Assembly (NCBI GenBank): GCA_002169625.2 | Contig: NHJW02000040.1 | Span: 19,002-54,195, forward strand | Length of the DNA: 35,194 bases | Reading direction: 5' to 3' | Source of the DNA: Gammaproteobacteria bacterium TMED225 | Lineage (GTDB): Bacteria > Pseudomonadota > Gammaproteobacteria > Magnimaribacterales > D2472 | Shown: positions 1 to 35,194 of the stretch, piece by piece | Layout: each line of letters begins with the position of its first letter | Position numbering within the stretch: position 1 is the first letter of the stretch | Notes under the pieces: model-generated | What the model was told of the DNA's origin: nothing | The model's database searches: none | Seen by the model: only the letters and a program-made list of their open reading frames with translations | Made by a program: the position numbers and the translations under genes

Positions 1-87
1 CCTGGTGATTATATTGGTATTATGCCAGCTCAAAACTCATCTGATTGGGCAAAATCTTCTGTATTTATAAAGAAACTAGGTAAATAA
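1..87 (+). CDS. lpxD: LpxD, C-terminal fragment (UDP-3-O-acylglucosamine N-acyltransferase)
   Basis: The open frame enters from the left edge and encodes the last 28 residues of a protein before a TAA at 85-87. The pattern GIMPAQNSSDWAKS resembles the LpxD C-terminus, where the left-handed beta helix ends and a Trp-containing segment leads into the terminal helix. LpxD adds the second hydroxyacyl chain to UDP-glucosamine in lipid A synthesis. The identification rests mainly on position: the next three genes are fabZ, lpxA and lpxB, the standard gammaproteobacterial order. The stop is followed immediately by the fabZ ATG with no spacer, so the two are probably co-transcribed. The rest of the gene is outside the window. 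Confidence 0.75.
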   Translation, partial: PGDYIGIMPAQNSSDWAKSSVFIKKLGK

Positions 88-528
88 ATGAATATCTCTA
101 AAGATGAAATAAAGAAGTATTTACCTCACAGAGAACCATTTTTATTTATTGATGAAGTTATTAGTATTAATGAAGAAAATGAAATTCACGCAAGAAAATA
201 TGTCTCAGAAGATGAATATTTTCTTCAAGGGCATTTTCCAAATAATCCAATATTTCCTGGAGTGATTATCATTGAAGCTTTAGGTCAAGCTTCAGGCATA
301 TTAGGATTTTTAAAAATGAATAAGACTCCAGAAGAAGGCTCAATATATGTTTTGGCTGGTGTTGACAAAGTGAGATTTAGAAAAAGAGTAAGGCCTGGTG
401 ATAATTTAGATTTATATAGTAAAGTGGTTGGTGAAAAGAGAGGTATTTGGAAGTTTTATTGTAAGGCAGAGTTAAATAATGAATTAGTTTGTTCGGCCAC
501 AATACTATGCGCTGATAGGAAAGCTTAA
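88..528 (+). CDS. fabZ: FabZ, 3-hydroxyacyl-ACP dehydratase
   Basis: A 146-residue hot-dog-fold dehydratase that removes water from 3-hydroxyacyl-ACP in fatty acid elongation. It sets the supply of hydroxyacyl-ACP shared with LpxA and LpxD. The N-terminal LPHREPFLFIDEV motif and the active-site segment GHFPNNPIFPG are present. His49 and Glu63 (in IIEALGQ) are the expected catalytic pair, and the length matches the family. The ATG directly abuts the lpxD stop, and the final TAA shares one base with the lpxA ATG (TAATG), suggesting translational coupling. Cytoplasmic. Nothing unusual. Confidence 0.97.
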   Translation: MNISKDEIKKYLPHREPFLFIDEVISINEENEIHARKYVSEDEYFLQGHFPNNPIFPGVIIIEALGQASGILGFLKMNKTPEEGSIYVLAGVDKVRFRKRVRPGDNLDLYSKVVGEKRGIWKFYCKAELNNELVCSATILCADRKA

Positions 529-1307
529 TGAAAATTCACCCGTCATCAATTATACATCCCTCATCTAAAATTGACGAATCAGTTGAGATAGGACCATTTT
601 GTATTATTGGAGAAAATGTAGAAATTAGTAAAGGAACTAAACTATTAAGCCATGTTGTTTTAAAAGGACCAACATTTATTGGTGAAAACAATATTTTTTA
701 TCAATTTTCAACAATTGGCGAAGATACACCTGACAAAAAATTCAAAGGTGAAAAAACAAAACTTGAGATTGGCCACAGAAATATTTTTAGAGAAGGGGTA
801 ACCGTTCACAGAGGCACAGTTCAAGACAAAGGAATTACATTTATAGGTTCTGATAATCTGTTGATGGCCTACACACATGTTGCACATGATTGTATTGTTG
901 GAAATGATAATGTTTTTGCAAATAATGCTGGCATAGCAGGACATGTAAAAGTAGGGAGTAACATTTCAATAGGAGCGCTTACCACCATTCATCAATTTTG
1001 TAATATTGGAGATTACTCATTCATTGGTATGAATACTTCAATAAATATGGATGTTCCAGCATATGTAAAAGTTGCAGCAGATCCTGCAAGAGTAATTGGA
1101 CTTAATTCAGTAGGAATGACAAGGAATCATTTAACTGCTGAATCAATAAGCTTAATAAAAAAAGCATATAAGTTAGTCTATAGAAAGGGACTTAAAATTG
1201 GTGATGCAATAAACAAGTCCAAAGATATTAATAAGGATATAAACGATAGTCATCTTAAAATTTTTATAAACTCTCTTGAGGTATCTGAAAGAGGAATTCT
1301 CAGATAA
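528..1307 (+). CDS. lpxA: LpxA, UDP-N-acetylglucosamine O-acyltransferase
   Basis: A 259-residue left-handed beta-helix acyltransferase (E. coli 262) that starts lipid A synthesis by moving a 3-hydroxyacyl chain from ACP to UDP-GlcNAc. Hexapeptide repeats fill about residues 1-185, followed by a helical C-terminal domain. His120 in HVAHD aligns with catalytic E. coli His125, and the IHQFC block is intact. Met168, in FIGMNTS, falls at the hydrocarbon-ruler position (Gly173 in E. coli, Met169 in Pseudomonas aeruginosa), which suggests preference for a short, about C10, hydroxyacyl chain. AGGA at 517-520 sits 7 bases before the ATG. One-base overlap with fabZ; lpxB starts right after its stop. 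Confidence 0.97.
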   Translation: MKIHPSSIIHPSSKIDESVEIGPFCIIGENVEISKGTKLLSHVVLKGPTFIGENNIFYQFSTIGEDTPDKKFKGEKTKLEIGHRNIFREGVTVHRGTVQDKGITFIGSDNLLMAYTHVAHDCIVGNDNVFANNAGIAGHVKVGSNISIGALTTIHQFCNIGDYSFIGMNTSINMDVPAYVKVAADPARVIGLNSVGMTRNHLTAESISLIKKAYKLVYRKGLKIGDAINKSKDINKDINDSHLKIFINSLEVSERGILR

Positions 1308-2429
1308 GTGTTTGCTAAGGAGTCTTTAAATATTGGAGTTGTTTGTGGAGAACACTCAGGTGATAGACTGGGCTATGGCCTCATAAATGAAATAAAAAAA
1401 AATGTAAATGTAAATTTATATGGAGTAGGTGGGCCAAAACTAGAGTCATTGGGCTTTGAATCTGAATTTAATTTCTCAGAGTTAAATATCATGGGCTTAA
1501 TAGAACCAATTAAAAATTTTAAAAAGCTATCAAAATTTAGAAAAAGTTTAATTAAACTTTTTATTAATAAAGATATAGATTTTTTTATTGGAATTGATTC
1601 ACCAGATTTCAATATGGGTATTCATAAAGCACTTAAAAAAGCCCATAGTTGCAAAAATATTCAAGTGGTTAGTCCTTCTGTTTGGGGTTGGAGGCAAAAC
1701 AGAATTAAATCAATTTTGCGAAATATTGACTTAACATTATGTTTATTTGATTTTGAAGATAATTATTATAAAAAAGTTGGTCATAATAGTATGCACTTAG
1801 GTCATCCATTCTCAAATTTATATAAAAAAGATTTTGGAGAAGTGCTTAAAAAATATGATTTGGATAATACTAAACATTACATATCAGTCTTGCCTGGCAG
1901 CAGAAAAAGCGAGGTAAAAAATATGCTTCCTATTTATATAGATTTTATTAAAGACCATTTAGTAAATAACCCCAACTACTTTTATTTGATACCTGTTGCA
2001 GATAAAGCATTGATGCCAATAGTTAACGAATTATTTAGAGGATTAAATTTACCAGTTATGATCAAGGAAAATGCCATGAGAGATTTTCTGTCTATATCTG
2101 ACTTATCTATTGCTACATCAGGGACAGCTACACTAGAGTCATGTATATTGGAGTGTCCACCAATAATTTGTTATAAAACAAATTTTATAAATTATTCAAT
2201 AATTTCAAGAATGTTAAAAATAAAAGATATAGGGTTACCAAATTTATTATTTGGTAAAAGATACTACAATGAACTTCTTCAAAAAGATTGTAATAAAGAT
2301 AATATCTTGAAGGCTGCACTTGAAATAACTAAGCTTGATGAAGTTAATTCAAAAAATGCTAATGATTTAAGAGCATTGCTTAAGGGTAAGGGTTATTCAG
2401 GTGCCAGTAGGTTGTTAAGCTCTCTTTAA
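1308..2429 (+). CDS. lpxB: LpxB, lipid-A-disaccharide synthase
   Basis: A 373-residue GT-B family glycosyltransferase (E. coli 382) that condenses 2,3-diacylglucosamine-1-phosphate with its UDP derivative to form the lipid A disaccharide at the inner membrane surface. Visible motifs are GEHSGD near residue 14 (usually GExSGD), IDSPDFN with Asp97 as the expected catalytic Asp, SPSVWGWR, and LPGSRKSEV. The start is GTG at 1308, immediately after the lpxA TAA; the N-terminal alignment (SLNIGVVCGE against E. coli LTIALVAGE) leaves no room for a later start. rnhB begins 2 bases after its stop. A weak GAGG lies within lpxA upstream. Confidence 0.97.
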   Translation: MFAKESLNIGVVCGEHSGDRLGYGLINEIKKNVNVNLYGVGGPKLESLGFESEFNFSELNIMGLIEPIKNFKKLSKFRKSLIKLFINKDIDFFIGIDSPDFNMGIHKALKKAHSCKNIQVVSPSVWGWRQNRIKSILRNIDLTLCLFDFEDNYYKKVGHNSMHLGHPFSNLYKKDFGEVLKKYDLDNTKHYISVLPGSRKSEVKNMLPIYIDFIKDHLVNNPNYFYLIPVADKALMPIVNELFRGLNLPVMIKENAMRDFLSISDLSIATSGTATLESCILECPPIICYKTNFINYSIISRMLKIKDIGLPNLLFGKRYYNELLQKDCNKDNILKAALEITKLDEVNSKNANDLRALLKGKGYSGASRLLSSL

Positions 2430-2431
2430 AA

Positions 2432-2980
2432 ATGAAGATTATTGCAGGAACAGATGAGGTTGGAAGAGGTTCTTTGGCCGGACCAGTTGTTGCAGCAGCT
2501 GTAATTTTAAAAAAAAAAATAAATAATCTTGCAGACTCTAAAATCATTTCACCCAAAAAAAGAATAGAACTAGCAAAATTAATTCTACAAAATTCATATT
2601 ACGCCTATGGAATTGTTTCAAATCAAAAAATTGACGAAATTAATATTCTTAATGCTTCTTTATTAGCAATGAAAAGAGCTATACTAAAACTTCCAGTAAA
2701 GCCTACTGAAGTTTTAATCGATGGTATCCATAAACCTGATTTAGAAATCTCAATGAAGCCTATTATTGGGGGCGATTCAACTGAAGATGCTATAAGCGCA
2801 GCTTCAATAATCGCAAAAGTTTTTAGAGACGATTTAATGATTAGTTACGAAAAAGAGTATCCAGAATATAAATTTAAAAAAAATAAAGGTTACGGAACTA
2901 AAGATCACCTCCAGGCTCTAAGGGTTTATGGTAGTTGTGAAATTCATAGGAAAACTTTTAAAGGAGTTTTAACGAAGTGA
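2432..2980 (+). CDS. rnhB: RnhB, ribonuclease HII
   Basis: A 182-residue type 2 RNase H that cuts RNA in RNA/DNA hybrids and at single misincorporated ribonucleotides. The signature GTDEVGRGSLAGP places Asp8 and Glu9 in the active site; Asp97 (LIDGIH) and Asp115 (GGDSTEDA) supply the remaining metal ligands. AASIIAKV and KGYGTKDH are also typical. It sits between lpxB and dnaE exactly as in E. coli. Its TGA overlaps the dnaE GTG (GTGA), and the dnaE ribosome binding site lies inside its last codons. Confidence 0.97.
   Translation: MKIIAGTDEVGRGSLAGPVVAAAVILKKKINNLADSKIISPKKRIELAKLILQNSYYAYGIVSNQKIDEINILNASLLAMKRAILKLPVKPTEVLIDGIHKPDLEISMKPIIGGDSTEDAISAASIIAKVFRDDLMISYEKEYPEYKFKKNKGYGTKDHLQALRVYGSCEIHRKTFKGVLTK
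2961..2966 (+). promoter_or_regulatory. Strong ribosome binding site for dnaE
   Basis: AAGGAG lies inside the rnhB 3' end, 10 bases before the GTG at 2977. It is one of the clearest Shine-Dalgarno sites in the window and supports the GTG start, which overlaps the rnhB stop. Confidence 0.8.
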
Positions 2981-5900
2981 GTAGTTTTTTTTCACACCTC
3001 AGAGTTTCATCAGAATATAGCATCTCTCAAGGATTACTTACGATTGATCAAATCGTCGATAATGCAAAAAAATATTCGATTCCCTCAATAGCGCTAACTG
3101 ATAAATCAAATATGTTTGGTCTAGTGAAGTTTTTTAGCAAGTGCGAAGCTTCAGGTATTAAACCTATTTCAGGATCGTCTATAAGATTAATTTTTGAGGA
3201 TGATGATGAATCTCATGAAATTTTATGTCTAGCAAAATCAAATACAGGCCACAAAAATTTAATGAAAATTATTTCAAAAGCACACAATAATAATATCTTT
3301 AATACTCCAATAATAAAGTTTGATGAACTTTTATGTTTAAAGAATGACATCATTGTCATATCAGGTGGAAAGGGAAGTCACATATTTGAATATCTAAGAA
3401 GAAATAAAGTTTCTGATGCTAAGAAAAGACTTGAAGATTTTCAAAATAATTTTGGTGATGATTTCGTACTTGAAGTGCAAAAGACTAACAGAATTGATGA
3501 AATGGACTATTTTAAAAATATTCTTCCTTTATCAAAAGAGAAAAGCATTCCTTTAATAGCTACAAATGATGTTTTATTCACCAGCAAAGATGATTATGAA
3601 ATTCATGAAACAAAAGTGTGTATTAATACTGGGAAAACTTTAAATGACCCTAATAGAGAAAAAATTTTTTCTGATCAACAATATTTCAAGTCATCAGAGG
3701 AAATGTCAGAATTATTTAAGGACTATCCATCGCTTATTGATAACACAAATGAAATTTCTAAAAAGTGCAATGTATCATTAGATACTAAGGGTTATTTTCT
3801 ACCCGAATATCCAGTACCCAAAGATCATGATTTTGATTCTTATTTAGAAAATTTATCAAATAAAAGGTTAAAGGCCTTAATAAAAACATTCGACAAGTCG
3901 AAACAAAGTGAATATTTAATGAGATTAAGTTATGAACTTGATCAGATAAAGAATATGGGTTTTTCAAGTTATTTTTTAATAGTTTATGATTTTATTGAAT
4001 GGTCAAAAAACAATGATGTACCTGTTGGGCCGGGACGAGGTTCTGGTGCTGGTTCTCTCGTTGCCTATGCTCTTGGAATTACTACTTTAGATCCTATAAT
4101 GCATGGTCTTCTTTTTGAAAGGTTTTTAAATCCTGAAAGATTATCTATGCCTGATTTTGATATTGATTTTTGCATGGAAAAAAGAGATATGGTTATCGAT
4201 TATGTTAGCAAAAAATATGGATCTGGAGCAGTATCACAAATTGCAACTTTTGGCACTATGGCAGCAAGAGCTGTTGTTAGAGATGTAGCAAGAGCACTTG
4301 GAAAGCCCTATGCACTTGGAGATAGAATTTCAAAAATGATTCCTTTCGCACCAGGTATGACACTTGATAAGGCTAAAGTGGAGCAACCAATATTTGCACA
4401 AAGTATTAAAAATGATACCGAAGTAAGAGAGATAGTTAATTTATCATATAAGCTTGAAGGAATTGCAAGAAATGTTGGAAAACATGCTGGTGGTGTTGTA
4501 ATAGCCCCAGGAAGCATATCTGATTTTTGTCCTGTATATGTTGATAGACAATCTGATTCAGTAATGACTCAATATGACAAAGATGATGTTGAAAAGATTG
4601 GGCTTGTAAAATTTGACTTTCTTGGTCTAAGAACACTCACTGTAATAGATAGAGCTGTTAAATCGATAAACGAAACGCTAAAAGATTCAAATAAAATAGA
4701 TATCGAAAAAATACCCCTAGATGATAAGAAGGTTTATAAACTTCTTTCATCAGGAAAAACAATGGCTGTGTTTCAACTTGAATCTTCAGGTATGCGTGAT
4801 TTAATTAAAAGATTAAAACCTACGAAATTTGAAGAAATTACTGCACTGCTTGCCCTATATAGACCAGGCCCATTGAATTCTGGTATGCATGAAGAATTTG
4901 TTGATAGAAAACATGGTAAAAGTCCAGTCACATATCCACATAAGCTTTTAAAAGAAGTTTTAGATGAGACATATGGTGTAATTGTTTATCAAGAACAAGT
5001 TATGGAAGCTGCAAGAGTTTTAGCAGGATTTTCTTTGGGACAGGCTGATATCTTAAGACGAGCAATGGGTAAAAAGAAAAAAGAAGAAATGGAAGAACAA
5101 AGAGAAATTTTTGTTAAAGGCTGCCTTGAAAATGATATAACCTCAAAAAATGCTGAACAAATTTTTGATCTTATTAATCAATTTGCTGAATACGGCTTTA
5201 ATAAATCTCATTCAGCTGCATATGCTCTGATCTCTTATCAAACAGCGTATTTGAAAACATATTACCCTGAGCACTTTATGGCTTCTGTTTTATCTTCTGA
5301 GCTTGGCAACACCGATAAAATTTATGCACTTATTCAGGAATGTAATAGGTTAAATATAAAAGTTTTAAAACCTAATATTTTAAATAGCAAAAAAAGATTT
5401 AATGTAAATAGTGAATCTAAAATTGAATATGGACTTGGAGCAATTAAAGGAGTTGCAGACACTTTTATTAAACATCTATGTTTATTGAGAGAAAAAACTG
5501 ATTTTAAAGATATGTGGGACTTTTCAAAAAAAGCTGATATTAGACTAGGAGGTAAAAAATCTCTTGAGGCTTTATCTCAGTCTGGTGCTTTTGATTCTTT
5601 AGCTCCTTCAAGGAGCATTGCCATTGCATGTACTGAGGATATGCTTAAAGATGGAATTAATAAAAGTGGTGGCCCTGATTTAAAAAGTGGAGACTTATTT
5701 TCATCTATGCAAGAAGATTTTGATCCATACGAAAAGTATAAAAATATTCCTGAACTAACTCTTACTGACAAACTTGAACTCGAAAAGAAATCTCTCGGAT
5801 ATTATTTATCAGGGCATCCAGTCTTAGCAATAAATAATAAAGTTCATAAGATTCGCTCAAAAACAATTGATCAATTATCAAATGAAACTAAGAGAGCTTC

Positions 5901-6417
5901 ATTAGTCTGCTTAATAAATAGCGTGCGACAGATTAAAGATAGAAAAGGTAAACCTCTTACATTTTTAAATTTTAATGATGGGAATGGAACAATGGATGGA
6001 ATTGTTTCGAGTGAAGTACTTGAAAACTGCCATGATATTTTAAAAGAGGGTGCGATCTTATGTCTAAAAGGAACAATAGAAGTAGATGACTACAGAACTA
6101 ATGATCTTGGAAGTTTAATGTTTAGAATGCGCGTCAAAGAAATAAATACTTTAAATAATGAACTAGAAAAGAAAGTAAGTGAGGTGGTTATAAACTTAAA
6201 AAATTCTAAATTTCTTTCACTTGAACAATTTTCAGAACAACTTGATTCCGTAGATAAAAGTTTTTGGGAAAAGGGAACATGCAGACTAAATGTTAAAGTT
6301 ACATCCAATAATTCTGAAGCCGTCATAGACATTGGCGATAATTTTAAATTCATACCAAATCTTGAAAATTTATTTTTTCTAGAAGATATATTTGGTAAAG
6401 ACATATTAGAGATTTAA
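2977..6417 (+). CDS. dnaE: DnaE, DNA polymerase III alpha subunit
   Basis: The replicative polymerase catalytic subunit, 1146 residues (E. coli 1160). Order of domains: N-terminal PHP domain (HLRVSSEYS), polymerase core with GPGRGSGAGS, catalytic Asp393 and Asp395 in PDFDIDF and a third Asp547 in KFDFLGLR, fingers and tandem helix-hairpin-helix, a GDLF segment near residue 905 in the place of the beta-clamp motif (E. coli QADMF), an OB fold (about 975-1055) and a C-terminal tau-binding region. The offset to E. coli numbering is a constant 8 residues at the active site. GTG start, supported by AAGGAG and the HLRV alignment. tilS starts one base after its stop. accA, which often follows dnaE in gammaproteobacteria, is not here. 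Confidence 0.98.
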   Translation: MSSFFSHLRVSSEYSISQGLLTIDQIVDNAKKYSIPSIALTDKSNMFGLVKFFSKCEASGIKPISGSSIRLIFEDDDESHEILCLAKSNTGHKNLMKIISKAHNNNIFNTPIIKFDELLCLKNDIIVISGGKGSHIFEYLRRNKVSDAKKRLEDFQNNFGDDFVLEVQKTNRIDEMDYFKNILPLSKEKSIPLIATNDVLFTSKDDYEIHETKVCINTGKTLNDPNREKIFSDQQYFKSSEEMSELFKDYPSLIDNTNEISKKCNVSLDTKGYFLPEYPVPKDHDFDSYLENLSNKRLKALIKTFDKSKQSEYLMRLSYELDQIKNMGFSSYFLIVYDFIEWSKNNDVPVGPGRGSGAGSLVAYALGITTLDPIMHGLLFERFLNPERLSMPDFDIDFCMEKRDMVIDYVSKKYGSGAVSQIATFGTMAARAVVRDVARALGKPYALGDRISKMIPFAPGMTLDKAKVEQPIFAQSIKNDTEVREIVNLSYKLEGIARNVGKHAGGVVIAPGSISDFCPVYVDRQSDSVMTQYDKDDVEKIGLVKFDFLGLRTLTVIDRAVKSINETLKDSNKIDIEKIPLDDKKVYKLLSSGKTMAVFQLESSGMRDLIKRLKPTKFEEITALLALYRPGPLNSGMHEEFVDRKHGKSPVTYPHKLLKEVLDETYGVIVYQEQVMEAARVLAGFSLGQADILRRAMGKKKKEEMEEQREIFVKGCLENDITSKNAEQIFDLINQFAEYGFNKSHSAAYALISYQTAYLKTYYPEHFMASVLSSELGNTDKIYALIQECNRLNIKVLKPNILNSKKRFNVNSESKIEYGLGAIKGVADTFIKHLCLLREKTDFKDMWDFSKKADIRLGGKKSLEALSQSGAFDSLAPSRSIAIACTEDMLKDGINKSGGPDLKSGDLFSSMQEDFDPYEKYKNIPELTLTDKLELEKKSLGYYLSGHPVLAINNKVHKIRSKTIDQLSNETKRASLVCLINSVRQIKDRKGKPLTFLNFNDGNGTMDGIVSSEVLENCHDILKEGAILCLKGTIEVDDYRTNDLGSLMFRMRVKEINTLNNELEKKVSEVVINLKNSKFLSLEQFSEQLDSVDKSFWEKGTCRLNVKVTSNNSEAVIDIGDNFKFIPNLENLFFLEDIFGKDILEI

Positions 6418-6418
6418 A

Positions 6419-7396
6419 TTGCTTCTAGATGATTTAATAAAAGAAAACATTGATCTTAATAAGAAGATAATTGTGGCATATAGTGGAGGTGCAGATTCTA
6501 CTGCACTCTTACATGTTCTATCAGATATTAATAATGATTGCACTATAGATCTTCAGGCAATTCATATAAATCATAATTTATCAAAAAAAAGCTTAGATTG
6601 GGTAAATCATTGTAATAAAACATGTTCTAAATTAAATATCGAATTAATTGTTGAATCAATAGAAGTAGCTTCTGATGGTGGGGGTCTAGAATCTACTGCT
6701 AGGCAAGAACGTTATAAAATTTTTAAAAATATATTAAACAAAGATGATCAGCTATTATTAGCGCATCATAGTGATGATGTCGCAGAAACAATCTTTATGA
6801 GAATGCTAAGAGGAACAGGAATAGACGGTTTAGAGGGCCCAAAACGAAAAAGAAATATTGGTAATGGTATTTTAATTAGACCATTTTTATCAATTTCAAA
6901 AAAAGAAATTCTTCTATATTTAACTAAGAACAAAATTAACTATGCTGAAGATGACTCAAATTCTAATAGTAAATTTGATAGAAACTTTCTAAGAAATGAA
7001 ATTTTTCCTTTGCTTGAAAAAAGATGGAAAAGTTTCCCAAATAGAATTAATAATATGTCTTCAATTATTAAGGAGCGTAATGATGATTATTTTGAGCTAA
7101 TCAACAACAAGTATAATGAATTAATTGATTCTGAGATTGAAATAAAAAAATTAAAAAAAATCCCTAATTCAGTTGTGAGAGACATTTTGAGATTCTCTAT
7201 TAAGAAAAGCAATTTATCTTTGCCAAATACAAAAATAATGAATGAAATTATCAAAACTTTTTTAAAATCCAGTCCAGGACCAAAATCTATAGTATCTTGG
7301 TCGAGATCTGATAGAGAGGAGTTAGCTGGTCAAATAACATTTAAAAATGGATTTTTAATAATATCAAAGGATAATAGGAGAAATGATGAATCTTGA
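6419..7396 (+). CDS. tilS: TilS, tRNA(Ile)-lysidine synthase, short form
   Basis: An ATP-dependent enzyme that converts C34 of the CAU-anticodon tRNA-Ile to lysidine so that it reads AUA. The PP-loop SGGADSTAL lies near residue 21, followed by HINHNLS, LLLAHHSDDVAETIFMRMLR and the DDSNSNSKFDRNFLRNEI block. The protein is 325 residues (E. coli 432). It ends after the region matching the E. coli substrate-binding subdomain (RDILRF ... GFLII), so the last C-terminal domain is absent. The TTG start at 6419 is the only one available before the PP-loop. The gene overlaps the next one by 11-14 bases. Confidence 0.95.
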   Translation: MLLDDLIKENIDLNKKIIVAYSGGADSTALLHVLSDINNDCTIDLQAIHINHNLSKKSLDWVNHCNKTCSKLNIELIVESIEVASDGGGLESTARQERYKIFKNILNKDDQLLLAHHSDDVAETIFMRMLRGTGIDGLEGPKRKRNIGNGILIRPFLSISKKEILLYLTKNKINYAEDDSNSNSKFDRNFLRNEIFPLLEKRWKSFPNRINNMSSIIKERNDDYFELINNKYNELIDSEIEIKKLKKIPNSVVRDILRFSIKKSNLSLPNTKIMNEIIKTFLKSSPGPKSIVSWSRSDREELAGQITFKNGFLIISKDNRRNDES

Positions 7397-8159
7397 AACT
7401 ATTGAAATACAAAAAAATAACAAAGTCGCAGTAATTAAACTGAATAGACCTGAGCTACTTAATGCTGTTAACGAGCAACTAGTATGGGATTTTCAAAAAG
7501 CAACAGAAGATGTAAAAAATGATAACAACATTAGAGTTGTGATAATTAAGGGATCTGGAAGAGGCTTTTGTGCAGGAGCAGATTTAAGCGAAAAGAATTC
7601 TAGTTGGAAAGGTTCAAAAGACGCTTTATTAAGAGGCTATAAACCTTTTTTTGAAAATATTATTGAAATGCCCAAGCCAGTAATTGCATCAATATCAGGA
7701 CCTGCAGCTGGAATTGGAGCTGCAATAGCAATGTCATGTGATTTAAGAGTAATGTCAGATGATAGTTATATCCTTTCTGTTTTTAGTAATATTGCTTTAG
7801 TGCCAGATGGAGGCCTTTCTTGGTATCTTCCAAAATTTATGGGATTTGCAAAGGCTTATGAATATGCAATTGAAGCTAAAAAAATCTCTGCCAAAGAATG
7901 CCTGGACTATGGGATTGCTAATAAAATAGTTTCAAAAGAAGATCTAGAATCTACAACTATGGAATGGGCTAAAATGCTATCTAAGAGATCTTCACAGTCG
8001 TTAAATCATACTAAAAAATTAATGAGAGAATCCCTGAATGCAAGTTATTGGGACACATTTAATAGTGAAGCTGAAATCCAAAACGAACTTACAGTGAGTG
8101 CTCAAAATAGGGAGGCAGTAAAAGCTTTTCTTGAAAAAAGAGAACCAAATTTTGATTAA
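7386..8159 (+). CDS. Enoyl-CoA hydratase/isomerase family protein (PaaG-like)
   Basis: A crotonase-fold protein of 257-258 residues. The oxyanion-hole segments GRGFCAGADLSE and GPAAGIGAAIAMSCDLRV are clear. The following segment NIALVPDGGLSWYLP resembles PaaG-type isomerases, with an Asp in VPD rather than the catalytic Glu of classical hydratases, so isomerase activity is as likely as hydration. The substrate cannot be read from sequence. Two ATGs stand in tandem at 7383 and 7386; AGGAG at 7376-7380 is spaced 5 bases from the second and only 2 from the first, so I chose the second. It lies downstream of tilS and ends tail to tail with leuA, sharing a TTAA. Confidence 0.9.
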   Translation: MNLETIEIQKNNKVAVIKLNRPELLNAVNEQLVWDFQKATEDVKNDNNIRVVIIKGSGRGFCAGADLSEKNSSWKGSKDALLRGYKPFFENIIEMPKPVIASISGPAAGIGAAIAMSCDLRVMSDDSYILSVFSNIALVPDGGLSWYLPKFMGFAKAYEYAIEAKKISAKECLDYGIANKIVSKEDLESTTMEWAKMLSKRSSQSLNHTKKLMRESLNASYWDTFNSEAEIQNELTVSAQNREAVKAFLEKREPNFD

Positions 8160-9814
8160 TCTGCTAACAGCTTACTTAAACCAACAATAATTGCGTCAAA
8201 AGAAGCTCTAGTAGTGTTTGCATTTATACCTACACCCCAAAAAGTCTCTCCGTCTTTCTCTAATTCTATATAGGCAGCAGCCTTAGCGTCAGAACCGGAT
8301 GATATTGCTGACTGTTGATAATCAGCTACTTTTATTAAGACATCCAAATTATCTGTTAATCCGTTAATAAATGAGTCTATTGGACCATTTCCTGTGCCTT
8401 CTATAATAGTTTCTTTATTATTCATCATCATAAATAGTTCTAAAGAATGAACTTCATCTTTTGAAGATGAAGAATGTTTGAGATAAGAAAAATTATTTAC
8501 TGGCTTTAGATAATTGGATTCAAAAATATCCCAAATTTGTGCACTAGTAATCTCTTTTCCAGATTCATCTGCTAATTTTTGTATTTTTTGACTCAAACTT
8601 ATTTGAAGTCTTCTTGGAAGAGAAACCCCATGATCCTTCTCTAAAAGAAAAGCAACTCCACCTTTACCAGATTGAGAATTAATTCTAACAACAGCTTCAT
8701 AATTTCTTCCTAAATCTGCCGGATCTATTGGTAGATATGGAACTTCCCACTTAGGATTATTAGTTTCCTTAATAGCTTGAAAGCCTTTCTTAATAGCATC
8801 TTGATGAGATCCTGAAAATGCAGTAAAGACTAAGTCTCCAGCATAAGGATGTCTTGGATGAACGGGGAGTTGATTACAATATTCAACCTCTCTCATTACT
8901 GAGTTAATATTTGAAAAATCTAATTTTGGTTCAATACCTTGTGTAAGCATATTAAGGGCCAATGTTACGATATCAACATTACCAGTTCTTTCTCCATTTC
9001 CAAATAAAGTTCCCTCAACTCTATCTGCTCCAGCCATGAGTCCAAATTCTGTTGCAGCAACAGCAGTCCCTCTATCATTATGAGGATGAAGACTAAGACA
9101 AATATTTTCTCTATTTTTTAAATTATTATGCATCCACTCAATCTGATCACCATATATATTTGGTGTTGACATTTCTACTGTTGCAGGCAGATTGATAATT
9201 ATTTTGTTTTTAGTGGCGCTTTCTAATATATCTACAACCTCATCACACACTTCGCTAGCAAAATCTAATTCCGTACCAGTAAAACTTTCTGGAGAATATT
9301 CAAAAGTCCATTCAGTTTGAGATTTTTTTATCGCTAGATCTTTAATTAATGTTGCAGCATCAGTTGCAATTTTCTTTATACCTTTTTTATCTTGTCCAAA
9401 AACAACTTTTCTTTGTAAAGTTGACGTAGAATTATAGAAGTGAATAATTCCTTTTGAAGCACCATCAAGCGATTCAAAAGTTTTAATTATTAATTCCTCT
9501 CTTGCCTGAGTTAAAACCTGTATATTTACATCAGAAGGAATTTTTTTGTTTTCAATAAGGTTTCTCACAAAATCAAAATCAGTTTTGGAGGCTGATGGGA
9601 ATCCTACCTCTATTTCTTTAAAACCCAAGTTACATAACAAATCGAACATCCTATTTTTTCTATCTGAACCCATAGGTTCAATGAGAGCTTGGTTGCCATC
9701 TCTTAAATCTACTGAACACCAAATTGGTGTTTTATTAATAAGTTGATTAGGCCACTTTCGATCTTTAAGATCAATTGGCTTAAAAGGTGAATATTTGTCT
9801 GTAGGGTTATCCAT
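8156..9814 (-). CDS. leuA: 2-isopropylmalate synthase, type 2 (LeuA)
   Basis: Catalyses condensation of acetyl-CoA with 2-ketoisovalerate, the first committed step of leucine synthesis. The 552 residues and the N-terminus (KYSPF then PIWCSVDLRDGNQAL) match the longer type-2 enzymes known in Actinobacteria and Pseudomonas rather than the E. coli type. Arg38-Asp39 and the metal ligands His243 and His245 (LHPHNDRG) are present, as is GNGERTGN. The C-terminal LeuA allosteric domain (about 425-552) is complete, so leucine feedback is expected. It stands alone, divergent from holD across 31 bases, with no leuBCD nearby. A TATAAT at 9834-9839 on this strand could be its -10. No clear Shine-Dalgarno site. 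Confidence 0.95.
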   Translation of the reverse strand: MDNPTDKYSPFKPIDLKDRKWPNQLINKTPIWCSVDLRDGNQALIEPMGSDRKNRMFDLLCNLGFKEIEVGFPSASKTDFDFVRNLIENKKIPSDVNIQVLTQAREELIIKTFESLDGASKGIIHFYNSTSTLQRKVVFGQDKKGIKKIATDAATLIKDLAIKKSQTEWTFEYSPESFTGTELDFASEVCDEVVDILESATKNKIIINLPATVEMSTPNIYGDQIEWMHNNLKNRENICLSLHPHNDRGTAVAATEFGLMAGADRVEGTLFGNGERTGNVDIVTLALNMLTQGIEPKLDFSNINSVMREVEYCNQLPVHPRHPYAGDLVFTAFSGSHQDAIKKGFQAIKETNNPKWEVPYLPIDPADLGRNYEAVVRINSQSGKGGVAFLLEKDHGVSLPRRLQISLSQKIQKLADESGKEITSAQIWDIFESNYLKPVNNFSYLKHSSSSKDEVHSLELFMMMNNKETIIEGTGNGPIDSFINGLTDNLDVLIKVADYQQSAISSGSDAKAAAYIELEKDGETFWGVGINANTTRASFDAIIVGLSKLLAD

Positions 9815-9845
9815 TATCTATAAACTAAATGCTATTATATTGTTT

Positions 9846-10289
9846 ATGCTCACTCCTGAAATAAAAACTAATCTTATCTTAAAAGAGATTGGTATTAAAA
9901 GATATTCATTAAGAACTAATTCAGATCAATCACTCCAAAAAAAATTACATTTATATCAAAAAGGGAACATTCTAGCATTACTAGAGAATCCTTTTAGAGA
10001 TTTTAATGACCAATACAAAGATCTGCTTAGAGCAATTATAAGCTCAACAAATCTTGATAAAGGTAAAGAAATAAATAAAACAATAACGTATTGTTCTAAT
10101 AATGAATTAGTTGAAGAAATAAAAGATTTTGAAAAATTAAAATTAATTATATTTTTTGGTAAAAATAGCTTTGAATATAATCTTGATTGTCCATTTATTA
10201 AAGCTCCCTCTTTAAATAATTTAGCTAATGATAAAAATTTAAAGAAAAATCTCTGGTTAGACATTAAACAAAATTTAAAAATAGATTAA
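9846..10289 (+). CDS. holD: HolD-like protein (putative DNA polymerase III psi subunit)
   Basis: A 147-residue acidic/basic mixed protein directly before rimI, the same place as E. coli holD. Residues 12-23 (LKEIGIKRYSLR) match the E. coli psi N-terminal peptide LQQLGITQWSLR, the part that binds the DnaX clamp loader. Later matches are DLLRAI (E. coli DVLRAL) and a C-terminal APSLNNL...NLWLDI (E. coli ASPALTDL...ALWQQI). The overall similarity is low, as is usual for psi. A TTG 51 bases upstream would extend the frame into leuA, but the ATG at 9846 fits the psi N-terminus better. There is no Shine-Dalgarno site; TATTAT ends 7 bases before the ATG. The gap to rimI is 2 bases. Confidence 0.72.
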   Translation: MLTPEIKTNLILKEIGIKRYSLRTNSDQSLQKKLHLYQKGNILALLENPFRDFNDQYKDLLRAIISSTNLDKGKEINKTITYCSNNELVEEIKDFEKLKLIIFFGKNSFEYNLDCPFIKAPSLNNLANDKNLKKNLWLDIKQNLKID

Positions 10290-10291
10290 AA

Positions 10292-10729
10292 ATGTTCAAG
10301 ATTTCATTAATGGATCAATCTGATCTAGAAATAGCTTACAAAATTGAAAAAGAAGTTAATCCAACTCCATGGTCAAAAAATAACTTTTTTTCTTCTCTAG
10401 AAGTAGGACATCATTCAATGGTCTGTAAAGAAGGCAATAAAATAGTAGGCTTTCTTATTTATTCATTTGTAAAAAATGAAAGTCATTTGTTAAATATATC
10501 TGTTAAGAAAAAGTGGCAAGGAAGAGGAGCTGGTAAATTACTAATGGATACTTTATTAAAACAATCAAAAGCATTGGGAGCGTGCAAGATTTTTCTTGAA
10601 GTAAGATCAAAAAATATAAAAGCAATTGATTTTTATAAAAAATATAAATTTACAAAAGACGCAGTTAGATTAAATTACTATAGTGGAAAAAATCCTGACG
10701 ATGCTATGCTAATGAGTCTTAATATATAA
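10292..10729 (+). CDS. rimI: RimI, ribosomal protein bS18 N-alpha-acetyltransferase
   Basis: A 145-residue GNAT-fold acetyltransferase that acetylates the N-terminus of ribosomal protein S18. The acetyl-CoA motif QGRGAGKLL is at residues 76-84. Glu103 (FLEVR) and Tyr115 (AIDFYKKYKF) sit at the same numbers as the catalytic Glu and Tyr of E. coli RimI. VNPTPWS near the N-terminus is also typical. It follows the holD-like gene by 2 bases, as in E. coli. Its TAA abuts the convergent peroxidase gene with no spacer. Confidence 0.93.
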   Translation: MFKISLMDQSDLEIAYKIEKEVNPTPWSKNNFFSSLEVGHHSMVCKEGNKIVGFLIYSFVKNESHLLNISVKKKWQGRGAGKLLMDTLLKQSKALGACKIFLEVRSKNIKAIDFYKKYKFTKDAVRLNYYSGKNPDDAMLMSLNI

Positions 10730-11209
10730 CTATAACAATTCTCTAATACAAGGTTCTATATCTTTTTCTTCAGATTTTGGTCCAAATCTTTTTACAACTT
10801 TACCATTTCTATCTATTAAAAATTTTGTAAAATTCCATTTAATATGCGGCGTTCCCAATAAGCCAGATTTTTGTTTTTTGAGAAATTTATAAAATGGATC
10901 TGCTTCTTGACCATTAACCTTTATTTTGTTCATAATTTCAAATGTCACGCCGTAAGTGGAATCACAAAATTCTTGTATTTCTTCATTAGTTCCAGGTTCT
11001 TGTTTTGCAAATTGGTTACATGGAAAACCTAATATTTCAAAACCTTTTGCTTTAAATTTATTATAAATTTTTTCAAGGCCTTTATACTGGTATGTAAGTC
11101 CGCATTGGCTTGCAACATTAACTACTAAAATTACTTTATTTTTGAAATCTCTAAGAGAAACCTCTTCAAGATTCGAATTCTTGACAGAAAAATTATAAAT
11201 TGTTTCCAT
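10730..11209 (-). CDS. Glutathione peroxidase family thiol peroxidase
   Basis: A 159-residue cysteine-type GPx that reduces hydroperoxides. The catalytic set is visible: Cys36 (NVASQCGLT), Gln66 (FPCNQF), Trp125 and Asn126 (KWNFTKF). Cys82, in EFCDSTYG, sits where thioredoxin-dependent GPx proteins such as yeast Gpx3 carry the resolving cysteine, so electrons more likely come from thioredoxin than glutathione. No signal peptide, so cytoplasmic. It is a single-gene unit, tail to tail with rimI and divergent from elaA across 75 bases. E. coli btuE is the nearest familiar relative, but I would not transfer the symbol. Confidence 0.93.
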
Positions 11210-11284
11210 AAATTTTATAGTTATGTGAGAAAATGTTTATGCATTATATACATAAAATATAACTGAAGTAAGGCTGTAAAAATA

Positions 11285-11728
11285 ATGAATATTACATACG
11301 TTTGGAAAAAGTTTGATGAATTAACTTTAGATGAACTATATTTAATCATTAATTTAAGACAAGAAGTTTTTGTTGTTGAACAGAACTGTCCTTATATGGA
11401 TGCAGATCACTCTGATCAGGACGCATTTCATTTATTAGGTCTTTCAGAAAATAAATTAGTTGCATACTTAAGAGCCTTTAAACCCAATATCAAATACTCA
11501 GGCTCCTCAATGGGAAGAATAGTTGTAAAAGAAACTGAAAGAAATCAAAAAATTGGTAAAAAAATTACTGAAATAGGTATAAATTTCTTAAAAGAAAAAT
11601 ATCCAAATGAAGAAATTGTTATATCTGCTCAAAATAGACTAAAAAGTTTTTATGAAGATATTGGCTTTACAGTAAGAGGTGAAATTTATTTAGAAGATGA
11701 TATAGATCATATTCAAATGTTTATATAA
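11285..11728 (+). CDS. elaA: ElaA-like GNAT acetyltransferase
   Basis: A 147-residue GNAT protein. The segment LRQEVFVVEQNCPYMDAD near residues 24-41 is close to E. coli ElaA (LRCAVFVVEQNCPYQDID), and GRIVVKE...IGKKITE carries the acetyl-CoA site. ISAQNRLKSFYEDIGF completes the fold. Its substrate is unknown in the family. It is a lone gene between two minus-strand genes. Its last 8 bases overlap the end of valS. AGTAAGG at 11267-11273 is a poorly spaced ribosome binding site. Confidence 0.9.
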   Translation: MNITYVWKKFDELTLDELYLIINLRQEVFVVEQNCPYMDADHSDQDAFHLLGLSENKLVAYLRAFKPNIKYSGSSMGRIVVKETERNQKIGKKITEIGINFLKEKYPNEEIVISAQNRLKSFYEDIGFTVRGEIYLEDDIDHIQMFI

Positions 11729-13937
11729 TTCTCTCATCAAAAAGTAAACTATTTATCTCTTCAGTAATAAATGGGGCAAAAGGATGAAGAGTAATTAAAA
11801 TTTCTTTTAAAAGAGGTTTCAAGTTTGCAGTTTGACCAGATTTTTTACAATCTTCTAAATAAACATCACAAAATTTATTCCAAAAAAATTCATATATTTC
11901 ATTGATTGCAAAATCTAATCTGTAGTCTTTAATATTTTTTTCTATTTTTTTCTTAGTTTTTTTAAATTCAAGATATATGTATTTATCGTTTTCATTTTCT
12001 TCAATAAAAGCCTTTCTATCTGAAGGGTAACCCTCTATAAATCTGGCAGCATTCCAAATTTTTGTGCAAAAATTTCTAAATCCTTTAAGCCTACCAAACT
12101 CAAAACTAATATCTTTAGTGTGAGTTGCAAGTGAGAAAAATGTCATTCTCAAGGCATCTGTCCCATAAGAATCTATACCATTAGGAAATTCCTTTCTTGT
12201 TTTTCTTTCAATCTTCTTAGATATACCTTCTTGCATTAAATTTGTTGTTCTTTTTTTTACTAAATCATCTAAAGAAATTCCATATATTAAATCTATTGGA
12301 TCAATAATATTTCCTTTTGATTTTGACATTTTTTGACCATTTTCATCCCTAATCAGTCCAGTAACATAGACATCCTTAAAAGGTATTTTTCCTGTAAATT
12401 CAAGACTCATCATCATCATCCTTGCAACCCAAAAGAAAATAATATCAAAACCAGTTACCAACAAAGATGTTGGGAAAAAATCTTTAAAGTCATCAGTTTC
12501 TTCAGGCCAGCCCAGAGAACCAAATGGCCATAAGCTTGAAGAGAACCAAGTATCAAGAACATCTTCATCCTGGGTGAGTTTTATGTCTTTCAATTTATAA
12601 TGATTTTTTACATCATTCTCATTCTCACCAACATAAACATTTTTATCTTTATCATACCAAGCAGGAATTCTATGCCCCCACCAAATTTGCCTACTTATAC
12701 ACCAATCTTCTATATTATCCATCCAGTTAAAATAGGTCTTATCCCAGTTTTTTGGATGAAATTTAATATTTCCATTTCTTACTTCTTTATTGGCTTTTTC
12801 AGCCATTTCTGATGTTTTTACATACCATTGGTTGCTAAGCCTTGGCTCTATTACTATATTTGACCTTTCTCCTCTTGGAATACTTATTTCATAATTTTCT
12901 TCATGCACTAATAAATTAAGTTTAGTTAATTCCTCAATTACAATTTTTCGAACCTTAAATCTATCAAGATTATTAAATGGTTCAGGCACATTATCATTCG
13001 TCCATGCATCATCATTAAAGATATTTATTGGTTTAAAATCATTAGAATTTTTAGATGTAAGGACAATTCCATCCTTTTCATGTAACGAATATTTTTTTCC
13101 AATTTCATAATCATTAAAGTCATGTCCGGGAGTTATTTTTAAGCACCCAGTACCAAATTCCATATCAACATATTCGTCTGCAATTATTGGCAATTTTCTA
13201 TTTAAAAATGGCAGCAGGGCGTATTTTCCAATCAAAGATTTATATCGAGAGTCATTTGGATTTACTGCTATTGCCATGTCTCCAAATAAGGTCTCTGGCC
13301 TAGTTGTTGCTACAGTAATGAATTCATTAGATCCTTCAATGGGATAATTTATATGCCATATCAATCCCATTTTATTTTGCCTCACAACTTCAAGATCTGA
13401 AACTGCAGTTTTTAGTGAAGGATCCCAATTAACCAATCTATAGCCTCTATATATTTTGTTGCTGCGATAAAGATCAATAAATGCTTTATTTACAGTCTTA
13501 GAAAATCTTTCATCTAATGTGAATCTATATTTACTCCAATCTACTGATGAGCCAAGTCTTTTAATTTGAGATTGGATTTTCTCTTCAGAGGAATCTTTCC
13601 ATTTCCAAACTTCATTTAAAAACTCATCTCTTCCTAACTGGAGTCTACTAATATTTTTTTTAGATAAATTGTTTTCAACGACAAGCTGTGTCGCAATTCC
13701 AGCATGATCTGTGCCTACCTGCCAATGAGACTTTTTTCCGGACATATGATTATATCTAGTATAAAAATCCATAATCGCATATTGAAAACTATGGCCCATA
13801 TGCAAAGTGCCTGTTACATTTGGAGGAGGTATAACCTGTGAAAAAGTATTCTTAGCATCTTTATTAAAAAAAACGTTTTTTGACCAAATATCAACCCACT
13901 TTTCCTCAACTTCAGTGGGGTTATACCTTTTATCCAT
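11721..13937 (-). CDS. valS: Valyl-tRNA synthetase, lacking the usual C-terminal region
   Basis: Charges tRNA-Val. The class I catalytic core is intact, with HMGH at residues 46-49 (PPPNVTGTLHMGH) and KMSKSKGN near 535; the CP1 editing domain is present (TTRPETLFGDMAIAVNP, GTGCLKITPGHDFNDYEIG). The anticodon-binding helical bundle runs to LHPFAPFITEEINSLLF, where the protein stops at residue 738. E. coli ValRS has 951 residues and continues about 200 more through a linker and a coiled-coil arm that contacts tRNA. Beyond the stop the DNA is occupied by elaA, which overlaps by 8 bases, so no separated C-terminal piece exists here. It follows pepA by 10 bases, with no holC between. No Shine-Dalgarno site. 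Confidence 0.95.
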   Translation of the reverse strand: MDKRYNPTEVEEKWVDIWSKNVFFNKDAKNTFSQVIPPPNVTGTLHMGHSFQYAIMDFYTRYNHMSGKKSHWQVGTDHAGIATQLVVENNLSKKNISRLQLGRDEFLNEVWKWKDSSEEKIQSQIKRLGSSVDWSKYRFTLDERFSKTVNKAFIDLYRSNKIYRGYRLVNWDPSLKTAVSDLEVVRQNKMGLIWHINYPIEGSNEFITVATTRPETLFGDMAIAVNPNDSRYKSLIGKYALLPFLNRKLPIIADEYVDMEFGTGCLKITPGHDFNDYEIGKKYSLHEKDGIVLTSKNSNDFKPINIFNDDAWTNDNVPEPFNNLDRFKVRKIVIEELTKLNLLVHEENYEISIPRGERSNIVIEPRLSNQWYVKTSEMAEKANKEVRNGNIKFHPKNWDKTYFNWMDNIEDWCISRQIWWGHRIPAWYDKDKNVYVGENENDVKNHYKLKDIKLTQDEDVLDTWFSSSLWPFGSLGWPEETDDFKDFFPTSLLVTGFDIIFFWVARMMMMSLEFTGKIPFKDVYVTGLIRDENGQKMSKSKGNIIDPIDLIYGISLDDLVKKRTTNLMQEGISKKIERKTRKEFPNGIDSYGTDALRMTFFSLATHTKDISFEFGRLKGFRNFCTKIWNAARFIEGYPSDRKAFIEENENDKYIYLEFKKTKKKIEKNIKDYRLDFAINEIYEFFWNKFCDVYLEDCKKSGQTANLKPLLKEILITLHPFAPFITEEINSLLFDERII

Positions 13938-13947
13938 TATTTGTATA

Positions 13948-15495
13948 TTACTTTAGCTTCTTATTTAAAATTAAATCACAAATTAAAGAAACTGGTCTGC
14001 CAGTCCCACCTTTTGGTGAGCTAGACCATGCAGAAGCAGCAATATCCATATGAGCCCATTTGTAATCTTCTGCAAATTTGGAAAGAAATGCTGCAGCATG
14101 AATTGTTCCAGCTTCTCTGCCCCCACCTATATTTGCTAAATCAGCAAAGTTAGTTCTTGTACATGATTTATACTCATTCCAAAGTGGAAGTTGCCATGCT
14201 CTGTCGCCAGTTTCTTCTCCTGATTCTATAATTTTGTCAGCTAAAAATTGATTATTTGCCATTACACCACTTGCATGGCTTCCTAAGGCTACCACAACTG
14301 CTCCAGTTAAGGTGGCCATATCAATAACATAAGATGGTTTGTATTTTCCAACATATGTTAAAGCATCAGCTAAAACCAATCTTCCTTCTGCATCAGTGTT
14401 AAGAATTTCAATTGTTTGTCCTGACATTGAAGTTACAACATCACCAGGTTTGGTTGCTCTAGCAGAGGGCATATTCTCAGCACATGCCATAATACCAATT
14501 ACATTTACATCAGCCTTTATCCTTGCAAGAGAGCACATAACTCCAAAAACAGTTCCGGCTCCGCACATGTCCCATTTCATTTCATCCATTCCTGGACTTG
14601 GCTTTATAGAAATACCTCCAGTATCAAAGGTAATACCTTTCCCAACTAAAGCTATCGGTTTTTCATTCTTTTTGCCACCATTGTATTCAATAATTATCAT
14701 CCTTGGTGGCTCGTCACTTCCTTTAGAAACACTCAAATATGAACCCATTTTCAACCTAGCAAGATCTTTTTCATTTAATGACTTAACCTTAAGTCCTTGA
14801 TATTCTTTAGTTGTATTTTTAACAATTTTTTCAATAATTTTTGGTGTTGCATGATTTGCAGGTAAGTCACCTAAATGTTTTGCAGTATTAATACCCTCAC
14901 CAACAGAAAAACCTCTCAAAACAGAAATTTTTGCTTTCTTCAACTGAGCAGAAGTTAGCTTTGATGTAATTAAAGTGACATTTTTTAACGACACATTTGA
15001 TGAAATAATTTCCTTTCCAACTTTCTCAGTTTTTGCGGTCTTATTTTTTGTAGTAGAAAATATATATGCTCCTGACTCTGTTGATCTTGAAACCATTTCT
15101 AGAAACCATAACTGATTTTTGCCGTTTGGATATACTTGACCATCAAGAATTGATAAATTTTTACAATTCATTGAATTAGCAATCTTTGCTATATATTTAT
15201 ACTTATTTAACCATAGATAAATGTCATCTTTTTCATTTAAGTCCTTAACTAATAGAATTTTTTTAGCAGTAATTCCATTTATGGAAGTTATAAGATGATT
15301 TTGATTGCCTGGGTTAAGAGCCTCTTTTGAGGATTTTAAAAGATAACCATTAGATTTTTTGTCTATTTCTTTGAATTCATCTGAGGAGATTGTTTTATTG
15401 TTTACAGGAATTACAAGTAAATCTGTTGAAACATTTGATATAACTCCGTTATTAATGTTTTTCACAGTTATGTTGTTTAGAACTTTATATGTCAT
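13948..15495 (-). CDS. pepA: PepA, leucyl aminopeptidase (M17 family)
   Basis: A 515-residue two-metal aminopeptidase that removes N-terminal residues from peptides; in E. coli it is hexameric and also binds DNA at carAB and Xer sites. Active-site residues are visible with a constant offset of 16 to E. coli: Lys286 and Asp291 (VGKGITFDTGG), Asp368 and Glu370 in NTDAEGRL. It is the first gene of a pepA-valS unit and is divergent from lptF across 46 bases, the arrangement seen in E. coli except that holC is missing. The start is supported by AAGGAGA at 15503-15509, 7 bases upstream. Confidence 0.97.
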   Translation of the reverse strand: MTYKVLNNITVKNINNGVISNVSTDLLVIPVNNKTISSDEFKEIDKKSNGYLLKSSKEALNPGNQNHLITSINGITAKKILLVKDLNEKDDIYLWLNKYKYIAKIANSMNCKNLSILDGQVYPNGKNQLWFLEMVSRSTESGAYIFSTTKNKTAKTEKVGKEIISSNVSLKNVTLITSKLTSAQLKKAKISVLRGFSVGEGINTAKHLGDLPANHATPKIIEKIVKNTTKEYQGLKVKSLNEKDLARLKMGSYLSVSKGSDEPPRMIIIEYNGGKKNEKPIALVGKGITFDTGGISIKPSPGMDEMKWDMCGAGTVFGVMCSLARIKADVNVIGIMACAENMPSARATKPGDVVTSMSGQTIEILNTDAEGRLVLADALTYVGKYKPSYVIDMATLTGAVVVALGSHASGVMANNQFLADKIIESGEETGDRAWQLPLWNEYKSCTRTNFADLANIGGGREAGTIHAAAFLSKFAEDYKWAHMDIAASAWSSSPKGGTGRPVSLICDLILNKKLK

Positions 15496-15502
15496 TTTCT
15501 TA

Positions 15503-15509
15503 TCTCCTT
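15503..15509 (-). promoter_or_regulatory. Strong ribosome binding site for pepA
   Basis: Read on the minus strand this is AAGGAGA, 7 bases before the pepA ATG at 15495. It fixes that start and contrasts with many other genes here that lack a recognisable site. Confidence 0.75.
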
Positions 15510-15522
15510 TTTAATACAATGC

Positions 15523-15531
15523 TGGTAAGAT
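15523..15531 (+). promoter_or_regulatory. Possible extended -10 promoter for lptF
   Basis: TGGTAAGAT fits the extended -10 form TGnTAnnaT. Transcription would start about 4 bases before the lptF ATG at 15542, giving an almost leaderless mRNA. No convincing -35 is seen, and the region is AT-rich, so the call is tentative. Confidence 0.35.
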
Positions 15532-15541
15532 ATTTATTGTA

Positions 15542-16702
15542 ATGCATCAGAGTTCACTAGGCATATATAAAAGAAATATTCTTTCAAAAAGCTTGAACGT
15601 TGAAGTTCTTAAATCAACCCTTGGAGTTCTTACAATTTTCTTTTGTTTGGTTATAAGTTCTAGATTCGTAGGATATTTTGAACAAGCTTCAGAAGGGCTT
15701 ATTAACCCAAATATAATTTTAAAAGTTGTTCTTTTAAGATTTCCGGACTTTATCACTTTACTAATACCTTTTTCTTTTTTTCTGGGAGTAGTTATTACAA
15801 TCAGTAGATTATATGCAGATAGTGAAATTTTTGGATATATTAGCGGGGGACTGTCCAATAAAGATTTAATAAAATATTTAATCCCTCAAGCTGCAATATA
15901 TTTTTTTCTTACTTTGATATTGAGTATTTATATAGCACCTTATACAAAAGAACTATCTAAAGAAGTCTTATCAATTAATACTATTCAAGAACAGTTCGCA
16001 TCTATAAAGCCCAAACAAATTTATACCCTTAAAAATAATGGAGGATTTATTTATGCTGAAAGTAAAAAAAATAATTCTTTTAGCGACATTGTTATTTTCA
16101 AGTCTAATGATCGTGGCTCATCCTTGATTGTAGCTGATCAATTTAATCCTAATGACTTAAATTCAAAAATAGAGCTTAATTTTAAAAATGGCACATTGTA
16201 TCAAGACATCTTTGATGTTGATTCTTCTATAATTTCCTCTTTTGGAGAGTTAAAAATACCTATAGATAAGGAAGCAAATATAATATCAGGAATATCTCTA
16301 TCAAAATTATTTGATTTCTCAATAAAATCTTCACAATCTCAGTTACAGTGGAATATATCCATACCTATTACAATTTTTTTACTTTTAGTCTTAGGAGTCA
16401 ATCTTTCAAAAGTTGAGCCAAGGCAAGGAAGATTTTCAGTCTTGCTGCCAGCAATATTTGTCTATATTTTATACTTAAGCTTACTTATATTAGCAAGAGA
16501 GTCATTTAACGAGGCCACTCTTGCTTCTCAAAACTATATTTGGTTTGTTCATATATTATTTTTCCTTTTTTCCTTATTAAGCTTTTTTAAAGAAGAATTT
16601 AGTAGAAATTTGAAATTTTTTGAATTTGTAAAAAACTATAATCTTTCTAAGATAGGATTAGCTATATTTATATTTCTAATTTTCTTTTGGATCATCAAAT
16701 GA
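15542..16702 (+). CDS. lptF: LptF, LPS export ABC transporter permease
   Basis: One of the two inner-membrane permeases of the LptB2FG complex that lifts lipopolysaccharide out of the membrane toward LptC. The 386-residue protein shows three N-terminal membrane segments (about 24-44, 57-82, 102-124), a periplasmic jellyroll domain (about 130-270), then segments near 275-295, 303-325 and 335-350. A further hydrophobic stretch at about 370-386 ends the protein and is not expected in six-span LptF; it may be a lineage-specific tail. SGGLSNKDLIKYLIPQA is the coupling-helix region. Divergent from pepA as in E. coli; overlaps lptG by the ATGA motif. Confidence 0.93.
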   Translation: MHQSSLGIYKRNILSKSLNVEVLKSTLGVLTIFFCLVISSRFVGYFEQASEGLINPNIILKVVLLRFPDFITLLIPFSFFLGVVITISRLYADSEIFGYISGGLSNKDLIKYLIPQAAIYFFLTLILSIYIAPYTKELSKEVLSINTIQEQFASIKPKQIYTLKNNGGFIYAESKKNNSFSDIVIFKSNDRGSSLIVADQFNPNDLNSKIELNFKNGTLYQDIFDVDSSIISSFGELKIPIDKEANIISGISLSKLFDFSIKSSQSQLQWNISIPITIFLLLVLGVNLSKVEPRQGRFSVLLPAIFVYILYLSLLILARESFNEATLASQNYIWFVHILFFLFSLLSFFKEEFSRNLKFFEFVKNYNLSKIGLAIFIFLIFFWIIK

Positions 16703-17751
16703 TGAAGATTTTTGATATATATCTTATAAAACGATCTTTCTTAATATCATTTTTAATTTTAGCTGTTTTTGGATTTTTAGACTCCATCTTTAATCTGATA
16801 TCAGAATTAGAAAATTCCTCTAATCGATATGACATTCTAAATATATTTAGATATGTAATTTTCTCAGCGCCTCATAGACTAATTGACTATATTGAGGGAG
16901 CCTGTTTGCTCGGTGTAATGATATCTTTAGGTATTTCTCATCAAGAAGGTAATTTGAATGTAATGAGATCTGCCGGAAAGTCGCCATTGAAAATAGTTTT
17001 TATAAGCTCTTTGGGAGCATTATGCATGGTCATACCTTATTTAATTTTTGACGAAGTCAGTTTTAGAGAGACCTATAACCAAGCAGAAGTAAGAAAAAAT
17101 GTTATTTTACAAAAAGATAATTTTCAAACTAATGAAGTTAAATGGATAAAGTATGAAGATTCATATCTTGCTTTTAGCAATATAATTGATAATTATGCTT
17201 ATCAAACTAAGTTTATAAAAATTGAAGATAAAAAAGTAAAACATACAATAAAATCTAATCAAGCTAGAATTGAAAAAAACAATATCACATTTGAGGATAA
17301 TTTAACTTATAAAAGTTTTGACTCCACAAATAGATCCTTTATACCCGAAAATTTTGAGATTCCAGTTCAATCAAAGATCGCTTTTAAAAATATTAATCAT
17401 CTTGGTATGTCAGAAATGTTAATTTATAGAAAATTATTCTCAGATAGTAATTTAAGAAAGGATAAATTGTTTAAATCACATTTAGATAAAGCCTTATATA
17501 AAAAAATCTTTATGCCAATTTCCATAATTATGCTTTTAGTTTATTTTGGATCGTTAATATTTACCTCATTACGTAATTCAACCTTTGGAGGCAGAATTAT
17601 TGTTGCAGTTATTGGAGCTTTTATATTTAAATTGGCACAGGATCTATCAGTTGGAATATTCATATCTTACAGCTTGCCAATTTTTATTGGTGTCATAATA
17701 CCAACTCTGATTTTATTTATAATGAGCACAATTAATTACAAAGATCTTTAA
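16699..17751 (+). CDS. lptG: LptG, LPS export ABC transporter permease
   Basis: The partner permease of LptF. About 350 residues, with N-terminal membrane spans around residues 11-33 and 47-75, MRSAGKSPLKIVFIS as the coupling-helix region that contacts LptB, a periplasmic domain (about 120-250) and three C-terminal spans in roughly 270-350. The ATG at 16699 overlaps the lptF TGA (ATGA); a second ATG follows at 16702. An upstream in-frame TTG at 16687 is less likely. lptB, lptC and lptA are not in the window. The stop shares a TTAA with the convergent RDD gene. Confidence 0.93.
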   Translation: MMKIFDIYLIKRSFLISFLILAVFGFLDSIFNLISELENSSNRYDILNIFRYVIFSAPHRLIDYIEGACLLGVMISLGISHQEGNLNVMRSAGKSPLKIVFISSLGALCMVIPYLIFDEVSFRETYNQAEVRKNVILQKDNFQTNEVKWIKYEDSYLAFSNIIDNYAYQTKFIKIEDKKVKHTIKSNQARIEKNNITFEDNLTYKSFDSTNRSFIPENFEIPVQSKIAFKNINHLGMSEMLIYRKLFSDSNLRKDKLFKSHLDKALYKKIFMPISIIMLLVYFGSLIFTSLRNSTFGGRIIVAVIGAFIFKLAQDLSVGIFISYSLPIFIGVIIPTLILFIMSTINYKDL

Positions 17752-18158
17752 ATTTTTCTATAAGAGGTTTTTGAGAAATAGTCACTTAAAGATAGATTAT
17801 TTTTTGAAAAATAAATCCATAATAATGGTATACCAATTAGTAAAACAGTAATTGTATTTAAAAAAAATCTAATTGAGACTTGCTTTAGGGTTACTTTTTT
17901 CTTGTTAAGACTGTAAATTTCGAATTTCCAAACAGCCATGCCAAGTGTTTTACCTCCATTGATCCAGAAATAACAAAAAAACCCCCAACTGCTAACAAAT
18001 ATTAAAAAAGGACCAATCCATTTTTCTTCAATGATTCCGCCATTAATCCATACAGCAATTGATCCAACAGCAAACCAAACTCCCAATAAAAGCAATAAAT
18101 CATATATGCTTGCTGCAATTCTTCTAAGAGGAAATACAATATATGATTTATTGCTCAT
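17748..18158 (-). CDS. RDD family membrane protein
   Basis: A 136-residue integral membrane protein with three hydrophobic segments, about residues 17-40, 48-70 and 103-124. The RDD signature appears as RRIAASIYDLLLL near residue 12, and GGKTLGMAVWKFEI near 70 matches the second conserved block. The function of the family is mostly unknown; a few members act in ion exchange. Genes of this type are often found near lptFG or pepA in gammaproteobacteria, but no functional link follows from that. No Shine-Dalgarno site; TACTAT lies 6 bases before the ATG on this strand, so a leaderless mRNA is possible. Confidence 0.85.
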   Translation of the reverse strand: MSNKSYIVFPLRRIAASIYDLLLLLGVWFAVGSIAVWINGGIIEEKWIGPFLIFVSSWGFFCYFWINGGKTLGMAVWKFEIYSLNKKKVTLKQVSIRFFLNTITVLLIGIPLLWIYFSKNNLSLSDYFSKTSYRKI

Positions 18159-18160
18159 TT

Positions 18161-18169
18161 TGGTATAGT
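18161..18169 (+). promoter_or_regulatory. Possible extended -10 promoter for the peptide transporter gene
   Basis: TGGTATAGT matches the extended -10 form TGnTATAaT at five of six core bases plus the TG. It stands 18 bases before the transporter ATG at 18188, in a divergent spacer of only 29 bases shared with the RDD gene. Confidence 0.45.
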
Positions 18170-18187
18170 ACTAAATATTAAGAAAAA

Positions 18188-19672
18188 ATGAATACTATCA
18201 ATACAACTTCTGATTTTTTAGGACATCCCAAAGGTTTATTCGTTTGTTTTGCTACCGAAATGTGGGAAAGGTTCTCTTATTATGGGATGAGAGCACTTCT
18301 TATTCTATATTTAACAAAACATTGGGAATTTTCAGATGCTACAAGCTATTTAATTTATGGTGCATATACTTCTTTAGTTTATATTATGCCTGTTTTTGGA
18401 GGCATGCTTGCCGATCAAATCTTAGGATCTAAAAAAGCAGTAACTTATGGAGCAATTTTATTAGTATTAGGTCATACCGGTATGGCAATTGAAAGCAATC
18501 AACAAATTTTTTACTTATCTTTAGCTTTAATCGTCTCTGGAGTTGGATTTTTAAAACCAAATATATCAACAATGGTAGGTTCACTTTATGAACAGGGCGA
18601 CCCGAGAAGAGATTCTGGGTTCACAATTTTTTACATGGGAATAAACATTGGTGCATTTAGTGCTTCATTATTATGCGGTTATCTTGGCGAAACTTTTGGC
18701 TGGGCATATGGATTTGGAGCTGCTGGAGTTGGAATGTTACTTGGTTTAATAATTTTTTTATGGGGTCAAAAATATTTACTGGGTTTAGCCGAGCCTCCTT
18801 CAGAAAGATATAAAGAAAAAAGTATGGGAATATCATATGAATATTGGGCTTATATTTCTGGTGTTCTTATGGTTCTTGGATCATGGTTTCTTGTTCAGAA
18901 TCAAGAAGTCGTAGGTTCGCTTTTAGGTGGGTTTGGCGCAATATGTATAGCTATTTGGCTTATATATGCTTTGTTTAAATGTACACCAGAAGAACGGGAT
19001 AGGCTTATTGTTGTTGGTATCTTGATTCTTTTTTCATTAATCTTTTGGGCTCTCTTTGAACAAGCTGGGTCTTCTTTAAATATACTAACTGATAGAGGAG
19101 TTGATAGATCGATTTTTGGTTGGGTAGTGCCGGCATCAATGTTTCAATCTCTAAATGCTGGATTTATTTTTACTTTAGCTCCTTTTTTTGCAATGCTTTG
19201 GATTGCTCTTGCTAAAAGAGGCATGGAACCCTCAACTCCATTAAAGTTTTCAATTGGTATTATCTTTGTTGGTTTGGGATTTTTGGCTCTTGTATATGGT
19301 ATGAATGTATCAACAGGCATTCAAACAGGAGTGATATGGATTATAGTAATTTACCTACTTCATACCATTGGTGAATTATGCTTATCACCAGTTGGTCTTT
19401 CATCTGTAACAAAGTTATCACCTCAAAGAATTGTTGGGATGATGATGGGTATGTGGTTTTGTGCATCTGCTGCTGGAAATTATGTAGCAGGTCTTATTGC
19501 AAGAGCCACTGCAAGTGAGGGAGCAGGAGTTATTGATGGAACATTTTCACTAATTCAAAAACAAGCTTTTATTGATGTTTACCTAAATGTTGGTCTAATT
19601 GCTATTGGATGTGGATTATTTTTAGCTATTCTCACCCCAATTCTCAAACGATTAATGCATGGCGCCAGCTAA
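18188..19672 (+). CDS. POT/PTR2 family proton-coupled di-/tripeptide transporter
   Basis: A 494-residue major-facilitator protein with about 14 hydrophobic segments in the inner membrane. The POT-specific ExxERF motif is clear (EMWERFSYYG, Glu24, Glu27, Arg28), as is the PTR2 signature region FYMGINIGAF at 148-157. GGMLADQILGSKKA is the MFS loop between helices 2 and 3, and LCLSPVGLS sits in helix 10. Such proteins import short peptides with protons; E. coli DtpA to DtpD are the nearest familiar relatives, and a specific symbol is not justified. A monocistronic or two-gene unit with the tiny ORF at 19659. The only dedicated solute importer in the window. Confidence 0.93.
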   Translation: MNTINTTSDFLGHPKGLFVCFATEMWERFSYYGMRALLILYLTKHWEFSDATSYLIYGAYTSLVYIMPVFGGMLADQILGSKKAVTYGAILLVLGHTGMAIESNQQIFYLSLALIVSGVGFLKPNISTMVGSLYEQGDPRRDSGFTIFYMGINIGAFSASLLCGYLGETFGWAYGFGAAGVGMLLGLIIFLWGQKYLLGLAEPPSERYKEKSMGISYEYWAYISGVLMVLGSWFLVQNQEVVGSLLGGFGAICIAIWLIYALFKCTPEERDRLIVVGILILFSLIFWALFEQAGSSLNILTDRGVDRSIFGWVVPASMFQSLNAGFIFTLAPFFAMLWIALAKRGMEPSTPLKFSIGIIFVGLGFLALVYGMNVSTGIQTGVIWIIVIYLLHTIGELCLSPVGLSSVTKLSPQRIVGMMMGMWFCASAAGNYVAGLIARATASEGAGVIDGTFSLIQKQAFIDVYLNVGLIAIGCGLFLAILTPILKRLMHGAS

Positions 19673-19781
19673 GGGAAAAAAAAATCCAGTTAAAAAAAAT
19701 ATGGATAAATTCCATAGACCAAAAACTCACAAGGACAAAACTAAATATAATAGAAAAGTGAAATCTAAGAAACTTGATTAA
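19659..19781 (+). CDS. Possible small basic protein, 40 residues
   Basis: An ORF of 40 codons begins 14 bases before the end of the peptide-transporter gene and ends 17 bases inside the convergent dapE end, filling an otherwise empty 92-base gap. The product has 14 Lys, 2 Arg and 2 His, with KKNPVKKNMDKFHRPKTHKD at residues 7-26 and KYNRK following. The spacing of NPV, N, KF, H-DK and Y-RK looks like short conserved basic proteins I associate with gammaproteobacteria, possibly nucleic-acid or ribosome binding, but I cannot name the family with certainty. No Shine-Dalgarno site is seen; translation could be coupled to the transporter. AT bias alone also favours Lys codons, so this needs conservation evidence. 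Confidence 0.5.
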   Translation: MAPAKGKKNPVKKNMDKFHRPKTHKDKTKYNRKVKSKKLD

Positions 19782-20892
19782 GATTTTTCAAAATTTTTGT
19801 ATATATATCTTTAAGAGCCCATAACTCACTTATTTTTATATGCTCATCAATTTGATGAATTGTCTTATTAACGGGCCCCAATTCAATAATTTCAGTATTC
19901 ATTTTAGCTACAAAGCGTCCATCAGATGTCCCACCTTTTGCATTTTGTTCTGGAAAGTAGCCAGTAACTTCTTTTACAGAATTAGAAACTATATCTTTAA
20001 AAAAATTATTTTTTGTATAGTAAGGATTTCCGTTTAAATCCCATTCTAGGTCATAATTTAAATCGAGTTCATTTAAGATAGACTCAAACTCATTTTTAAG
20101 ACTTTTTTCATTTGATTCAGTTGAAAATCTGAAATTAAAAGTTAACTCAAGATCTCCTGGGACAACATTATGAGCTCCTGTCCCTGAGTTAATATTAGAA
20201 ATTTGAAAACTTGTAGGATCAAAAGCATCATTGCCATTATCCCAAATTTTTTTATTTAATTTTGAAATCAACTCACCTGATAAAAGGATTGGATTTATAA
20301 CTTTTTCTGGATATGCAATATGACCCTGCTTACCAAATATTTTTAAATGACCACCAAGAGATCCTCTTCTTCCAACTCTTACACAATCCGCAACTTTTTC
20401 ACTTGATGTTGGCTCACCAACCAAACAGAAATCAATAATTTCATCATTTTGAATCATATCTTCAATGATTTTATCTATAAATCCATCCTTAGAAGTACCT
20501 TCTTCATTGGATGTAATCAACATTCCTAAATTGAAGTTAAGTTGCTCAGAAGAATTAATAAATTCTTTTGCAGACTCAATAAAAGCAGCGACAGATGCTT
20601 TCATATCTGCTACACCTCTTCCATATAAGATATCGCCATCAATAGTTGCGGAAAAGGGTGGATATTTCCATTTTTCTTCAGGTCCTGTAGGAACGACATC
20701 CGTGTGGCCTAAAAAACAAAATAATTTTCCTGGAGTATCAGTAGTTGCATATAAGTTTTCTACGTTAAGATAATTGATTCTTTTACAATTAAAACCTAGT
20801 TTAGTAAGCTCTTCTTCAAGAAGATCAAAACAACCCATATCGTTTGGCGATATAGATTTTATCCTTAGTAAATTTTGAAGAAGCTCAATCAT
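19765..20892 (-). CDS. dapE: DapE, succinyl-diaminopimelate desuccinylase
   Basis: A zinc amidohydrolase of the M20 family that releases LL-diaminopimelate in lysine and cell-wall synthesis. With the ATG at 20892 the protein has 375 residues, the E. coli length. Metal and catalytic residues are visible with an offset of 4: His63 and Asp65 (LGHTDVVP), Asp96 (GRGVADMKAS), Glu130 and Glu131 (SNEEGTSKDG), and a C-terminal His in NKTIHQIDEH. The frame stays open 51 bases further upstream, but that would run into dapD and adds residues absent from the family. Its ATG overlaps the dapD stop by 8 bases, so translation is likely coupled. Confidence 0.96.
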   Translation of the reverse strand: MIELLQNLLRIKSISPNDMGCFDLLEEELTKLGFNCKRINYLNVENLYATTDTPGKLFCFLGHTDVVPTGPEEKWKYPPFSATIDGDILYGRGVADMKASVAAFIESAKEFINSSEQLNFNLGMLITSNEEGTSKDGFIDKIIEDMIQNDEIIDFCLVGEPTSSEKVADCVRVGRRGSLGGHLKIFGKQGHIAYPEKVINPILLSGELISKLNKKIWDNGNDAFDPTSFQISNINSGTGAHNVVPGDLELTFNFRFSTESNEKSLKNEFESILNELDLNYDLEWDLNGNPYYTKNNFFKDIVSNSVKEVTGYFPEQNAKGGTSDGRFVAKMNTEIIELGPVNKTIHQIDEHIKISELWALKDIYTKILKNLNQVS

Positions 20893-21793
20893 TATTATGT
20901 AATTCTTTATTAAGTTTTGAAATTTTTTTGTTTTGTTTCGCAATTACTTTTCCAGTGGTTGAATCTCTGAAAAATAATGTATTTTCTATTCCAGATATTT
21001 CAGAGGCTTTTATTAATTTAGACTCTTTACCATCTAAAATTGTAATTTTTGTCCCGGCTGTAATATATAAACCTGCTTCAACTGTACAATTATCACCAAG
21101 TGATATTCCAATTCCTGAATTTGCTCCAAGAAGACAATTATCTCCAATAGAAATTTTGGTATTATTACCTCCTGATAATGTACCCATTGTACTTGATCCG
21201 CCTCCAAGGTCAGTATTAGCACCAATAACCACACCAGCAGAAATTCTACCTTCAATCATAGCCTTCCCAAGAGTGCCTGCATTAAAATTCACAAATCCCT
21301 CATGCATAATAGTAGTTCCTTCACTCAAGTATGCACCAAGACGAACTCTAGATGAATCGGCAATTCTAACTTTTTGTGGAACAATGTAATCTGTCAAACA
21401 AGGAAATTTATCGATTGATCTTATGTATAGTTCATTTTTATTAATTTTTGACGCAATTAGTCTTTCATCAATTTCATCTAGAGAAATCGGGCCTTGGTTT
21501 GTCCAAACAACATTTGGAATATTTAAAAATAATCCATCTAAATTTAAGGAATTGGGTAAAACTAGTTTATATGATAATAAATGAAGTTTTAAATAAGCAT
21601 CTATGATGTTTTCAATAGGTCTTTCTAAATCCTTTTCAGTCCAACTAATTTCAACTATTTTCATTGAGTTATCATTAATATTAGTTATTTCTCCCGAAAT
21701 TTTTTCTTCTCCAAATTCTACGTAAGGAAAAAAGACATCAAGCATCTCTCCTTTAGACGAAATATTTGCAATTCCCTTAGTAATAATTTTCAT
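20885..21793 (-). CDS. dapD: DapD, tetrahydrodipicolinate N-succinyltransferase (long Pseudomonas-type)
   Basis: Transfers succinyl from succinyl-CoA to tetrahydrodipicolinate in the succinylase branch of DAP/lysine synthesis. At 302 residues it is longer than E. coli DapD (274). The layout, with an N-terminal alpha/beta domain (about 1-130) followed by a left-handed beta helix (VRLGAYLSEGTTIMHEGFVN, then GGGSSTMGTLSGGNN and GANSGIGISLGDNC), matches the form seen in Pseudomonas aeruginosa. The FVNFNAGTLGKAMIEGRIS block is diagnostic of that group. It lies 15 bases after glnD and overlaps dapE by 8 bases. Confidence 0.95.
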   Translation of the reverse strand: MKIITKGIANISSKGEMLDVFFPYVEFGEEKISGEITNINDNSMKIVEISWTEKDLERPIENIIDAYLKLHLLSYKLVLPNSLNLDGLFLNIPNVVWTNQGPISLDEIDERLIASKINKNELYIRSIDKFPCLTDYIVPQKVRIADSSRVRLGAYLSEGTTIMHEGFVNFNAGTLGKAMIEGRISAGVVIGANTDLGGGSSTMGTLSGGNNTKISIGDNCLLGANSGIGISLGDNCTVEAGLYITAGTKITILDGKESKLIKASEISGIENTLFFRDSTTGKVIAKQNKKISKLNKELHNND

Positions 21794-21808
21794 TGTTAGA
21801 TTATAGTT

Positions 21809-24325
21809 TTAATTAATTTGTTTTAAACAATTTTTTAGATCATTTTTAATTTTTTGGATTTTTTCTGCAGAAATAATTGTTTTATCCATGTTTTCAATTT
21901 CAAAACTATCCTCAACTTTTTCTCCCAAAGTATTAATTCTTGCTGAAAAAATCGAAACATCATTTTTGAGAAAAACATCTGCAATCTTTGAAAGCAATCC
22001 TTGGCTATCTATCGTTTCAATTGTAATAAGGTTTATACCTTTATTTTTATTCACAGAGTCATGAATATTTATAACTTTTTCAAAACTAGCTAAAGATTTT
22101 GATGATTTTTTTGAATTTTCAATCTTATCAAAGTCAACAAACTTTTCTTCAATTTTCTTTGCTAAATCATTTAAATCTGATTTTGTTAATGTTCTATTAT
22201 GATATGTTGTTTTTGTTATAAATGTATTTGCTGCAAAACTATTATCAATAGATGTAAAAATATTAGCGTCTATTACTTCAAGGGCTGAGTGCTCAAATAT
22301 TTTTGCAAGTTTATAAAAAAGGCCTGGAGCATTCTTTACTTTTACAAAGACCTCAATCAGATTTTCAAAAACATTTTTACAACCAATGATAATTTTATTA
22401 TTTTTATTATTAATAATTAATTTAGATTGCCACTGAAGAGAATCACTAGGATTTTTATTAAAATAACTTGTATCTAAATTTGCAAAGTAGTTTTCTAAAA
22501 TAGATTTATCACTATTATCAAATGCTTTTAAGGCGTTTTGTTTTCGATCGAAAGCAATTTTACTTGATTCTTTAAATGGCTCTTTATTGATCCTTGACCT
22601 TGCTCTTGTATATAGATCTTTTAATAATTGATGTTTCCAGCCATTCCATAAAGCAGGATTTGTAGCTCTAATATCATTAATTGTTAAAATATAAAGATAA
22701 TCTAATTGCTCAATCTGATCTATTTGTTCAATGAAAGTATTGATAGTATCAGGATCACCTATATCTTTTTTTTGAGATATTGAAGACATAATTAAATGAT
22801 TTTTTACCAACCATGATATTAAATTTGCGTTAGTTGAGGATAGGCCGATTCTTTTTGCAAAGTTAAAACTTGCTTTTGCTCCAATTTCTGAATGGTCACC
22901 ACCTTTACCTTTACCAAGATCATGAAAAATCCCAGCAATATAAAGAAGTTCAATTTTAGGAATCTTATTTATTATTTCATGTTCTAACTCGAATCCACTC
23001 TTTTTATAAAGTTTCATTTGCCTCATATTTCTTACAACTTTAAATGTATGCTCGTCTACCGTATAAACATGAAACAAATCAAATTGCATTTGTCCAACAA
23101 CATTGGAAAAATCAGGAATATATGCTTGAAGAACTCCTAAGGTTTTCATCGTCTTAAGAATCGAAGAAAGATTATATTTTGATCTCAATATTTCTATAAA
23201 CTGAGCTGAGAATGCAGGATTTAATCTAAACTCATCATCAATGAGCTTTGTATTATTTTTAATTAAGGATTTAGTCTCCGTATCTATTAAATCTATTACT
23301 TTACTTTTGCCTATTTCAAGAAATATTTGAAAAATAAGATTTTTATTTTTTTTAAGATCAGTATTTTTAATACCTATTTTATTTTTATTTTTATAAATTC
23401 CATAAATCTTTTTGAAGAATATACTTTGGGGTTTTTCTACATATTTCTCAAAAATAATTTCATTAAAATAAGAAATTGCACTTGCCATTTCATAATAATT
23501 TTTCATCATACTCTCAAGCATCGTTGTTGATTTTTTTGTACCATCATGAAGCTCTTTAGAAACTTCAATCTGAGCCTCAAAACTCAATCTATTTTTATTT
23601 GTTTCAATATTAGTAGCAAACCTTAACAACTTTATAAAATTATATGCTTTAAGGGACTCACTAAACTCTTCAGTAAAAACCTTGGCATTAATAATAGAGT
23701 CATTTGAATTTAAACCATAACAGTGCTGAAGTATCCATAGTGAAGTTTGAAAGTCTCTCATTGTTCCTGGTGACTCTTTTAAATCGGGTTCCAAGTTATA
23801 TGCAGAAGAGTGAAAATTATCATGCCGACTTTGCTGTTCACTATATTTCATTTTATAAAAATTATTTTTTGACCATATTCGTCTAAGGGAATTTGAAATG
23901 TTTTTATCTACATCATGATTTGAAATAATAGGCCTTCTTGAAAGATATGATGTAAATTCTTTAAGGTCTTTTTTTGCTATCTCTTTCAAATCCGAAATAG
24001 ATCTAACGGAATGACCAACTTTAAAGCCCTGATCCCATAGATAGGATATTAATTTTTCTAAGCCTGTAAAATTTTCTGACTTATTTATCTGGATAATAGA
24101 AATATCAATATCTGAAGAGGGGAACATCTCTTTTCTGCCAAAACCTCCATTCGCATAGACAGCAAAATTTTTATCAAGATGAAGTTCAATAAACTTATCC
24201 TTTATTATTTTCTCAACTTGATCAGAATATTTTTCAAGATAATTATTTATTTTTGAAGGTTTTGAGTAATTTTTTTTTAGGTTAGTTTTAAAATCTTTTT
24301 TGATTATTTCTATTTGATCATTCAT
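21809..24325 (-). CDS. glnD: GlnD, bifunctional uridylyltransferase/uridylyl-removing enzyme
   Basis: Senses glutamine and adds or removes UMP on PII proteins, controlling nitrogen assimilation. The 838 residues (E. coli 890) contain a nucleotidyltransferase domain with GGFGRKEMFPSSDIDISI (Asp72, Asp74), an HD hydrolase domain with His468-Asp469 in FHDLGKGKGGDHSEIG, and two C-terminal ACT domains (about 690-760 and 770-838) that bind glutamine. The part around residues 300-345 is a Lys/Asn-rich low-complexity linker, consistent with AT pressure. One-base TAATG overlap with map upstream. Presence implies PII-based nitrogen control, although no glnB or amtB is here. Confidence 0.96.
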   Translation of the reverse strand: MNDQIEIIKKDFKTNLKKNYSKPSKINNYLEKYSDQVEKIIKDKFIELHLDKNFAVYANGGFGRKEMFPSSDIDISIIQINKSENFTGLEKLISYLWDQGFKVGHSVRSISDLKEIAKKDLKEFTSYLSRRPIISNHDVDKNISNSLRRIWSKNNFYKMKYSEQQSRHDNFHSSAYNLEPDLKESPGTMRDFQTSLWILQHCYGLNSNDSIINAKVFTEEFSESLKAYNFIKLLRFATNIETNKNRLSFEAQIEVSKELHDGTKKSTTMLESMMKNYYEMASAISYFNEIIFEKYVEKPQSIFFKKIYGIYKNKNKIGIKNTDLKKNKNLIFQIFLEIGKSKVIDLIDTETKSLIKNNTKLIDDEFRLNPAFSAQFIEILRSKYNLSSILKTMKTLGVLQAYIPDFSNVVGQMQFDLFHVYTVDEHTFKVVRNMRQMKLYKKSGFELEHEIINKIPKIELLYIAGIFHDLGKGKGGDHSEIGAKASFNFAKRIGLSSTNANLISWLVKNHLIMSSISQKKDIGDPDTINTFIEQIDQIEQLDYLYILTINDIRATNPALWNGWKHQLLKDLYTRARSRINKEPFKESSKIAFDRKQNALKAFDNSDKSILENYFANLDTSYFNKNPSDSLQWQSKLIINNKNNKIIIGCKNVFENLIEVFVKVKNAPGLFYKLAKIFEHSALEVIDANIFTSIDNSFAANTFITKTTYHNRTLTKSDLNDLAKKIEEKFVDFDKIENSKKSSKSLASFEKVINIHDSVNKNKGINLITIETIDSQGLLSKIADVFLKNDVSIFSARINTLGEKVEDSFEIENMDKTIISAEKIQKIKNDLKNCLKQIN

Positions 24326-25092
24326 TAAAATTCGTCACTTCTTCTAGTAAGGACATCATAACCATCACTTGTAACAGCAATAGTATGTTCCCATTGTGCA
24401 GAATTTCTTCCATCTTTTGTTTCAACAGTCCAACCATCTTTGAGAGTTTTACAATATTTAGATCCTTGATTGATCATTGGCTCAATCGTAAAACACATAC
24501 CTTCTGTAAGCTGCAAACCTTTTCCCGGTTTGCCATAGTGAAGAATTTGAGGCTCTTCGTGATAAACAGTCCCAATTCCATGTCCACAATAATCTTCCAC
24601 AACACTGTAATAATTTTTTTCTGCATGTTCTTGAATTGCATTACCAATATCACTAATGTGTGCTCCTGGTTTCACTACTTCAATACCCCTATAAAGACAT
24701 TCTTGAGTAACTTTTACTAATCTTTGATTATGAGGAGCACATTTTCCAACTAAAAACATCTTAGAAGTATCACCATGCCAACCATCTTTTATAACAGTTA
24801 CGTCAATATTTAAAATATCTCCCTCTTTTAGAATTCTTTTTTCGCTTGGAATGCCATGACATATAACTTGATTGATACTTGAACATATAGTTTTTTCAAA
24901 CCCGTTATAACCAATATTTGCTGGAATCGCTTTTTGAACATTAACGATATGCTCGTAACATAATCTATCAAGTTCACTTGTTGAAATCCCAGGAAGAACG
25001 TAGGGCGATATCATCTCTAGAACTTCAGCAGCTAATTTTCCAGCTATTCGCATTTTTTCGATTTGTTGAGAAGTTTTAATAGATATTTTCAT
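24325..25092 (-). CDS. map: Methionine aminopeptidase, type I
   Basis: Removes the initiator Met from nascent proteins. The 255-residue pita-bread fold has the metal ligands in IDVTVIKDGWHGDTSKMF (two Asp), GHGIGTVYHEEP (His), FTIEPMI (Glu) and QWEHTIAVT (Glu). It heads a map-glnD-dapD-dapE unit, an order partly shared with E. coli map-glnD-dapD. In E. coli the divergent neighbour is rpsB; here it is carA. On this strand TATATAAA lies about 15-20 bases before the ATG and may be a -10. Confidence 0.97.
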   Translation of the reverse strand: MKISIKTSQQIEKMRIAGKLAAEVLEMISPYVLPGISTSELDRLCYEHIVNVQKAIPANIGYNGFEKTICSSINQVICHGIPSEKRILKEGDILNIDVTVIKDGWHGDTSKMFLVGKCAPHNQRLVKVTQECLYRGIEVVKPGAHISDIGNAIQEHAEKNYYSVVEDYCGHGIGTVYHEEPQILHYGKPGKGLQLTEGMCFTIEPMINQGSKYCKTLKDGWTVETKDGRNSAQWEHTIAVTSDGYDVLTRRSDEF

Positions 25093-25140
25093 TTTTTTTC
25101 ATTTTTATATAGACACAAGACAGCTTAGTCTATAAAGTAC

Positions 25141-25179
25141 AATTTTAATGTCAGCATGTAATTTTAGCTCATTAAAATT
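25141..25179. promoter_or_regulatory. 10-bp perfect inverted repeat between map and carA
   Basis: AATTTTAATG at 25141-25150 is the exact reverse complement of CATTAAAATT at 25170-25179, with a 19-base loop. It lies in the 152-base spacer shared by the map operon and carAB, the longest non-coding stretch in the window. It could be an operator, because carAB is usually controlled by arginine, pyrimidines or purines. It does not match the ArgR box well. The AT-rich background makes chance pairing possible. Confidence 0.3.
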
Positions 25180-25231
25180 TAAAAAATCTTTTTGTAGACA
25201 TCCATTTTTTTTCTTTAATTTAATCAAATTT

Positions 25232-25238
25232 AAGGAAG
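25232..25238 (+). promoter_or_regulatory. Ribosome binding site for carA
   Basis: AAGGAAG lies 6 bases before the GTG at 25245. It decides in favour of this GTG start, which also fits the alignment with other CarA proteins. Confidence 0.65.
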
Positions 25239-25244
25239 TTTCCT

Positions 25245-26366
25245 GTGTCATTTAAAGCCATTTTAGCACTTGAGGATGGAAGTGTATTCCATGGAAAGGG
25301 TTTTGGGAAAGAAATTTTTGATGTTGGTGAACTTGTATTTAATACCTCAATGACAGGATACCAAGAGATCATCACAGATCCATCCTATAAAAAGCAGATT
25401 ATTACTTTCACACATCCTCATATTGGAAATACTGGCATAAATAATGAAGATAGTGAATCACAAATTATTCATGCGTCTGGAATCGTAGTCAAAAACTTAT
25501 GTCAAAATCCGAGTAGTTGGAGATCTGAAATTTCGCTAGATAATTTTTTAATTAAAAATAAAATTATTGGCATCGCAGATGTTGATACTAGAGCTATAAC
25601 TTCTATGCTAAGAGAGAAAGGCGCAATGAATTGCTGCATTGGTGCTTTGTCTATGATATCTGAAAATGATGCAATTGATGCAGCCAAAAAATTTGATGGC
25701 CTTAATGGGATGGATTTAGCAAAAGATGTATCAACGGGGCATAATTATGATTGGAACGAAGGCGTGTGGCCTGACAATTGTAAATCTTCGGAATCTCATC
25801 CAGTGATTGCTTATGATTATGGAATTAAAGAAAATATACTTAGGCTTCTAACCAATCATGTTGGCAAGGTGAAAGTTGTAAATGCTAAGACTCCATTTGA
25901 AGAAATTATAAAACTAAAACCAAAGGGTATTTTCTTATCTAATGGGCCAGGTGATCCAGCTCCCTGTGATTATGCAATTGAAAATATTAAAAAGTTTCTT
26001 AAAAAGAAAATACCAATCTTTGGTATTTGCCTTGGACATCAACTTCTTGCATTAGCAGGCGGAGCAAATACTTATAAAATGAAATTTGGACATCATGGCG
26101 CCAATCATCCCGTACAAGATATCTCTTCAGGAGGTGTATTTATTACAAGCCAAAATCATGGATTTGCTGTAGATGCTGATACCCTTCCTCAAAATATTAA
26201 AGTTACTCATAATTCTTTATTTGACAAATCTCTTCAGGGTATTGAATTTACAGATAGACCTGCTTTTAGCTTTCAAGGACATCCAGAGGCAAGTCCAGGA
26301 CCTCAAGAGATTCAAATCTTATTCAAAAAATTTAGTTTAATGGTCGACGAATATGCCAAAACGTAA
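25245..26366 (+). CDS. carA: CarA, carbamoyl-phosphate synthase small (glutaminase) subunit
   Basis: Hydrolyses glutamine and passes ammonia to CarB for carbamoyl phosphate, the precursor of pyrimidines and arginine. The 373 residues comprise an N-terminal CarA domain ([20 protein letters not shown]) and a class I amidotransferase with nucleophile Cys262 in [24 protein letters not shown] and the late [10 protein letters not shown] supply the other catalytic residues. The GTG start is supported by AAGGAAG. It is the first gene of a plus-strand run to secG and overlaps carB by 14 bases. Confidence 0.97.
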
Positions 26367-29300
26367 GGACATATCCTCAGTATTAATAATTGGTGCAGGG
26401 CCAATTATCATTGGTCAGGCATGTGAATTTGACTACTCGGGTGCTCAAGCATGCAAAGCACTTAAAGAAGAAGGTTTTAGAGTGATTCTTGTTAATTCAA
26501 ATCCAGCAACAATCATGACAGATCCACTTCTAGCAGATGCAACGTATATTGAGCCAATTCATTGGAAGTCTGTAGAAAAAATAATTGAAAAAGAGAAACC
26601 TGATGCAATTTTACCAACTATGGGTGGTCAAACTGCTTTGAATACAGCTTTAACACTTGATAAAAAAGGTATTCTTAAAAAACATAATGTTTTTTTAATT
26701 GGAGCAAACAGAACCGCTATTGATAAGGCTGAAGATAGACAGTTATTTGATGAGACAATGCAAGCAATAAATTTAGATACTCCAGCCTCTGGAATAGCAC
26801 ATTCTATGAATGATGCTCTTGAAGTGCAGAAAAAAATTGGGTTCCCCTGCATTATTCGACCGTCTTTTACAATGGGAGGAACTGGAGGAGGGATTGCTTA
26901 TAACATTTCTGAGTTTAAAACTATATGTGAAAAAGGACTTGAATTGTCGCCAACAAATGAACTTTTAATTGATGAATCTCTTATCGGTTGGAAAGAGTTT
27001 GAAATGGAAGTTGTCAGAGATTGTGAAGATAACTGTATTATTGTTTGTTCTATAGAAAATCTTGATCCTATGGGCATTCATACCGGCGACTCAACTACTA
27101 TTGCACCAGCTCAAACACTAACAGATAAAGAATTTCAAATAATGCGCAATGCTTCATTTAAAATTCTCAGAGAAATTGGTGTAGATACTGGTGGATCAAA
27201 TGTTCAATTTGCCGTAAATCCAGAAAACGGAAAGATGGTAGTAATAGAAATGAATCCAAGGGTAAGCAGATCATCAGCTTTAGCATCAAAAGCAACAGGA
27301 TTTCCAATAGCAAAAGTGGCTGCATTATTATCAGTTGGATATACACTAGATGAGCTTAAAAATGACATCACAGGTGGACAGACACCAGCATCATTTGAAC
27401 CAAGTATTGATTATATTGTTACAAAAATACCAAAATTTGCTTTTGAAAAATTTCCACAAGCAAGTCCAAAACTAACAACTCAAATGAAATCTGTTGGAGA
27501 GGTAATGTCCATAGGATCAAATTTCCAGGAGTCATTTCAAAAGGCTCTATGCAGTATGGAGGAAGGACTTAATGGTTTGAACTCTTTATCTAAAAATGGC
27601 TCATTTCCATCGGATGATAAGATTAAAAGCGAACTAACAATTCCTGGCCCAAAAAGACTTTTTTTTCTTGGTGATGCTATTCGAAAAGGCTGGTCATTAG
27701 AAAAAATTTATTTACTTACAAAAATTGATTATTGGTTTTTAGAACAAATTGAAGAATTAATACATAAGGAAAATGAAATTAAGAATATGAAGATTGAAGA
27801 GCTTGATCATCAATATCTTCTAGACGTCAAAGAAAAAGGTTTTTCTGATAATAGAATTGCAGAAATCCTCAAGGAAAATGAAGAAAAAATAAGAGAACAT
27901 AGACAAAAGTTGGGTATAAATCCTATTTTCAGAAGAGTTGATACCTGCGCAGCTGAATTTGCTACCTCAACATGTTATATGTATTCATCATACGGAGGAA
28001 GCTGTGAAAGCAATCCATCTGATCAGAAAAAAATTCTAGTTCTGGGCAGCGGACCAAACAGAATTGGCCAAGGTATTGAGTTTGATTATTGTTGTGTTCA
28101 CGCTTCTTTAGCCATGCAAGAAGAGGGATTTGAATCAATTATGGTTAATTGTAATCCTGAGACAGTATCAACTGACTATGACGTTTCAAATAGATTATAT
28201 TTTGAGCCAATAACAGCTGAAAAAATATTGGATATAATTGAAGTTGAAAAACCTGAGGGAGTCATTATCCAGTTTGGTGGTCAAACCCCACTCAAACTTG
28301 CTGATATATTATCTGAAAGGGGGGTTAATATTTTAGGAACTAATGTTGATGCTATTGATAGATCTGAAGACCGAGAAAGATTTCAAGAATTAGTAAATAA
28401 ACTAAATTTAAAACAACCCTCTAACGCTACGGCCAAAAACTCAAAAGAAGCTCTTATTAAAGCTGAAAAGATAGGATTTCCAATTGTAGTAAGACCATCA
28501 TATGTTCTTGGTGGCAGAGCGATGCAGTTGGTAAATAATATAAAAGAACTTAAGAAATATCTTGATGAGGCTGTAGAGGTTTCTAACAGTAAACCAATTC
28601 TACTTGATAGTTATTTAACAGATGCTATTGAGGTAGATGTTGATGTTGTTTCTGATGGCGAAAATATCCAAATTGGAGGTATTCTTCAGCATATTGAGCA
28701 GGCTGGTATTCACTCTGGTGACTCTGCGTGTTCATTACCTCCATATAGCCTCAACAATGAAATACAAGATGAAATGAAAAATCAAGCAATAAATATTGCC
28801 AAAGAACTTAATATTATTGGTTTGATGAATATTCAATTTGCAGTTAAAAATGATGAGGTCTTTATAATAGAAGTTAATCCACGTGCCTCTCGAACAGTAC
28901 CTTTCATATCAAAAGCTATTGGAAATTCTCTAGCAAAGGTTGCATCAAAGGCGATGATTGGTAGAAGTTTAAAAAATCAAAATTTTAATTCTATCCTTCC
29001 TAAAAATCTATCGTTTGTAAAAGAAGCTGTAATGCCATTTGACAAGTTTCCGCACGTAGATCCTATTTTAGGTCCTGAAATGAAATCTACTGGAGAAGTT
29101 ATGGGTATTGGCCCAAATTTTGGCGAAGCTTATTCAAAGGCTCAGAAAGGTGCTAATAAAGTTTTAAGAAGATCTGGAGAAGTCTTCATAAGTGTAAAAA
29201 AATCAGATAAAAAATATCTTGATAAATTTGCCTCAGAAATAATAGATTATGGGTTTAATATTGTTGCAACTTCAGGTACTGCAGATTATATTGAAAATCT

Positions 29301-29565
29301 TGGTCTGCCCGTTAAAAGAGTTAACAAAGTTACCGAAGGAAGGCCTCATATTGTTGATAAACTTTTAAATAATGAAATCGATTTAGTCATTAATACCACA
29401 GAAGGAACCCAGTCTATAGAGGATTCTTCATCCATTAGACAAAGTGCTTTAAGAAATAAGATTTTTTGCACAACTACAATGTTTGGTGCTTTTGCAATAA
29501 TTGAAGCATTAAAAAGCAATGAAGACAATTGGACTTACAGTACTCTTCAAGAATTAAATAAATAA
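26353..29565 (+). CDS. carB: CarB, carbamoyl-phosphate synthase large subunit
   Basis: Makes carbamoyl phosphate from bicarbonate, ammonia and two ATP. At 1070 residues it has the full E. coli architecture (1073): two homologous ATP-grasp halves, starting with [20 protein letters not shown] near residue 11 and [17 protein letters not shown] near residue 563, the oligomerisation domain between them, and a C-terminal MGS-like allosteric domain (about 935-1070) where ornithine and UMP/IMP bind in E. coli. The ATG at 26353 overlaps the carA end by 14 bases. greA follows after 25 bases, a gap that carries its own promoter-like sequence. Confidence 0.98.
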
Positions 29566-29575
29566 TTTATCAAAT

Positions 29576-29584
29576 TGTTATAAT
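29576..29584 (+). promoter_or_regulatory. Extended -10 promoter positioned for a leaderless greA transcript
   Basis: TGTTATAAT is a perfect match to the extended -10 consensus TGnTATAAT. It ends 6 bases before the greA ATG at 29591, so the usual start distance puts +1 at or next to the A of the start codon. No Shine-Dalgarno site precedes this ATG. There is no good -35, which extended -10 promoters can lack. Confidence 0.6.
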
Positions 29585-29590
29585 GCTCTA

Positions 29591-30067
29591 ATGAGTAGAA
29601 CACCACTAACAAAAGAAGGTGAAATTTTAATAAAAGAGAAACTTAATAATTTAAAATTTACACAAAGACCTGAGATATCTCAAGCAATAGCTGAGGCAAG
29701 AGCTCATGGTGATCTTAAAGAAAATGCAGAATACCATGCAGCAAAAGAACTTCAAGGATTAGTTGAGGCAAAAATAAATGAGATGGAAAATGCTCTGGCT
29801 AATGCTCAGGTTATAGACGTTAAGGAGATTCCTGAGACTGGAAGAGTTGTTTTTGGTGCAACCATAAAAATATATGATATTGATAATGATACCGAGATTA
29901 GTTATAAAATTGTTGGAAACCTTGAATCTGATCCCGAAAGTGGATCAATATCTATTGATACTCCAATCGCAAAGACTCTTGTTGGTAAATTTGTAGGTGA
30001 TGAAATAAGTATTGAAACTCCATCAGGAATTCTCAATTACGAAATTCTGGATGTAAAACATAAATAA
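29591..30067 (+). CDS. greA: GreA, transcript cleavage/elongation factor
   Basis: Rescues backtracked RNA polymerase by stimulating cleavage of the transcript 3' end. The 158 residues match E. coli in length: an N-terminal coiled coil (about 1-75) carrying [18 protein letters not shown], with the acidic tip, and a C-terminal FKBP-like domain ([13 protein letters not shown] onward). The start is fixed by the conserved opening MxxxPxTxxG (here [10 protein letters not shown]). The carB-greA order followed by rlmE and ftsH is standard for gammaproteobacteria. It may be transcribed from carA, from its own extended -10, or both. Confidence 0.97.
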
Positions 30068-30069
30068 CT

Positions 30070-30630
30070 ATGCATGCTGATAACTGGGCTCATAAGGCTA
30101 AGCTAATGGGCTATCGTTCAAGGGCAGTTTTTAAATTGGAAGAAATTCTTAGTAAATTCAAACCTAATAAGATTACAACTATTTTAGATTTAGGTTCAGC
30201 TCCAGGCGGCTGGTCACAATTTATTATCAAAAAATATCCGAAATCACAGGTGTTTGCAATAGACACCTTGGATATGGATTCTATAAAAGGAATCAAATTT
30301 TTTAAAGAAAATATCGAGAATATTAATGATATTGAAGACATTGTTAAACTTAAAGGTAAATTTGATCTTGTAATTTCAGATATAGCCCCAAACTTGACAG
30401 GTATTAGTGCAATCGATTGTGAAAATATATTTGACCTTAATAATTTAACAATTAACGCAGCAATAAATTTTTTAGAAGCTAATGGTAGTTTTATTATGAA
30501 AACTTTTCAAAACAACAATTTAAAAAGTTTAAGAAAAGATATGGAATTATCTTTTAATATAGTTCAAACTTATAAACCTGCTGCGTCAAAAAAAAAATCA
30601 GGTGAAATATATCTCTGTGGAGTAAAATAA
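30070..30630 (+). CDS. rlmE: RlmE, 23S rRNA 2'-O-ribose (U2552) methyltransferase
   Basis: Methylates the A-loop uridine of 23S rRNA using SAM. The Lys-Asp-Lys-Glu catalytic set is complete at Lys22 (RSRAVFKL), Asp104 (ISDIAPN), Lys144 (MKTFQ) and Glu179 (GEIYL); the SAM site is LDLGSAPGGWSQ. At 186 residues it is shorter than E. coli (209), mainly because the N-terminal 16-18 residues are absent. No earlier start is possible without overlapping greA, whose stop is 2 bases upstream. It precedes ftsH, as in E. coli. Confidence 0.96.
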   Translation: MHADNWAHKAKLMGYRSRAVFKLEEILSKFKPNKITTILDLGSAPGGWSQFIIKKYPKSQVFAIDTLDMDSIKGIKFFKENIENINDIEDIVKLKGKFDLVISDIAPNLTGISAIDCENIFDLNNLTINAAINFLEANGSFIMKTFQNNNLKSLRKDMELSFNIVQTYKPAASKKKSGEIYLCGVK

Positions 30631-30633
30631 TTT

Positions 30634-32544
30634 ATGAGTAGTTTTGTAAGAAATTTAGTGGTTTGGGTAGTTTTAGGTTCATTGATGGTCTATGTGTTCA
30701 ACAACATAGAAAACTCATCAGCAAGGGAGCAAATTAGTTACAGTCAGTTTAAGCAGGAAGTTCTCTCCGATAGAGTAGCTAAGATTACTTATAAAGGTGA
30801 TCAGATGACGATTATTGGAGATAGACTTGATGGGTCTAAGTTTGAAACCACTCATCCAATCTTTAAAAGAGATGAAGCTGTGGAAACCGCGATAGAAGAA
30901 AATGGAATTATCGCTGTTTACGAAAAAATTGAACAACCTTCAATATTCTCTCAACTTCTTGTTGGCGCTTTTCCAATAATCTTACTTTTAGCGATATTTT
31001 TCTTTTTTATGCGTCAGATGCAAGGTGGAATGTCCGGCAAAGGCGGTCCAATGTCGTTTGGTAGGAGCAAAGCTAAATTAATGGAAGGTGGCAAAGTTAA
31101 GACAACTTTTAAAGATGTTGCTGGATGCGAAGAAGCTAAACAAGATGTGCAAGAGCTAGTTGATTTTCTTAGGGACCCAACAAAGTTTCAAAAGTTAGGC
31201 GGTAAAATACCTAGAGGAGTTCTTATGGTTGGTCCTCCTGGCACTGGTAAAACCTTAATAGCAAGAGCAGTTGCAGGAGAGGCTAAAGTTCCTTTCTTTA
31301 CAATCTCAGGTTCTGATTTTGTTGAAATGTTCGTAGGTGTTGGTGCATCTAGGGTTAGAGATATGTTCGATCAAGCAAAGAAACAATCTCCTTGCATTGT
31401 ATTTATTGACGAGATTGATGCTGTTGGAAGACACAGAGGAACTGGTCTAGGCGGTGGCCATGATGAGAGAGAACAAACATTGAATCAGCTATTGGTAGAA
31501 ATGGATGGTTTTGAGGGAAATGATGGTGTGATTGTTATTGCAGCCACTAATAGGCCTGATGTGTTAGATCCAGCGCTCTTAAGGCCAGGAAGATTTGATA
31601 GACAAGTTGTTGTAGATCTTCCGGATATCAGAGGCAGGGAAGCAATATTAAAAGTTCACATGAGAAAAGTTCCACTTGCAGCTGACGTTGATCCCCTTGT
31701 TATTGCTAGAGGAACTCCAGGATTTTCAGGCGCAGATCTTGCAAATTTAATAAATGAGGCTGCACTTTTTGCAGCAAGATATTCTGACAAAAAAATTGAT
31801 CAATCTCATCTAGATTTAGCAAAAGATAAGATCATGATGGGTGCTGAAAGAAAATCAATGATTCTAAGTGAAGAACAAAAAAGAATCACCGCATTTCATG
31901 AGGCAGGTCATGCGATAGTTGGTAGGCTTTGTCCAACTCACGACCCAGTATATAAAGTTACAATCATCCCAAGAGGAAGAGCCTTAGGTGTAACAATGTT
32001 TTTGCCTGAAGAAGATACATATATGCAAAGTAAAGAGTATCTCCTAGGAAGAATAGCTACACTTTTTGGCGGAAGGATCGCTGAAAGCATAATCAATGGC
32101 AATCAGGGTATTACGACTGGTGCATCAAATGATATTGAAGTGGCAACTGGAATTGCAACAAATATGGTTACAAAGTGGGGCTTCTCGGATGAACTAGGAA
32201 CAATTAAATATGGAGAGGATGAAGGAAGTCCGTTTTTAGGTAGGTCTGCTTCAAATCCTGCTCAAATTAGAAGTGATCAAACATCTAAACTAATTGATTC
32301 AGAAGTTAAATCTATAATTGATACGTGTTATAAAAGAGCTGAAAAATTGCTAAAAGAAAACTTAGACAAACTAAATGTCATGGCAGATGCTCTATTGAAA
32401 TATGAAACAATTGATGCTCCTCAAATTGATGACATTATGGCAGGAGCAACACCTAGAGAACCAAAAGGATGGTCTGACGATGATTCATCTAAAGGTAAAA
32501 CTTCTAAGAAATCTTCAATTAAAGGTGCTGCAGAAGAGTTATAA
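30634..32544 (+). CDS. ftsH: FtsH, ATP-dependent zinc metalloprotease
   Basis: A membrane-anchored AAA+ protease that degrades unneeded membrane and regulatory proteins; in E. coli it sets lipid A levels through LpxC. Of 636 residues, membrane spans are at about 6-24 and 107-127 with a periplasmic domain between. The AAA module has Walker A GPPGTGKT at 200-207, Walker [10 protein letters not shown] and the second-region-of-homology Arg residues ([12 protein letters not shown]). The zinc site HEAGH is at 422-426. The C-terminus is a Lys/Ser-rich tail. It lies 3 bases after rlmE and 9 before glmM; folP, often between ftsH and glmM, is absent. Confidence 0.98.
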
Positions 32545-32553
32545 TACTTTTCT

Positions 32554-33876
32554 ATGAGTTTAAAATTTGGCACTGATGGTATAAGGGGTCCCGTCGAAAG
32601 CCTAATAACCCCAGAGGCATGCTTGAAAATAGGATATGCAACTGGTCGAGTTATGAAAGAACTTGGCTGGGAAACTGTTGTTATAGGTAAAGACACTAGA
32701 ATTTCGGGTTATATGCTTGAATCAGCTCTTCAAGCTGGATTTATATCTTCAGGTGTTAATGTTCAACTCGCTGGCCCTTTACCAACTCCTGGTGTCGCAT
32801 ATCTTACCAAAACATTAAGAAACAAATTTGGAGTTGTAATAAGCGCATCTCATAATGATTTTCTTGATAACGGAATCAAAATATTTAATGATAATGGAGA
32901 AAAAATTTCTAGAGATATTGAAAGAAGAATTGAGAAATATATTAAGTCTAAAATAATTCCTGTAGAAACATCAAAAATAGGTAAAGCCTACAGATTTGAT
33001 GAATCTGGACCGAGATATATTGAATTTTGTAAATCAATTGTCCCTTCAAATATATCATTTTCATCTTTAAGAATTGTTATAGATTGTGCTAATGGAGCTT
33101 GCTATAAAGTGAGTCCAAAGGTTTTTGAAGAGTTGGGAGCAGAAGTCATAATAATAGGGAATGAGCCTGATGGATACAATATTAACAAAGGCTGTGGATC
33201 AACAAATCCTGATTTAATTAGAACAAATGTTGTTAAGCATAGAGCAGACTATGGTATTTCTCTTGATGGTGATGGAGATAGAGTGATCATAGCAGATCAA
33301 AGAGGTGAATTACTCGATGGAGATGATCTATTATATATATTAGCTTTTTCTAATCCTAATAGAACAGGTCCATGGTCTGGAGTAGTTGGAACCAAAATGA
33401 GCAATCTTGGCCTAGAAGAAGGTATAAAAAAACTTGGATATAAATTTGTTAGAGCAGATGTTGGCGATAAGCATGTTAGTGAAGCACTACTTAAACATGG
33501 ATGGATGCTTGGAGGTGAAACCTCTGGTCATATTATATGTAAAGATTTAGTTAGCACGGGTGATGGAACAATAGCGGCATTAAAAGTAATATCTTCCTTA
33601 TTAATATTAGATAAAAAGCCTAGCGATGTTTTATCAAATTATACTAAAATTCCTCAAATTAATAAGAATATAAATGTTAAAAACAAAGATATAGTTAATG
33701 ATAAAGAATTAAAATCATTAATTAAAAGTATTGAATCTGATATTACCGTTGGTAGAGTTTTAGTGAGGCCGTCGGGAACAGAATCAAAAATTAGAATTAT
33801 GATAGAGGCACAAGAAGAGCGAGTAGCTGAAAAGTTTTCAGAAGATATTTTAAAAATTATTGAATCAAAATCATAG
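32554..33876 (+). CDS. glmM: GlmM, phosphoglucosamine mutase
   Basis: Converts glucosamine-6-phosphate to glucosamine-1-phosphate for peptidoglycan and lipid A. It has 440 residues (E. coli 445). The phosphorylated active-site serine is Ser99 in ISASHND, the metal loop is SLDGDGDR, and the sugar-binding loop is GGETSGH. The phosphate-binding C-terminal loop RPSGTESKIRIM is present. In E. coli and Pseudomonas it follows folP; here it follows ftsH directly. Its TAG is immediately followed by the tpiA ATG. Confidence 0.97.
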   Translation: MSLKFGTDGIRGPVESLITPEACLKIGYATGRVMKELGWETVVIGKDTRISGYMLESALQAGFISSGVNVQLAGPLPTPGVAYLTKTLRNKFGVVISASHNDFLDNGIKIFNDNGEKISRDIERRIEKYIKSKIIPVETSKIGKAYRFDESGPRYIEFCKSIVPSNISFSSLRIVIDCANGACYKVSPKVFEELGAEVIIIGNEPDGYNINKGCGSTNPDLIRTNVVKHRADYGISLDGDGDRVIIADQRGELLDGDDLLYILAFSNPNRTGPWSGVVGTKMSNLGLEEGIKKLGYKFVRADVGDKHVSEALLKHGWMLGGETSGHIICKDLVSTGDGTIAALKVISSLLILDKKPSDVLSNYTKIPQINKNINVKNKDIVNDKELKSLIKSIESDITVGRVLVRPSGTESKIRIMIEAQEERVAEKFSEDILKIIESKS

Positions 33877-34629
33877 ATGATTATTGCTAATTGGAAATGC
33901 AACGGAAATAAAACCATGATCAAGGATTGGTTTATATCTTATTTAAATAAAATCAAAAATAATGGAATAGATGTTGGAACTGTTGGCATAGCTCCACCTT
34001 CAATTTTCTTTAATGAAGTTTTTAATCAAATAAAAAAAAATAACTTAGATATCTTGACCTGTACACAAGATATTGCTGGATCTTCAAGAAAATGCACTGG
34101 AGCGATTTCAAGTGAAATGCTTCAAAAAATTCATGCTTTTTCTTTTTGCATAGTTGGACATTCAGAAAGAAGAACTTTGTATAATGAAGATAATAATATA
34201 ATTCAAGATAAAATATTTGAATGCTTAAAATCTGATATCAATCCTATATTATGTGTTGGTGAGACAGAGGAAGAGAATAAACTCGGTAAAACTGAGGAAA
34301 TTATTCAAGATCAACTAAGTATCTTAAATAATTTAGACATCACAGATAAGACTACAATTGCGTATGAACCAATATGGGCAATTGGAACTGGTAAAACTCC
34401 TGTTCCTACAAAAGTAAATCAAATTCATAAATTTATTAAAGATGTTGTACAATCCAACTCTATAAATCAGCAAAAACCCAAAGTTTTATATGGTGGAAGC
34501 GTAACTGAAAAAAATGCTGAAAGCTTTTTTAGAAGCGAACATGTAGATGGTGCTTTAATTGGAGGAGCTTCATTAAGTGGAGCAATATTTGCGGAAATAG
34601 TGAATATTAAAAATGAAATAAAAATATAA
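33877..34629 (+). CDS. tpiA: Triose-phosphate isomerase
   Basis: Interconverts dihydroxyacetone phosphate and glyceraldehyde-3-phosphate. The 250-residue TIM barrel has Lys7 (NWKCNGN), His95 (IVGHSERR) and base Glu164 (AYEPIWAIGTGK), and the phosphate-binding LYGGSV and GALIGGASL segments. The glmM-tpiA-secG order is common in Pseudomonas-like gammaproteobacteria. It abuts glmM and shares one base with secG (TAATG). Confidence 0.97.
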   Translation: MIIANWKCNGNKTMIKDWFISYLNKIKNNGIDVGTVGIAPPSIFFNEVFNQIKKNNLDILTCTQDIAGSSRKCTGAISSEMLQKIHAFSFCIVGHSERRTLYNEDNNIIQDKIFECLKSDINPILCVGETEEENKLGKTEEIIQDQLSILNNLDITDKTTIAYEPIWAIGTGKTPVPTKVNQIHKFIKDVVQSNSINQQKPKVLYGGSVTEKNAESFFRSEHVDGALIGGASLSGAIFAEIVNIKNEIKI

Positions 34630-34940
34630 TGATTATCTTTTTAACAGTCATATGCATAATTTTAGCAGTTGTCATTATCGCAATTGTTTTACTTCAGCAA
34701 GGTAAGGGTTCTGATTTAGGTTCTGCATTCGGAGGAGGATCATCAAATTCTATGTTTGGTGCTTTGGGGCCTTCTAATTTTCTCGGAAAATTTACATATA
34801 TAGTTGTAGCAGTATGGTTAGTTCTTTCATTTTTATTAGCATTCTTGTTAAAAAATCAAAATACAGAAGTAATATTTGAAACGCCTTTAATAGAAGAAGC
34901 CATAGAGGATGGAATATCGGAAGAAATACCAATCGACTAG
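34629..34940 (+). CDS. secG: SecG, preprotein translocase subunit
   Basis: A small inner-membrane subunit of the SecYEG channel that helps SecA-driven export. It has 103 residues with two membrane spans (about 2-20 and 55-75) and the conserved loop VLLQQGKGSDLGSAFGGG followed by FLGKFT. The tail after residue 78 is acidic. It is the last gene of the carA-to-secG run. Its stop is only 5 bases from the 3' end of the oppositely oriented tRNA-Leu gene, so any read-through makes RNA antisense to that tRNA. Confidence 0.95.
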   Translation: MIIFLTVICIILAVVIIAIVLLQQGKGSDLGSAFGGGSSNSMFGALGPSNFLGKFTYIVVAVWLVLSFLLAFLLKNQNTEVIFETPLIEEAIEDGISEEIPID

Positions 34941-34945
34941 ATAAT

Positions 34946-35032
34946 TGGTGCCGAAGGCGGGACTCGAACCCGCACGAGTTTTCACTCACTAGCCCCTCAA
35001 GCTAGCGTGTCTACCAATTCCACCACTTCGGC
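34946..35032 (-). tRNA. leuU: tRNA-Leu (anticodon GAG), CCA encoded
   Basis: Read on the minus strand, an 87-base class II tRNA. The acceptor stem GCCGAAG pairs with CTTCGGC, followed by A and an encoded CCA at 34948-34946. The anticodon stem CTAGC/GCTAG encloses TTGAGGG, giving anticodon GAG (34998-34996). The long variable arm GTGAGTGAAAACTCGTGC folds as expected for Leu, and the T arm is GCGGGTTCGAGTCCCGC. E. coli leuU (tRNA-Leu GAG) also lies between secG and metY, but on the same strand as both; here the gene is inverted. Confidence 0.96.
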
Positions 35033-35043
35033 AAAAGACCGTG

Positions 35044-35049
35044 ATTATA
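35044..35049 (-). promoter_or_regulatory. Probable -10 element for the tRNA-Leu gene
   Basis: On the minus strand this is TATAAT, a perfect -10, 11 bases before the tRNA 5' end, so transcription would start about 5 bases before the mature end. The matching -35 region is weak. Confidence 0.5.
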
Positions 35050-35082
35050 ACAATATTATATTTGATCGAATATAAAATAAAC

Positions 35083-35111
35083 TTGACCAATCTATGTTAC
35101 TTTCATAAACT
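35083..35111 (+). promoter_or_regulatory. Probable promoter of the initiator tRNA gene
   Basis: TTGACC (35083-35088) and TAAACT (35106-35111) are separated by 17 bases. The predicted start near 35118 leaves a short leader before the tRNA. The GC-rich bases GCTGCG at 35120-35125 resemble the discriminator of stringently controlled stable-RNA promoters. Confidence 0.6.
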
Positions 35112-35126
35112 TCATGTTCGCTGCGT

Positions 35127-35194
<68 letters not shown>

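Follow-up and report, generated by a model that had tools for sequence, protein, structure and literature searches.

The greA gene of a SAR86 genome, belonging to the same genus as SAR86A, is preceded by an extended -10 element, TGTTATAAT, which ends exactly six bases before the ATG, and the hexamer is kept at this distance in most of the genomes searched from one family of SAR86, a marine lineage known mainly from sequence. Our preferred reading, to which we give a probability of roughly 0.82, is that a housekeeping-sigma extended -10 promoter produces a leaderless greA mRNA here, and that greA is one case of a minority class of such starts in SAR86. The window, by which we mean the whole analysed stretch of 35,194 nucleotides, comes from an assembly of 0.95 Mb in 41 contigs.

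The greA start and its -10 element

The features around the greA start are the following.

26353..29565, plus strand: carB, co-directional with greA and upstream of it (NF003671, 1692.8 bits)
29566..29590, plus strand: carB-greA spacer of 25 nt, containing a putative promoter (from the spacing comparison)
29575-29577, plus strand: TTG, the first letters of the conserved block, which starts one base before TGTTATAAT
29576..29584, plus strand: extended -10 TGTTATAAT, just 5' of greA (from the sequence, column conservation and 84 genomes)
29585..29590, plus strand: six-base spacer between the -10 and the greA ATG, its length mostly kept, its letters not
29591..30067, plus strand: greA, transcription elongation factor GreA, 158 aa (from the translation and NF001264)

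The TATAAT core occupies 29579-29584 and is separated by GCTCTA (29585-29590) from the ATG at 29591-29593, the placement that the sequence-only reading had given. The carB stop codon lies at 29563-29565. That reading had also described greA as lacking a Shine-Dalgarno (SD) site, and indeed no GGAG, AGGA or GAGG was found in the 20 nt preceding the ATG. The start assignment, which had been argued from the conserved N-terminus, is fixed because the protein aligns from residue 1 to the GreA model (NF001264, 210.8 bits, protein residues 1-157 to profile positions 1-157) and because greA of relatives begins at the same residue. The nearest named greA locus is that of SAR86 cluster bacterium SAR86A, which is 82% identical over residues 1-157. 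A TTGACA-like -35 element is not evident at greA, where columns -35 to -30 hold the A-rich tail of carB. A mini-ORF, ATG CTC TAA, which arises from TATAATG and overlaps the greA ATG, was considered and rejected; the G that it requires is present in just 20 of 49 sequences, so it is not conserved.

From this arrangement we infer promoter activity, a transcript start and leaderless translation at greA. A housekeeping-sigma extended -10 promoter sitting in the short carB-greA spacer would lead RNA polymerase to start on the A of the greA ATG or one to two bases from it, the predicted start being 29591, the A itself. The resulting greA mRNA, probably extending into rlmE and ftsH, would have neither leader nor SD site and would be translated via its 5'-terminal AUG. 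Since greA lies 25 nt behind the co-directional carB, read-through from carAB probably adds a leadered form of the greA message. The leaderless interpretation of greA that the sequence-only reading put forward is supported by the comparisons below.

Conservation and origin of the greA site

A whole-genome pattern search for TATAAT, six nucleotides, ATG and loosely specified GreA codons was carried out over 202 genomes of the order, with genome G077 left out. The arrangement was found in 84 of the 106 genomes of the window's family, 95 of which have a greA match. The other three SAR86 families, with 96 genomes of which 83 have greA, gave no match. A reversed control pattern gave no matches in the same search. 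Eleven greA-bearing genomes of the family were missed by the pattern; of the six that were read, three have the hexamer at a gap of 7 nt and one at 5 nt, and the remaining two are a genome with TACAAT at 9 nt and L131, which has a gap of 6 nt with a codon mismatch.

The region upstream of greA was read directly in 53 genomes of the family, comprising the window, L003 and L004, 30 loci from the best genus and family matches and 20 loci of nine other genera. Of these, 52 carry TATAAT, at 6 nt in 48, at 5 nt in one and at 7 nt in three; the sole exception, L122, carries TACAAT 9 nt before the greA ATG. For L092 and L095 the script had taken an upstream in-frame ATG as the start, and correction by eye places TATAAT at 7 nt in both (the uncorrected script count was 50, with 48, 1 and 1 at 6, 5 and 7 nt). 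TGn precedes the hexamer in 51 of the 53, and in L125 and L126 the TG directly abuts it. Over the 49 distinct upstream sequences, which include the uncorrected rows of L092 and L095, the TTG columns carry 1.28-1.67 bits, the next column 0.27 and the TATAAT columns 1.51-1.75, and the six spacer columns carry 0.16-0.59. High information in TTG and TATAAT beside low information in the spacer argues for an extended -10 held at a constrained distance rather than for a generally conserved spacer. L001 and L002, which repeat G001 and G014, were excluded from the column bits and the gap counts and included in the carB-greA distances.

No TATAAT occurs within the 30 nt scanned upstream of greA at 20 loci of the other three SAR86 families. 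In gammaproteobacteria outside SAR86 it is likewise absent from the 74 loci that could be resolved, which L063 and L068 could not. As far as these genome sequences go, the greA arrangement is confined to one SAR86 family.

The distance between carB and greA follows the same division. In the window's family it is 21-29 nt at 46 of 51 resolved loci, two of them duplicate genomes, and at most 18 nt at the other five, with four further loci unresolved. It is 4-17 nt in the second SAR86 family (9 loci), -4 to 20 nt in the third (7 loci) and 0-2 nt in the fourth (4 loci). The commonest outgroup value is -4, with distances of up to 49 (49 resolved and 27 unresolved loci). The 25-nt spacer of the window thereby exceeds those of all 20 loci of the other SAR86 families and of 46 of the 49 resolved outgroup loci. 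The simplest reading of these distances is that a start close behind carB, or overlapping it, was replaced by a promoter-bearing spacer.

Shine-Dalgarno sites and the 16S rRNA 3' end

A lost anti-SD was considered as the reason for missing SD sites and was rejected, the 16S 3' end CACCTCCTTA, with the anti-SD intact, being present at all 12 genus loci that were fetched. A 16S match was found in 23 of 34 genus genomes and none in the window's own assembly, for which the anti-SD status is taken from relatives. The positions of SD-like tetramers form a hump some 5-10 nt ahead of start codons. In the sample of the window's genome such a tetramer is present in 47 of 278 genes, most genes being without one. 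None of the 96 sites at gaps of 6-8 nt in the four genome samples described below also has an SD tetramer, which is weak evidence because the hexamer itself takes up most of the SD space. SAR86 thus appears to retain SD initiation beside a leaderless-type class, and with the anti-SD intact, leaderless starts would be a minority second route.

-10 elements near start codons in genome samples

The sequence-only reading had proposed that -10 hexamers close to start codons be counted genome-wide against shuffled sequence. We used about 376 kb of the window's genome (about 40% of it) and 394-400 kb each of G007, G086 and G112; G112 stands for the second SAR86 family, and the third and fourth families are represented by greA regions only (7 and 4 genomes), not enough for a count of this kind. 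Genes were taken as ORFs of at least 100 codons picked by length, with the first ATG as the start and no gene finder. Starts less than 60 nt from the end of a stretch, or with ambiguous upstream bases, were dropped, which reduced the window's genome from 331 to 278, G007 from 365 to 359 and G086 from 358 to 356. A site was a hexamer of the form TAnnnT, with at least 5 of 6 consensus bases, ending 5-8 nt before the ATG, and the expectation came from 300 dinucleotide shuffles. The counts were as follows.

Window's genome: 25/278 at gap 5-8 (shuffles 14.6 ± 3.7, reached by 1/300); 9 genes at exactly 6 nt (shuffle mean 3.8); maximum over gaps 12-44, 8; exact TATAAT at gap 5-8, 10/278 (shuffles 2.9)
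G007: 31/359 (17.1 ± 3.9, reached by 0/300); 13 at 6 nt (4.3); maximum 9; exact TATAAT 10/359 (2.4)
G086: 32/356 (19.8 ± 4.1, reached by 0/300); 13 at 6 nt (5.0); maximum 10; exact TATAAT 10/356 (3.4)
G112: 32/346 (12.6 ± 3.6, reached by 0/300); 20 at 6 nt (3.1); maximum 6; exact TATAAT 5/346 (1.7)

An excess is found in all four SAR86 samples, and it amounts to 3.4-5.6% of genes. E. coli K-12 (250 kb) gave 0/213 at gap 5-8 with 2.4 expected from shuffles, AT-rich outgroup loci gave 0/81 with 2.1 expected, and exact TATAAT at this gap was found at 0/277 outgroup starts (shuffles 0.4). Taken alone, the window's genome gives a relaxed profile without one sharp peak, gap 2 (10 sites) and gap 9 (9 sites) equalling or exceeding gap 6 (9 sites); it is chiefly the pooled genomes and the exact TATAAT counts that supply the sharp peak. 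A set of 36 gap-6 sites from the family consists of orthologues of a few genes and was excluded as independent evidence.

The excess depends on the neighbouring gene. In the four samples pooled, with 100 shuffles, sites precede 17/92 genes with a divergent neighbour at most 60 nt away (shuffles 6.4) and 33/219 with one further away (16.5), 27/283 co-directional genes 1-40 nt apart, the situation of greA (13.4), and 23/313 co-directional genes further apart (14.9). Co-directional genes that overlap or abut show no excess (13/356, shuffles 13.6). For divergent genes the excess is about 27 of 311, or about 9%. Promoters would be expected to give just such a distribution, with the excess largest at divergent genes and absent at overlapping ones. 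No clear signature of TGn or of a -35 emerged for the class as a whole: TGn is not clearly enriched (12/120 vs 22/376) and -35-like matches are mildly so (13, 9 and 8 of 120 vs 16, 17 and 20 of 376 for spacers of 15, 16 and 17).

The SAR86 bacteria of the window's family probably use leader-free messages for a small share of their genes, a probability that derives from the retention of the greA -10 at the same distance in dozens of genomes. The suggestion that leaderless starts may be general in this genome holds insofar as an excess is detected; 'general' is too strong, because the detectable excess is about 4% of genes, or about 9% of those with a divergent neighbour. G112 has the sharpest 6-nt peak of the four samples (20/346 genes). 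None of nine second-family greA loci has the site, so leaderless-type starts in that family must involve other genes.

Alternative explanations

The greA element could be a real promoter that does not serve a leaderless message, either starting transcription a few bases into the greA ORF or mainly serving rlmE-ftsH, with greA translated from carAB read-through without an SD site. The position of greA 25 nt behind carB in the same direction would allow this, as would the small number of genes in the genome sample that have an SD-like tetramer (47/278). We nevertheless regard it as unlikely: most genomes keep the element 6 nt from the ATG even though the letters of the spacer vary, and an excess at 5-8 nt precedes many unrelated genes, which a promoter for later genes alone would not need. 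A somewhat less likely account takes the mRNA to be leadered and the AT-rich block to act in translation, as an unstructured or S1-binding region whose likeness to a -10 comes from base composition. Passages of PMC5397173 discuss whether AT-rich bias between -20 and -10 may mark S1 sites, the genome sample has 31% GC, and chance readily supplies hexamers of this kind (in about 15 of 278 genes at gap 5-8). The conserved letters TTG-n-TATAAT, however, include a G and a free position, and overlapping co-directional genes, which need a ribosome signal too, show no excess, while divergent genes show the largest. As for chance, an AT-rich genome does occasionally give TATAAT near a start codon, with about 2.9 of 278 genes expected to have it at gap 5-8 by shuffling, but 84 genomes hold one distance while the flanks differ, and none of the 96 genomes of the other three families has the site even though these too are AT-rich (34.6-36.2% GC in their samples); we consider this explanation very improbable.

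We return to the preferred reading, in which greA has an extended -10 promoter for a leaderless message and would be one instance of a minority leaderless-type class in a lineage that otherwise keeps SD sites and an intact anti-SD. A broader and more tentative picture, for which we would put the odds a little short of even, is that leaderless initiation is a standing second route in streamlined SAR86, used by about one in ten of the genes that face a divergent neighbour. It would let promoters fit spacers of 20-30 bp, including near-palindromic -10s that could start two divergent genes without, or nearly without, leaders, and greA would be one family's switch from a start close behind carB to a leaderless promoter of its own.

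Comparison with known leaderless systems

Leaderless initiation of this kind, marked by a -10 close to the start, is already known from many descriptions, and SAR86 is a lineage for which we found no earlier report: a limited literature search found none joining SAR86 and leaderless, and nothing on topic for SAR86 with Shine-Dalgarno. Bacterial genes of the TA-led (leaderless) type were described by Zheng et al. in 2011 (PMC3160421), whose abstract and section 7 do not mention SAR86 or greA. As in the TA-led genes of those parts of the paper, greA lacks an SD site and has a -10-like hexamer some 10 bp upstream of the start; low-GC genomes there show TATAAT, several of them with a preceding TG peak. 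The gammaproteobacterial TA-led cases given there are, in contrast to SAR86, mostly from Xanthomonadales and Legionellales. Set beside the TA-led description, greA shows the -10 placement about 6-7 nt ahead of the start codon, the missing SD and the correctly assigned start, and the genomes show the position-specific enrichment across many genes, the last on samples of about 0.4 Mb per genome and modest in the window's genome alone. The 16S 3' end without CCUCC that marks a non-SD genome is not found, judging by relatives.

Passages of PMC12340547 describe a -10 motif about 6-7 bp before ORFs in Deinococcus-Thermus, kept between orthologues of the clade as the greA site is in one SAR86 family, and transcript levels that rise after it, whereas the SAR86 evidence comes from sequence. 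In D. radiodurans, according to the same passages, nearly one third of genes have the motif, in the form TANNNT; in SAR86, an AT-rich gammaproteobacterial lineage, the excess is a few percent and the hexamer at greA is TATAAT. Closer in lineage are the leaderless mRNAs of enterobacteria, also gammaproteobacteria, which start at the AUG and in Salmonella also within 6 nt of it without an SD (parts of PMC3293720); such genes are few there, mapping having found just 18 in E. coli, 10 in K. pneumoniae and 33 in Salmonella, as stated in portions of PMC3415461 and PMC3293720. Unlike the enterobacteria, the SAR86 samples have a predicted excess of 3.4-5.6% of genes, and E. coli shows none in the same computation. 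GeneMarkS-2 results quoted in a part of PMC9581028 predict leaderless transcription in 21.6% of bacterial species.

Should a few percent of SAR86 starts be leaderless, the lineage's start-site annotation, promoter models and expression estimates would have to be revised. One could then also test how a universal gene acquired a leaderless promoter within a single order, and greA would serve as a test of whether such a start releases the gene of a transcription factor from a metabolic operon.

Other genes with the arrangement

Among the four samples, with ORFs of at least 80 codons used for orthologue comparisons, there are 471 reciprocal best pairs, 281 of which have aligned starts. Both members have a gap 5-8 site in 12 of the 281, about 4-fold above the 2.9 expected if the two were independent. 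Four control gap ranges gave 1, 4, 3 and 3 such pairs with 0.3-1.3 expected, 2.3- to 3.6-fold; that these also exceed independence is due to the sequence that relatives share. Two or more genomes have sites in groups that include greA, dapD-like, glmM, coaE, yicC-like, aroC, trxB and guaB. The coaE site is also present in G112, as TATCAT; for trxB and guaB the best-matching ORFs of G112 lack a site but are shorter. Ten further genes were scanned; two are without an NCBIfam name, and the eight named are dephospho-CoA kinase, TonB-dependent receptor (its models scoring well under the cut-off), chorismate synthase, glutamate 5-kinase, thioredoxin reductase, IMP dehydrogenase, pseudoazurin and YicC. 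No functional theme was seen among the ten.

In the window, the further sites and two of their genes are these.

9833..9838, plus strand: TATTAT, 7 nt before the ATG (9846) of a holD-like gene (from the sequence)
15523..15531, plus strand: TGGTAAGAT, 10 nt upstream of the lptF start codon (15542), which predicts a leader of about 4 nt
18165..18170, minus strand: TACTAT, 6 nt before the ATG (18158) of an RDD-family gene, overlapping a plus-strand TATAGT
20885..21793, minus strand: dapD-like gene, tetrahydropyridine dicarboxylate N-succinyltransferase (TIGR03535, 387.7 bits, below the cut-off of 441.5)
21800..21805, minus strand: TATAAT, 6 nt before the dapD-like ATG (21793), kept in family loci
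32540..32545, plus strand: TATAAT, 8 nt upstream of the glmM start codon (32554) and sharing bases with the ftsH stop (TTATAAT)
32554..33876, plus strand: glmM, phosphoglucosamine mutase (TIGR01455, 518.9 bits)

The dapD-like site recurs as TATAAT at 6 nt in 11 of the 15 further loci of the family that match dapD; it is not in L125-L127, and in L131 the dapD alignment begins only at residue 45. It is absent from all 13 loci of other SAR86 families, so that this site, too, is confined to the window's family. The gene directly upstream of glmM is ftsH; in L131 the upstream gene ends earlier, yet TATAAT stays, at 7 nt.

The -10-like hexamers that the sequence-only reading had noticed at holD-like, RDD and lptF are present, at 7, 6 and 10 nt, but are weaker than that of greA. 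An orthologue of the holD-like gene was not found in the relatives' loci compared. The lptF element resembles a promoter whose message would have a leader of some 4 nt, and one relative, G086, has TGATATGAT at the same 10-nt distance. At the RDD gene TACTAT has 4 of 6 consensus bases; it is kept 6-7 nt upstream in five relatives and is not in L131, L204 or L205.

The RDD gene and a divergent POT-family transporter gene are separated by 29 bp (18159-18187) that contain a near-palindrome, GGTATAGTACTA, and G086 and four genomes of another genus retain TATAGTACT there. The near-palindrome looks like one -10 common to both strands. In G112 a 20-bp divergent spacer, AAATAAATTATAATTTGTTT (L237:11572-11591), has TATAAT exactly 6 nt before both opposite-strand ATGs and is apparently one palindromic -10 for two leaderless genes; the plus-strand gene there resembles a ferredoxin by eye.
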